Assembly: GCF_949987535.1 (NCBI RefSeq)
Contig: NC_080067.1
Location: forward strand, 68,014,128-68,078,127
DNA from: Balaenoptera acutorostrata
Lineage: Eukaryota; Chordata; Mammalia; Artiodactyla; Balaenopteridae
Length of the DNA: 64,000 nucleotides
Reading direction: 5' to 3'
A model generated the notes under the pieces. It did no database searches, was not told the DNA's origin, and saw only the letters and a list, made by a program, of their open reading frames with translations. A program made the translations under genes and the position numbers. Positions within the stretch are counted from its first letter, which is position 1, and each line of letters begins with the position of its first letter. Of the stretch, positions 1-64,000 are shown in pieces.

Positions 1-287
1 TTCTCTAGTTGCAGTGAGCAGGGGCTACTGTTTGTTGCGGTGCGCAGGCTTCTCATTGGGGTGGCTTCTCTTGTTGCAGAGCACGGGCTCTAGGCACGCG
101 GGCTTCAGTAGTTGTGGCTCATGGGCTCAGTAGTTGTGGCTCACGGGCTCTAGAGAGCAGGCTCAGTAGTTGTGGCGCACAGGCTTAGTTGCTCCGCAGC
201 ATGTGGGATCTTCCTGAACCAGGGCTCAAACCTGTGTCCCCTGCATTGGTAGGCAGATTCTTAACAACTGCGCCACCAGGGAAGCCC
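1..287 (-). repeat. CHR-type tRNA-derived SINE, cut by the window edge
   Basis: The right end is the reverse complement of the SINE head (GGGCTTCCCTGGTGGCGCAG), followed leftward by box-B-like text and the usual body. The A-rich 3' tail lies outside the window. The body contains repeated 'cagtagttgtggctca' units, a duplication seen in some members. It sits against an L2 fragment. Confidence 0.9.
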
Positions 288-299
288 TCCTAAAATATC

Positions 300-1236
300 T
301 TAGACCTGCCCACTTCTCTCCATCCCCACAGCCACCACCCTAGTCCGAGCCGCCATCTTCCTCTGCCTGACCACTGCACAGCTTCCTCTCTGATCTCCCT
401 GTTTCCACCCTTTCCTCCTCCCATTCTTCTTCCCCAGAGAAGCCATGTTAATCTGATAAAGTAATGGCTCTGCTTCAAACCCTAGCTCTCAGGGAGGCCT
501 TTTTTTTTAAATTAAATTTTTATTGGAGTATAGTTGATTTAGAATGATGTGTTAGTTTCTGCTGTACAGCAAAGTGAATCTGTTATACATATACACATAT
601 CCACTCTTTTTAAGATTCTTTTCCTATGTAGGCAATTACAGAGTATTGAGTAGAGTTCCCTATGCTATACAGTAGGTCCTTATTATCTATTTCATATATA
701 GTAGTGTGCATATGTCAATCCCAACCTTTCACCCCCGCCCAGGAAGGCCTTATGAATCTAAAAAAAAATTCCTCTCGTCCTCCACACCGATTTCCAAGCT
801 TCCTTTTGGCCCCCCTCAGTCTCCAACTCTACACTTAAGTTATTCTGAACTTCTTTCGGCTTCCTCCAATAAATATGTTTCTCTTGCCCCTGGGACTTCA
901 CACAAAGAGTGTTTGCTCTGCCTGAAACTGCCCCCGCCAAACACACCTCCTTCACCTACTACTCATCTTTCACATTTCAGCTTGAATGTCATTTCCTCAG
1001 GGCCAGACATAGCCGTCCCTCTCACATGTGCTCCAGCAGCTCTGTCCTTCCTCCATAATAATAAGTTACACTCTGCTGTGATAACTTCATGCCTGCTTCC
1101 ATCGCTAAACTAGCTCCTAGAGAACACAAACCTCTGTCTTATCCATTGCTGTATCGCCAGAAGTTGCTAGAGTCTTTGGCTCAAAGAATGATGAAATACA
1201 CAGCTGAATGAATGAATGAATGAATGAATAAATAAA
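300..1236 (+). repeat. LINE-2 3' end, interrupted by an L1 fragment
   Basis: Both flanks of the L1 insertion read like the pyrimidine-rich 3' part of L2, and the right part ends in a (GAAT)n tail at about 1205-1236, the usual L2 3' terminus. The copy is strongly diverged. Short open frames here on either strand are not supported as genes. Confidence 0.65.
501..735 (-). repeat. LINE-1 3'-end fragment
   Basis: A T-run at about 501-510 (poly-A on the minus strand) is followed by 'attggagtatagttgattta' and 'ctatacagtaggtcct', text typical of the 3' end of cetartiodactyl/laurasiatherian L1. It interrupts the older L2, so it is the younger of the two. Confidence 0.7.
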
Positions 1237-1739
1237 CAAGCGGGAAGGCCCTCGTTGCAGGATGTGTCGCGGAGGACGCCCACCTGGTATTGCCTAAGGC
1301 GAGTTTAGTTAGTGTCAGGACGTGCCTGGAAACACAGCCACATGGCGGCGGCCCCGGGCACGTACAGACCGCACGGGGGCGCCCCCGGCTCGTTGTACGT
1401 GGATGACACCTCGCCGGACTCAGGTTCGGTTACTAATCGCCAATGGGCGACAGGAGGCGGGCTTCTCCCTCAGACGGACAGTATCGCTCCGCCCAATCAG
1501 ATTCATCTTTTCTTTGGCCCCGCCCACCCCAGGCCTCAGAGAATGAGGGTGGGCGTGATGGAGCCGCCGCCAACTGAACTCCGGCAGAGTGCTCTCGAGG
1601 CCGAACCAGCGCGCCTGGCGGTCTGTGAGTGGGCGGAGGGTGGCTAGGGGCGGGGCCTCAGAGATGACAGGCAGGAGGCCGGCCCCACCCCTCTCGTCCA
1701 GAGCGGCCTCGCCAGCGCTGGGGACAGCAGAAGTGAGTA

Positions 1740-2178
1740 CGTGAGCGGCGCAGCAAGAACCCAGCTCGGACCCCGGACGGCGCGCGCACCCGGAGTCCCC
1801 GATCCGAGTCGGGCCCGCAGCAGACCTCTGGATTACTGTGCACACCGAACTACCACCACTTGCGCACTCCCTCCCCGGGCCGCCTCCCCGAGTCCACTGG
1901 TTCCGAGCTCTCCAAGCGCCCCGGATCCTCCAGGACCGGTCCGTCCAGATTCCCCTGGGACCGACCTGCCCACATCCCTCAGCATCGCCCGGCTCAGGGC
2001 GCCGCCTCGGTCCCGGAGCCGCCTGCCTGGATTGCACCCTCTCCTTGCCTGGATCTCCTGGGACCACCGTGCGCGAGCCTTCTTCGGAGCCCGCCGAGCG
2101 GACCCTCCCGCGGGTGCCCGCAGCCCCGCCGGCGCGGCCCGGCGCGGCTCGGCTCGGCTCCCGGAGCCCGCCCCGGCC
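1740..2178 (+). other. EPHB3: EPHB3 5' UTR (start approximate)
   Basis: GC-rich leader immediately before the EPHB3 start codon. I found no ATG between 1740 and 2178, so the annotated start is the first AUG of the message. Its context is strong (G at -3 and G at +4). The left boundary is inferred, not seen. Confidence 0.55.
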
Positions 2179-2293
2179 ATGGCCCGAGCCCGCCCGCCGC
2201 CGCCGCCGCCGCCGCCGCCGGGGCTCCTGCCGCTGCTCTCTCCGCTGCTGCTGCTGCCCCTGCTGCTGCCGTCCGGCTGCCGGGCGCTGGAAG
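2179..2293 (+). CDS. EPHB3: EPHB3 coding exon 1: signal peptide
   Basis: Codes residues 1-38 plus one base. MARAR is followed by nine prolines encoded by a near-pure CCG run, then a leucine-rich hydrophobic core and SGCRALE near the cleavage site. The donor is aag|gtgagc. Start context is strong and it is the first AUG of the leader. Confidence 0.96.
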
Positions 2294-5200
2294 GTGAGCG
2301 GCGTCGGGGGGCGCGTCCAAGGGTTAAGGTGTCCGGGGTTGCCCGAGCGTGGGCCGGGAAGGGTCCGCGGTGTTGGTCCGATGCGGGCTGGGCGCACTTC
2401 GGAGGAGGCTCGGTCACCCGCGCCCTTTCCGGGGGCCGGAGGATGGGGTGGGGAGGACGCCCTCGGCGCTGCCTCGGAGGCTCCAGCTACCTCTGTGGCA
2501 GGCAGTCCGCCGGTTGCGGGATCGCGGGCAGCTCGACTCGGGAGAGCGTTCCCCGAAAGTCATGGCCCGGCCGTGAGCTTCTGAGGGAGTACCCCGCACT
2601 CAGGGCAGAGGAGCGGGGCCCTGGGCACCTCCTGGAGGCAAGGAAGTGTGGGCGACCCACCAGGCAAGGCGGGGGCTCTGAGGCTGATGCGGGGCTGTGG
2701 CGGGTGGAGGCGAAGCGGGACTCCCCAGGTTGAGGGGCGGCGTTGGTTCGGAACCCCTTGGAGTGATCTGTGAGAGTGTGAGTGCGTGCACCCCGCTTTG
2801 TCAGGGAATGGCTGCGGGGATGGAGAGGCGGGGGCCTGTTATTGTTTACGGTTTACGAGCGCCAACTACTCACGAGGTGCTGTGTGCACCGGCGTTGCAC
2901 GCGGCTCTGCGGCACCCCCTCTGCCTTCTAGCAGGACACCCCGAGTGCTGGGGTCTCCACCGAACCCCTGAGGTTCCGGGGCTTGTCCTGGGTAGTGCCG
3001 GAGCCGGTGCCTTACGCATTAGCCGGTGGGAAGAGGCCGGGCTTCTCTCGATGGGTTCTGTGAAACCTGCGGAGACTGCTGCTCAGGAGGTTGCTCCAAC
3101 TTCCAAACGACTGTGCTTGGATGGACAGCCCAAGTGTTTTTGGCCCCCGTGGGAGAGTTCACACACATCCACTTGACAAGCCTGAGGGGACAGAGGCACT
3201 GACACTGGTTAAACAATAGACAGACAGATGCAGACGCCAACGCACAGTTCCCAAAATTTTTGGAGCCATTAAATGAGGGAAGAAAAACCTTCCTTAGGTG
3301 GAGGGAAGGACACCACAGAAATTTGGGGGAAATTGGGATTATAGGCAGTACTTATATTTGGTATCTTTAACAAATCCAGTCACTTTCTTAGTTTAAAAAC
3401 AAACACATGAATTCCGTGTGACTTGGTTTGTTCATATGTTCACAATCGGTAAACTTAAAGGTTGGAAGGAAAAAAGAACAGAGTTCTGAGAGAAAGGCAT
3501 CCTCTGGTGCTTTCTCATTTTCTCCAGGGGAAAAAAAACATTCTTCTGAATGTCTTTTATCTCTGAGCCCATTGGTGCTGACAGACTGATTCACACGGGT
3601 GGACGCATGCAAATCCAGACAGACACACCGAGGTCGCGCCCACGCTTGTGCACGCTCACCCACATGTGTGTGATAGGATCACAGGCGTGAGAAACCGGTG
3701 TGGGGATTTGTTGTTGATTGCCTCAAGGGTGTGAGCCAGGGAGCCTGCTGGAGTTCCCAGGTCTGTGTCTTAGCCCAGGAGAGGCGACACAGGCACACGC
3801 ACTTACAGGACTGTGTGTGCCAGGCCCCAGAGCCCTTGTTGTGGGGTGTGGTGGGTGCTGATGCTGAGAGTGGAGTGGGGGGCGTGGTTTGGGTCAGGTG
3901 AGCAAGGGGTACCTGAAAAGGCTCACCCCTTCCTTCCTCCCTCCCTTCTTCCTCTTTCCCTTCCTTTCTTCCTCCTTTTCACCCCTCACAATCTGCTGGT
4001 CCCTCTAGACCCTAGCTGGCAGGCCCTAGCTGGGAGCTGACATCCAGGCCTCCAGGCCCAGGACCCGAGGGGCTGACCAGGAGGCAGAGGCGTGATGAGC
4101 TATAGCAGCCCAGGAAAGAGAGGACAATGGGGCCACTGCCCCTACTCTGTCCCCTCCTCCCTCAGGCTGTGAAGTGGGATCTGGGGCTATTCCCTGGCTG
4201 GGTGGGTGGTGGCTGGGAGGCCAGGCCAGTGTGGGGTGCCCCTAGGAAGGTAGCAGTGCCTCCCAAGTGTGACTTTCACGAGTTCCTTCACTTTCACCAT
4301 ATATGAGAACTTAGGGTCTTCCGTTGGCGTGACAATGAAAGGAAAAAGAGAGATGACGCCTCAGGGCACTGACCCCAGCCCAGTGGTCTACCTAACCACA
4401 CTCCTGCTTTCCCTCCCTGTGAGATGGGATAGTAGTTGAACCCACCTCCTAGGGCTGTTATGAAGATTGAATCCTTAATGTGTGTCAAGTGCTTAGCACA
4501 GCCATTGTTATTCAAGGATTAACTGTTATTATTATTACCCTAGGGTCTGCTCCTTGGGGAGCACCAGAAAGTGAAACTGGTGTGTACCCTTGCCCTGCTG
4601 GAGGGAGCTTAGAGGACGCAATAATGGGAGGAGGAAAAGTTGGTCTGGGGAGGAAGTTGTCCCCCCAACTCCTCCATCTCTCTCCAGCTTTGGGAGGGAG
4701 AGAATGGGATAGGAAGAGAGCTGGGTCAGGAGACAGCTGTCCTTGACTCCTGCCTGTACCCCATCCCTATTCTGGAGCTCGAATGGCGGGATGGGTGGAC
4801 CTGGGTGTCCTAGGCTGTGGCCAGAGGACAGGGCTAGGTGGGACGTCCAGCACTGAAGCTCCCTTCAGCCCCCCAAGCTTTATGGGTGGAGGATTTCACC
4901 CCCTTGCTCCATCCAGTCTTCCCTTTGGTTTTGCCAGGATTTGGTTTGCCCTTGGCCTTAGGGAGCCTTTAGGCTCTTGGCCTCTGAGGTCGTTATATTT
5001 AGGCCCAGGGTCCTTGAGCTGTGGGTGCTGTCCCTCATGGTCTCATTGATTAGATGCTGTCTAGCACCTGGTTGTTCTTCCTCCCTATACACTTGGGGTT
5101 CATGAAGATTCTGCATCCAAATATCTCATCAGTTTTCCATGAGGATGGAGCTAGGGTCCTTGCTTGTCCTCCTTGGTTGAAGAAACACCTCTCTTCTTGC

Positions 5201-7458
5201 CCTCTGATTGATTCCCACCTGCATACACACACAAACACACACACACCCACCAGAGACACACACAAATTGTCCTCGAATTTACCCTCACTCACAGGGAAAC
5301 AGGGCCCACTTTGTTGCTCACTCTCCTTTCAGGTAATGTTCTCCAGTCCCCCAAGCCAAGACCATTCTCCCCTTCAGGACCATGAACCAGGGAGTGGGGT
5401 CCAGTAGGTGAGCGGACCAGGAACAGGGCGTGGGATAGGAAGGATGTCTGGACCATAGGGTCGTTATACCGCAGATAGGACGAGGAGGTCCCTGCTGGGA
5501 AGAGACCCTTTTGAGAAAAAAGAAACAGTTACCAGATGTAAGAGGTGGGGCTGGACAGCCTTCTCCCAGGCAAGCCCTGTAGCTGAGTTGCTGCTGTAGT
5601 GGAAGCAGGCCCTGGTGGGGGAGAGGCAGTGTGTGACCCATCTCTTTCTCAGAGGCAGCAGCAGCGACCACTGAGTAGGTGGCAGCCGAGAGGGGACAGC
5701 GGGCTGGGGTTTCTGTGGCTTCCTCACTTGTTCAGTGGCCTCTGGCTCACCAGCCCCCCCGCCCCGCCCGTGTTTGTCTTGAGCTGGCACCTCAGAGCTG
5801 CGACAAGGGACAGCAGCAGGGATTTGGGGGAACCAGTTTGCCCGTCACTGTCTTCCCTTTAACCAGAACTGCTGCCACCGCTGCCACTGTGGCCTCAGCG
5901 GCAGCGAGCTAACCCAAAGCTACCGTGGGCAAGGCCTCCGCCACCCGCCTTACACTAATTAAACAGCATGAAGAGGCTGAATCACCAGGCCTGCATAGTT
6001 TGAAAATTGTAGCCCTGCCTGTTGTGCTGAGTCAAACTGGTTTGTCGGGATTGGGCAGCTGGGAGTGGGGGGAGGGAGACTGGATACATCTGGGCACCTG
6101 ATGGGGTGGGAGAGGCCCCCTGTCCCAAAGGCTGGCCCTGGCATCGGGTCTCCTGTTGCCTCTCTGCCCCCAGACTCCTGGTCAGACCCGCTGTGGCTGG
6201 GATCGCAGGGAAGGGCTCAAAGGCTAGCTGTTCATCCGTCCTTCTGGCTGCTGGCAGGGCCACAACTGGGGTTGGGGGTATGGATGAGCACTGAGGCATT
6301 TGGGCTCCTGTCCTGTGCTTCTTCCTCCCTTCTCCTCCCTCTCAGGTTTATTTAATTATAAATCTCCATGATCTGAGGGGAAGAATGAAAAACAAAATGT
6401 GTTCTGTTCTGGGATGCTCCCCTCTCCTCCATCCCAGACTGGAGGCCCTTGGGGCCATGGCAGGGGGAGGGAGAGGTGGCCCTCCAGGTCCCATGGCAGG
6501 GTCTGCTTAAGACCCCTTTCTCCCCGGGCTGACCACCCTGAGTGTGCAGGTTGGTACACGCGTGTACACACACTGACACGCAGGGGAGGAGCAGGATGGG
6601 AGAAGACGGGACAGATCCCTTGGATTGGTTGGCTGAGGTAGGGACCCCAGGTGGAAGAGGGGGACCAACTCCGAGGTGACTGGGAGTTTTCTCCCTCTCT
6701 TTGCAGGCAGGGTTCCAGGGTGTGCCTTCTTGCCCGGACCCTGCCCCTCTGTCCTCCTGCCCCTGCACGCGCTGCTGGCCCAGCCCAGGAGCGTGACCTT
6801 TCCCACCACCTCAACGTCCTCGGTCTGGAGTTTGGGCCGGTGGGTTTCTTGCTCCTGTCTCTAGATTTTTTGGATTCTCTGGTCTCACTGGCATGCCTGT
6901 TCCCAGGGTGGGGTGCTCTGTGTGACTTGGGGCTTGGGGTTGCTGTGGGGTCTGGCAGTTCCATAAGGTTGTGTGTCCCTGGCCCTTCACTAGGGCAGGT
7001 GGCAGGCTCCCAGCACCAGGGCGGCCCAGTGAGGCCCTCAGATACAGGCTGGGTGCCCACGATGTTCTCCTCCTGCTGGGCCCCCAACTTACATGTTGCC
7101 CAAAGCTCCTGAGGCTAAATGCTTTCATAGTGCCACCCCCTCCCCAAGGGCTTAGTGCTGGGGACGGTGCCATTGTGCTGGCAGGGAAGTGGCCTGCTGC
7201 TTGGGCAAGGGCTGTACCTGGGGAAGCTGCACCCAGCCACACCCAGAATCATCTTCACGCCCCTGCCCCACCCCTAGCCTCGTGACCTGTGACAGCTCCT
7301 GCCTGGGTCAGGGCCACAGGAAGCCGGTCTGGGGCTTGTTGCTTCCCTGAGCCTCCGGCCGAGGCTTCCCCAGTACCTTTGCTTTCTTAGCAGACAGTGC
7401 CCTCTCCCAACTCTCCCTCCACCCCACTTGAAAACTCACCTCATAGAAAGAACGTGCT

Positions 7459-7499
<41 letters not shown>

Positions 7500-10400
7500 A
7501 TGTGCATGGAGGATGCACCGCTGAGGCTTTACACAACCTCTAGATGTTGAGACTTATACTGTGTCTGCATGCTCCTATGGAATGTTTTGGTGCAAATGGG
7601 CATCTGTGCGTGTGCAGCTGATGCTAGTTGTGTGTGACTGTGTAAGAGCATGTCACCGTGTCTGTACAGGGAAACTGGTGTTTGTGTTTGCACTTGACTA
7701 CACTCAAGACTGACTTGTGGTTGGCAATAGTGTGCAGTTGGGTGTGTAGGGAGAACGCACTGTTGAATGCACGTGCCCTCACGTATGCATATGTCTCAGG
7801 AAATCCGCACATCTCTGAGGGCTGTGAGAGTGAGTCTTTGCCTAAGGCAAGCCCAATCTGTGTGTAGGAAAGACTCATTGTATATGAATGTCTCAGGAAG
7901 ACTGATCTGCTTGTACCATATGCATCTGTGTGTCCGTGAAAGACAGACTGTGGCTGTGTGTGAAGTCGCGTGTGTGTTTGCGGGTGGCTGTGGCTTTGTG
8001 TGTTTTTGTCCATCATACGTGTGACTTGTCGCTGTTTGGCCCCAGTGGCGGGAACGAGCCCAGCCGCTGAGAACTGGGTGATGTGTGTGCGTCTGTGTGT
8101 GCACAGGCGGGGGCCACACAGCTGCTGCCACGTGGCTGTTCCCCGCGGCCCTGTGAAACCTGAAAGGGGTGCTGCTTTCCTTCTGAGCATTGAAGCCCCG
8201 GTCCCAGAACATCCCAGAAAGGCCTGGTGGCCACTTCCCTGCTTGCTTCGTGGGTTGGTGGGGTTCCCTGCGGGGCTGTATCAGGGAGCAGCCACATGGT
8301 GGGACAGAGGAGGGTGCGGGTGCAGTTGGCAGCTGGAGAGTGTGGAGATTGCTCCCTCATTCCTCTTTTGTCCTTGTCTCCTGTACCTGTGTCCTTTACC
8401 CCCGCGTGTGTGTACCTACACACACCCCCACACCCACACATGCCACACACATAGAAAAGGTGGGTTCTGTTGGGCTGGGTCTCTCCCTGCCCCACCCCCC
8501 AGACAGATGGATTCTGGGACCCCCCCCACGTTCTTCCTGAGGCTGGGACCCAGGCACCTCAGGGTCTACCTCTTGCTGAAGCAAAGGCCCCTCTCCTCCC
8601 CCAGAGAGCAAGCCCCCTCCCCACCAGGGTGACCGAGCCCTTCCTCAGGCACACATGACTCGAAATCTAAGTCCTCTCCTCATTAATGGGAAAAATGTGC
8701 CGAGATTGAGCGATGGCCAAGGCTGAGCGATGGCCGAGGGCCCATCCCCGCCCCCTCCCTCTCTCGCTCCCCAGAAATTAAACAGAAACGAAGAGCCTAC
8801 CCCACCAACCTCCCCCCGCCCCCTCCCCCCACTGCTCCTCTCCGAGCCGGCGCAGGGCTTGTTTTAAACTGCGGAGGAATCTGGCTGGAGGGGGGAGGGG
8901 CTGAATATTTGGGTTTAAACAGTTCCAGATGGGTTTGGCACTGGCTGAGCAGAAGGAAGTGAGGGAGATGGAGGAGGGAGGCAGCGCGAGGGAGCGGTGG
9001 GAGCCCTGGCCTGCTCGGCGGCGGCCGGCGGGCGGCGGGCAGACAAGCAGGCGGACTGGCTGGGGGGAGGGGGTGCGCTTGGCTCGCCGGCTCCCAGGGA
9101 CAGCGGTACTCCGGGCCGCGGGCTAGCGAAGAGGCTACTTGGCAGCCTCCCTCTCTGTCTCTGTGTCTGTCTCCTGGGGCCTCCTTGTCTCTGCATCTCG
9201 CTGTCTTTTGTAGTCCACCGCCGGCCATCCCGGCTGTCTGGTCCTAGCCAGCCGGCTCGGCACATCCCTCCAGTTCGGTGCCGCCCACCATCCGCCTGCT
9301 CCGCCCGCCTGTCTCCCTCCCTGCCTGTCTCTGGGCCCCTGCTTCTGCCCATCCCCTCTTCCCTCCCGTACCCCTCTACCCCCCTGCTAAATGTCTGTGT
9401 CTGTCTGTCTGCCAGAGGGGCCTGTCAGGCCACCGACGATGAAGCTGGGATAGCTCATCCTGCAGCCGGGCCCTCCAGGGACCAGCTGCTGCTGCAGGAA
9501 GACGAGGGAGCCTCACTCCCCGAAGTGAATTGCTGCTGCTCGCTGCTCCCTTTGCCTCACATGAGGGCCTGGGGCCACAGCTGCCTCATCCACCATCCTA
9601 GGCTCAGACCCAGACTGCAGGAGACTGCCGAAGGCCGCAAGCCTGGAGCCTGTGGGGTGTGGGTCTTTCCCTTCCTGGATACCTCCAGCCTGCCGCATTG
9701 TTGATGTAGAGGCCTTCAGAAGTTCTGGGGCGGCCCTGCCCCATTCCAGCTTGGAGTTGAGGGGAGAACTGCTGGCTGTCTTCCAGGCTATGGGAAAGGA
9801 CTTGGGGCCTCTTTCCTGCTCCTAGGTCTAATGTTGGGGTCACACTGTCAGAGAGGAGAGTTTTCAAGCCAGAACCCAGATCCAGGTTCCTAGGGGAGCA
9901 AGTTTACGTCAGAAACATTAATAGGCCCCTCCTGTGGCCAAGCAAAAGGAAACAGATAAAAAAATCCAAAGCCCAGAACAGGATCAATGCTGTGACAAAG
10001 CACCTGGCCCTGGATGCATCAAGGAAGGCATCCAACCCTGACTTGGTGGTTCCGGGAAGGCTTCCTGGAGGAGGTGACATCTTGGTTGGGACTTAAAGTA
10101 TACACAGGAGCTTTCCAGGCTTTCTCTGTTCCCCCTTTACAGAGGGGCATATTGCAGTCAGAGTGCCCTGGTTAAGGGGTTAGTTGTGGAATCAGATAGA
10201 CCTGAATTTGAGTCACCTTTCAACTTTTCACCTCAAGTCCTAACAGTTTTACCTTACACCCTATATGTACTGTATCTGGGCGTCAGTTTTCTCATATGTA
10301 AAAGAGGTACGCCAACAGTACTTTTATCCAAGGATTGCAGGAAGAACTGAACTAGCTCTAGAGGAACTAGTCTGGGCCTTGGTGGCCCTCACCCCATCCT

Positions 10401-13400
10401 CAAAGAGCATTCCTGTCCTGTCCTCCAGAGGTGGTCTGTGGGAGGCTGGGTGAGAGTGGGCTCTGGCCTGTGACTGCTCTTCCCTTCCCCTGGGCGTGTG
10501 TGGAGCTGGGCCTTTGTGCTGGGAGTGGAGTCAGGGGAGGCCTGAGCAGCAGGGTCTGAAGCACACGGCCCTTTGTTCCAGGATAAAGGCCCTGCCAGCC
10601 CCTTTGTGTGGAGATTAGCAGAGCCTGTAGGTGTGTGAACTGGCCCTGGCTTCTGCCTCATTAACCCAGACCTGGGGTCAGCAGCTGACACCCACTCCCA
10701 ACTGGCCCGACAAGACATCTTTGGGGCTAGACATCTCTGGGGGTGGCTGCAGGGTCTCCTCTGGGCCAGGGGAGCTGAGGGTTTGGGGAACTTGGGGGTG
10801 GGGTGGGAGTACCTGGTGGGAATCAATGTCTGGCGTCCTGGCCTTTCCTGGGCAACCTTCTCTTTCTCTTCGTCCTAAACTTGGCCCCTGACCTTTTTTC
10901 TCCTTTTGCTCCCCCAGAGACCCTCATGGATACAAAATGGGTGACGTCTGAGTTGGCATGGACATCTCATCCAGAAAGTGGGGTAAGACTTCCCCACCAT
11001 TTCTCCCGAGTGTTGGTTGCCAATTAACCCCTGCAGCAGGGCTCAAGAAGGACTGCCTCTGCCCACTGCTTGTCAGTTCCCCCTCTTGCGGCATCCCCAT
11101 CCTCTTCATCTGTCACCTTCCTCCTTTGCCTGATGGTCCATTTCTGTGAGTGTTTTCATCTCTGACTCTTCAGCCTGCCTCTGTCCCCCCTCCCCCATAC
11201 ACACCATCTTTGTCTCATTCTCCCTCTGCCCACCCCCCAGCCTGTCTTCAGCCTATTTCCCTCTCCTGCCTGACAGCCCTTTGCATGTCTGTCCTGACCA
11301 TCTCCCTCCTTCCTGGGTGCTTGGGAACAAGGAAACCTTGGTTCCAGATCTCTGACTTGCTGTGTGACCCTGAGCAAGACAGTTTGCCTTTCTGGGCCTC
11401 CATTTCTTGACTGTTACATTCCTGTAGTCCTGACATCTCTAAAGTGTTCTAATTAACCTCCCTAGATGTCCTTCACAACTACACTGAGTTCTGGAACACT
11501 GGATTTGGGTGACATTACAGGCCCTTAGTCACCAGACCTGACTCTGTGACCTTGGGCAAGTCCCTGCCTTTGTGAGTCTTGACTTTCTCTCCTCTGGAGT
11601 GGGGACAACAGATGTACTGGATAGGCCAAGAAGTTCGTTTGGGTTTTTCCGTGAGATGTTATGGAAAAAGCTGAACGAACTTTTTGGCCAACCCAATACC
11701 TTATTAAGGAGCTGTGAAGGTTAAATGTGATGGTAATAGTGATAACCAATGTTTATTGAGTGCTTGCTCTATCTATATCAGGCATTGGTGCAAGCCCATT
11801 ACATATATTAAACTGATTTAATTCCTCACAGCCTCATTTACTTGCAATTAGTCCCACTTTATAGACAATGAAATTGAGGCATAAAGATAATAAACATTAT
11901 AGCTAATTCTCACATAGTACTTACCAAGTGCCCCATTCTAAGTGCTGTAGTCATTTAAAGTCATTTATTCCTTATACATCTTTCTTCTTACCATGTTACA
12001 GATGGGGAAGTGGGGGCACAGGGAGGTTAAGTGACTTACCTGTAGTCACACCACAAGCAGAGAACTGGGATTTGAACCCACGTAGTCTGTGTGCTCAACC
12101 ACTACACCATGGAAGCATCTCTGTGAAGTAAATATAGCAGATCTGTGCATGTGGTGAGCACCCGGCAAATGCCGGTGCTTACTCTCTGTCTTTTTCACTT
12201 GCACAGTGGGAAGAGGTGAGCGGCTATGACGAGGCCATGAACCCCATCCGCACGTACCAGGTGTGTAACGTGCGCGAGTCAAGCCAGAACAACTGGCTTC
12301 GCACAGGGTTCATCTGGCGGCAGGACGTGCAGCGGGTCTACGTGGAGCTCAAGTTCACTGTGCGTGACTGCAACAGCATCCCCAACATCCCTGGCTCCTG
12401 CAAGGAGACCTTCAACCTCTTCTACTATGAGGCTGACAGCGACGTGGCCTCGGCCTCCTCTCCCTTCTGGATGGAGAACCCCTACGTGAAGGTGGACACC
12501 ATCGCGCCCGATGAGAGCTTCTCGCGGCTCGATGCCGGCCGTGTCAACACCAAGGTGCGCAGCTTCGGGCCGCTCTCCAAGGCCGGCTTCTACTTGGCCT
12601 TCCAGGACCAGGGCGCCTGCATGTCGCTCATCTCCGTGCGTGCCTTCTACAAGAAGTGCGCATCCACCACCGCAGGCTTCGCGCTCTTCCCCGAGACCCT
12701 CACTGGGGCTGAGCCCACCTCACTGGTCATTGCCCCTGGCACCTGCATCGCCAACGCCGTGGAGGTGTCAGTACCCCTCAAGCTCTACTGCAACGGTGAC
12801 GGGGAGTGGATGGTGCCTGTGGGTGCCTGCACCTGTGCCACCGGCCACGAGCCAGCTGCCAAGGAGTCCCAGTGCCGCCGTGAGTGGGGACTGGCCTGGG
12901 GAGGGTCTGGGCCACAGCCGCCCGCTGCCCCCTACCCACCACTTCCTACCTGCCAGACAGGGAGGGCTGGCCTCAGGTCTGGGGCAGAGGGAGGAAAGGG
13001 AGGAGGGGTATCAGGTGCAGAAAACATGGTGCAAGGAGGGAGATGAGAGAAAATGAGGAGAAACACCAGGATACTAGGAGAAAAAAATGAAGCTAAAGAG
13101 AGAGGAAGGAAGACATGGAGAATCCTTGACAAGGAGGCACCTGAAGAACGTGCTCAGAGTCTCGGGAGGCCAGCAGAGACGCCTGTTTGTCCAGCACCAT
13201 GTTTACGTTTCACTCTGCAAGTATTAGGTGGGGCCCAGAGCTGCAGGCACCTCGTGCTTGGCCGTTTTACCTGGGGGGTCTCATCTGCATCTTGAGAAGC
13301 AGTATTTATAGCACAGAGGTTAGGGGCCCAGTCTCTGAAGTCCTGAGTCCTGACTCTGCCACTTACCATCTGTGAGACCTTGGGCAAGTTATTTAACTCT

Positions 13401-16400
13401 TTGAACCCCAGTTTCCTCATGTGCAAAATGGGGGCATTAATGGTGATTCCTTCATGGAGTTGTAGTGGGGCTTAACTGAGTCAATGCATGGCAGCCCTAG
13501 GAACGGTGCCTGGGACGTGGGGAAGCACAGCACCATGTAAGTGTTAGCTGTGACTCTCAGGAGCCCTGGGATGCATGGGGGACAAGGATTGTTTTGTCCT
13601 GGTTTCATACACGAAGAGGTTAGGAGGCCTGTCTTGGGTGGCTTGCCGAGACTCATAAGACCTCACAGTGTGCTAGATTTTCCAGCTATAATACCCGTTC
13701 ATGAGAGGTTCTCTCATCTGAGCCTTACCACAACTTTGTAAGGTAGATTCCAGCTATGTCTCCTGGTTAGCCAATAAGAAGGCTCAGGGAGCTTCTCCAC
13801 TCTAGGCCTAATAGCTGGGAATGTGGGAGCTGGGACTGCAGCCTCATCCAGTGCTGTACCATGCAGGCCAAGGTGCTGAGGGCCTTGTCTTCTGTCCCCT
13901 CTGCCCTGTTCTCCCTCCTGTCACTTGCAACCTGAAGCTGCAAGGGGTGGGAGCTGGCTGTTAGCACAGCCCTCAGTGTAAGGGGGCTGGAGGCCCGACC
14001 TGGCTGTGAGGCCCAGTGTCGGGTGCTGTCGTGGGAGGGTGAACAGTGCCTTGCCCTGCCCCTCTCCACTTCTCTATGGGAACCTGCCCCCAGACTTCCT
14101 CCTCCTAAGTGGAGAAAGGGGTGGGGGTGATGAGCCTGACAACCTGAAGAGCGGCTAACACTCTGCAGGTCCCTAGCAGGAAATGCACGCTGGTTCCCAT
14201 AGCAACCAGGCTGGCCTGGCCCCTGCCCCCTCTCCCACTGGCTCAAAAGAGCTGGGATGGAATATCACCTTAGTCGAGGGAGATTAAACCCCAGAGAAGG
14301 GCACAGACCCAACTCTGGGCATACCACACTCCGGACGACCTCCCCAAAGGCAGTTGTATATGGTCAGGATGACCATATGCTTTAGTGTGTCCAGGGCAGT
14401 CCTGGTTTATGCCTGTCATGCTAACATGATTATTACTAGTGCCCGCTTTCACTCTCAAAATAGTGCAGTTTGAATAATAAATTATATGGCCATCGTAGAT
14501 ATGGGGACTCTCCAGAGCCCAGGCCCAAATAGAGGCTCTGAAGGGGTGTTCAGGCACCGAGGTCTGGGCTCCCTTTGGGGATTGGGGTTCCGCTCGTGGA
14601 TGCTTTGAGGCCTCTGAACTCCAGGTGACCCCAACCTTCCTGCCTGCTTTCTTTCTCTCCTTTTCTCACCCCTCCTCAGCGCCCACCCCTGCCCCAGGGC
14701 AGAAAGGAGCTGCTGCCCTGCTCCTGGTTGGGTGGGGAGAGAGGTTGGCTGTGAAACTCAGAGGCCCCACCTCCTGGCTGTTCTGGGTTGTTCTTGAGGA
14801 TCTTCAGGAATAATTATCCTTGAGCTTCAGGGAAGGGTGGGGGCATCCGGGTGGGGGCATCCCAGCAGAGTAGAGGCTGCTGCCAGCCCACTAGCGGTCT
14901 CTTCCCATCCCCTTCCCTCCTCTTCCTCCTCCTCCCTCTCGTCGCTGCCTCAACAAGTCCAGGCTGTCCAGGTGATGGAGCTGACGTGTGAGGCCCCAGA
15001 GTTGGGGGTCGGGGGCGGGGCAGGGGCGGGGAGGAGTCCGCTGACGTGGGGTTTCTACGGGGCAAAAGGGCCTTTTGTAGCTGCAGCTGGACTTAGGCAG
15101 TACCAGCACGGCCCCCTCAGTCTGGGAGGTGGGGGGCCGAGCCCTGTGCTTGGGAAGGGCCAGATTCCCACAGAGGTGTGGAGGGTTGGTGCCTGCAGAG
15201 ATGGAGGTGAGACGTCCATCCTCTTCTCCCCCCTAGCCTGTCCCCCTGGGAGCTATAAGGCGAAGCAGGGAGAGGGGCCCTGCCTGCCCTGCCCACCCAA
15301 CAGCCGCACCACCTCGCCAGCCTCCAGCATCTGCACCTGCCACAGTAACTTCTACCGCGCAGACTCCGACTCTGCAGACAGTGCCTGTACCAGTGAGTGA
15401 ACTCGCGTCCTCACACTCTCCCACTCCAGGCCTTCCCTCTGCGAGCCGGCCTGCGGGTGCCTAAACAGTCTCTATGAATAACTCCACTTTCCAGATAGGA
15501 TAACTGAGGCTCAGGGGGGTTAGATGTTGTGTTCAACATGGCACAGGTAGGAAGTGACCAGCCCTGAGCCAGAATCCAGGTGAGCTGAAAGGCTTAGCCC
15601 TTCCACCAACATTTAATAAGCATTTGTTAGCTCCTCGCTGGGTATCAGAAACTGGCTAGGACCCTCTAGTCCATTATTCCTTCCTCTGTCTACAACTGCT
15701 ATTCTTTTGGCCCAACTCTAACCAGAGAGGGGACCTCACACCCCTGGGGCAGCCTGGTGTCCTGCTTTTTCCCTGCTTTGGCCTTTGGTGCCAGGCATTG
15801 CCAGGCGCCAGGGATGTGGAGGAAAAGATACAGTCACTGTTCTAGGAGCTTGCAACCTGGTGGGAGAAACAGATGTGAAAACAGATAATGACCATATAAC
15901 GTGCTAAGTGCTGGGCTGGAGGGATGCCCAGGAATTGTTACAGGAATGCAGAGGACGGGAAGAGAATGAATCAAGGAAGGTTTCCAAGAGGAGGTGACCT
16001 CTCAAGTTGAGCCTTAAAGGCCAAATAAATAGGAGTCTGCCCAGTGAAGAAGTGTAGGAAAGGTATTCCACTTATTAAAGCAGAGGCAAAGGCAAGGAGG
16101 TAGGAAGCAGCTTGGAGTGTGCAGGAACTCTGGACAAATGGTGGTCCTAGGGCCCTAGCTCACTGTCTTCTCCTTCCACCTTCCCCACAGCGGTGCCGTC
16201 TCCGCCCCGGGGTGTGATCTCCAATGTGAATGAGACCTCGCTGATCCTCGAGTGGAGTGAGCCCCGGGACCTGGGTGGCCGGGACGACCTCCTATACAAT
16301 GTCATCTGCAAGAAGTGCCATGGGGGCCTTGGGACCGGGGGCACCATGACCTGCTCACGCTGTGATGACAATGTGGAGTTTGTGCCTCGGCAGTTGGGCC

Positions 16401-19400
16401 TGACAGAACGCCGGGTCCACATCAGCCATCTGTTGGCCCACACGCGCTACACCTTTGAGGTGCAGGCAGTCAACGGTGTCTCGGGCAAGAGCCCTTTGCC
16501 CCCCCGCTACGCAGCTGTGAATATCACCACCAACCAGGCTGGTGAGGAGGGCACACAGGAGGGTAGGGCCTGGGTCATCTTCCCCCACATAGAGCTGAGG
16601 TTGCCTGGGGCACAGACCATCGGGGGTCCCATGGGAACTGGGTCCTTGGGAAGGATGCCAGGGCCCGTGATGAGCCCCCCGCTCTTCCCCTAGCCCCATC
16701 TGAAGTGCCAACACTACACCTGCACAGCAGCTCCGGAAGCAGTCTGACTTTGTCCTGGGCGCCCCCAGAGCGGCCCAACGGAGTCATCCTGGACTACGAG
16801 ATGAAGTACTTTGAGAAGGTCAGAGCCTCAAGGGACAGGAGGAAGCCTTGGGACAAGAAGATTACCCCAGATAGTGTCAGGGGCCCTTGGGAGCAAAGCC
16901 TTGGGTACTGAGTGGGGGTGGGCAGGGGCCGATGAGCGTCAGGACCCACTGAGACACAGCCTTCCTCCTGGTATTGCAGAGTGAGGGCATCGCCTCCACA
17001 GTGACCAGCCAGAAGAACTCCGTGCAGCTGGACGGGCTGCGACCTGACGCCCGCTACGTGGTCCAGGTCCGCGCCCGCACTGTAGCTGGCTATGGGCAGT
17101 ACAGCCACCCGGCTGAGTTTGAGACCACAAGTGAGAGAGGTACACACCCCCACGCACCTGTCCCTGCCCCTGCCCCTGCCCACACTTTCCACCCCACCAC
17201 TCACCTGTCCCTCCCCGTCTCTAGGCTCTGGTGCCCAGCAGCTCCAGGAGCAGCTCCCCCTCATTGTGGGCTCTGCAACGGCCGGGCTTGTCTTCGTGGT
17301 AGCTGTTGTGGTCATTGCTGTCGTCTGCCTCAGGTACTCCCAGGCCCAGGGGCCGACTAGAGCTTCCCTTTAGTGCCCTAGAGCCCTCTCGCCACATAGG
17401 TGAACCATCACCCACATCAAACCTAGAACCACAGCCTTCCTAGGCCCAGGCTATCCTTGTTGGAGAGGCTCTCTCCAGTCCATGCCTGTGTCCTCGTCCT
17501 GCCCCCTCCCTGTCCCCTGAATCTACTGGCAGATTCCCTCAGGGACCAAGTCCACTGAGCCTCTTGCCCGGAGACCCAGTGGCAGCTATAGCCACTGACC
17601 ATAGCACCAGGCACTGGGCCGTCCCCTATGGTCTCTGCCCCTCCTGTGAGCCCAAGGGTCCCCTGAAGGGAAGGAGCTGCGGACTTGTCTCATGCCTCCC
17701 CTCCACCCTGCCCCTCCAGGAAGCAGCGGCACAGCTCTGATTCGGAGTACACAGAGAAGCTGCAGCAATACAGTGAGTTTGCCTCCTCATCCCAGCCTCC
17801 CAAAGCTCCCTTGGTCCCTGCAGGGCTTGGAGACACCCCTTTCCCTGTCTGGGACTTTATTCCTTTAACTCTTACCCTGGCCGGCCCCTCCTGCTTCCAA
17901 TTAAGTGCCATTTCCTGAGCCCCTACCTCACTCCCGCTAGCCCCAGAGATGAGTGAGATGTGACCCCTGTCCTCAGGGGTAGTCAGTCTTGTGAGAAAGA
18001 CAACATAGGTATACACAGGAAACAATGAGAGAACAATTAAGTGTTAAGCCGGGTGTTCCTGTGACAGAGGGCAGTGAGAGTTCAGAAAAGAGGAAGGCTT
18101 CCTGGAGGATGTAGCCTTGGGCTGAGCTGAGCCAGGTGGGATAAGCAGGGTTTAGAGAGGTGGGGGAGAGCATTCCTGGCTAGAGGAGCCTCTGGAAGGT
18201 AGTGGGTGGGGTGGGGAGAGTGCCCAACGGTGGGGGCAGTGAGAAGACTGGTTTGACAGCTGCTGGGAAGCCAGGCTGGGTAGTTGCGGCCAGTCCTTGG
18301 AGGGTCGTGAAAGGCAGGCAGAGGAGTTTGGACTTGACTGCACCACCGGTAATCTGAAAGGCTCTCAAGCTGGGGAGCAATACAATGAAAGTATTGTTGT
18401 AGGAAGACAGTTATGTGGGCTAGATTGGTGAGCAAAGTCTAGAGGCAGAGAGCCCAGCTGGGAGGCTATTGCAGTAGTCTGGGTGTTGATGGCCTGGACA
18501 AGGTCGGGGGCAGTGGGAATGAGGGGAGGGACGGATCTGAAATAGGTTTTGACACGATGAGAGATGAGGGAGAAAGAAGAAGAAGAATCCTAGGTGTCTA
18601 GCCTTTATGGTTACTAGTTCTCACCAAGGGGACAGTGGCGGGGTGGGGAGGGGCAAGTTCTGGCTTCAACAGAGGAATACGGAGCAGGTTTAGCAGAGAG
18701 GCTGGGAATGTGTTCCTGTCTGGGGCAGTATCCCGGGTCTCAGAGTTCCCTCACTGTCCCCAGCCCGAGGATCTCGCCCCCTCTCACGCCCACCTTTTCT
18801 TCCTTAGTTGCTCCTGGAATGAAGGTTTATATCGACCCTTTTACCTACGAAGACCCTAATGAGGCTGTGCGGGAGTTTGCCAAGGAGATCGATGTGTCCT
18901 GCGTCAAGATCGAGGAGGTGATTGGAGCTGGTGAGTCCCCTGGGGCACGGTGGGGAGGAGAGGCTGGTGGTGACCCCGAGGGAGGGCAGAGGTGGTTGGG
19001 TACAGAAATAGCTTACTATCTGTGCTCTGTGCCCTGCAGGGGAGTTCGGGGAAGTGTGCCGGGGTCGGCTAAAACAGCCTGGGCGCCGGGAAGTGTTTGT
19101 GGCCATCAAGACGCTCAAGGTGGGCTACACAGAGAGGCAGCGGCGGGACTTCCTCAGCGAGGCCTCCATCATGGGTCAGTTTGACCATCCCAACATAATC
19201 CGGTTGGAGGGCGTGGTCACCAAAAGTCGGCCAGTCATGATCCTCACTGAGTTCATGGAGAACTGTGCCCTGGACTCCTTCCTCCGGGTAAGAGCCAGCC
19301 CCCGGCCCCTCCCCCTCTTCTTCCCCCCACCCCCCAGAGAGCTAGGTTGGGCAAACCACCCCCTCCCACAAGTCAGGCAGACCCTATTCAAGTCCAAATA

Positions 19401-21033
19401 TTTACCGAGGTGGCATGGTGCAGGGAAAGAGCTGGGCCTTCAGAGCCAGAAAGACCAGAGTTCTCATCCTGACTCTGCCCGCCCCCTACTGCCTGTGTGA
19501 CCTCAGGCTTTACTTAACCTCTCTGAGTCTCCGCTGCCTTGGTTGTAAAATGAGAATGGTAAGAGCTATTTGGGTCCTCACAGGGGTTAATTGGGTTGAT
19601 ATATACAGATGCCGGCCACACAGGAGGGCAGCTTCCTTACTCTCAGTGCACAGTGGACATGGTCAGAGGGGTAGATGAGGCATGGTCTTGGAGGACTTCG
19701 AGAGGGTGGGCAGGCGGGCAGGCAGGAAGGTCTTGGGTGGGCCCGGGGCCAGGCAGGAGGCAATGGGCACCCCCTTGAGCCTGCTCGTTGCCTCCAGCTC
19801 AACGACGGACAGTTCACGGTCATCCAGCTGGTGGGCATGTTGCGGGGCATTGCTGCCGGCATGAAGTACCTGTCTGAGATGAACTACGTGCACCGAGACC
19901 TGGCTGCCCGCAACATCCTTGTCAACAGCAACCTGGTCTGCAAAGTCTCAGACTTTGGCCTCTCCCGCTTCCTGGAGGATGATCCCTCTGATCCTACCTA
20001 CACCAGCTCCCTGGTACACGAAGCCGCTGGGAGGGAGACTGGGGGCGGGGCCAACCAGGCAGGGGCTCGGGGCTGGGGACGAGCCTCGAGACATAGGGTG
20101 AAGGGCGTGTGCCCCCCCAACCAGGGCGGGAAGATCCCCATTCGCTGGACCGCCCCAGAGGCCATAGCCTATCGGAAGTTCACCTCTGCTAGTGACGTCT
20201 GGAGCTATGGAATCGTCATGTGGGAGGTCATGAGCTATGGCGAGCGACCCTACTGGGACATGAGCAACCAGGATGTGAGTGGGGCCAGCCAGAGCGCTTG
20301 GGTGGGTGGGAGCTGGCTGGGGAGCAGAGTGGTGGCTCACTCCAGGGTTCCCTGCTCTTGGCTCAGGTCATCAATGCCGTGGAGCAGGATTACCGGCTGC
20401 CCCCACCCATGGACTGCCCCACAGCACTGCACCAGCTCATGCTGGACTGCTGGGTGCGGGACCGGAACCTCAGGCCCAAATTCTCCCAGATCGTCAACAC
20501 CCTGGACAAGCTGATCCGCAACGCCGCCAGCCTTAAGGTCATCGCCAGTGCCCAGTCTGGGTCAGTTCCTCTGCCTCTGCCCTTGCCCTGCTCCCGAGCC
20601 AGCAGCACCACCCCTGCTTCCCCTGACATCAGGACTCATCAGGTCCCTCTCTTCTCCCCACAGCATGTCACAGCCCCTCCTGGACCGCACGGTCCCAGAC
20701 TACACGACCTTCACGACAGTTGGTGACTGGCTAGATGCCATCAAGATGGGGCGGTACAAGGAGAGCTTTGTCAGTGCGGGGTTTGCATCCTTTGACCTGG
20801 TGGCCCAGATGACCGCAGAGTGAGTGTGCCTCACATTTGGAGGGGCAGGGCTGGGGGCTCTGAGCTGGGCCCAGAGTGGTGGGCAGTGGGGGAGGGACTG
20901 ACTGTGCCCTTGGCCCGTCTGCAGAGACCTGCTCCGGATCGGGGTCACCTTGGCGGGCCACCAGAAGAAGATCCTCAGCAGTATCCAGGACATGCGGCTG
21001 CAGATGAACCAGACGCTGCCTGTGCAGGTCTGA
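2179..21033 (+). CDS. EPHB3: Ephrin type-B receptor 3, whole gene (16 coding exons)
   Basis: Receptor tyrosine kinase that binds membrane-tethered ephrin-B ligands on neighbouring cells and signals repulsion or adhesion, for example in axon guidance and intestinal crypt cell positioning (family knowledge). Joining 16 exons by GT-AG and phase gives 3003 nt: 1000 residues plus stop. Signal peptide about 1-36; ephrin-binding domain about 39-217; cysteine-rich region to about 336; fibronectin III domains about 339-450 and 456-546; transmembrane helix about 559-584; juxtamembrane tyrosines 610 and 616; kinase about 633-896 with the glycine loop GAGEFGEV, Lys667 in VAIK, HRD Asp760, DFG Asp778 and activation-loop Tyr794; SAM domain about 925-985; C-terminus VQV. 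Residues such as [11 protein letters not shown] and [15 protein letters not shown] separate it from EPHB1, EPHB2 and EPHB4. All key catalytic residues are present, so the gene looks functional. Confidence 0.98.
5860..6040. promoter_or_regulatory. Possible intronic regulatory element
   Basis: A compact non-repetitive segment in intron 1 with a homeodomain-type TAATTAA at 5956-5962 and an AP-1-type TGAGTCA at 6028-6034, next to a GC-rich stretch. Motifs this short occur by chance, so the call rests on clustering and lack of repeat content. Cross-species conservation would decide it. Confidence 0.25.
7464..7497. repeat. (TG)n microsatellite in intron 1
   Basis: An uninterrupted TG run of about 17 units, followed by several hundred bases of looser TG-rich text. 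A likely length-variable marker. Confidence 0.9.
8690..9130. promoter_or_regulatory. GC-rich intronic segment, possible enhancer
   Basis: An imperfect tandem repeat of 'tgagcgatggcc' (about 8707-8735) is followed by AT-rich islands including 'tttaaac' and then a CpG-rich block at 8985-9130. It is non-repetitive and unlike the surrounding intron. Function is inferred from composition only. Confidence 0.3.
10170..10345 (+). repeat. MIR fragment
   Basis: Diverged match to the MIR core: 'gaatcagatagacctgaatttgagt', then 'cagttttctcatatgtaaaa' in the expected order. Confidence 0.55.
10918..10982 (+). CDS. EPHB3: EPHB3 coding exon 2
   Basis: 65 nt, residues 39-60, starting [15 protein letters not shown], the beginning of the mature receptor and first strand of the ephrin-binding domain. 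Acceptor cccccag|aga, donor ggg|gtaaga. The small size is usual for Eph receptor exon 2. Confidence 0.96.
11325..11425 (+). repeat. MIR fragment
   Basis: 'ccttggttccagatc', 'tgtgtgaccctgagcaa' and 'cctccatttct' follow the MIR order. Located in intron 2. Confidence 0.55.
11615..11698. mobile_element. Mariner-derived palindromic MITE (MAR1 type)
   Basis: Two 34-base arms at 11615-11648 and 11665-11698 are inverted repeats with several mismatches, joined by a short loop. The arm text ('ttggccaacccaata' at the right end) is that of the cetartiodactyl mariner-like MITE, and both ends show TA. It carries no transposase. A second, better conserved copy lies at 62735-62817. Confidence 0.85.
11730..12115 (-). 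repeat. Two consecutive MIR elements
   Basis: Two head-to-tail minus-strand MIR copies (about 11730-11890 and 11895-12115). Each shows the reversed order of MIR landmarks, such as 'tttattgagtgcttgct', 'acagatggggaagt', 'aggttaagtgactta' and 'gggatttgaaccca'. Confidence 0.8.
12207..12879 (+). CDS. EPHB3: EPHB3 coding exon 3: ephrin-binding domain
   Basis: 673 nt, residues 61-284 plus one base. Encodes most of the ligand-binding jellyroll, including [16 protein letters not shown], the conserved cysteines, and the start of the cysteine-rich linker ([11 protein letters not shown]). Acceptor ttgcacag|tgg, donor cgcc|gtgagt. The reading frame is open throughout. Confidence 0.98.
12880..15236 (+). 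other. EPHB3: EPHB3 intron 3
   Basis: 2.36 kb. It holds a clear plus-strand MIR (13305-13550) and probable further MIR remnants near 13560-13870. The rest is unique, with a GC-rich stretch at 14985-15040. No alternative exon is evident. Confidence 0.9.
13305..13550 (+). repeat. MIR element in intron 3
   Basis: Long MIR match in order: 'tagcacagaggttaggggc', 'ctctgccacttaccatctg', 'cttgggcaagttattta', 'cagtttcctcatgtgcaaaa' and 'gttgtagtggggcttaa'. Confidence 0.85.
15237..15392 (+). CDS. EPHB3: EPHB3 coding exon 4: cysteine-rich (EGF-like) region
   Basis: 156 nt, residues 285-336. [22 protein letters not shown] and the later [11 protein letters not shown] supply the paired cysteines of the Eph EGF-like module. 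Acceptor ccctag|cct, donor acca|gtgagt. Confidence 0.97.
15465..15590 (-). repeat. MIR fragment in intron 4
   Basis: 'ccactttccagataggataactgaggctcag' reads as reversed MIR (quoted in part); strongly diverged. Intron 4 spans 15393-16190. Confidence 0.55.
15600..16130. repeat. Ancient interspersed repeat, family not assigned
   Basis: Contains 'aaggtttccaagaggaggtg' and 'gaaaggtattccac', phrases shared with similar stretches near 10060, 18090, 26230 and 62010 in this window. The layout resembles a common old mammalian repeat, which I do not name with confidence. Confidence 0.4.
16191..16541 (+). CDS. EPHB3: EPHB3 coding exon 5: first fibronectin III domain
   Basis: 351 nt, residues 337-454. 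Begins [25 protein letters not shown] and ends [10 protein letters not shown]. The loop after KKCH reads [10 protein letters not shown] before CSRCDDN, a glycine-rich stretch that varies in length between mammals. Acceptor ccacag|cgg, donor gctg|gtgagg. Confidence 0.97.
16694..16818 (+). CDS. EPHB3: EPHB3 coding exon 6: second fibronectin III domain, part 1
   Basis: 125 nt, residues 454-495: [21 protein letters not shown] to DYEMKYFEK. Acceptor cccctag|ccc, donor gagaag|gtcaga. The intron before it is only 152 bp. Confidence 0.97.
16980..17139 (+). CDS. EPHB3: EPHB3 coding exon 7: second fibronectin III domain, part 2
   Basis: 160 nt, residues 496-548 plus one base: [20 protein letters not shown] to FETTSER, with the [14 protein letters not shown] strand typical of Eph FN3-2. 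Acceptor attgcag|agt, donor agag|gtacac. Confidence 0.97.
17225..17333 (+). CDS. EPHB3: EPHB3 coding exon 8: transmembrane segment
   Basis: 109 nt, residues 549-584 plus two bases. Carries [17 protein letters not shown] and the rest of a single hydrophobic helix (about 559-584), followed by the basic stop-transfer residues RKQRH across the next junction. Acceptor tctctag|gct, donor ctcag|gtactc. Confidence 0.97.
17720..17772 (+). CDS. EPHB3: EPHB3 coding exon 9: juxtamembrane
   Basis: 53 nt, residues 585-602 plus one base: [18 protein letters not shown]. Acceptor cctccag|gaa, donor taca|gtgagt. This very short exon is conserved in the Eph family and is placed by phase on both sides. Confidence 0.95.
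17890..18620. repeat. Ancient interspersed repeat in intron 9, family not assigned
   Basis: Much of intron 9 (17773-18807) reads as one long old repeat: 'gaggaaggcttcctggagga', 'aggtgggggagagcattcc', then 'ttggagggtcgtgaaaggca'. Comparable text stands at 28010-28710. The family would need a Dfam search. Confidence 0.45.
18808..18930 (+). CDS. EPHB3: EPHB3 coding exon 10: juxtamembrane and start of kinase
   Basis: 123 nt, residues 603-643 plus one base. Contains [15 protein letters not shown] with regulatory tyrosines 610 and 616, which hold Eph kinases inactive until phosphorylated (family knowledge), then [10 protein letters not shown], the first part of the ATP-binding glycine loop. Acceptor ccttag|ttg, donor gctg|gtgagt. 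Confidence 0.97.
19040..19287 (+). CDS. EPHB3: EPHB3 coding exon 11: kinase N-lobe
   Basis: 248 nt, residues 644-726. [10 protein letters not shown] completes the glycine loop; VAIKTLK carries the catalytic Lys667; [14 protein letters not shown] forms the hinge. The cysteine in MENCALD is typical of EPHB3, where most other Eph kinases have glycine. Acceptor ctgcag|ggg, donor ccgg|gtaaga. Confidence 0.98.
19405..19615 (+). repeat. MIR element in intron 11
   Basis: 'gcatggtgcagggaaagagc', 'cctgactctgcc', 'ctgtgtgacctcaggc', 'ttgtaaaatgagaatggt' in MIR order. Confidence 0.8.
19798..20013 (+). CDS. EPHB3: EPHB3 coding exon 12: catalytic loop and activation segment
   Basis: 216 nt, residues 727-798. 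[10 protein letters not shown] holds the catalytic Asp760, VSDFGLSRF the metal-binding Asp778, and DPTYTSSL the activation-loop Tyr794. Acceptor cctccag|ctc, donor tccctg|gtacac. All residues needed for kinase activity are present. Confidence 0.98.
20125..20274 (+). CDS. EPHB3: EPHB3 coding exon 13: kinase C-lobe
   Basis: 150 nt, residues 799-848: [29 protein letters not shown] to MSNQD. It follows a 111-bp GC-rich intron, the shortest in the gene. That intron is open in frame with both exons, so retention would insert 37 residues rather than stop translation. Acceptor aaccag|ggc, donor ggat|gtgagt. Confidence 0.97.
20367..20560 (+). CDS. EPHB3: EPHB3 coding exon 14: end of kinase domain
   Basis: 194 nt, residues 849-912 plus two bases: [29 protein letters not shown] to [12 protein letters not shown]. 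Acceptor gctcag|gtc, donor tctgg|gtcagt. Confidence 0.97.
20664..20819 (+). CDS. EPHB3: EPHB3 coding exon 15: SAM domain, part 1
   Basis: 156 nt, residues 913-964 plus two bases. [21 protein letters not shown] is the first helix pair of the SAM domain, which mediates receptor clustering and adaptor contacts. Acceptor ccacag|cat, donor gcaga|gtgagt. Confidence 0.97.
20925..21033 (+). CDS. EPHB3: EPHB3 coding exon 16: SAM domain end and C-terminus
   Basis: 109 nt including TGA at 21031-21033. [17 protein letters not shown] is the last SAM helix; the protein ends LPVQV, a PDZ-binding type tail as in other B-class Eph receptors. Acceptor tctgcag|aga. Confidence 0.97.
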
Positions 21034-21370
21034 CACCCAACTCCCACTGGATGGGTGCCCTCCAAGGACTGTGCAGGGACTCTGACCAGCTGGCTGGACT
21101 TTTGGACTTTTGGATGCCTGGCCTTCGGCTGTGGCCCAGAAGGTGGAAGTCTGGGGAAGGCCCAAGCTGGGACTTCTCCTCCAGGCCTGTGCTCCCTCCC
21201 CAGGAAGTTTGCCCCAAACCTCTTCATATTGAAGATGGATTAGGAGAGGGGGTGATGACCCCTCCCAAGCCCCTCGGGGCCCAGGCCTTCCTGTTCTCCA
21301 GTGGGGGATCCCCACCACCTCAGACTTGGCTGTTCTTCAGTGCTGGAGGTCCTGGCACGGTCAGGTGGGG

Positions 21371-21376
21371 AATAAA
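21371..21376 (+). terminator. EPHB3: Proximal polyadenylation signal
   Basis: Canonical AATAAA about 340 nt after the stop codon. Use of this site would give a short 3' UTR lacking the GT tract. Use is not shown by sequence alone. Confidence 0.5.
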
Positions 21377-21667
21377 CCTGGGTTCCATAGGGCCCAGCCC
21401 TGGCAGGGGTCTGGCCCCCCAGGTAGGCAGAGAGCAGTCCCTCCCTCAGGAACTGGAGGAGGGAACTCCGGGAATGGGGTAATGTGACACCCCCATCCCG
21501 AAGCCAGCTGGCCCCTCCAGTTTGCACAGGGACTTGTTCTGGGGGCTGAGGGCCCTGCCCCACCCCCGCCCTTGGTGCTGTCATAAAAGGGCAGGCAGGG
21601 GCAGGCTGAGGAGCAGCCCCTTGCCCCCCAGAGACTGACTCTCAGAGCCAGAGGTCGGATGTGAGTG

Positions 21668-21670
<3 letters not shown>

Positions 21671-21712
<42 letters not shown>
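21671..21712 (+). repeat. (GT)21 microsatellite in the EPHB3 3' UTR
   Basis: 21 uninterrupted GT units on the sense strand, giving a UG-repeat in the long message, followed by an imperfect 'ttgtgtgt'. Likely length-variable. Confidence 0.93.
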
Positions 21713-21715
<3 letters not shown>

Positions 21716-21798
21716 TGTGTACGCACTGGCCTGCACAGAGAGTATGGGTGAGAGCTTGGCCCTCTGCCCTGCCGTGGGGCCAGCTGGGCCGTCAGCGA

Positions 21799-21804
21799 AA
21801 TAAA
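21799..21804 (+). terminator. EPHB3: Distal polyadenylation signal of EPHB3
   Basis: Canonical AATAAA about 766 nt after the stop, followed by T-rich sequence ('gattcttttgcc'). This is the best candidate for the main 3' end. Confidence 0.7.
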
Positions 21805-22254
21805 GGCAATAAGATGATTCTTTTGCCCCTTCTCATTCGACCTCCCAAGGCAGGATTCCCTGATGCCCTTAAGTTCACAGTCCCTCAGCACCAGCCCTTC
21901 AGAATTCCCAGGAGTCATTGGGAGGCCAGATCCAAGCCTCTCCAAGTACAACTTCCCTTTTATGCTTCAGCCTTGCTGCATCTAACTTCTTGGAAGTGGG
22001 GCAGTAACAGAAGAGAGCAAACTACCCCAGAGCTCCTTCCTTCTAAGGCCCAGGCCTTCCCAGGGGCTGTCGGGGCAGACACTTGAGTCTGGACGGTGTT
22101 TTACAGAGTCCTTTCACACCCATTGTCTCTGAGGGGGCTGGGGGTAGAGGCAGTTGGTCAGCTCCCAGGGTCACATGGCCCCAGACAAAGGGGATGAGAA
22201 GCCACTGGGGTTCGGATCCCGAGGCCAGCTCCTCTCAGCAAGTGTCAGTGGAGA

Positions 22255-22480
22255 AGTGTGGCTTCTCTTTACTGAACGATTACTATGCTCCTGGCACTGG
22301 GCTAAAACGCTCCATTTATACACGGATCTTATTTAATCTCACAACAACCCAGCCAGGGAAGGAAGTATTTTTATCTCTTTTTTACAGAGGAGGAAAGGGA
22401 GAGGTTAAGTAACTTGCTCAAAGTCGCTGAGCCAGTAAGTGAGGCCCGAGGCTGGGATTCCCACCCAGAGACTGCCTGCA
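22255..22480 (-). repeat. MIR element
   Basis: Reversed MIR order: 'cgattactatgctcctggc', 'atttaatctcacaacaaccc', 'tttacagaggaggaaaggga', 'ggttaagtaacttgctca', 'ggctgggattcccaccc'. Confidence 0.85.
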
Positions 22481-22859
22481 CACTTGAAAGGTTCAGAGGA
22501 TAAATAACCAGAACCAGGGAGAGGGTTAGGAAAACAGCTTCTGGAAATAAATGTCAAAGGAGAAAGGGGGTGGAGTGGGCGTGGGGCTCAGAGGCCCCTT
22601 AGACGCAGAAACACACAGGGAGGTGGGGTGGGAGGTGTGTGCAGTCACTCTCCCAGTGTCAGAAGGAGGGAAACTTGGGCAGTAAACCTTGGTGGGGCAT
22701 GGAACAGGTTTCCAAAGAACCTGCCCATCCGGGTCTGGCTGGACCCGGGAGGGAGTGTGGACAAAGCCTCACAGATCTCGCACATCTTTCCAGGCAGGGC
22801 AGAGCTCCGTAGGGGACTCCTAAGCGGGGGCGGTAGCTAGGGGGAGGCGATGCTGCAGG

Positions 22860-23420
22860 TGTGGAGGCCGAGGCAGCTATTGAATTCAGGTGCAGGGGAC
22901 CGGGCCCCGGGAGGCAGGCCAGGGCGGTGGGAATGGAGTTGGTCCAAGGCGGAGGTTGAGGGTTTCCGCCGGCCGGCTCAAAGCCTGGCGGGGAGAGGGG
23001 CAGGGGCGCGGCTGTCGCGCGGTGCCGGCTCCGGGGCCCGCTCTGGGGCTTCTCCCGCCGCGCCGCTCCTTAGTATTCCCCCCACGGAGCCCAGCAGCGC
23101 TGCAGAGGCTGCCCGGGGGAGGGGCGGCCCCGAGGGGGTGGGGTGGGGGAGAGGGGAGGCGGGAGGCGCGGGCAGGACCCGGGGATCGGGGATCGGGTGG
23201 GACGGAGCTCCTCCAGCAAGCCCTCCTTTCTTCCCTGGTTGGGGACTCTGCCGAGGGCGGGGGCTCGAGGGGACGATGCGGGGCCCCGAGGCCGCCTTGG
23301 GCCCAGGCGCCGCCGCTGTCAACGGCGCGAGGTGTGGCGGGCGGCCAGGGGAGGGGACGCGGTGCTGAGTGGCGTCCTGCACACCCTGCGCCGCATTCCC
23401 GGGCTGAGGGCTCAGATAAA
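22860..23420. promoter_or_regulatory. CpG-rich island downstream of EPHB3
   Basis: GC-rich block with many CpGs about 1 kb past the EPHB3 3' end, for example 'ggcgcggctgtcgcgcggtg'. Long open frames in it on both strands are expected from GC richness and resemble no protein I know. It could be a promoter of an unannotated transcript or an enhancer-type island. Confidence 0.45.
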
Positions 23421-23529
23421 GGGGAGGGGGTGTTCCAAGCTCCTGCTCAAGTGTCCACTTCCTACTCCCGAAGCTGCGGGATGGGGGAGGGTCCGTGGCC
23501 CGCGTCTCCTGGAGTGACCCCCTAACCTA

Positions 23530-24288
23530 TTCCTTCACTCTAATCATTTTAGCGGGAGTCTGGGCTGGGGGCTCCGCACGAAGAGGTAAGGCATCGCCGC
23601 CTACTGGGTAGGCAGAAGGAGCGGGACAGTTGGGCGCTGAGCGCCGGGGAGCTAGGGGTGGGGGGTTGGGAGCCGCACAATGAAGGGACACTTGGTGTGT
23701 GCACTCCAGGCTGAAGATTTCAAGGGGCGTCTGGAACTCAGCAATCCGGGGGGCATAAGGTATTCTGTTGGATGTGCCCCGTGCAGCACAGGACACATAC
23801 CTCCCTTCACGTGTGATCAGGTCTGTACTCCCCTGCATGCACACTATGTCCCCAGGTCACCTCCCTTACCCAGGTTCTCACGTCCTGTTACAAGATCCTC
23901 CCTGGCCCCATCTCCCAACCCACACACCATAAGAGCTTCCCACGACTGAAAAGAGGTGGGGGAAGGGATGCTGAGAAGGAAGGACAAAAGCCATCCCCCT
24001 TCCTGGAAGGCTCCTCCCCCCCAGTGCATTCCCACCTGGGCCGCCTAACCCTGCTAACCTGTGTCTGTCTTACTGGGGGCTGGGATGAGTCTTCAGACCC
24101 AGGAGCAGTGGGGTAAAGAGGGATGGGGCGTGGTTAGGGCATAGGAAGAATGAGGGTACTCAGGAGGGGTCTGGCTTTCCGGCGGGCAGGTGAGGAATGA
24201 GAGGTAGTGAGGTCTTCATCTGGTTAGTCTTTGTTAATTAATTACACATTCCTGGGGGCAGAAAATTAGATCTCCCAAGTTAGTGCTT
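23530..24288. other. Unique intergenic sequence
   Basis: No gene or clear repeat seen. Contains a short homeodomain-like 'ttaattaattac' at about 24234-24245. Confidence 0.6.
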
Positions 24289-24303
24289 AAAAAGGGAAGC
24301 CAG

Positions 24304-24683
24304 GGGCTTCCCTGGTGGCGCAGTGGTTGAGAATCTGCCTGCCAATGCAGGGGACACGGGTTCTGAGCCCTGGTCTGGGAAGATCCCACATGCCGCGGAG
24401 CAGCTAGGCCCGTGAGCCACAACTACTGAGCCTGCGCGTCTGGAGCCTGTGCTCCGCAACAAGAGGGGCCGCGATAGTGAGAGGCCCGCGTACCGCCATG
24501 AAGAGTGGCCCCTGCTTGCCGCAACTAGAGAAAGCCCTCGCACAGAAACGAAGACCCAACACAGCCAAAAATAAATAAATAATTAAATTAATTAATTAAA
24601 AAAAAAATTATGTCCACAAAATACCAGCAAAAAAAGTAAAAATTCAAGCCATGGAGAAACACATTAAAAAATAAAAAAATAAA
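24304..24683 (+). mobile_element. CHR-type SINE with an extended 3' tail
   Basis: Full-length head (gggcttccctggtggcgcag) and body up to an A/T-rich tail near 24608, then about 75 bp of other A-rich sequence before the second target duplication. The 15-bp duplication aaaaagggaagccag stands at 24289-24303 and 24684-24698 and is perfect. The extra tail is therefore part of the inserted DNA. Confidence 0.92.
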
Positions 24684-24699
24684 AAAAAGGGAAGCCAGT

Positions 24700-25010
24700 G
24701 GGATGGGAGGTGGGGGGAAGTGCTAGGCCTGGGGTTCCGGCAGCTTCCCCTCACCTCCCTGATCCCATCTGCCCCAGAGAGGGAGTTGCAGCCCCTAATG
24801 ACACATTTCGTGCCTCTCTCTGTGCCTGAACACAGAGAGTAGGGATAGGTAGAGAGAGTAAGCTGCTCTAGACTGTGCTCAGCCCCTGATGGTATCCCCC
24901 TCCTCTAGGATGGCCCCAGGGAGAGGTCCCTGGACAGCAGCTCTTAGATCTAAGTCTGGGTGGCCAGACCCTGGATTAGAACCTGGAGATGTGTGGTGAC
25001 TGGGGTAGTG
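24700..25010. other. Unique intergenic sequence
   Basis: No gene, RNA or recognised repeat seen between the SINE and the following MIR. Confidence 0.6.
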
Positions 25011-25014
25011 CAGT

Positions 25015-25235
25015 GGGAATGGCTGCAGATTTAGAGTATAGGCAGACCTGGGGTCAAAGCCCAGCTTCCTAGTCTTTGACCTTGGGCAGGTTGACCTCTC
25101 TGTGCCTGGATGTCCCCATCTATAAAAAGGTGTAGTAATCATTTCTACCTCATGAGATTGTTGCAAACATTAAATCAGTTAATACATGTAAAGTGTGTGC
25201 TAGGATCATAGTAAGTACTCAGAAATGTCAGCTAC
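25015..25235 (+). repeat. MIR element
   Basis: 'tagtgcagtgggaatggctg', 'gcagacctggggtcaaagcc', 'ctttgaccttgggcaggttga', 'attaaatcagttaatacatg', 'agtaagtactcaga' in MIR order. Confidence 0.85.
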
Positions 25236-25599
25236 TATTTTTATTAGTATGATGTTTGAATAAAATATAAGAACAGATAGGAAAATGCTGAATAGTGCTT
25301 GGTGCGTAGCAGGGGGGAAACCAAGGCACGGGGGGAAATCCACCAACCCCGTTTCAGCCACGGGGATGCTGGACATTATGCTGCAGGCTTAGCCCAGGCG
25401 CTGGCCCACTTCCTGGGGTAGGGCTGCCGGGGCCTGGGTGGTTTGACGGCAGTGAGGGTGACGAAGCTCATTAAGGGTTAGAGAATGCAGCAAGTTGCCA
25501 AAGAACCGAGGGACCGTGGTTTCTGCATTTCTCCCCTTAGTGCACTGATCCTGGGTCTGTTTGGGGGTGGGGGAGGGGATTCCTTCCCTCCAATATTCA

Positions 25600-26380
25600 T
25601 TCACTTTTCAAATATTTACTGGATATTTACTACGTGTCGGGCATTGTGCTGGGCACTAGGATATTGTGATGAACAAGAGCAAAGACAGATGCTGCTTCAA
25701 AGAGCTTAGTCTAATAGGGACATAGATGCTCTTCAAATAATCATGCAAAGAATTGTATATAATTACAAGGCAAAGTAAATGTTATGGGTGCAGGATCAAA
25801 TCACAGCTTTAGTGACCTGAGCCAGTCTAGGACAAGGCCAGGGGTCCTCTAACCAGTTATCTGATGCCCAGCGGAGGAAGCTGGGACCCCCATTACTATC
25901 CAGGTCCCTTTATTTAGCCTTTTGGTATCTGACCCTGAGTATATCTTCCCTCCCTTCCTCCTTCCCTCCCTCCCTCCCTCCCTCCCTTTTTCCCTCCCTC
26001 CCTCCCTCCATTTATTCAACGTACCTTCATTGAGCTCTTCCATATGCCAGTCCGAGTGTATGGAGCTGAGGGTGTGGGGATGAACCGGTTACAGCTCCCA
26101 CTTCCTCAAGGTACACACAGCTCAGAGGCGGACACTGATATATAAATCAGCTAATACAATGTGGTGAGGTAAGTGCTACAGCTAGGTAAGCACCAGGGCC
26201 TGGAAGGAAGGGACCTGGGCTGGGAATTCCATCAAAGAAGGTTGCCACAGAAGGTGACTTGAATTAAGCCTTGGAGGCTGTTTGCAGTTAGCAAGAGGGG
26301 AGAAGGGAGAAGTATATGCAAAGGTCCTGTGCCAGGTAAGAGCAGGGCAGTCCAGGGGCACACAGGACATTCCAACTCAG
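25600..26380. repeat. Ancient repeat of unassigned family with a (TCCC)n patch
   Basis: 'tatttactggatatttactacgtgtcgggca' type text (quoted in part as 'gggcattgtgctgggcac') and 'aaggttgccacagaaggtga' belong to an old repeat seen elsewhere in the window. A (TCCC)n run lies at about 25955-26008. Confidence 0.45.
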
Positions 26381-26599
26381 GATGAGGAAGGAACAGGGTC
26401 ATGGACAAATGACATTGACCAAGACTTCCCCTTTCCCATAATTCCTCCCCAGCTGGGCCTTCCACTTCTCACAGCCCAGAAGACTAGTCTTGGGTACCTG
26501 GTCCCAGCAGTTCTACAACTCTACTTGGGCACCCTCTCCATTGCTACTTCTGTAGCCATCTGCTCTACCTGTTCCCTGCTGCAAGGCACATTTGTCTAC

Positions 26600-26755
26600 A
26601 AGCGTTTCTGAGCACCTGATGCCTTCTATCCCCATTCTACAGAAGAGCTCAGAGAGATGACATGGCTTGGCTGAGGTCACAGAGCCAGTCAATGGCAAAG
26701 CCAAGATCTGAATCAGACCTAACGTATCCACGATTCTGTGTTCTTCCCACTACAG
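26600..26755 (-). repeat. MIR fragment
   Basis: 'cccattctacagaagagctc', 'ggctgaggtcacagagccag', 'aagatctgaatcagac' in reversed MIR order. Confidence 0.7.
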
Positions 26756-26759
26756 GCTA

Positions 26760-28000
26760 GCTTGGAAAGGAGCCTAAGGGAACCTAGAAGTGTTTCACCT
26801 GGGCTGCTTCAGAGTGACACTCTCCCCCCCAGGAGGGGGCTCTGCACACATGGGCAAGGGCTGCCTCAGCTTTCCTTCTTCAGAGAAGGGAGGGGAGAGA
26901 GAGGAGGAGAGCTGGGCCTCCAGGTGCTGAAGGCCCTCGTCAGGAGTACAGTCCAGGAATGGTACAGGGTTCCACCTTGGGGGAGGGGGCGGTCTGACAG
27001 GCAAGCAGCTCTGTCCCTCCACTTTGCCTCTCTGCCCCTTTCTGTTTCTCATTAATTATTCCTGTCTCATGGAGCAGGAATGAAAACAGACTCGGGCTCT
27101 GGCTGGAGGCCTGCTGTGACATCAGCTCAGAGGTGGCTTCCCTGACCCTGACTATTGGGGGCTGGCGAAGACCCCCTTCCCCGCTTTGTCATGGCCTGAT
27201 AGGGAGAAGGAGAAAGGCAGGAGACAACTCTCCCTGAACCCGGCTTCCTTCCCTGGGCGTTGAACTTGGGGCACGAGTGAGAGGTGGCATTTGCCTGAGG
27301 GGACCAGGAAGGGAGTGTCTGCAGGAATGTGGGGGACACTGGAGCCTGCTTTCTCCAGACACCCTGCCACTCCTTCCCCTCAGCCACCCCCAGCACTGCT
27401 CCCAGGCATTGTTCTCCCACCATCCTCTCCACTTACTTTTGAAGCCACCTTTGAACTCTTCCCTTGTACTACCTTCCTCCCATCCTCACCTCCCTTGACC
27501 TCTCTGAGCCTCAGATTCACAGTTAAGCTTCTTCTGGGACTTGGTACCTGGCCAACCAGACTCTTCCTGGCTCCAACCTCTTGGCTTTCACACCCAGATG
27601 CTGACCTCTCACCTCCGGTGACCTCCTCTTTCATTTCTAACTGGCCTCCATTTAGTGCAGCACATTGGGCTACACTGCAATCCTGGTTATCACTTAGCCA
27701 TCTCCTCCAGATTGCAAGTCTGATACGCCAGGCTCCCACCACTTCCTCCTGTTTGCATAGTTTCAAAATCTCTGGTCCCCAAACCCCTTTTTCTCCTCCC
27801 CTGGGGGCCTTCTGAGGTGCACTACTCTCCCTGCCCAACCTGGACTATTCCCACTCCCAAACATTCCCACCGTGATCTCTCCGAGCAATCCTTTTCTTGT
27901 TTGGCTAATTTTCAATAAAATTCCCTCTGCAGCAGCTGTGCAGACTTCTCTACACTACTCGAGCCCCCGCTTGCACCTTCTTCCATTCTCACCTCCTATT
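26760..28000. other. Intergenic, no gene seen
   Basis: Pyrimidine-rich from 27360 on, with diverged text that may be old L2 but is too degraded to assign. 'caataaaattccct' near 27911 is an isolated AATAAA without supporting gene structure. Confidence 0.5.
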
Positions 28001-28009
28001 TCACTAAAA

Positions 28010-28710
28010 GAATGCATCCTCTCAACAAACACTTACTGAGACTTCCTCTTTGCCAGGCATGGAGCCTCAGGCAATGTAGATAAGTGAGCTGCTCTCAAGA
28101 AGCCTCCAGTCCAGTGGAGGAGAAAGACAAGTGACAGGGTGACATAGGAATATTCCAGGTGTCACCGATGGACTTTGAAGAGGAGAGTGACATCATGAGC
28201 ACACTGTTTTGGGAAGTGGAGTGAGGCAGGTGTGGGATGGATTGGAGGACACTGAGATAGAGGCAGGTAGGCAGGGGAGGAGGCCACAGTCTAGGTGAAG
28301 GGTAATAAGGTCCTGGATGGAGATGGGGTGAGGACGAGGTGCTGTAGAGATGGTGAGGAGAAGACAGGGTGTGAGGGATCTTGCAAAGGTAAGTAGCAAC
28401 ATGCTTAGTGACTGATTGGATGTGGGAGGGGAAATATAGTAGATGTCTGGGCCTGGGTGATTCTGAGGACTGGGCAATTGGGTGTCCTTTGGCACCATTT
28501 GTGGATTCAGGAGTGCAGGAAGAACAGGATGTGTGAAGGAGAACAGTGGGCTCAGTTTGAAGCTTTCAAGGAGAGATGCCCTGTAAGCCATTGAACATAC
28601 CGATCTGGAGCTCAGGAGTGAGGTCTGAGCTGGAGTATCAGGCACAGGATGGAGTCCAGGGATGAAGTTCAGATAGTGTGTAGGATTGCCCAAGAGAGTT
28701 TATAGAGAAG
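28010..28710. repeat. Ancient interspersed repeat, family not assigned
   Basis: Starts 'caacaaacacttactgagac', continues through 'gtgagctgctctcaagaagc' and ends 'gatctggagctcaggagtga'. The same layout is seen in intron 9 of EPHB3. Confidence 0.45.
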
Positions 28711-28744
28711 AGAAGAGACTGAGGTGGGTATGTGGGGAATGCCC

Positions 28745-28950
28745 CCCTCATCACTCTTAGGCATCCTTCATGCTTCTCTGAGAGCTCTTATCACATGCAT
28801 TACAAGTGTTCCTGTTTGTCTTCTCTGCCTGGATGTGTGCTCCTTGAAGGAGGCACCACGTCCTTATGAAGCATATTTCCCAGGAAGATGTACGTGGGTC
28901 TGGCACAAGATAGAAGCGCGTTAATGCCCGAGGGATGGATGGATGATAAT
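28745..28950 (+). repeat. LINE-2 3' end
   Basis: 'ggatgtgtgctccttgaagg' and 'ggtctggcacaagatagaag' followed by GGAT units match the terminal L2 layout. Confidence 0.6.
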
Positions 28951-29320
28951 AGTAATGTGTTGAGGGCTTACTATGTGCCAGGCACCATTCTAAGTGCTTT
29001 ACATTTAGTAATTCATTTAATCTTCAGGACAACTCTACATTTCCAACTCTCAGTGGAAATGTACTCTTGCCATTTCCATTTACACATGGGAAAACTTGGT
29101 TAAGAAAAGTTAAATAACTTGTTCAAGGTCACAGAACTAGTAAGTGGAAGAGCCAAGATTTGAATCCAGGTAGGCTAGCTCCAGAGTTGTTTCTTTTTAC
29201 TCCCACACTATTCTGCTTCTCAAATAAAATCTTAGAATAAGAACAACTACTCTGATTACCATTATTGAATGCTTACTGTGCCAGGCACTGTGCTAAGAAC
29301 TTGATTAGGTTATTTAATTT
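28945..29320 (-). repeat. Two MIR elements
   Basis: 28945-29215 is a long reversed MIR ('gcttactatgtgccaggcac', 'tttacacatgggaaaacttg', 'agatttgaatccaggtaggc'); 29250-29320 is a second partial copy ('gaatgcttactgtgccaggc'). Confidence 0.8.
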
Positions 29321-29339
29321 ATTTCTATATAAATGAGTT

Positions 29340-29960
29340 AACAGATAAATGTATTGATGGATGGAGTAAAATATGTATGTATGTATGTATGTATATATGA
29401 ACAAGTGGATGAATGATGGATTAATGAATGAATGAGTAGATGAAAAAGTAAATCACAGGATGGATAGAGGGATAGATGGATAAATAAGTGAATGTCTGTA
29501 TGAATAAATAGTTGAATAAATGGATGACGGGTAGGTGAATGGATAGATGAATGGATATATGGATGGATGAATAGTAGATGAATGAAAGAATAGGCAAGTT
29601 GGTGTATGGATGAGAGAATGCATGGATGGAAGGATAGATGGATGAATATGAGAAGAGATAGAAGAATAGGTGAATAGATAGTTGGATAGAAGGATAGATG
29701 GAGGGATGGAAAGATGAATGGATACACAAGCATAGATGAGAAGATTGTTAGGCAGATGAACGGGTGAATGGATGGATGAGTAGATGAATGGGTGGATGGA
29801 AAGATGGTTGAATGGTAGGATGAATGGATAAGACAATGGGTATATGGATGAAAGGATACATGAATGGACAGATAATTAGATGATTAGATGACTGGATGAT
29901 TGGATGAATGGATGGTTGGATGGATGAGTGGATGTTTAGATGGTTGGCTGGATAAAGGAA
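29340..29960. repeat. Degenerate (GATG/GAAT)n tetranucleotide array
   Basis: About 620 bp of GGAT, GATG and GAAT units with point changes and a (GTAT)n patch at 29371-29394. Open frames rich in Ile, His, Ser and Pro on the minus strand come from the period and are not genes. It directly follows MIR/L2-type repeats. Confidence 0.93.
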
Positions 29961-29999
29961 TGAATTCCTGTATTTAGGGCTATAAAAGAGAATAAGAAA

Positions 30000-30510
30000 A
30001 CCCACAAATTATAGCCTCTATCCTTTTCCCTAGATATATCTATGACTTTTCTTGGCCATTTCTTCCACATTGGTGTATGGAATCTGTCCTGTCCTACCCA
30101 CCCCACACAAACTCACAATCAGACACCAAAGCTTGGTCCTAAACACCTCCCCACCCCCCAGTACAGAGACATCCTGGAACGGATTCCAGCAATCCTGATT
30201 CCTTTCCTGGTCTTCTGCCTTGATGGCCAGGGAAAGCTCCTTCCAAATAACCAGCCTAGGAAGAAGGTGAGTAGTAGAGGAGGGGCTCCTCCCTCTGTCC
30301 CCTGTGTGGTCTCTTTAACAGCCCTAACCCCAGAGCCCCAGGACACAAGCAGATGCTAGGGTTGGAAGGTTGTGATTAAAGTAGGAAACTAACAGGCGTC
30401 ACAGAAGGTGTTAGGGGCACAGTGTTAAGGGGAGAGGGGTGTTCTCTGGGGCTGGCAGGACAGCCATATCTCTTCTCAGGTAGAGGAGGGGTTTTAGGAA
30501 GTAGCGGTCA
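30000..30510. other. Unique intergenic sequence
   Basis: No gene, RNA or clear repeat seen. Confidence 0.55.
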
Positions 30511-30519
30511 GGCAGACTG

Positions 30520-30715
30520 GAAGGAATGAGGCCTTGCTGAGTTAGAAGGCAGAATCCATCCTGAAGGCATCCAATTATAAGTCCTTAGCTCTGCCGCAGG
30601 GGAACTAATAGCATCCACCTCACATGGTCGCTGAGAAAATGAAAAAATGAAGCAAGATGATGAAAAGAAAGTGTGTGGCACATAGTAGACCATTAACAAA
30701 TGCTTTCAAGAAGTA
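30520..30715 (+). repeat. MIR fragment
   Basis: 'aagtccttagctctgccgca', 'gtggcacatagtagaccatt' and 'aacaaatgctttcaag' in MIR order; strongly diverged. Confidence 0.55.
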
Positions 30716-30719
30716 ATAA

Positions 30720-31530
30720 AGTGTGAAGGTTTCATTTTTTTCTTGAGGGTGGGGGTAGATAGCTAAGGCTCTCTGCTCTGCGTCCATTTAGGAAGAAGTG
30801 TAGGTTTGGGGGGACAATGATGTCATGGGTCTAGGGTCCCCATGGCCTCTGGGGACCAGCAGAGCCTCATGGGAACCTCCTGGAGAAGCCCTTCCCCTGC
30901 CTTCTGCCCCTTGGCAATCTCTAAGGCCTGGGCAGAAAGAAGTGGCATCGGGGTGCAGGTGGGACCGGGATCTAGCCGTGGAACCCCTGCGGAGGCCAGA
31001 CGCACCCCACAGCCCCTGCTCCTGCCTCTCTGGGCCAGGCACCAGCAGGCAGGGTACCCCACTCAGTGCTGAACAAAAAAGAGTGGATTGTTGTGGAGGA
31101 TGAGTCATGGAGACCCTAGAATGGCCCTGGGAGGAAAGAGGGGCAGAGAGTTCCTCCTCTGAGCCAGGAATGGGCCTTCTCCCACAGTGTGTGAGCAGGT
31201 GGGGAGCATGTGGATTAAAGGAAGCCAGAAACTGGGATTTGTACCTTTTCCCTTTCCCACTGCTCTTACTTTCACCTCTCTTGTCTCATTTTACCTCTAC
31301 CATGTTGATATGTTTTCAGGTAGAGGAACAGAGGCTGGGCATCTTGCCTTGGGTTTCACGGAGATCTCTAATATTGAATAGCTGGACTTTTGACTCGGCT
31401 GAGGGCACTTTCTCCTCCTAAACTGGGCTTGTACTGGGCTTGAACACAGAATGTATAAAGGGAGGAGAAGGGAATGACTATGTCTTGTACTAGACTTTTT
31501 TTTTTTTTTAATGTATTTTCATCCCCACAG
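30720..31530. other. Unique intergenic sequence
   Basis: No supported feature; moderately GC-rich in the first half. Confidence 0.55.
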
Positions 31531-31534
31531 CAAC

Positions 31535-31670
31535 CCTATGAGGTTATAAGGAACTCGTTACTGCCCCATTTTACAGATAAGGAAACTGAGGCTCAGGGAA
31601 GTAACTTACCCAAGGTCACATGCCTACTGAAGGTTAGAGCCTGTATTTGAACCCAGGGTATCTGACACTT
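31535..31670 (-). repeat. MIR element
   Basis: 'ccccattttacagataagga', 'aactgaggctcagggaagta', 'acccaaggtcacatgcc', 'gtatttgaacccagggt' in reversed MIR order. Confidence 0.85.
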
Positions 31671-31861
31671 GGCAAGAGTGGTACCTTAGAGAGGGGGCCT
31701 TGAAGACAGGGACCCCACAAGGGTTGGGAGAGGAGGCAAGAAGCTCCAGAAGCACAGGGAGGACTGGGGTGCTTTTCTGTTTGACTCAGCGCCAGAGCTC
31801 TGGCTTCACATGTCGCTCTGTGCGGGAAGCCTAGTTCTGTGTGTGCAAAACGAAGTTGCTG

Positions 31862-32182
31862 GGGCTTCCCTGGTGGCGCAGTGGTTAAGAATCCGCCTGC
31901 CAATGCAGGGGACATGGGTTCGAGCCCTGGTCTGGAAAGATCCCACATGCCGTGGAGCAACTAAGCCCGTGCGCCACAACTACTGAGCCTGCGCTCTAGA
32001 GCTGGCAAGCCACAACTACTGAAGCCCACGCGCCTAGAGCCCGTGCTCCGCAACAAGAGAAGCCACCGCAGTGAGACACCCACACACCGCAATGAAGAGT
32101 AGCCCCTGCTCGCCGCAACTAGAGAAAGCCTGTGCGCAGCAACAAAGACCCAACGCAGCCAAAAATAAATAAATAAATAAAT
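31862..32182 (+). mobile_element. CHR-type tRNA-derived SINE, full length
   Basis: Head gggcttccctggtggcgcag, box-B-like 'gggttcgagccc', body and an (AAAT)n tail. Target duplications at 31847-31861 and 32183-32197 differ by two transitions. Confidence 0.93.
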
Positions 32183-32199
32183 AAAATGAAGTCGCTGAA

Positions 32200-34195
32200 T
32201 CTGTGCCAACCCAGCCCCCACCCGAGGGCTCAGGAAATGACACACCTGAACTGCAGAACAGATTGTTGGACCCATCTCTAGGATCACCTCCCAGGAGAGG
32301 AGTTTGCAGATGGTGGCTCAGCAGTCCCTAAGAGGGAGGAGGGCCAGGTGTCCTGGGCTGAAGGGTGCCCTCCAGGCTGACCCAGACCCAGCAGTGTGGG
32401 GTGGTGGACACCTCAGCCTGTGGGGCAGGTGGCCAGGGCTCAAGTCCTGCTGTGTGTTCTTAGACAAGTTACTAAATATCTCTGGGCTTCATACTCCTTT
32501 TTTGTAACCAAAGGTAGAAATTTTCTTCTGCCTACCTTCTGGGCATAGGGCCTGGAGGGAGAGACCTTCTACCCCGTGCGGGTCTGACTTTGGGTCAGAA
32601 CACAGTCTTAGGAAAGAGGTGGGGGAATGGATCTCTGCCTGATCTTTCTGTTGGTAAGGAGTGTTAGGAAGCATGAGACAGCACCCCGGGGGCTGCCTGT
32701 AATTTTTTCACAAGTCTGGCTGTGCGCAGGGACAGCTTCCTCTTGATACCCTTGCTGTGGTACCTGAACACAGAGCTTTCCCTGCTCCAGGGGACTAGAG
32801 AATGTGTTGGAGGCAGGCGGGGGTGGCTAGTAGGAAGGGGATTTGCTCTAGTCTGGCAGCTAAACTCTACTGAGGGCAGGGCTGGGCTCTGGGCTCAGCT
32901 CTAGAACACCATCTGCTCCCGGTGCCGGTAGGGTGACTGAGGCCCCAGAAAGGACAGCCGCAGAGCCCAAGCTCCCACATTCTCAGTCCTGAGACAGAGC
33001 TCTGAGTGGCCAGCCTGCAGGGCCTCTCTTTCGGGGTCGCAAGTTGTGTGGAGGCCGGGAGTGCCGGGGGCGGGGCGGGGGGGCGATGGCCGGTGTCACT
33101 TTGAGTGTCGGGGGTGGAGGGTCATCCCTTCTCCTTCCACACCAGCCTTGGCTGAGGCAGCAGCTCAGGCAGGAGACAGGCTGGGGGAGGGGAGGGTAGA
33201 GCTTTGCAAAGGAGGAGGGAATTCTGGTTGGAAATCATTCAAATGAGGCTATGAAACCAGAACCCTGTCTCAGAACAAATTGGCCAGATTTGGCCTGAGG
33301 GGAAGGGGGGTTACTAGGGGAGTGGAGGAGGTTGGGCCCTGGCTGAGGGGGGAGGGGTTGGACAGGACTCCCACGTGTGTTCCCAGGAGGAGCCCGGGCC
33401 TGGGCTGTCACGGGTAGAAGGGGGCGGCCATCCCCTGGGCTCCCTGCTGTGTTACAGGAGGGAGAAGCCAGGTGCCCAGCCACCCACGTGCCCTTCCCGA
33501 AGGGGACGGGGCGAGGCCATCGTTGAGTCCCTAGGACTGCCCAGCTGTGACCCTGCCACATCCCTCCCCCTGTCTCTGTTCCTGTTCTACTTCTGAAGCA
33601 GAGGAGCCCCTGTGACTCCCCATCTTACCAAGTATTCATTCAAAATTTCCGCTTCCCTTTTAAGTCTCTGGCTCTGTACTAAGCCTGAGGGTACAAGGAT
33701 GAACTTGGCTGAGGGCCCTCAGCGGACTGGGGGGGGAGGAGGTGTGACTTGAAGATGGATCCTCATTCCCTGTCCTAACTGCGGAGGTGTCTTGGGGGTG
33801 GCCCTCACGGCGCAGAGCTGCCCTGGGCAGCCTGGGGAGGGCCTCTCCTCCCCAGTCAGAGCCAGGACTAGGCCTTGCTCTGAAATAAGGGGAGGGGTGC
33901 GCAATGGGGGGTTCACTGTGGGGCCAGGCAGGGGCACACACAGCAGAGGAAAACCAAGGCCTTCAGAGACTCATCAAAGGAGCTGCTGTGTGAAAGAGGC
34001 AACCTTGAAGGGGTCACTGGGTTCACACCGCCTGGAGAGGCATTAAGGCCTCGTCTGATGGGGGTGGGCTGGGGGAGCGGCTAGGGGACGGGCTAAGGGA
34101 GGGAGTGGCCAGCGGGACAGCAGGTCGCTCGCTCCTCCAGCGCCAGCTTCCTGTCCTGCTGGCTGGCCAGCTGTGGGTGGAGCTCCAGGGAGCAC
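32200..34195. other. Unique intergenic sequence
   Basis: No gene seen. A MIR-like fragment lies near 32430-32490. A short GC-rich block at 33045-33115 contains a GC box, followed by unique sequence that could be regulatory. Confidence 0.55.
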
Positions 34196-34201
34196 TTTCC
34201 C

Positions 34202-34495
34202 TTTTTTTTTTTTTTTTAACATATTTATTTTTGGCTGCGTCGGGTCTTCGTTGCTGCGCATGGGCTTTCTCTAGTTGTGGCGAGCGGGGGCTACTCTTCG
34301 TTGCGGTGCGCGGGCTTCTCATGGCGGTGGCTTCTCTTGTTGCAGAGCACGGGCTCTAGGCGTGTGGGCTTCAGTAGTTGTGGCGCACGGGCTTAGTTGC
34401 TCTGCAGCATGTGGGATCTTCCTGGACCAGGGCTCGAACCCGTGTCCCCTGCATTGGCAGGCGGATTCTTAACCACTGCGCCACCAGGGAAGCCC
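34202..34495 (-). mobile_element. CHR-type tRNA-derived SINE, full length
   Basis: T-run at 34202-34217 (poly-A on the minus strand), then 'ttggctgcgtcgggtcttcg' and the head complement 'ccaccagggaagccc' ending at 34495. Confidence 0.93.
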
Positions 34496-34499
34496 GAGG

Positions 34500-36035
34500 A
34501 AGTACTTTTCTAGGGAGAAGTTCTGTCAATCTGCCTGTCGTGGTCTGGGTGTCTGGACCCCTTCTCCAGCAGGAAACAATGTTCCTCACCCACCCCACTC
34601 CCATACCTCCTGGTCTAGATTCAAGGGCCAAAATCAAGTCTGGGATCGGGATGGAAGGAGGACGCAGACCCAGGCCACGACTCCAGCCCCCTTTCTGCCC
34701 TGACCCTTCCCTACCCTGATCCCCACCCTGGGCTCTGCCTGCTGGCTGCTCCTCTGACACTATCCCCATCATGCAGGCTTCTGCCTTTGTCATACCTTTT
34801 GTCCTATATCTCCTTCCTCCCTGTGACTCAAGTCCCACCCTGTGGAGAGGAAACCAGAGACTGATCGGGACCCCCCTTCCCACTCCTACCTGAGCCCACT
34901 AACCTTCTGGAGACCTTGCTCCCCACCCACCTCCAGTGTGGGTGTGTCGGACGCCTCTCTGCCCTGCCTGCCCCCTCCCAGAGCCAACAGAGGCTCCCAG
35001 ACTCCTTTCTGCTTTGCCCTCAGTGTAGATTCCCAGGGTCTTCACAGACCTGCCCTGTCAGAGTGTAGGACGTGTTCACCACTCTCGACACGCGCCACCC
35101 GACCTCAGTGAGCTCTCAGAATTCTGTTTTCCCCCCAGCCCAGTGTGGACTTCCAGAGTCCTCCTCTGTGTACTCCCCAGTGCGAGCCCTTGAAGAAAGG
35201 CACTTCTGAGGGAATGAAGTGGGGCGGGGGCCAGCCACGGCTCAGGATGGGAGGGGCCTCGGATTCTGGCCCCTCCTTGGGGATCCGGCTGGGCCCAGAC
35301 CTCTCTTCTCAACTCCCCCTCTCAACTGAGGGGGCCCGTGCAGCGGCAGTGTGCGAGCTAGAGGGGGATGGGAGGGGCAGGGGAGGTAGGGGAACCGGTC
35401 TTGTGTTGTTCTTGGCCTGGAGCCCCCAGCCCCAGGGAAATCCTGACTCTGTGGAAAACTGAGCAGGCAGTCAGGCAGGGGAGGAGGAGTTGGAAGAGGA
35501 AGAGGAGGAGAAGGGGGGGGAGGACCAAGGGCTCAGGGTTGCGGGGGGTAGGGGCTTGTCTCATAAATCAATCCCACCAGCTCTCAGGCCTGACAAAAAC
35601 CAGAGACCCAGGGTCCCTTGGGGGCTGGGGCCAGGGAGGGGGGAGCAAGCCGTCTGCCGGGGTGGATGGTGGGGGAGGAAAGGCTGAAATGAGGGGCAGT
35701 ATCCTGCTCAGAGGGCCCTGCCTCAAGACCCCCCAAACAACAGGTGTGTGTGCGGGGGATGGTCTAAGAAAACAACTTACAACCACAGAAGCTGAACCAG
35801 GGTGGATGTGACAGATTGATGGCGTCGGGAGTTTCCCTCTGGTCAGCAATTCAGAACATTTTTATTGCCCTGAAGGCTGGCCTGGTTCAACTCCTGAGGA
35901 ACTGTGTGATCTCAGGCAAGTGTTTCACTTCTCCAGGCCCCTCAGTCTCCGCAGATGTGAGAGGGTGTGTGATGGGCATGGCAAGGGGTCTGGCAACCCC
36001 TGATACTACGCTCCCGCCCTTCTCAGTGCTGTAGA
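34500..36035. other. Unique intergenic sequence
   Basis: GC-rich, without a supported gene. Purine-rich patch at 35485-35525. Confidence 0.55.
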
Positions 36036-36039
36036 GCAG

Positions 36040-36265
36040 AGGAAAGAATACTGCTCTGGAGCTGGCAGGACAACAGTTAAGAGTCAAGGTTCTGCTGTTT
36101 AATAACTGGCCTTGGGCTGGACACAAACTCTCAGATCCTCAGTCTCTGTATCTATCAAATGGGCATAATAATGCTCCCTGGCAGGGCTGTTATGCCAGTG
36201 AGTGAGACAACGTATGTTAAGTGCTTGGCATGGCAGATTCTTAGTTAAAGGCCGTTGTTTATTTT
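36040..36265 (+). repeat. MIR element
   Basis: 'gagcagaggaaagaatac', 'gtctctgtatctatcaaatg', 'gcataataatgctccc', 'gttaagtgcttggcatgg' in MIR order. Confidence 0.75.
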
Positions 36266-36269
36266 GTGT

Positions 36270-37910
36270 CCACCTCTTGGGTGTCTGCAAGTCTCAGCCT
36301 TCCAAGGACCGCCTCTTCCCTTTAATGCTCAAGTATTCGTAATAATCGAGTGGCCCCAGCTCCCAAACCAGCAACACGGGAAACCCTCACAACCCACCCC
36401 CTCGGTATTTCCAAGGACTCCTGAGATGTCTGTGCTTCTCCTCCCCCCTGCTGCGGTGGCTGGTGTCTTCCTGAACCGTTGCCGCACTCCGGACACAGGA
36501 ACCCTGGGCTGTGCCTCGTGGGCCATCAACCAAGGTCTAGGCTGCGGCAGGAGGATGCCGCCAGCACAGTGCAGCCAAGCACGTGCACTTGAATATCAGC
36601 CGCTGCTGTCCTAACCCCTAGTCTTGCTGGCCCCTGGCCTCTTCCTGCAAAGGTCCAACAGCGCCATTTTCTCAGCCCTTCCCCTCCAGGCAGTCCTCCC
36701 AACGTCCCGTTCCTGCCCCTTACTCCATCCCCCTTCAGGTTCCTGTGGCTATTGACAGAGCCCCTCAGGACCTCTTTTGGGCTGCCCTCCAGTCCCTGCT
36801 GGACCTGGGCCTCACCCAGATCCCCATTATGATACATGGAGACATTTCAACCAGCCAAAGGGGCTGACTTTTGAGGTATCATATGTGCCTCTGTGAGAAT
36901 GCTGAGGGGCAGCAGTGTGTTTATTTCCTAGAAAATAAGATTTTCTTTGCAACTGCATTATATGATTATTTCCCAGGAAAATAACTTTGGCCAACCCACC
37001 TTCTGCCCTCAGCTCCCCTCCCCACTCCCAGGCTTACCTTCCTCTCCAGGCGGCAGGGCCCTTTCTTCGAGGGGAACCCATAGAGTGTGTATGTGGGTGG
37101 TTAGGGAGTGGGGAAGCAATGGCCCAGGCCACTCCAGGTCCCTACTCTGGAGTCTGAACAGACCCGCTGGGATGGGCCAAGCCCAGGGCTCAGCTTGGGG
37201 AGGATTGGGACGGGCAGGGGTTCCCCTTTCCCAGGAGGCCCTGCTTTCCTCTGGGATTTCATACCCTGCTTCAGCCCCAAGGGTCTGTTCCCCAAGATGA
37301 GGAGGACAATGGAATCAGAGGCCTAAGAAGGCCTAGACTTTGCTGGGTGGCTCTTGTGGGGACCAAACCTCTGTTGTCTGAAGGTGTGGGATCCCATGGC
37401 GAAGGAAGCGTGAGAAGCCTGGAGGCGAGGGGATGGCTTACAGGCTCTCAGAGAGAACCTTTACAAATCTGTCTTCTCCACCGGAGGACGGGGCCAGTAC
37501 ACACACACTGTGGGAGCACTTTGGCCCTCTGGGCCCAGTGCTCTTGCAAGGCCTCATCTTCACTTGGGTCACCCCAGGGCTGTGAGGAGTCCAGCCAGGT
37601 CAGCTGGGAATGTCTAGAGAGACCACTTCTCAGACAGCAGGGTCCGCACTCCGCAACCTCCATGACCAGCGGGCAACCAGCCTCTGCTTGACCATTCCCA
37701 AGGACTGGGCAATCACTGCCTCACAAGACAACCCCTTCTAAGTTGGGTAGTTGAGATGATTGAAAAGTTAGAAATGCAGAATCCAACAAGCCTGCATTGC
37801 TGGTCTCTCTGTGGAAGTGAAGAGGGGTCGGGGAGCGCAGCTGCGGATTCTCCATGAGGGGGGAGATAAGGCAGGCTGCCTGTTTAGGGTGAGGCCCAGA
37901 TCCTGGGGAA
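36270..37910. other. Unique intergenic sequence
   Basis: No gene, RNA or clear repeat seen. Confidence 0.5.
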
Positions 37911-37914
37911 AAGG

Positions 37915-38030
37915 CTTAGGCCTGGGAAGTAAGGGACAGACAGGGTTTGAGTCTTTGCTCTGCCAGTAACTAACTATGGCCTTGAGGGAGTCCCTCTGTT
38001 TCCTGGGCCTCAGTTTCCATAGCTGTAAAC
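37915..38030 (+). repeat. MIR fragment
   Basis: 'gacagggtttgagtctttgc', 'ctctgccagtaactaactat' and 'gcctcagtttccatagctgt'. Confidence 0.7.
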
Positions 38031-38489
38031 CCTATGGGCTGGGCCTGGGGACTAATAAGGGCTCTGCCCCTGGCGACGGATGCTCTTCCATGAGTCTATG
38101 AATAGCTGGCAAAGAGGGATCAGGTCTTGGTCCATGGGGGCTGGGCTGGCACAAGATGCTCAGAGAATGGGCCCTGTGTGGGACGGGACAAGGTTCCCTT
38201 TCATTTCGTGAGGCCTCTGGCAGCAGCCCAGGGCCCACAGACTCTCCCTCCCGCCAAGGTCAACCTGACCCTGACCTGGGGGGCATAACTGCCTGGGGCA
38301 ATTGAGGTCAGGAGCTGGTGACTTGGGAGAAGGAGCCCAGTGCAGAGGTTCAGACTCCTGTCTTCTGGCTGAGGTGAGGGTCTGAGCAACTGTAGTTTTG
38401 TGTGTCTAGAGTTCCTGACAGTGACCCAGGGCTCCACTCCACCCCCACTGCAGTCTTGGTGGTCCCTGGAAAGACCTCTACTAGCCTTG

Positions 38490-38680
38490 GCATCAGACAA
38501 GCTTGGTGTGGAATCCAGATCTGCCCTTACTAGCTCAGTGACCTTAGGCAAGTCACTGCCCCTCCTCATCTAGAAGTTTGGGCCTCAAATTCTACCTTGC
38601 ACAGTTGCTGGGGAGATAAGGCACAAGAGCAAGCATCATGCCCATCCATGGCGTGTGGCTGTGATTATCATTACCAGAGG
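38490..38680 (+). repeat. MIR element
   Basis: 'ggtgtggaatccagatctgc', 'agtgaccttaggcaagtcac' and 'ggggagataaggcacaagag' in MIR order. Confidence 0.75.
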
Positions 38681-38689
38681 CCTAGCTAA

Positions 38690-39390
38690 GCAGGGAAGGT
38701 GACAAGGAACCAGGAACAGACTGGAATCTCATCCTGCTACCTCAGCCCTCTGTCTCATGGTCTGTTTGTCCATCAGAGCATTGGGGGCTTCCAATTCTCA
38801 GGCCCTACAATCTGCACAATTTAAAGGAGTCAAAACAAACCCTTCACTCTATTTATGCCGAGAGGGAACCAGCTCCTGGCCGGGCCTAATGGATTCCAGG
38901 TGTGCCCTGTGCCCTGCAGCCGCTGAAGCAGCTGCAGTGGCTTTGGCTGTGACTCTGCCCCACTGACTGGGAGCGCTCAACTGGGCCAGACCTTTCCAGC
39001 CTGGCCCTCCAGCCTGTGAAGAGTATAGAGCTGGGCCAGGCCCTACCCAGTACGGCGGGACTGTCCGCCTTGTGCTCAGAGAGCCTGGGGTTCAGAGCCA
39101 GGAGGTGACGTCCTCCGCAGCATACATGGGCCTCTTCCAGACTCTGCCTCCCCACCCCTCCCCAGCTACCCCAGTCAATGCTGAGCACCCACTGTGTGTC
39201 CTGCCTTGACCTCAAGAGGTTCTGGGGTTGCTGAGATGATTTTCACAGACCTCTAAAGCTCCTTCTCACAGGAGGTCGACCGTGGGAGTGACCTCCCAGA
39301 GAGGCTCAGGGAACCAGGTGGGAGCCCAGGGGACATGAGCGAGGTTTCTTTCATTACCATTATATATTAATTATCATGTTATACAATCAG
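38690..39390. other. Unique intergenic sequence
   Basis: No supported feature. Confidence 0.5.
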
Positions 39391-39394
39391 AGTG

Positions 39395-39640
39395 ACAGCC
39401 GCCATTTATTAATGGCGAACCATGGGGCCAGGCACTATATTCGGTGCTCTCCATGCATGAGCTCATCAAATCCTCACAGCCATACATGGCTAGGCTCTTA
39501 TTCTCTCCAAGAACAGAGAGGGGACAGGAGGCTCAAGGGTCCCAAGAGCCTTGCCTGAGGTCACAAGGTCAGGAACCGGCTGAAGTGGGGTTTGAGCCCA
39601 AGGCTGTCTGACCTCAACGCAGGGCTTGTCCAGCTCTACT
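39395..39640 (-). repeat. MIR element
   Basis: 'ggggccaggcactatattcg', 'gagctcatcaaatcctcaca', 'cctgaggtcacaaggtcagg', 'ggtttgagcccaaggctgtc' in reversed MIR order. Confidence 0.8.
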
Positions 39641-39649
39641 GCACTTTAC

Positions 39650-40210
39650 ACAGACCCATCCCTAAAGAGTCAGGGAGAGTGCCAGAGTGCACACTGTGCG
39701 CTGTGTAAGTGAGTGCGTACGGGAGGACCTGGTTAGAAGGCAGAGCAGGGAGGGATTTCTCCCTGGAGTGATGCCAGAGGCTCACACTCCCATCAGCTGG
39801 GCACACTGTCCCCTCCTCCAGACCCAGCCCACCCCTGCCCCCAGCTTCCTCACCACCTCTGGACTGGGCACCCCCTCACTTCTGAGCAGGGTGGCAGAGG
39901 GGGCTGTAGGCACCGGGGCCACCATCTAATCATTCCACTACCATCCATATCAGCTGGGCCCTCAGGGACAGACTGGGTGGTCACTGCTGGGGGAGGACTG
40001 GAGACCCACCCTAGAATTGCAGGTGGTGTGTGGGCATGATTGCCTCAGCCCTCCTGTTTGGGTAATTATTAGTAATAATCATTTTTAGTCCCTATTGTCT
40101 CAATAATCATCCCATACATACAGACCTCTTATTGTTAAAACTTCTCAAAACACCCCGTACTTTCCTTCCTAACACCAATTTGTAATTATAAGTTGATTTA
40201 CATATCTGTT
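39650..40210. other. Unique intergenic sequence
   Basis: No gene seen; becomes AT-rich after 40050. Confidence 0.5.
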
Positions 40211-40214
40211 TGGT

Positions 40215-40355
40215 TAATTCTGCCTTTCCGCTAGACTGCAAGCTCCAAAAAGGCAGTCTGCTTTCTGCTGTATCCCCAGTGCCCGGCACAGTGTTGACAC
40301 ATAGTCCTTACTTAACAAATTTTTGTTGAATGTATTTATGGATGAATGAGTGAAA
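40215..40355 (+). repeat. LINE-2 3' end
   Basis: 'ctagactgcaagctcc', 'gtatccccagtgcccggcac', 'tttttgttgaatgtattta' and a GAAT tail are the terminal L2 layout. Confidence 0.8.
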
Positions 40356-40359
40356 TGGA

Positions 40360-40910
40360 GTCAGTGGGAAGCAAAGAAGAGGTGGGGAAGGGCCACGGAA
40401 GGAGGCTGGGAAGGGGGAGAGGTATGAGGATGAAGCTTTTGGAGTCTATGCAGCTGAGTGGGACTGATGGTGCCCCCTGAGAAGCCACATGTGGCTCTGG
40501 GATGGGGCAGCTAAGCTCTAGGGCCTCTTCACCTGCCTGGACCGGAACTGTGGCCTGCCGCCCCTCCCCCTCCCCCCTCTACCCCCACCCCTGTCCCCAG
40601 CAGGAAATTAGAGAGAACCTGTGGATTAAAGCCTCTCTTGCCTCTCCAGAGCCTCACAACCCAGAAGGGCCACCAGCCAATTTTTTTCTCCCTCCCACTG
40701 ACACTCAAAAGGGAATTCTCAAAGGACCTCAGTATTTGGGCCACTCAGGGAGGCCGTGGAGAGCCGATCTAGACTTATATTGCAGGAAGGGACTTTTCCC
40801 AGCCTGTGTCCCCTTCCTTTTGTGTCTCTAGAGCTGTTGAGCTCAAGACACCCTCTCCATCCCTCAATCCCCACTCCTTCGCCCCAATATTCTGGGTGTG
40901 TGGAAAGGGA
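40360..40910. other. Unique intergenic sequence
   Basis: Contains a C-rich run near 40560-40600; no supported gene. Confidence 0.5.
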
Positions 40911-40914
40911 AGTT

Positions 40915-41270
40915 GTTAGGAAGATCTGGGTTCAAAATCAGCTCTAGCAAGTTCTAGATGGGAGACCTTGGGCACCCTTAGCTTCTACAAGCCTCAGTTT
41001 CCTCATCCCTAGAATGGAGATGATAATCTCCACCTTGTAGTGTTGCTGAAGAGCTAAACAAGATCGTGTGTGCAGGGCGATTCCAGTGTGGGACACCAAG
41101 TAGGCACTCAGCAAAGGGCAATTCTGGGACTCACATTCCTGCTCTGCCACCAACTAGCCGTGTGATCTTGGGGAGGACACATCACCTCTCTGGGGCTCAG
41201 CTTCATCTGTCAAAGAAGAGCATTGGATCAGATCATCCGAAGGCCCCTTCCGGCTCTGACTTGCTTGGTT
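40915..41270 (+). repeat. Two MIR-related elements
   Basis: 40915-41110 shows 'ctgggttcaaaatcagctc', 'cctcagtttcctcatcccta' and 'taggcactcagcaaagg'. 41125-41270 shows 'ctctgccaccaactagccgt' and 'ccccttccggctctgac', a MIR-type core. Confidence 0.7.
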
Positions 41271-41584
41271 CTCTTCTGAGCAAGGAGCCCCACCTCTGGG
41301 GCAGGGGCAACAGGAGCATTCTTTCAGCTCAGATTCAACCCAGGCACACGCTTGCCCGGCCCCATCCTGCACATTTAGCCTGTAGCTGTTGCCACACTGG
41401 CCGCACCTCCGACACCGATACCAGGCTGTTCCCCCACCCTACCCCACCTGCCAGGGCCACAGGTGGGTGGCTCTGTTCTTGCGGGACTGCAGGAGCCTGG
41501 GAGGACAGAGGAAGAGGATGGGAGAGAAGAGGGAAGGGTAGAGGGGCTGGAGGAGAGTAGTGAGGGCTAAGGGCAGGGCAGGGC

Positions 41585-41755
41585 CTTGAACCCTGTGTAA
41601 TTATTTCCAGCCCTGCCGCTTTCTAGCGGTGTGTGTCCTTGGGCAAGTGGCTTTAACGTCTCAGAAGCTTCTTTCCTTATTTATGAACTAATAATAATAA
41701 CAATTTTTGGATTGCTGTGAAGATTAAATGAAGAATATATGTCAAGTGTCCGGCA
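41585..41755 (+). repeat. MIR fragment
   Basis: 'ccagccctgccgctttctag', 'tccttgggcaagtggcttta', 'aataataataacaat' and 'gaagattaaatgaagaat' in MIR order. Confidence 0.7.
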
Positions 41756-41769
41756 TTCTGGAGTTTTGT

Positions 41770-42560
41770 TCTCCGGAGGCGGGAGGAACACGCATCCTTC
41801 CCTCAGTCCCCGAGGAGGGGGAAGTTCCACGAAGGCACCGTGGGGACGCTGGGGCGACTCCCCCGCGGGCCTGCGCACCTCACGCAGCAGCCGGAGCGCC
41901 CTCCCCCGGGGCTGGAAGCCTGGCTTCCTAGGCCGGGGAGCCCCGCCCACGGCGCAGGGGGGAGGTTGCGGCCCGAGCCAGCCGCCCGCCCCCACCCGCA
42001 CCGCCTCTGCCTCCGCGCTGGCGTCTTTGATCTGCAACCTTCAGGGGGATTAAGAGCCTGAGAGACCCTCTCCCCGGAGTCCCCCGCTCCCCGCCGCCCT
42101 CCCTCCGGGCTGACCTCCCAGTCGGCGGCCCGGGCTGGGGGCTGGCTCCTCCGCCGGTGGTCCCCGCTCCTGCCCGCCGCGCCTCCGGGCAGGCCACTGG
42201 GATTACAGGGGCAGCGGCCGCGGCGGGCAGCTTCCGGGAGTCCCGGGGGCTGGGGCCCTGGGGGGGGGGGCGGGACGAGGGGAGTGGGCTGGGGGCGGGG
42301 TGGGTGCGGGCCCGGGCATCTCCCGGCCATTTTGGCCGGGGAATCTGTGTAAAGTGTTTAAAAAGAAAAACTCTCCGGAGGAGGACGTAACCTTTTCTTA
42401 ACATCTGGGGCTCAATTAGCTAATGACAGCAAAGCCTTCTCCGGTGTCGCTGACCCTTGGGCAGCAGCCCCGCTCCCCCACCCCCGGTATTTATACAGCT
42501 GCGGCCCCTCGCTGGGACGCGGGGCAGGGGGCTTGGCTGGGTTATCTCGGCGGAGATCCG
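41770..42560. promoter_or_regulatory. CpG-rich island with homeodomain and YY1-like motifs
   Basis: GC-rich block about 20 kb downstream of EPHB3 with no recognisable coding gene. It contains a perfect 8-bp inverted repeat around a YY1-like GCCATTTTGG (42322-42340), a perfect palindrome ATTAGCTAAT with two TAAT cores (42415-42424), and a TATTTATA at about 42488-42495. This mix of island and motif cluster suits an enhancer or a promoter of a non-coding RNA. Function is inferred. Confidence 0.4.
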
Positions 42561-42589
42561 CCGCCCACTCCAAAAAAGAGAGAAAAGGC

Positions 42590-43110
42590 TTAGCACAGGG
42601 TCCCAGCCACCGGCCCTGCAGCCCTCCTCGTCGTCGCTCTCTCCCCTCCCTCTCCCCGCTCTTGGCGCTGCCTCCGCCTTCCTCCCCGTGGCCTTCTCGG
42701 CTCTCCCTCTCGTCCCCTCACACCTTCTTCTCTCTTTCCCTTCTCCTCCTGCCCTCTTCTCTTTTCTTGTTGCCCCTCCCTTTCTCCTCTTTCTCTGCTT
42801 TCTCCCCTTTGTCTCCACTCTCTGCTTTGCCTTTTCTGCCCATCTTTCTCACTCCTCCACTCTCTCCCCCTCTGTTCTGTCTCTTCCCTTTCGTGTCCAC
42901 CATTCCCTTGCCTGGTTGTCTGTCTCTCTTTTCTCCCCTTTCTCTGTCTTTTCTCTCTCTCCCCAGCGGCTTCCCCTCTCTTTCTAACTCTGAATAGCTC
43001 CCTTGTTCCCCTCTGGGTTCCTGTCTCTCCCTCTTATTCTAGTGCTTCCTCCCCACCTTTGTCTGTCCCTGTCTCAATCTCTGAATGCCTCTCTGTCTTT
43101 CCTCCCAGAG
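42590..43110. repeat. Polypyrimidine (CT-rich) tract
   Basis: About 500 bp strongly biased to C and T on the + strand with no fixed period. It gives long spurious open frames on both strands. Confidence 0.85.
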
Positions 43111-43114
43111 GTGC

Positions 43115-43565
43115 GTCCTGCCCTGGCTGCCAGGCAGATACCCGCAAGGGAGGCAGGCCTAGTGCTGGGCAACCTCTGGGCCAAGCATCCTTCCCACTGC
43201 AGAGCTGGGCAGGCCTGGGGCTGAGGACTTGAAGACCTACCCGGATCCCCAGTGTGGGAAGCGTGGGAGGACTGTGTTTAAGGCACCACCTCTTCGTGCT
43301 TAGAGCCAGAGGGGATCCCTAGTGGCTTCCCAAGACGCCCTGCCACTCCAGCTCCTGCAATCTCACCTTCCCTGACACTTGCTCACTGCCACCCCACCCC
43401 AGACCCCTGCTTGGTATTTTGAATCCAGATGCAAGTGCAGACACACACTTTCCTCTTCGTCTTCCTTCAGCGCAGTTAAAACAGGCAGGGATCTTTTTAA
43501 AAAAATTCACCAATACTAAGAAAAAAAGTGCAGAAACTATAAATAGCACAAAATAGTCCCGTCCA
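43115..43565. other. Unique intergenic sequence
   Basis: No supported feature. Confidence 0.5.
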
Positions 43566-43569
43566 GAGG

Positions 43570-43760
43570 CAGTGTAGGGTAGCGAAGAAGAGAACAGAAT
43601 TTGGAATTAGAGAAGCTGGGTTCAACTTGGAACTCCATTATTTAAACAATTCTGTAATCCTGGGGGCATCACTTGAGCCTCAGTTCCCTCACCTGTAAAA
43701 TGGGGATAATAATAGTTATTAAACAATAATGAAATTCCTTGCCTATAAGCCTGCCTATAG
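43570..43760 (+). repeat. MIR element
   Basis: 'ggcagtgtagggtagcgaag', 'ggaattagagaagctgggtt', 'cagttccctcacctgtaaaa' and 'gataataatagttatt' in MIR order. Confidence 0.8.
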
Positions 43761-44029
43761 TAAGTGCAAGGCGAAGTTCTTTCCGTTAGGACATTTGCTT
43801 TTTATTTTCCTGGAGAAAATCTTTCAGTCTGTTTTTCCAGGAGAGCGCCATTATCCAGAATTCTGCCTCTACCTCTTCCTTTCCAAATATACTTGGAACT
43901 CTCGCACCCCTTGGAGACTCCTCTATATGAGTGAAGACTTAAGATTCAATTCACTGAAAAGCTCAGGTGGATAACGTTTGCAAACAATGGGGGTGGGCGG
44001 AGTTCCCAGAGTTCCTGAAGCCCTTGGGT

Positions 44030-44220
44030 TGATGCCGCGTAGGACCCTTGGCTTACTGCGTCCTGGGCGCTGCGGCGGGTGCTTCGCATACAGGATCATG
44101 AATCCCCACGAGAACCAACCGAGAAGGGTACTGTTACCCCTTTTTACATCCGGGGAAACGGAGAGGCAGTTGTCCAAGTGCCACTGCTATCTCGGAGCAA
44201 AAACTAGACTGGACCCCAGG
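44030..44220 (-). repeat. MIR fragment
   Basis: 'gcgggtgcttcgcatacagg', 'ttacccctttttacatccgg', 'gaaacggagaggcagttgtc' in reversed MIR order, GC-shifted because of the neighbouring island. Confidence 0.5.
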
Positions 44221-45035
44221 GGTCTCGCCTCTAGAGCCCGGGGTGGGGTGAGGTCTCCCCACCGGTAAGAGGTATAAGAGGGAGGGGTGCGGGGACACTT
44301 TGGGCAGCCCGAGCGGGGCAGAGGAGGGGCACAGCTGGCACTCGTTCTGGGAGGCATTGGTAGGTGGGCTCCACCCTCCGACCCGGAGCCGGCCGACCCT
44401 GTGTTGCAGGCGGTGGGGTGGGGGGACGCAGGGAGGGGTGCTGAGCCCTGGCCGCCGCCGCTGCGCCCGCGCCGCCCCCAGGACTGGCTCCCAGCGCGCC
44501 GGGCTCGCTGCCGGCACCGGATGGAGAGTCCTGAGAAGGCTTAATTTGCAGGAAGACATTCTCATCAGATCTTGTCTCCGGCAGCGGACCGCTGCTGCCG
44601 GGGGTCGGACTGGGCTCCTCCCACCACCCCTCCCCCGGGCCCTGGCCGGGCGCGAAACAGAGGTGGTGGCAGCAGTAACCGGAGCCCCGGCGCCGGGGCG
44701 GCCGCGAGGGGCCGAGGTCTTTGAGAGCTTGGCTGCCTCTTGCCAAGGTCAATCAAACCCTCCCACGCTCGGGAGGCGCGCTCTGGGTGAGCTCGGCGGC
44801 GAGGGGCGAAGGGCTAGAGGTGGGGGGCCCGAGCGGGCCGGCCAGGGTAGGGCAGGGGCCCGGCCTCTGCGGATGCTTCCCGCCCCCTTTCCGGGCAGGT
44901 GTTCGGGGTTCCCGGGCCCGGGGGAGGATGGCGTGAGGGGTGCGCGGGCCAGAGGCTGGGACCCACGCAGCTGGGTCTGACCCACCCTGGCGGAAATGGA
45001 GACTAATTAGGGACGTTTTAATTCGAATATGCACC
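44220..45035. promoter_or_regulatory. CpG-rich island, function unknown
   Basis: Second downstream CpG-rich block, with many GCC/CCG runs (44450-44530). Its right edge carries 'actaattaggg' and 'aattcgaatatgcacctgg', which include homeodomain- and E-box-like sites. Open frames on both strands are not convincing genes. Confidence 0.4.
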
Positions 45036-45039
45036 TGGC

Positions 45040-46010
45040 TGAGCTTTTTTTTTTTTAGGGCGGAGAAAGGGTGTAGAGTAGAAGGGAAGAAGTTCCTGAG
45101 AGAGGAAAGTTCCGGAAGCGCTTGATTCCTTGATAAAGGCTACAGGGCTCTACTCACCCGCTGTGTGGCCTTGGGGAAGTTACTTGACGATGTTGTTGGG
45201 CTTCACTTTTCTACTCTGAAAAAGGGGGAACACGGGTCAAATTTCTTCCCAAGCTGGATCACTCTGTCAGCAACAGTTTGGAAGTCCAGCCCTCAGGTTG
45301 CTGTCGGAGGATAGAGAGGGGACGGGTTGCAGGAGGTGTGAGGTGTGTGTCAGAGGGCAGAATCCCGGGCGTTGCAGAGCATCTGGAGTCGCAGAAACCA
45401 CGAGCACGTTTCCAAGAGCCTAACTGTCCCCACTGTTGATCAGAAGTCAAAGTGAGGGACCCGGGGAAGGAGACTGAGCGAAGGTCCCCGGATTGACGGC
45501 AGGAGGGTCAGAAGGAGGCGACTCCGTGGTAAAAGAAGATGGGAGATGGGGTGGGAAGCAGGGAGGAGAAGTGGGTGTTTTATGGTGGGACCCGCTTGAG
45601 CTTAACTGTAAGGTTGGAGTGGAGGGGAGGGATGGGTTGAAGATGGCAAGGAGAGAAAGGGGAGTTGACTGATGGGGTCATGTCCTGAAGCAGGCCAAAG
45701 GGTGGGAGCTAGGGCACAGGTGGGAAGGAACAGAAGGAGACGCATCCGGGTGGTAGGTGGGGGGAGGAGAAGAGGATGTCTTGACCTGGAGGGAGCACTC
45801 TTCATCGCCTTATTCAACTCAGCTCAGTGGTGGAGGAGGCCTCAGGGTGGTCCTCGAGTGAGGAGTTAAGAGTGGACCTGGGAAGAATTCACCATGGAGG
45901 CCAAATCAGGAGGAGGGTGGGGAGGATGGAAGCGCTGATGAGCAGGGATGCTGCTGAGGTTGGATTACAGGAATTTGAAAGCAAAGTAAAAGAAATCTTT
46001 GAGGAGACAG
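45040..46010. other. Intergenic, little recognised
   Basis: A MIR-like fragment near 45130-45240; otherwise unique, purine-rich at 45455-45640. Confidence 0.5.
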
Positions 46011-46019
46011 GAGAGGGCT

Positions 46020-46210
46020 GGCATTTACTGAGATTGTCTTGTACCCTTTTATTCATTGTCTCATTTAATTCCCCACCACGCAGTGCAGTAGGTGTTATTA
46101 ATCCCCTTTGATAGATGGAGAAATGGAGGCTCAGAGTGGTGAGGAACTTTGCCCAAGGTCACTCAGCTGGTAAGAGATGAAGGCCTGATTTGAACCCAGG
46201 TCTGTCTGCC
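46020..46210 (-). repeat. MIR element
   Basis: 'cccctttgatagatggagaa', 'aatggaggctcagagtggtg', 'cccaaggtcactcagctggt', 'gatttgaacccaggtctgtc' in reversed MIR order. Confidence 0.85.
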
Positions 46211-46439
46211 TCAGAATGGAGGCTGCTTCCATTTTGCTTCGCTGGGTAGGAGTTCTGACCCTGGGGCCTCAGCGGTCCTTCCTTCCCCAGGTGTGGCCAT
46301 CCTGGGGCACTGACCCATTTGGCTGGAAGGAAGGGGCTGGGCTTTCGACCCAGTGCAGCTTGTCCTGAGCCAGCCTGAACTTGCAGGAAGCCTCCACCCA
46401 GCTGAGATGATGGGGGAAAGAGTGGGCATTTTTTTTTTT

Positions 46440-46995
46440 TCCTAAATGAGATCAAACCATATATATTTTTCTGCAAAATGCCATTTTTATCTTAATATTC
46501 CCATATATATATGTCTGTGTGTGTGTGTGTGTGTGTATATATATACACACACACACACACACACATATATATATGCCGGTTTTAAAGTTGTGTAATCCTC
46601 CTTTGTATAGCTATTCCGTTTATTATTTATTTTTTTCCCGACCACTGGACATTTATATTGTCTCCAAAGTTTTGCAATCACAATGCTTTATACACATCCA
46701 TCTTTGTAAGAATATCTTTGAGCAGATAGAGGTATTTCTACAGGATAGATTCCTAGAAGTGGCATCAATGGGTCAGGGATATGCTTGTTTTAAGTTCTTA
46801 TGAATAGTACCAAATTTCCCTCCCAAGAGGCTGTATCAATTTACAGTCCTTCCAGCAAAGTATGAGCATCCCCATTCTTTCACATCTTTGCCACTGGGTA
46901 TCATATAATATATACATATTTGCCAACCTAGTGAGCAGAAAAGAGTTTTTCACTTTTGTTTTCATTTGTTTCCCTGACTCTCTACAGATTGGTCA
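46440..46995 (-). repeat. Old LINE-1 3' UTR fragment
   Basis: 'tacaggatagattcctagaa', 'gtggcatcaatgggtcaggg', 'aatttccctcccaagaggct' and 'tttccctgactc' match the antisense of old L1M 3' ends. It begins near a T-run at 46429-46440 and is split by the TA/TG/CA palindrome at 46502-46575. Confidence 0.75.
46502..46575. repeat. Alternating TA/TG/CA palindrome
   Basis: Outer arms catatatatatg at 46502-46513 and 46564-46575, inner TG run, central gtatatatatac and inner CA run make a near-perfect self-complementary 74-base segment. Confidence 0.9.
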
Positions 46996-46999
46996 AAGG

Positions 47000-47435
47000 C
47001 TCATTAGCTGAATAAAGCATTGTTTGTAAAGACCTGAAGAAGATCTCAGGAATGAGTAGCAGAGGTGTAGGGCAGCTCTAAGGACGAACTTAGGGTCAGT
47101 GAATGCTATCGGGACCTAGATAAGGGAGGCAGCACCATCCCTGTCTCTGAGCACATTCCTGTGCTCCTGGTGGATCACACGCCCCCTGAGCTCTGAGTGA
47201 GGGCTGGCTACCTAGGCACATACAGGCTGGGTGAAGCCTGGCTCCACAGAGGCTACAGGAACAAGCTAACAAGCTGCATGGGGCAGAGGAGGGCAGGTTT
47301 CACGGAGGACCCAGCAATGAGGTCAGCTTCCTGAAAGAGCCAGGGAAGATGAGGGTCACCAGGCTTCGGGTGCTGAATGAAAACTGGGAGGTTCATAGGC
47401 CGAGGAGCTGAATGATGGAAAGAGAACAGGACTTT
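47000..47435. other. Unique intergenic sequence
   Basis: No supported feature. Confidence 0.5.
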
Positions 47436-47437
47436 AA

Positions 47438-47571
47438 ATTATTATTATTATTATTATTATTTTGGCCGTGCCACACGGCTTGCGGGATCTTAGTTCCCCG
47501 ACCAGGGATCAAACCCCGGCCCCCGGCAGTGGATGCACAGAGTCCTAACCACTGGACTACCAGGAATTCCC
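47438..47571 (-). mobile_element. Short CHR-family SINE
   Basis: Starts with an (ATT)n tail complement at about 47438-47461, then 'ttggccgtgccacacggctt' and 'agtcctaaccactggac', ending with the head complement 'ccaggaattccc'. Confidence 0.88.
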
Positions 47572-47679
47572 TCAAATTCTTAACTTAGCAAAAGTGGGGG
47601 TGGGAGGAGATGGAGAGCGGTGGGAACATCCCTACCCTCACACACATACATCCATATACATAGCCATCCCCTGGCTATT

Positions 47680-48350
47680 CATAACATAGTTGTTATTGTT
47701 GAGTACTCACTACATGACATCGTCTTGTGTTTCAATTTACTGAATAATTTTGTTCTTGCAACAATTCTACGGGATAGGTCTAATTATTATGCTCATTTTA
47801 GAGATGAGGACTTGGAGGTGTAGAGTTAAGTTGGTTACCCAAGCTCACAATGCTAGATAGTGGCTAAACTGGAATTCAGGCACAGGGTACAGGGCTTCAG
47901 AGTCCATGCTTCCAGCTGCTACGCACATGGCTTTTCACAACCTTCCTCAGCCGGTATAATAATAATAAGTACCATTAATTGAGAGCAAACCAGGCACACT
48001 ATGTTTTTCATCTCTAATGCTTACAACAAGTCTGTGTAATGGAAGGTGTTATCCTTCATCTAAAGATGAGAAAAGCGAAGTTCAGGGAAGCTGAGTACCT
48101 TGGCTAAGATCACCCAGCTAAAAAGAACTTGAGCCAGAATTTGCACTCAGATTCATATGAATCTGAAGCCCCTGCCCTTCTGTGTCACCACAGGACCTTT
48201 CATGACATAAGGAGAGGAGAATTGGTCAGGGCTGGAAGGGACCTCTGAAACCATCTAATCCAAATCTCTCATTATAGACGGAGAAAGAGAGGTGCAGAGA
48301 GGGTGCATGCCCAAGGTTACGCAGTGAGTCTCAGAACCAGACACCTCTCC
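47680..48350 (-). repeat. Cluster of three MIR elements
   Basis: 47680-47930, 47950-48170 and 48215-48350. Landmarks include 'agagatgaggacttggaggt', 'cacccagctaaaaagaactt' and 'ccatctaatccaaatctctc'. The third is of the type reading 'agggacctctgaaa'. Confidence 0.7.
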
Positions 48351-48354
48351 GGGG

Positions 48355-49250
48355 CTCCTACTGTTCTATGGGGACTGAATTTTTTGCCTCATCTCTGCAG
48401 AGATGAGAGAGCATGTGAGTGCAGCCTGGAGGGAGAAGCTATGTGTATGTGTGTATGTGGGGTGGAGGGGGAGGGCAGGAGGGCTGTCTGCAGTACTGCG
48501 GAGAGCCCTCCCTCATCAGCAGGGCTGATTGGGAAGCAGAGTGGCAGTTTGGAAGAGGAAGCCATCCTTTTTCTGGAACTGGAACCTGGAACCTCTTCCC
48601 CCCCCCCCCTTACCTTCCCACGCCTGGGTATGTGCACACACACACATATCCATCCCCAACTTAAGCACAGCATGAACTGGTGTCCTGGACAGAGCTTCTT
48701 TTGAAGGGTTTCAAGAGCCTCTCACCATGCTGGTTGACCCAAGGACTGCCATTTCACCTTATAAGGCCACCTGATAAGTTATGCATTGTCCTTTCCAAGG
48801 GTACGTTTAAAAATGCAAATTACCCTAGGACCTAGCAACACAGTGAAAAGGCTATATCAGTCATTCACACCTTCCTGTGAATGAGTTTGTGAGCTAGGAT
48901 GGTACCTATTCTCAGAATTCCTAAGTTCTCTGAATATTTTTAAAATCTGGATTTAAATTTCAATGATATTAAAATAATTTAGCAGTTATAAAGATAGAAC
49001 TCTTTGCAGTTAAACATTTTCATGGACTAGTTCCTTAAGTTTTTACTGCACAAACGGGGTCTATAAACTGCTGGGAGCTCACAGACAGGATCTATGAGAA
49101 GGGAGACTCTAAGCAAGGATTAGACAGGTGGAACCTCTGTTACAATAGGCCTTTCCAGCCCTGGCACCATATCTGGCAATGCACTAGAGTCCCAGAGATC
49201 TGGGCTCTAAGTCTTGGCTACTTGACCACTTGGGGCCTCGGTTTCTCTAG
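48355..49250. other. Intergenic, no gene seen
   Basis: C-run at 48599-48610 and CA patch near 48633-48646; AT-rich from 48780 on. A MIR-like end stands at 49195-49250. Confidence 0.5.
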
Positions 49251-49267
49251 GTATAAAATTCACTCAC

Positions 49268-49561
49268 GGGCTTCCCTGGTGGCGCAGTGGTTGAGAATCT
49301 GCCTGCCAATGCAGGAGACACGGGTTCGAGCCCTGGTCTGGGAAGATCCCACATGCCGCAGAGCAACTGGGCCCGTGAGCCACAATTGCTGAGCCTGCGC
49401 GTCTGGAGCTTGTGCTCCGCAGCAGGAGAGGCTGCAATAGTGAGAGGCCCGCGCACCGCGATGAAGAGTGGCCCCCGCTTGCCGCAACTGGAGAAAGCCC
49501 TCGCACAGAAACGAAGACCCAACACAGCCAAATATAAATAAATAAATAAATTAAAAAAAAA
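49268..49561 (+). mobile_element. CHR-type tRNA-derived SINE, full length
   Basis: Head gggcttccctggtggcgcag, 'gggttcgagccctgg', body and an (AAAT)n/poly-A tail. Perfect 13-bp target duplication aaaattcactcac at 49255-49267 and 49562-49574. Confidence 0.95.
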
Positions 49562-49579
49562 AAAATTCACTCACTCTTC

Positions 49580-50810
49580 ACTTTTCCAGCATCTTCTGCC
49601 AGCCCTGCGTTGGTTGCCAAGAGGGATAGGATATGAATGAGGTTCAAGCCTATGAGGTCCAGACAAGCTGGTGAAGGCACTGAGTCTGGCACCCTCCTGT
49701 CTGACAGTTCAACACAGAGGGTAGACAAAGGCGACAGGGGTCTAGAGGAGGAAGAGGTTGCTTCTGCCTGCCCAACACAGGTGGGCTTTGTAGCTGACCT
49801 GGCTTTGAGCTGGGCCTTGAGCTAGGGCCACAGACCGTGAGGACTCTGGCCCTACAGGCAGAGAGGATGGGTGAAGTGGGGTGGGTGGGGTGGGCTTGTG
49901 GACGTTGCTGGGGTGTGAAGTACGTCTAGGGGACTGGACCTATAGCTGCAGGACCTCAGAGATCATCTCGCCCAACTCTCTAGGGTAGAAGAGAACATCA
50001 TGAGGCCCAAATTGGTTCAAGAACCTCCCCCCAGTCACATAGCCAGTTGGGACTGTGCAGACAGCAAGGAGCTGGGCAAGAATTGTTCAATCTGGAGCTG
50101 AGTTCCCAGCCTCAAGAATGTTTTCAGGGAGTCCAGCCCGAGCTGGCAACCCGCTCTTCCACCACACATTCCACGAATCCTGCTGTAGGCTCCGACGACC
50201 CACCTCTTTCCCACCCCCAGGGCTCCTGAGACACACTGGCCCACACACCTGGGGGGTGTTTTAATTTTATTTCCAGTCAACAAAACAGCCACATCCTGGC
50301 AGAAACCAAGGTGGAGGGAAGCCTTTAGCCCACCCTTCCCAGCCCCTAGTCCATGGGCTGCAGTAATAGAAGTCAGGCTGGAAAGAGGTGTATAAATCAG
50401 AACCCGCAAAAGGCCTCCCCAGACCCCAGCTTGCACAACTTCCCGAGCTGGGAATAGCCTTCTGCTAACAAGGGCTCTTGAGCACAGACAGCCCGTCTCC
50501 ACTTGACCCTGGGAGCCTTTCCCTCTCCTTGGCTGGGGGGACTCTCAGGCCATGCTCACACCTTTGGGCTGGAGGAAATCCTCCCCACACAGACTTCTTA
50601 AGGTCCACTGCCACCCAGCCCATCTGGGCAGAGATGGGGTTTATTGCCCCAGGATTAACAGGTAGTGGTGAGGTGGTCAGAATGAGGATGGGCCCCAAAT
50701 GGCCTACAGTGTGCCCACTTCTCTCAGGAAAGATGTGGAAAGAACAAGCTAGTGTGGGTGTCCATTATAGATGTCCAAAAGAACGGCTGTGAAACCCAGA
50801 TTTACTAGAT
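49580..50810. other. Intergenic, mostly unique
   Basis: A MIR-type fragment at 49930-50060 ('agatcatctcgcccaactct', 'ccccagtcacatagccag'). No gene or RNA supported. Confidence 0.5.
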
Positions 50811-50814
50811 CTAG

Positions 50815-51565
50815 TCTGTGACCACCATGACCATCAGCACTGTCACTGTTCCCATTCTTACCACTGTCACTGTTTGCATTTCTACCACCACTGTTACCAC
50901 CGTCTCCATCACCACCACTGCTTCCATCTCCATCATTACCACTGTCTCCATTTCCACCACTATCATCTTCTTCATCTCCACCACATCCACCACCTCTATC
51001 TTTACCACCAAAGCCACCACCATCTCCACACCCACCACTATCAACATCTCCATCAATCTCATCACCATCATTTCCACCTCAACCATGACCTCCATCACCA
51101 CCTCCACTAGTATCACTACCTTTATCACCAGTATCATCTCCACCACCATCTATGCCCCACCACTTCTCTCTCCACCATTATCACCGTCCATCTCCACCAC
51201 AACCACCACCTCCGTCTTCATCACCATAACCATAACCACCTCCACACTCGCCCCTAGCAACATCTCCATCACTCCTCACCATCACCTCCACTATAACCAC
51301 CAACTCCACCTCCACCACTCTTAGCACTTCCATCATCGTCTCAACCATGACCTCCACTTCCACCACCATCCCTACATTCACAGCCACCACATCTACCACA
51401 ACCATCACTTCCATCTCCACTACCATCATCACCTCTAGTTCCTTCACCATTACCACCATCACCTCCACTAATATCGCTACCTTTCTCACTAGTACCATCT
51501 CCACTACCATCACCATCCCCACCACCACTACCACTACCCCTCTCATCTCCTTTAACACTACTGTT
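50815..51565. repeat. Degenerate (CAC/ATC)n trinucleotide array
   Basis: About 750 bp of CCA, ACC, ATC and TCC triplets with scattered changes. The triplet period keeps several frames open on both strands (a Thr/Ser/Ile-rich frame on +, a Val/Met/Glu-rich frame on -), which explains the long open frames without a gene. Larger units recur inside it (see findings). Confidence 0.93.
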
Positions 51566-51599
51566 ACCTGCTACCACCAGCACAGTTACCCTGCCCACC

Positions 51600-53335
51600 C
51601 CTACCTCTGTCCATTTTAAACCATCCACACTACATAGAACATAAAGAACTGCTATTTGGGTTAACCCTTCAACCTCTTTTCATTTGCCCAACCCCAGAAA
51701 GGCCAACCAGAGACCCCATATCCCCAGTTTTTCTTTTGAGACTTCTCATGAAAGGTGAAATTAAATGCCATGCTCTTTAAGTTAAGGAAGATTATGTGTC
51801 TCTTGCCATTCCTGGTTTACCAGGCCCATCATTCTGTCCTGGAAGGAAATTGGATTACTCTGACAGAATGTGTTCTTTGGAAAGCAGTGCTGGTTATTAC
51901 CTAATTCCTTATGACCTAGTGTTTGCAGATTGATTTTTTGACGACGTGTCCCAGTAGTTATCCATTATAGCAGCTTGGTTGATGGTCCCAGAACTTCCAA
52001 AGGCATCTGCTTTCCTCCAGGTTTAAAGAGAGGCAGGGACAGGCTGCCTGGGTCTCCCTCTTGTCTCCAGGCCCCTCACCAGTTCCCCATAAATCCCCTC
52101 AGAGTGAGAGCTAGTGATCTGATTCCACCTTGGGCCAATTCCTTAAGTACCTAAGCATGTAAGTCATCAGGACCGTGGATGTGAATACACAAGTTCTTCC
52201 CTTTCCCCCTTGGCTTCCTGCCTTTTCATGATCCCATGCAGTGCCTCTTTCAGCTTTTACATCACAGCTGACCTTTTTAGGCTAAGAAAAAATTAAAAGC
52301 CTCTGCTTTTTTAGTGTCATTGCTTATAGGCTTTCTCTCCCCAACTCAAAATGAGCCAATAATCTCCTTATCCCCTTTTGTTGGCCTGTTAGAGTTAGAA
52401 AATGTTTTTCTCATTCTTTTGCTACCTTATACAAGTTGTGTCTCATTTCTTTTTCTGAACAACTCTTCTGATTTTTCTCTCCACAGCCTTTTGTTATTTT
52501 CTTGTATGTACCCCTCCTTCATAACCTGGCCTGATTTCCACTTTCTTTGGCACGGTCATTATCATTTTAGTTCTCTGAGAAGCTTTCTGCCTAACTAACG
52601 AGTAATCTCTGGGTCCCTTTAAGCTGTTTCATGCATCAGGAGAGTTTCATTCTCTTCTTCTAATTTTGTTGCCTTACGTGGAAATGTCCCATTCTCCTTA
52701 GAGAGTGTCTTTGGTTCTTAAATTCAGTATTTGTGCTTTTCATCTTGGTTCTCAAAGCTCAGTGTGGAAAGCTTTCAGAAAGGGCCAATTTCTGAATCTT
52801 GTTTGAGTTCCTGCTTTTCTTCCTTTCTCTCAGGTGGTGGTCCCCTTTCTCAATACACCCTCCCTTCTCCAGTGCCTTTAGTGTGTGACTGTCACATCTA
52901 GTTGGCATCTGGTCCCCAGGACACATATTGAGGTAACCACCTGGGGAGGGAACTAGCACCTGGGTCTGGTCACTGGTGCCCACACTGGGTGAGGGTGGGA
53001 ACACTCACTAGGAGTGTTTGGTTACCGAGGGGGGCTCTCTCCATGCACAGACCCATTTGCTCATTCTTGGACTCCTTCATTTCCTCTAGAACCTCTGTTT
53101 TTGTTTGGGGACCTGCCAGCTGTGGACTCACAGGATGGATGAGTCTTCCTGACAGTCAGGTTGATAATGGCCTGGAGGAGCACACTGGCTAGTAAGGTAC
53201 ACAGACCTGAAATCAGGTTAATTACATAGAAGGTGGCAATTGCAAGGCATGAAGACAGTGGTGTACGTGTGTGATGTCTTCTGCCTCTGTGCTGGGGGAG
53301 GCTTCTCCAAGAAAGCCATATTTGAGCAGGGTCTT
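51600..53335. other. Intergenic, origin unclear
   Basis: AT-richer text without a supported gene. Parts of 51700-52800 look like a very old mobile element or retrocopy, but I recognise no family or protein and the frames are broken. Confidence 0.4.
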
Positions 53336-53350
53336 AAAGTTAGGTAGGTG

Positions 53351-53481
53351 GGGACTTCCCTGGTGGTCCAATGGTTAGGACTCCTCGCTTTCACTGCAGG
53401 GGGCCCGGGTTTGATCCCTGGTCAGGGAACTAAGATCCCACAAGCCACATGGCGTGGCCAAAAAAAAAAACAAAAAAAAAC
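53351..53481 (+). mobile_element. Short CHR-family SINE
   Basis: Head gggacttccctggtggtcca, 'gggtttgatccctggtcag', 'catggcgtggcc' and a poly-A/CA tail. A short target duplication 'aggtaggtg' flanks it (ending at 53350 and 53491). Confidence 0.9.
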
Positions 53482-53499
53482 AAGGTAGGTGTTTACCAG

Positions 53500-54385
53500 G
53501 AAGAGGAATGTAGAGGGCATTCCAGGCAGAACAGGATATGTGTTCCTGGCAGAGAGGGCCACATGAGGCAAGCTGAGCCTCCAGACTCCATGAAGGCCCA
53601 TGGTCTCCCCAGCCCTCATCCACTGGTCTAGATGAGTCGTGTCAAGATGGCCCTGCCAAGGCCTCTTTCAGGACCTCTCCAGGAGGCCCCGGTGCTCCCA
53701 GTCATCTGTTGTCATCTCCAAACTTGCCTTCTCAGTGAAGACTTTCTCCATCTAACCTGGCCACCCAGTGTCCCTGCACTGCTGGGAGGAGACTTGGGAC
53801 CTCATCCCTTCCCTTTCCTAATGGCTGTGACAGTAGGAACTCCATGAACCCTTCTTGAACTCTTCAAAATCTTCTCTTCTCCCCCAGTATCCAGCTAAGC
53901 ATCCTTTACACTCTAGATTAAAATTTCTATGTCTAGAAAAGCTAGAAAATACAGATTGGCAAAAATTTAAACATAGTTTCAAAAATCACACATAACCTGG
54001 CAGTTCAGAGTTAACCTTGTTGACATTTTGGTGTATATCCTCCCAGAGGTATAATTTCCTCTGACAAAACATGTAGGCAGCAAAGTGGGCGTCTTTCAGA
54101 AGTACACATAGGTCTACTTTATTATTTCAAACAGCTCCATAGTACTCCGCTGTTCAGTTGAACCCTAATTTATTTAAATCTGGAAGCTTCATGAATGGTG
54201 CTGACTGAAAAAAAGATGAGGAAGGGCCTTTGTAGATTCTCCTGCATTTTTCATGTTCCTTTGAAGCCCACTGGTTCACAGGATATAGAAAGAGCACTGG
54301 TTCTAGAGTCAGGAGATGTGAATTTGAATGCATTTCACCTATGTGTGTCACTCTCGAATCTATCCACACTCTCTCTGAGCCTATA
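53500..54385. other. Intergenic, possible old L1 remnants
   Basis: 'tttggtgtatatcctcccag' and 'gttgaaccctaatttattta' near 54030-54180 resemble old L1 3' UTR text. No gene seen. Confidence 0.4.
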
Positions 54386-54389
54386 TGGC

Positions 54390-55740
54390 AGTTTTGAAGC
54401 ATTTAACGCAACTGACCACTTTCCCCTTCTTGACCTCCTTCCTTCCTCTAGCCTCTGTGAGGACACCCTCTACCCCAGCGCTTCTCCTATGTTTTACCTT
54501 TCCTTCGTAGTTCCCTGAGCTGGAGCCTTGTCTTCTGACCAGCACTTAGCTGTTGGTACTCCCCAGGGCTCTCTCCCCTCCTGCCTCTGCCCACTTCTTC
54601 CTACTCAGCTCGTTCCCTTTGGGTGACCCATCTAGTTCCATATTTTGAGGACCAAACTCTCTCCAGCCCATCGCTCTCTCCTGAAATCTAGATCCACATG
54701 TTCAATAGCCCAAAAAACATCTCCATCACAAACTCAGTGTTTCCACATCTGCGCTCATTTCTCCTTCCTCCCAGCCTATAACTCCTCTTGGAGTCTCTGT
54801 CTCAGAGACTGATGCCATTCATCCCAGCCAGAGGCCAGGAGTCATCTTGCGTCTTCTCTTTCCTGCCAGCTCCCCTCCCAAATCCAGTGCATCAGACAGC
54901 CTTGTTCCTTCTCCAGCCCTGTCCTTCCTCTGCTCCCACACCCTGCCTCAATTCAGGCTGTGGAATCTTCCTCCTAGACTATGCCTGCAGCGTTCTCACC
55001 TGTTCCCCACCTCCAGGTTCTCCCACAATCCACCCATCAGGATACTTTTTACCAAAAAAATTTTAAGGTATAATTTGCATACAATGAAAGCACGTATTTT
55101 AAGTATACAATTTGATAAATTTTAATAAGTATGTTACATCCATGTAACCACCACTCCAGTGAAGATATAGAAGATTTCCATCTTCCCTTAATGTTCCTCA
55201 TGATATTTTTTGGTCAATCCCTGTTCCCATGGGCAGTTACTGCTCTGATAACGTTCATCGTAGATTAGTTTTGCCTATTCTGTAGAGCTTCACATAAATG
55301 AAATTATATAGTTTGTACTCTTTTGCTTGGTAAAATATTTTTGAGATTCCTTCAATTTTGTAATCATTTAAAAGTGAATATTTATTTAAGCCAATCTCCT
55401 GCTTACAACTTTTCAATAGCTCCCCATTATCCAATTCCTGGCCCCTGTGTGGATCTGGCCTCCTCTCGAATACTGCCCATCCTTTAACCTTAACCTTTCA
55501 AAATACTGAACCATTTGTTCACCTGCACAAACATAGCTCTTTGTGGGTGAGTCTGCTCATCTCCAAAACAGTTTGCCTGTGAACTCCTACTCATCTGGCA
55601 GCACTCTGTTCAGACATAGATTCTGTGAGGGTTTCTCTGACCTGTTCCCACCCCCAGGGCAAAGAGTCTGCCATCTCCACTATAATGGACTGTGTCCACT
55701 ATTCTAGTCACCCCTGAATCCCTGCCCTTCATTGATTGAA
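54390..55740 (+). repeat. LINE-2, interrupted by an antisense L1
   Basis: 54390-55045 follows the L2 ORF2 end in order ('aactgaccactttccccttc', 'ggtactccccagggctctct', 'ctagatccacatgttcaata', 'aggccaggagtcatcttgcg'). 55390-55740 continues with 'ctcctgcttacaacttttca' and 'tagctccccattatcc'. Reading frames are broken. Confidence 0.7.
55048..55385 (-). repeat. Old LINE-1 3' UTR fragment inside L2
   Basis: 'aaggtataatttgcatacaa', 'tgtaaccaccactccagtga' and 'tagattagttttgcctattc' match antisense old L1M 3' UTR. It splits the L2 and is therefore younger. Confidence 0.75.
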
Positions 55741-55779
55741 TGGATTTCTTTCTTAGCCTGATTCCTGTGTCTTGTACAT

Positions 55780-56505
55780 TATTTATCATGTTCCCATTAC
55801 ACTGTATGTGTTTATGTGCTTGTGTAACCCCTCAGCTATGCTCAGAAGGATGGAAAGATTCATTCTGTTTCCAGAAATTCTTCCTGTGGAAGGCGCTCTT
55901 GTTGCCTTCTCAAGTGACATTCCTGCAGTCTTCTTTGCTAACAGATCTTGATCTTGTTCAAGCAGCCATGTGCCCAGAGATACTTTTGCCGGTGATTGGT
56001 TGAGGCGTGGTCTAGTTCTGGCCAATGAGACATAAGGGACTAATCTTCAGGGGGCTTCTGGGAAAGGTTTTTCTCCCTGAAAAGAAAAAATGAGAGGTAA
56101 ATGCCTCTTTTATACCTTTTTACCTTTTATACCTTCCTCATTCTTCTTCTTTGGAACACTATTTTATGAGGGTGTGATGTTTGGAGCTATGGTATCCATC
56201 TTGTGACCATGAGGCAAAGGCCAAAAGAAGAACAGAGACATGGATCTAGCACCCTTGCATTACTGAGAAACTAAACTACCTTCAAACTTATTGTTATATG
56301 AGGTAATTAAATGACTTTACTGCTTAAGACACAATCATTTATTATTATTTTTTGGCCATGCCACATGGCTTGGGAGATCTTAGTCCCCTGACCAGGGACT
56401 GAACCCAGGCCATGGCAGAGAAAGTGCCGAGTCCTAACCACTGGACTGCCAGGAAATTCCCATAAGACACAATTAGTTGGGTTTTCTGATATTTGCAGCT
56501 GAAGG
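55780..56505 (+). repeat. Old LTR-like repeat, interrupted by a SINE
   Basis: 'gccatgtgcccagagatact', 'ttgtgaccatgaggcaaagg' and the end 'tttgcagctgaaggcattc' resemble a common mammalian LTR-type repeat whose family I cannot fix. No coding capacity is seen. Confidence 0.4.
56336..56462 (-). mobile_element. Short CHR-family SINE
   Basis: 'ttttggccatgccacatggc' to 'ggactgccaggaaattccc'. Target duplication taagacacaat at 56325-56335 and 56463-56473. Confidence 0.9.
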
Positions 56506-56510
56506 CATTC

Positions 56511-56793
56511 TTTATTTATTTATTTATTTTAGGCTGTGTTGGGTCTTCGTTTCTGTGTGAGGGCTTTCTCCAGTTGCGGCGAGCGGGGGCCACTCTTCAT
56601 CACGGTGCGCGGGCCTCTCACTGTTGCGGCCTCTCTTGTTGCGGAGCACAGGCTCCAGACGCGCAGGCTCAGTAGTTGTGGCTCACGGGCCCAGCTGCTC
56701 CGCGGCATGTGGGATCTTCCCAGACCAGGGCTCGAACCCGTGTCCCCTGCATTGGCAGGCAGATTCTCAACCACTGCGCCACCAGGGAAGCCC
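56511..56793 (-). mobile_element. CHR-type tRNA-derived SINE, full length
   Basis: (TTTA)n tail complement, 'gggtcttcgtttctgtgtga', body, and head complement 'ccaccagggaagccc' ending at 56793. It lies only about 50 bp from the short SINE to its left. Confidence 0.93.
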
Positions 56794-56799
56794 GTGGTT

Positions 56800-57510
56800 G
56801 AATAAACTTTTTATTCACAAATTTTTTTGAGATAATTGTAGAACCTATACATTTTTATGAGATTATGAAGCACTTAATATCCAGGTGGTGCAGAACAATC
56901 TGTACTTTTCCCCTCAAGTGACCGTACCACATCCACGTCTACCTTGAGTGGGCCTCAGGGAGGCTTTCCTTTCTATCCATGTTTCTCAGTCTTCCAACCT
57001 CCTGACCCCTCCCCTTGGAGAAACGAAAGAGCTTCCTCCTTTGGACTTCTGACTGAGGCTCTCAGTCAGTCAGTTCCAGGTAGTTTTTCCCTATTGGAGC
57101 TGGTGAGGGAGGGTTTCAGGTCCTAGATTATCTTCTTAGCAACCCATGAAAAAGGAGTTGTTACCCCATTCTGTAGAGAAGTTGAAAATCAGGTTAGTGA
57201 AAAACCTAATTGGAATCACACAGTTAGTAAGCAGAGGAGCCTCATGGTGAGGTGTGCTCAAACTCATGGTCTTTACTTCAGTACCGAGCCTTTCTTGGGC
57301 TATGAAGTAGGTGGCGGTTCCATTTTGCTTCGGGTAGTGGCCATGAAAATGCACTGACCAGATCTCCTACTCTGGGGGGGGATGTAATTGGCCAAGGGCC
57401 CCAGCTGCTGTGCATTGGTGCTGGGGCACACTTCCCACGGGCTGCTCCCTCCCCACACTGAGCACAGCAGGGGTCCTAAGAGAAGCCCGTTCCTGAGTGA
57501 TGCAGCCTCC
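56800..57510. other. Intergenic, no gene seen
   Basis: MIR-like text near 57130-57300; otherwise nothing supported. Confidence 0.5.
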
Positions 57511-57524
57511 TCTGGGAGTGACTT

Positions 57525-57531
57525 CATAAAT

Positions 57532-57578
<47 letters not shown>

Positions 57579-57900
57579 TGGCTGCGTTGGGTCTTCATTG
57601 CTGTGCGCGGGCCCTCTCCAGTTGCTGCGAGCGGGGGCTACTCTTCGTTGCAGTGCGCGGGCTTCTCATTGTGGTGGCTTCTCTTGTTGCGGAGCACAGG
57701 CTCTAGGCACGCGGGCTTCATTAGTTGTGGCTTATGGGCTCAGTAGTTGTGGCTCGCGGGCTCTAGAGCGCAGGCTCAGCAGTTGTGGCGAACGGGCCCA
57801 GTTGCTCCATGGCATGTGGGATCTTCCCGGACCAGGGCTCGAACCCGCATCCACTGCATTGGCAGGCGGATTCTTAACCACTGCACCACCAGGGAAGCCC
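57525..57900 (-). mobile_element. CHR-type SINE with a long (TTTA)n tail
   Basis: Begins with an uninterrupted (TTTA)n of about 13 units (57528-57580), then body and head complement ending at 57900. Target duplication tgggagtgactt at 57513-57524 and 57901-57912. Confidence 0.95.
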
Positions 57901-57914
57901 TGGGAGTGACTTTA

Positions 57915-58690
57915 GCTCAAAAACTTCCTATTGGCTTGGCTGAAACCTCCCAAGAATTACACTACCCATCCCACCCTTCTTCCTTCCCTCTCTCCCTCAC
58001 AGGGCTCAGACCCACAACACGGTCTGACAGTTCTGTGCTCCTCTGGCTCACTTCCCTTTTTCTTTCACAGATGCTTCAGCAAATAACTCTCTTGCATATC
58101 TAATCCCATCTTGGGGTCTAGCTTCTCAGAGGATCTGAACTCATGTGCTTTGGTTTTTTAAACCCCCAAAGTCAATCTGGCATCCTGTATACAGAGCACC
58201 TGGCATGTACTGGGTTGTTTCCTTCTCTTTTCCTTTCAGAGTGTATGAAGGTATTAACAGTGGCTATGCCGTGAGGCTGTTCCTTTTCTAATAGGAGCAA
58301 GATGGACTACCCCGTGCCCAGGAGAATATGCGCATACCTGGAAATTATTATCTCCTGAGTTCAGAGAGGCTGAGGCACTTACCCAAGGGCATACAGCTCA
58401 TGCCCAGGTGCCCACACATATACACACTATGCATGGAGTGGGGAGACAAAGTCAGAGTGAAGAGACAGGGTCAGGATGCAGTGTGGGGCAGGCAAAGGGC
58501 ATGAGGAAAGCAGCCCCTTCCTGCCCCTCCCAGCCAACTTCCACGGCTGGTCTGTGTGTTTTGGTGCCATGGCAACAGGCTGTGAGAGCTGCTCGTGGAA
58601 AGTGAAGTTTAACCTCAGGACACTGAGGGGAGCTAAGCTAGATGGGCCTAGAAGATACCAGATCCATGACCTTCTGCCCTTCCAGCCTTG
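57915..58690. other. Unique intergenic sequence
   Basis: No supported gene. Confidence 0.5.
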
Positions 58691-58699
58691 CTCCAGCCT

Positions 58700-59060
58700 G
58701 CAGACACTGCCCAGCTCAGCCAAGCCCTCAGTCATTAAGAAATGCCTTTCTCTGTTCACACTCGCTGCTTATCCAGCCAATTGGCTCACCTGCTTGGCCC
58801 TACTAGCTCTGTTTCTATATAGAATGCTCTATTATGTTTGTCTAAATCCTCTCCATCTCTCAGGGCTATTGCAGTCTCACCACCACTTGGAAGCTTTCCA
58901 TGATTTCCTCAGTCCACAGAGCCCTTTTCTTCCTCTGAGCTTGTCTAGCACTTATTGTACTATCTGTAGCATTCACACTATGATGTTTGGACTTTGTTCT
59001 GATCTGATTCAGCAAGCTCCTAATATGTGCTAGACCCTGTGCTAAGTGCTGAATGCTCAT
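58700..59060 (+). repeat. LINE-2 3' part with an adjoining MIR-like end
   Basis: 'atatagaatgctctattatg', 'cttggaagctttccatgatt' and 'gcacttattgtactatctgt' follow L2; 'gtgctagaccctgtgctaag' is MIR-like. Confidence 0.55.
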
Positions 59061-59219
59061 GTGGGTATCTTGGGGCCAAGTCTGCTCTAGGGTAATTAGA
59101 CCTCAGACAAGAGACTATCAGACCATCTTGAAGCTCCAGCTTTATGAGCAGGAGAGGCCCCATTGGCTCCCAAACTAGGCAGGACAGAGGGTGCAGATTG
59201 TAGCTTATTAGAGCCTTGC

Positions 59220-59645
59220 ATCCGAGGGCAGACAGGTCACTGTCTGAGTCTCATTTTTCTCAGCTATGAAAAGGGCATGATAGAACCTACCTCAGAGGCT
59301 TGTTCTGAGGACAAATGAAATAATATATGTAAAGTACCTAACGCAGTGATGGGTCAGCCCCCACCCTGAGCCCCCTGAATCTGCCTAAATGAAAGCATTG
59401 AGTTCTCTTCTTTCCCTTAGGGCTGTTCAGAGAGCTGACTCTCCTGGGTGGTGAGGTTAAATGAAGCAAAGGCCTGCCCTCTAGGAGCTCAGCATCTAGG
59501 GCTTTCGCACATTTGCTCTTATTTAACTCTCCATCAGCTCTGGGATAGGACGCGCTGTTCCTTCGTCAAAGATGATGGAGGAGCCGGGTCTCAGAGAGGC
59601 TGAGCCACACTCTAGATCACAGAGCTAGTAAGCAGTGGAGTTGGC
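59220..59645. repeat. Two MIR fragments
   Basis: 59220-59375 on + ('tcatttttctcagctatgaa', 'aatatatgtaaagtacctaa') and 59500-59645 on - ('ctcttatttaactctccatc', 'agatcacagagctagtaagc'). Confidence 0.65.
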
Positions 59646-59699
59646 CTCAGAGTCAGGCCTGAGACATAAGAGAAGCCCTCAGTAAATACACAGAGCCCT

Positions 59700-61720
59700 T
59701 GGGTGAGAACACTTGACACTGTGAAGATGTCAGTTCTGCCTGAAGAATTCTCTAAATTCAACATAATGCCAATCAAAATCACAACAGGATGTGCCTGTGT
59801 GTGAAATTTAACAAGCCAATTCTAAAGATAATCTGGAAGAATAACTGTGTCGGAATAGCCAAGAAATATTTGAAGAAGAACAATGGGGGAGGACTTGCCC
59901 TATCAGATTACAAAACACCATCAAGCTGTACTAATTAAAATGGTGGTGTGCTGGCACGGGACAAGACAAATGAATGGATCAAGGTCACAGAATAGGGAGT
60001 TTAAAAGGGGTTCTTGTATGGCGAGGAATTCAGGATGTGATAAAGTAGCATTTAGAAACAGCATGGGGACAACCGGCAGTCGAGTGAGCGGGCCGCATCG
60101 GGAGCGCAGGGTGGCGGGAACTCGATGACGAACCCGATCTTCCTGGTGCTCATTTCTCCGCTCAGTGACGGCCGCGGACGGGGCACGCGGGACCCGGGGA
60201 CCTGGGACCCGGCAGCATTTTTCTCCAACGTCCCTGGACGAGGTGCAACTGCCGGGGAGGGGACGGATTCCTCACTCCCCATGCCCGGCCGGTTCCGGCG
60301 CCGGAATGCGATGCCACCGAAGGTTGACAGCAGGCCGGCCTCAGCCGGCGCGAGTACGTCGAGAACTAGAATTTCCTTTTGTTCTTCTTGTTGTTGTTGT
60401 TTCCCCCTCCTCTTTCCCCTCGCTGCCGCTGCAATGAAGGAACATCCACCAATGAGACGAATAAAAATACGGTAATATTAAAAAAAAAAAAAAAAAAGAA
60501 ACAGCATGGAAAGGATGAACTCCTCAAAAAATAGTGTAGAGACAATTGGCTATCCTTGTGAAAAAACATAAAGTTGATTCCTGCTTCACACCTTTCACAA
60601 AATACATTCCAGGTGGATTAGAGAGCTAAGTGTAAAAAAAAAAACAAAGCTATAAAACTATTAAAGAAAATATAGGAGAATTTGTTTATAACCTTGGGGG
60701 AGGAAAGGCTTTCTTTAGCAAGATATAAAACGCAGAAACCATAAAGGAAAAGATTGCTAAATTTGATTACGTCCAAATCTAAAACTGCCATATGACAAAA
60801 GACACCATAAATATTGTTAAAAGACAAGTGACAGCCTGGAAGAAGGTATCTGCAACATATGCAAACGGAAAGGATTAGTATTCAGGATATATAATGAATT
60901 CCTACAAATAGTAAGTGAAAGATAAACCACTCAAAAGAAAAATCGAGTGATAATTCGGAACAAACAGTTCACCTCCGAGGAACTGCAGATGGTTGATAAC
61001 AATGACGACAGCTCAGCCTTGCTAGTCAGCAAAGAAATGCAAGTCATACAACACTGAGCTAACATTTTTCACCCGTCAGATTTGCAACATCTTAAAAAGA
61101 TTCGTAATACCTACTGTTGGCAGGAATTTAAGGGCATGAACACCCTTTTCACTGTTGGTAAGAATGGAGTTTGTCACGGTGTTCGTAGAACAGGATCCTG
61201 CAGTGTCTGTGGAAAGTGAGGGGCCCAGACCCTCCACCACAGTGAGTCCACATCTCTGCCTGGAGAAATGCTCCAAGTGCACAAAGAGGCCTGGCCACAG
61301 GGAGCCTTGGTGGCAGTGGCAGAAATGGGAACAATCAGACACAACCCAAAGGGTCATTAATAGAGAAAAGGCTAAATACATTTCTGAATATCCACATTAA
61401 TAACAGTTTTCTGAGGCCCAAACAAATGAGGTAGACCTCTGCAGCCTGAAGTGAAAAGGTCTGGATACCAGAGAGAAGCAAGTCACAGGACGTTCTGGCT
61501 TTATTTATGTAAACATGGATGCAGGCTTTGAAATTATGTGCATGAGGAAGAATATTCTGGAAGGGTACCTGTCAAATTGACAATCCCTGGGGAGGGGAGT
61601 GGGATTGTGTAGGAGCCAAGGTGGGCTTTATCTGAATGAACTATTTAAATTTTTTTTACAATGAGTATGTATGCATGTATTACTTATATAATAACAATAA
61701 CACATTTAAAATAACTAGAA
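59700..61720 (+). repeat. Old LINE-1: end of ORF2 and 3' UTR, interrupted
   Basis: Text such as 'caatcaaaatcacaacagga', 'gatgaactcctcaaaa', 'tattcaggatatataatgaa' and 'aagaaatgcaagtcataca' follows the end of L1 ORF2. Frames are broken by many changes. The element is split by the retrocopy at 60067-60496. Confidence 0.8.
60067..60496 (+). pseudogene. Processed retrocopy of an unidentified transcript
   Basis: A 430-bp CpG-dense block unlike the AT-rich L1 around it. It has the marks of L1-driven retrotransposition: 13-bp target duplication agaaacagcatgg at 60054-60066 and 60497-60509, AATAAA at 60460-60465, and a pure A tail from about 60480. An uninterrupted frame from ATG at 60125 to TAA at 60475 (116 codons, starting MTNPIFLVLISPLSD) uses up most of the copy, but I recognise no protein, and a GC-rich 5' leader could give such a frame by chance. 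The parent could be a short coding or non-coding RNA, or a 5' exon ended by early polyadenylation. The clean tail and retained CpGs point to a young insertion. Confidence 0.8.
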
Positions 61721-61729
61721 AGACCAGCT

Positions 61730-62080
61730 CTTACTCAATGCCCAACAGTTTATGTCCCTAATTTCCAAGCCCTGCATCTGCTACTGCCCTGGACCTGTTG
61801 CTTAGATCCAATCACTGAGTCCTGACTACACACATCAACCTTTACCACCTCCACCACACTGGGCTCCTTGTCTGGGTTCTCGACTTGTGCCCCTTGGCCT
61901 ATCATGGATCACAACAAAGGGGAATTGCTCATGGCCCTTGCCCCAGAAGAGCACATGGTCCAGTAAAATAACTTCAGAAAAGATGTGGTTGGAAAAACCA
62001 AGGAAGGCTTCCTAGAGGAGGTAGCATTTGAGTTGAGGCTTGAAGTATGGATTTTTTTTTAAAATAGAATTTTATATTAC
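61730..62080. other. Intergenic with an ancient repeat fragment
   Basis: 61975-62050 contains 'aaggaaggcttcctagagga', shared with other old repeats in the window. No gene seen. Confidence 0.45.
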
Positions 62081-62082
62081 TC

Positions 62083-62198
62083 TATTTTTTGGCTGTGCCA
62101 CACAGCATGTGCGATCTTAGTTCCCCGATCAGGGTCGACCCTGTGTCCCCTGCAGTGGAAACGCAGAGTCCTAACCACTGGACCACCAGGGAATTCCC
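62083..62198 (-). mobile_element. Short CHR-family SINE
   Basis: 'ttttttggctgtgccacaca', 'gatcttagttccccgatcag', 'agtcctaaccactggaccac' and the head complement 'cagggaattccc'. Confidence 0.88.
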
Positions 62199-62385
62199 AA
62201 AAGATGGATCATTTTTATCCTAACCTCCTTGCCCCAAATTCTGTTAAAAACTACATAACATTATTACAGAAGATTTAGATAACAGAGAGGAAAAAATCAC
62301 CCCCATAATCCATCTCCTAAGCCAATAACTTTTGCAAATTCCCTTCAAGTCTTTTCCACAAGACACATACATATTTAAGTATTAC

Positions 62386-62849
62386 TATGAACTGAATTGT
62401 GTTCCACCAAAATTCATATGTTGAAGCCCCCTAACTGAATGTGATAGTATTTGGAGACAGAGGCCTGTGGAAGATAATTAGGTTTAGATGAGGTCATGAA
62501 GGTGGGGCACTCATGATGGGATTAGTGCCCATATGAAAAGAATATGAGACACCAGAGCTCACCTCTCTCTTTGTGTGCACACACAAAGGCCATGTGAGAA
62601 TGCAGTGAGGAATCAGCTGTCTGCAACCCAAAGAGAGAGCCCTCACGTGAACCCTGCTGGCACCTTGATCTTGGACTTCTAGTCTGCAGAACTGTGAGAA
62701 ATAAATTTCAGTTGTTTAAGCCACCCATCTATGGTATTGGGTTGGCCAAAAAGTTCATTTGGGTTTTTGGTAAGGTGTTATGGAAAAACCCGAACGAACT
62801 TTTTGGCCAACCCAATATTTTTGTTACAGCAGCTTGAGCAGACTAAGAC
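62386..62849 (+). repeat. MLT1-type LTR (ERVL-MaLR), interrupted by a mariner MITE
   Basis: 'tgaactgaattgtgttccac', 'aattcatatgttgaagcccc', 'atttggagacagaggcctgt', 'agaactgtgagaaataaatt' and the end 'gagcagactaagaca' follow a MaLR solo LTR. There is no internal retroviral coding sequence. Confidence 0.8.
62735..62817. mobile_element. Mariner-derived palindromic MITE (MAR1 type)
   Basis: Arms 62735-62768 and 62784-62817 are inverted repeats with only two mismatches, joined by a 15-base loop. It sits in the MLT1 LTR at a TA site that appears duplicated on both sides. Same family as 11615-11698. No transposase is present. Confidence 0.93.
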
Positions 62850-63250
62850 AAGTATGCAATCTAAATAATGCATTTGATTATATGTTTTGTTTTTTAAATA
62901 TAACATTATATCATAGCCCTTTTTTACATTACTGAGCAAAATTTATAATGGTCACTTTTAATGGCTGTGCAATATGCCATTCAGTGAGTGTACCATGATT
63001 TAATTATCCATTCCTCTATTGTTGGATTTTTAGGTTGTTTCTTACTTGTAAAGCTGTAATGAATATCCTTGAGCATGTAGGGTTTTTTTTTTTTTTCCCT
63101 TTTGGGTTATTTCCTTGGAACAAATACATTCTCAGAAGTGGAAATACTGGGTCAAAATTTATGAACACTTTTATGGCCCTTGAAACATGTTGCCAAATTG
63201 CTTCTAAAAGTATAGTTCTAGAATACACTGAAGGCTTTTTTAGGCAAATA
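62850..63250 (-). repeat. Old LINE-1 3' UTR fragment
   Basis: 'attcctctattgttggattt', 'aggttgtttcttacttgtaa', 'acattctcagaagtggaaat' and 'catgttgccaaattgcttct' match antisense old L1M 3' UTR. Confidence 0.75.
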
Positions 63251-63461
63251 TGAGAGGTATAGGAACAGGATGGGGGTCCCAATTCCAGGAAACAGCATGT
63301 GTGAAGGCGCATTGACCAGTACAGACTTCTGTGATTTATCCCTTGAATGCTACAACAAGGCCACAAGGTAGAATTCTATGGTAGATTACATAGTTGCAGA
63401 TTTATGTAGCAGATTTACATAGCTTCACCATCTCGAACTAGTTATTTAAAATGTTTGTCCC

Positions 63462-63823
63462 GGGACTTCCCTAGTGGTGCAGTGGTTAAGAATCCGCCTG
63501 CCAATGCAGGGGACACGGGTTCGAGCCCTGGCCTGGGAAGGTCCCACATGCTGTGGAGCAACTAAGCTCGGGTGCCACAACTACTGAGCCTGCGCTCTAC
63601 AGCCTGCGAGCCACAGCTACTGAGCCTGCGTGCCACAACTACTGAAGCCCAGGCGCCTAGACCCCACGCTTCACAACAAGAGAAGCCACTGCAATGAGAA
63701 ACCTGTGCACCGCAAAGAGTAGCCCCTGCTTGCTGCAACTAGAGAAAGCCTGCGCATGGCAATGAAGACCCAACACAGACAAAAATAAAAATAGATAAAT
63801 AATTAAATTTATAAAAAATAAAT
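63462..63823 (+). mobile_element. CHR-type SINE with an internal duplication
   Basis: Head gggacttccctagtggtgca, 'gggttcgagccctggcctg', body with extra 'ccacaactactgagcctgcg' units, and an A/T-rich tail. Perfect 14-bp target duplication aaaatgtttgtccc at 63448-63461 and 63824-63837. Confidence 0.95.
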
Positions 63824-63837
63824 AAAATGTTTGTCCC

Positions 63838-64000
63838 TTGGTGTCCTAATCTATAAAATGTAGATAATAAAGCTTTCTGAAAGGGCTGTGGACAGGATTA
63901 ACTTTTTTAAAAATACTAGCATGGTGTCTACAGTATAGTAGAAACTCAGTGTCCTAAGGTAGAGTGTGGTTTGGTTTTTTCCTTTGGTATGAGTGATGTA
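63838..64000. other. Window end, MIR-like text
   Basis: 'cctaatctataaaatgtaga' and 'gtagaaactcagtgtc' suggest a MIR interrupted by the preceding SINE. Nothing else is seen. Confidence 0.5.

Follow-up and report, generated by a model that had tools for sequence, protein, structure and literature searches.

The window, by which we mean the whole 64,000-nucleotide stretch analysed here (on contig C5 of its own 2.77-Gb genome), holds a short CpG-rich block inside an old L1 element, and the question raised by this locus is which RNA the block was copied from. A first-pass annotation had read it as a recent L1-mediated retrocopy of an mRNA or lncRNA and had expected an intron-containing parent gene. 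The block was followed up by comparison with its relatives in the same genome, and the source proposed below lies in the spacer of the ribosomal DNA.

Anatomy and coding content of the insert

All features are given on the + strand of the window. The insert is bounded by the perfect target-site duplication of 13 bp that the first-pass annotation had reported (AGAAACAGCATGG), which lies at 60054-60066 and 60497-60509. The 5' copy is followed by a retrocopy body of 413 bases (60067-60479), which starts with GGACAACCGGCAG and ends with GGTAATATT, the same ends as those of its relatives elsewhere in the genome. A poly-A tail of 18 A follows at 60480-60497, its final A being common to the tail and to the 3' duplication. 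The AATAAA polyadenylation signal noticed earlier is present at 60460-60465, separated from the tail by 14 bases rather than 15. When the duplication was compared with the 3' flanks of other copies, the best score was 8. The L1 endonuclease prefers targets such as TTTT/AA and variants of it; the insertion target GCATTT/AGA (bottom strand TTCT/AA) was judged by eye to be one base off this consensus. The block is an L1-type retrocopy inserted in an old L1, and tail, signal and target duplication bear out the L1-mediated origin first proposed for it.

The contrast in base composition that had drawn attention to the block also stands. Measured on 60068-60477, the insert has a GC content of 0.61 and 40 CpG, with a CpG observed/expected ratio of 1.04 against 0.14 and 0.21 in the approximately 2 kb flanking it on each side. 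Larger CpG-rich stretches occur elsewhere in the window (1151-3251, 22701-23701, 41551-43001 and 43901-45251; observed/expected 0.62-0.80) and are perhaps promoter or gene islands. The target L1 was recognized from a 60-aa frame at 59756-59938 (+ strand), an ORF2 remnant for which a PDB search with E up to 10 gave six weak matches; the top match was named 'RNA-directed DNA polymerase' and four of the best five were named LINE-1 ORF2 protein (E 0.04-0.08). Nothing at E 0.001 and no Pfam family were found for this frame. The flanks beyond it read as old L1. Two further stretches of the window, 29534-29933 and 50883-51527, are diverged internal repeats that are 65-72% alike and belong to 2-kb bins in which the GC skew is strong (+0.40 and -0.385); TRF reported no array at a score of 120. 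SINEs of the CHR type point to a whale or a related even-toed ungulate as the origin of the window.

The block contains an ATG frame of 116 codons (60125-60475 together with its stop, + strand), which is real and reaches nearly to the tail, as first described. Translation of this frame as a protein-coding retrogene would be favoured by its length and by one match among public proteins at E 1.2e-10. That protein proved to be the frame running through another copy of the family, L005, and its flank (identical over 134/134 residues); it tells us no more than that an ENA data set, from the same or a closely related species, contains the L005 insertion as well. The frame itself is no more than chance, because 121 of 2000 dinucleotide shuffles gave one of equal length, and it is not conserved: the longest ATG frames of nine other aligned copies span 21-87 aa and lie in differing places. 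No Pfam family was found in four frames of the block. We therefore regard the frame as meaningless and a coding origin as having a negligible chance of being right. Nor does anything point to a structured functional RNA, since a single-sequence fold showed no excess stability relative to shuffles (z 0.27) and the covariation term of a consensus fold of 10 copies was nil (0.27 kcal/mol).

Dispersed relatives and their common ends

BLAST of the block against the window gave only short, weak matches besides itself, and a scan of the window with Rfam found no family. Searched against its own genome, the block matched at least 11 loci, the window included, and the L005 copy used as a query added at least 5 further loci. 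In all, at least 16 loci (the window copy and at least 15 relatives) were collected, of which 14 are dispersed, including the window copy, and 2 lie in rDNA. The first-pass annotation had named the lack of any similar sequence elsewhere in the genome as a finding that would speak against its reading; this is not what was found, because 15 relatives exist. A scan of viral contigs for the 3' end pattern returned 0 matches.

End-to-end alignment was possible for 12 of the 14 dispersed copies. A SINE-interrupted copy (L054, which is also without the first bases of the common start), a copy with its 5' part missing (L059) and the partial rDNA copy L008 were left out of the alignments and of the end counts. 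Copy ends were set from BLAST limits and by eye. All 12 aligned copies begin within 3 bases of one nucleotide, (G)GACAAC, and all 12 end at GGTAATATT or a decayed form of it, mostly followed by A-rich sequence. They differ from one another by indels and by a variable GGGACC-type stretch, and no sign of an intron was seen in any of them. AATAAA is found near the end in 9 of the 12 (not in L017, L055 or L062). Six copies (L001, L005, L016, L018, L055 and L062) start with one G more than the template CCT|GACAAC of the rDNA copy L003, and this extra 5' G is possibly a trace of the cap.

Target duplications were detected by script in 10 of the 12 aligned copies, with a score of at least 11 in nine and 7 bp in L061; none was detected in L004, L062 or the rDNA copy L003. 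In a control, 5' flanks were compared with the 3' flanks of other copies, and scores of up to 11 were obtained for L004, L006 and L055, and of 9 for L002. The duplications of L002 and L055 (real scores of 11 and 13) are less certain because these control scores reach 9 and 11, and those of L017 and L061 are also less certain than the duplications of L001, L005, L006, L007, L016 and L018. Gap-free identity to the window copy is 71-88% in nine relatives, and no direct parent was found among the relatives, the best of which is 88% identical when gaps are ignored.

An rDNA counterpart and the probable source of the RNA

A decayed interstitial rDNA array was recognized at 99.4654-99.508 Mb of contig C14 (stretches L037, L029, L031, L030 and L038). 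It comprises one unit with 18S, 5.8S and 28S genes (L037:5388-7192, L037:8698-8848 and L037:9909 to L029:2765, respectively, by Rfam) and a second with the 28S 3' part (L030:5710-6829, also by Rfam) and matching spacer, both in the same orientation. A homologue of the window block lies within this remnant at C14:99473696-99474123. In the first unit its start is at L029:4124 and its end at 3697, on the opposite strand from the rRNA and 0.93-1.36 kb past the 28S end, so that it is antisense and points back at the 28S gene. Neither of the two rDNA loci has an A tail, and L008 runs on into the 3' part of 28S rRNA. Segments of one unit can be aligned collinearly with segments of the other at 72-92%, also across the 3' edge of the block.

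Upstream of the block, on its own strand, the first T of a TATAAA motif is located at L029:4156, 32 bp from the block start; the motif occurs only twice on both strands of the 10-kb L029 stretch. The TATA box of an RNA polymerase II (Pol II) promoter is typically found about 25-32 bp upstream of the start. The second rDNA unit is without the part that holds this box, and when the 322 bp upstream of the start were searched against the genome, no other TATA-containing site was found among the 40 of 1244 candidates that were scored.

A pattern scan placed a Sal-type box between the 28S gene and the block in both units, at L029:3543-3558 in the first and L030:7361-7376 in the second, the pattern having been written after L003 and L008 had been read. 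A plain scan for GGTCGACCAG, which we take to be the Sal box consensus, with one mismatch allowed gave extra minus-strand hits (two in L037 and one in L031), and two overlapping hits next to the L030 box; L038 gave none. Sal-type boxes are the kind of site at which transcription by RNA polymerase I (Pol I) ends, and are named as terminator elements in the part of the literature consulted (PMC6281188).

The position and orientation of the block in this remnant, its own TATA box and poly-A signal, and the terminator-like box point to a spacer RNA directed towards 28S as the source. Rather than an mRNA, the parent was thus most likely an antisense transcript that Pol II made from the rDNA spacer and that was polyadenylated and unspliced; the retrocopy body is most likely its full-length copy. 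The intron-containing parent gene expected at first was not borne out. Of the two kinds of parent transcript then considered, the noncoding one fits the results, the block looking noncoding, and the mRNA, with its unsupported frame, does not.

The fixed ends, A tails and target duplications at 16 loci could also be explained by a low-copy SINE-like family whose dispersed copies are transcribed and spawn more, the rDNA having merely received one. Such a family is hard to reconcile with the rDNA copy L003, which has neither A tail nor duplication, with the alignment of the second rDNA unit across its 3' edge, and with a TATA box that lies outside the copied part. Moreover, only 14 dispersed copies were found (a lower bound), and a search of the + strand of the window copy with two simple patterns for the internal A and B boxes of RNA polymerase III (Pol III) promoters matched nothing; the tRNA-like hits that Rfam gave close to L053 and L061 fall outside the copies. 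We consider a SINE-like family very unlikely.

A tree was calculated from the 12 retrocopies and L003. The rDNA-remnant copy L003 groups within one clade with the window copy, L002 and L004 (support 100/99), and L007 splits off immediately before this clade (support 100/96), a pattern that a single evolving source would be expected to leave. Forks deeper in the tree are weak, good support being found for 2 of 10 inner branches. The end branch of the window copy, at 0.055, is the shortest in the tree. At 36 family CpG sites, defined as CG in at least 3 rows with the window copy among them, it keeps CG at 32, with one TG/CA and three other changes, whereas the other copies keep CG at 3-24. Its private substitutions number 10 of 409 sites, one of them a CpG decay, against 16-22 in L002-L004. 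On these counts the window copy would be the youngest of those found, unless it has escaped methylation. The recent age first assigned to it agrees with its being the least CpG-decayed member of its family. The insert had also been said to bring a small CpG island of its own; the CpG density is confirmed, and it derives from a CpG-rich parent.

The tree also bears on whether the C14 remnant was itself the source, as a single-copy Pol II gene distinct from the working rDNA. The remnant is the sole locus found with a rightly placed TATA box, and by gap-free identity (88%) it is the nearest relative of the window copy. L003, however, differs at 16 of 401 sites, by substitution, from a base common to the window copy, L002, L004 and L007, and L007 branches before L003 with support. 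L003 is evidently not the parent of the window copy, because its private changes are not shared, and it looks like a sister of the source rather than the source itself. An origin from the remnant is accordingly rated as quite unlikely. The working rDNA array is judged to be absent from the assembly, since L044, a CpG-rich, young-looking copy of the 3' ETS, found nothing above 83% in its own genome beyond 28S-tail pieces of at most 42 bases, itself apart.

The block is therefore read, with a probability of roughly 85%, as a full-length L1-made retrocopy of an unspliced, polyadenylated noncoding RNA of about 413 nt from an rDNA-spacer gene that would be antisense to 28S and convergent with Pol I. 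Pol II would start about 32 bp downstream of the TATA box and proceed towards the Pol I terminator. The RNA would receive a cap and, past AATAAA, would be cleaved and polyadenylated with about 140 bp still to go to the terminator (Sal box). L1 proteins would capture this RNA in trans and insert copies of it elsewhere in the genome. These copies would leave the promoter behind and be dead on arrival, the rDNA remaining the evolving master; the working rDNA of the species would still carry and transcribe the unit.

Neighbouring transcripts, known systems and meaning

Further copies were found with the spacer between 28S and the block as a query against the same genome. L044 (1241-1829), L047 and L049 are copies of the 3' ETS, L044 including the 28S end as well. 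In all three the copied sequence breaks off at positions 3530-3534 of the spacer, with 9-13 bp left to the Sal box, and A runs are present there or nearby. In mouse, the 3' end of the Pol I transcript likewise lies short of the Sal box, and by this analogy the ends of L044, L047 and L049 are likely to be the 3' ends of Pol I transcripts. L044 looks young and is very rich in CpG. Dispersed 28S fragments were also found, and 29 of the 41 matches listed (40 of 53 candidates scored) end at query positions 863-866, the 28S 3' end.

Sense-strand copies were found as well, two of them (L046, at 1450-1632, and L050) starting at or near the Sal box and a third (L048) about 30-45 bp past it. All three extend to spacer positions 3685-3690, where A-rich tails follow, and all three have ATTAAA upstream; target duplications are clear in L046 and L050. 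Because only about 6-11 bp separate these sense 3' ends from the end of the antisense unit at 3697, poly-A RNAs of the two strands of the spacer would meet tail to tail. In a fourth sense copy (L063, 347-514) the sequence begins some 49 bp upstream of the antisense start and extends away from that start. The sense copies are few and may be truncated at their 5' ends.

As a class, the copies resemble processed pseudogenes and L1 retrocopies of noncoding RNAs, with an A tail, a target duplication, an RNA copied from end to end and the promoter left behind. The difference lies in the parent, which would be an antisense rDNA-spacer RNA in place of an mRNA, snRNA, Y RNA or mature rRNA. L1 retrocopies of rRNA are described in the part of PMC13174262 consulted. 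Antisense RNAs of mammalian rDNA that are made by Pol II are known, the polyadenylated PAPAS among them, and in the sections of PMC11505599 consulted PAPAS are 12-16 kb long, have random starts and no common promoter, and reach over the pre-rRNA and its promoter. The RNA proposed here is likewise antisense to rRNA, polyadenylated and from rDNA; unlike PAPAS as described there, it would have a TATA box and lie outside the rRNA genes, and its copies share one start and one end about 0.4 kb apart, the end falling before the terminator-like box. Polyadenylated noncoding transcripts have also been mapped in the human rDNA spacer from human and ape RNA-seq, and are similar in kind and location; the parts of that report consulted describe no unit of the present kind beside the terminator and no retrocopies (PMC6281188).

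A SINE derived from mature 28S rRNA and retroposed by LINEs was reportedly described by Longo et al. in 2015. It too is rDNA-derived and LINE-retroposed, and the family found here differs in coming from antisense spacer, in having no Pol III motif that was found and in its few copies. The portions of the literature covered (PMC11505599, PMC8395900, PMC6281188 and PMC13174262, with subscription papers mostly outside this scope) mention neither a discrete antisense poly-A unit next to the Pol I terminator nor retrocopies of such a unit. We regard the block as an ordinary kind of retrocopy with an unusual parent.

The antisense RNA would most likely be a by-product, or else have a mild antisense or insulating effect next to the Pol I terminator; a promoter that arose by accident and gives off a by-product would be explanation enough. 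The same ends are seen in copies of quite different age, which suggests that the promoter and the poly-A site were kept while the spacer changed. It is tentatively proposed, as a possibility that we hold to be the less probable one, that in this mammalian lineage the spacer carries a dedicated TATA-driven Pol II gene facing the Pol I gene across the terminator, long kept (perhaps for tens of millions of years) while the spacer turned over and, given the closely abutting poly-A sites of the two strands, maybe serving as a read-through barrier or an antisense regulator of termination, with the retrocopies as its fossil record.

Discrete Pol II RNAs inside rDNA are hard to study because rDNA arrays are poorly assembled and reads map badly to them. 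Dispersed retrocopies reveal the start, poly-A site, orientation and history of such a spacer transcript, because L1 would have repeatedly sampled the RNA, ends included, into ordinary chromosomes. The same approach may be used in any mammalian genome for reading the transcription of the rDNA spacer.
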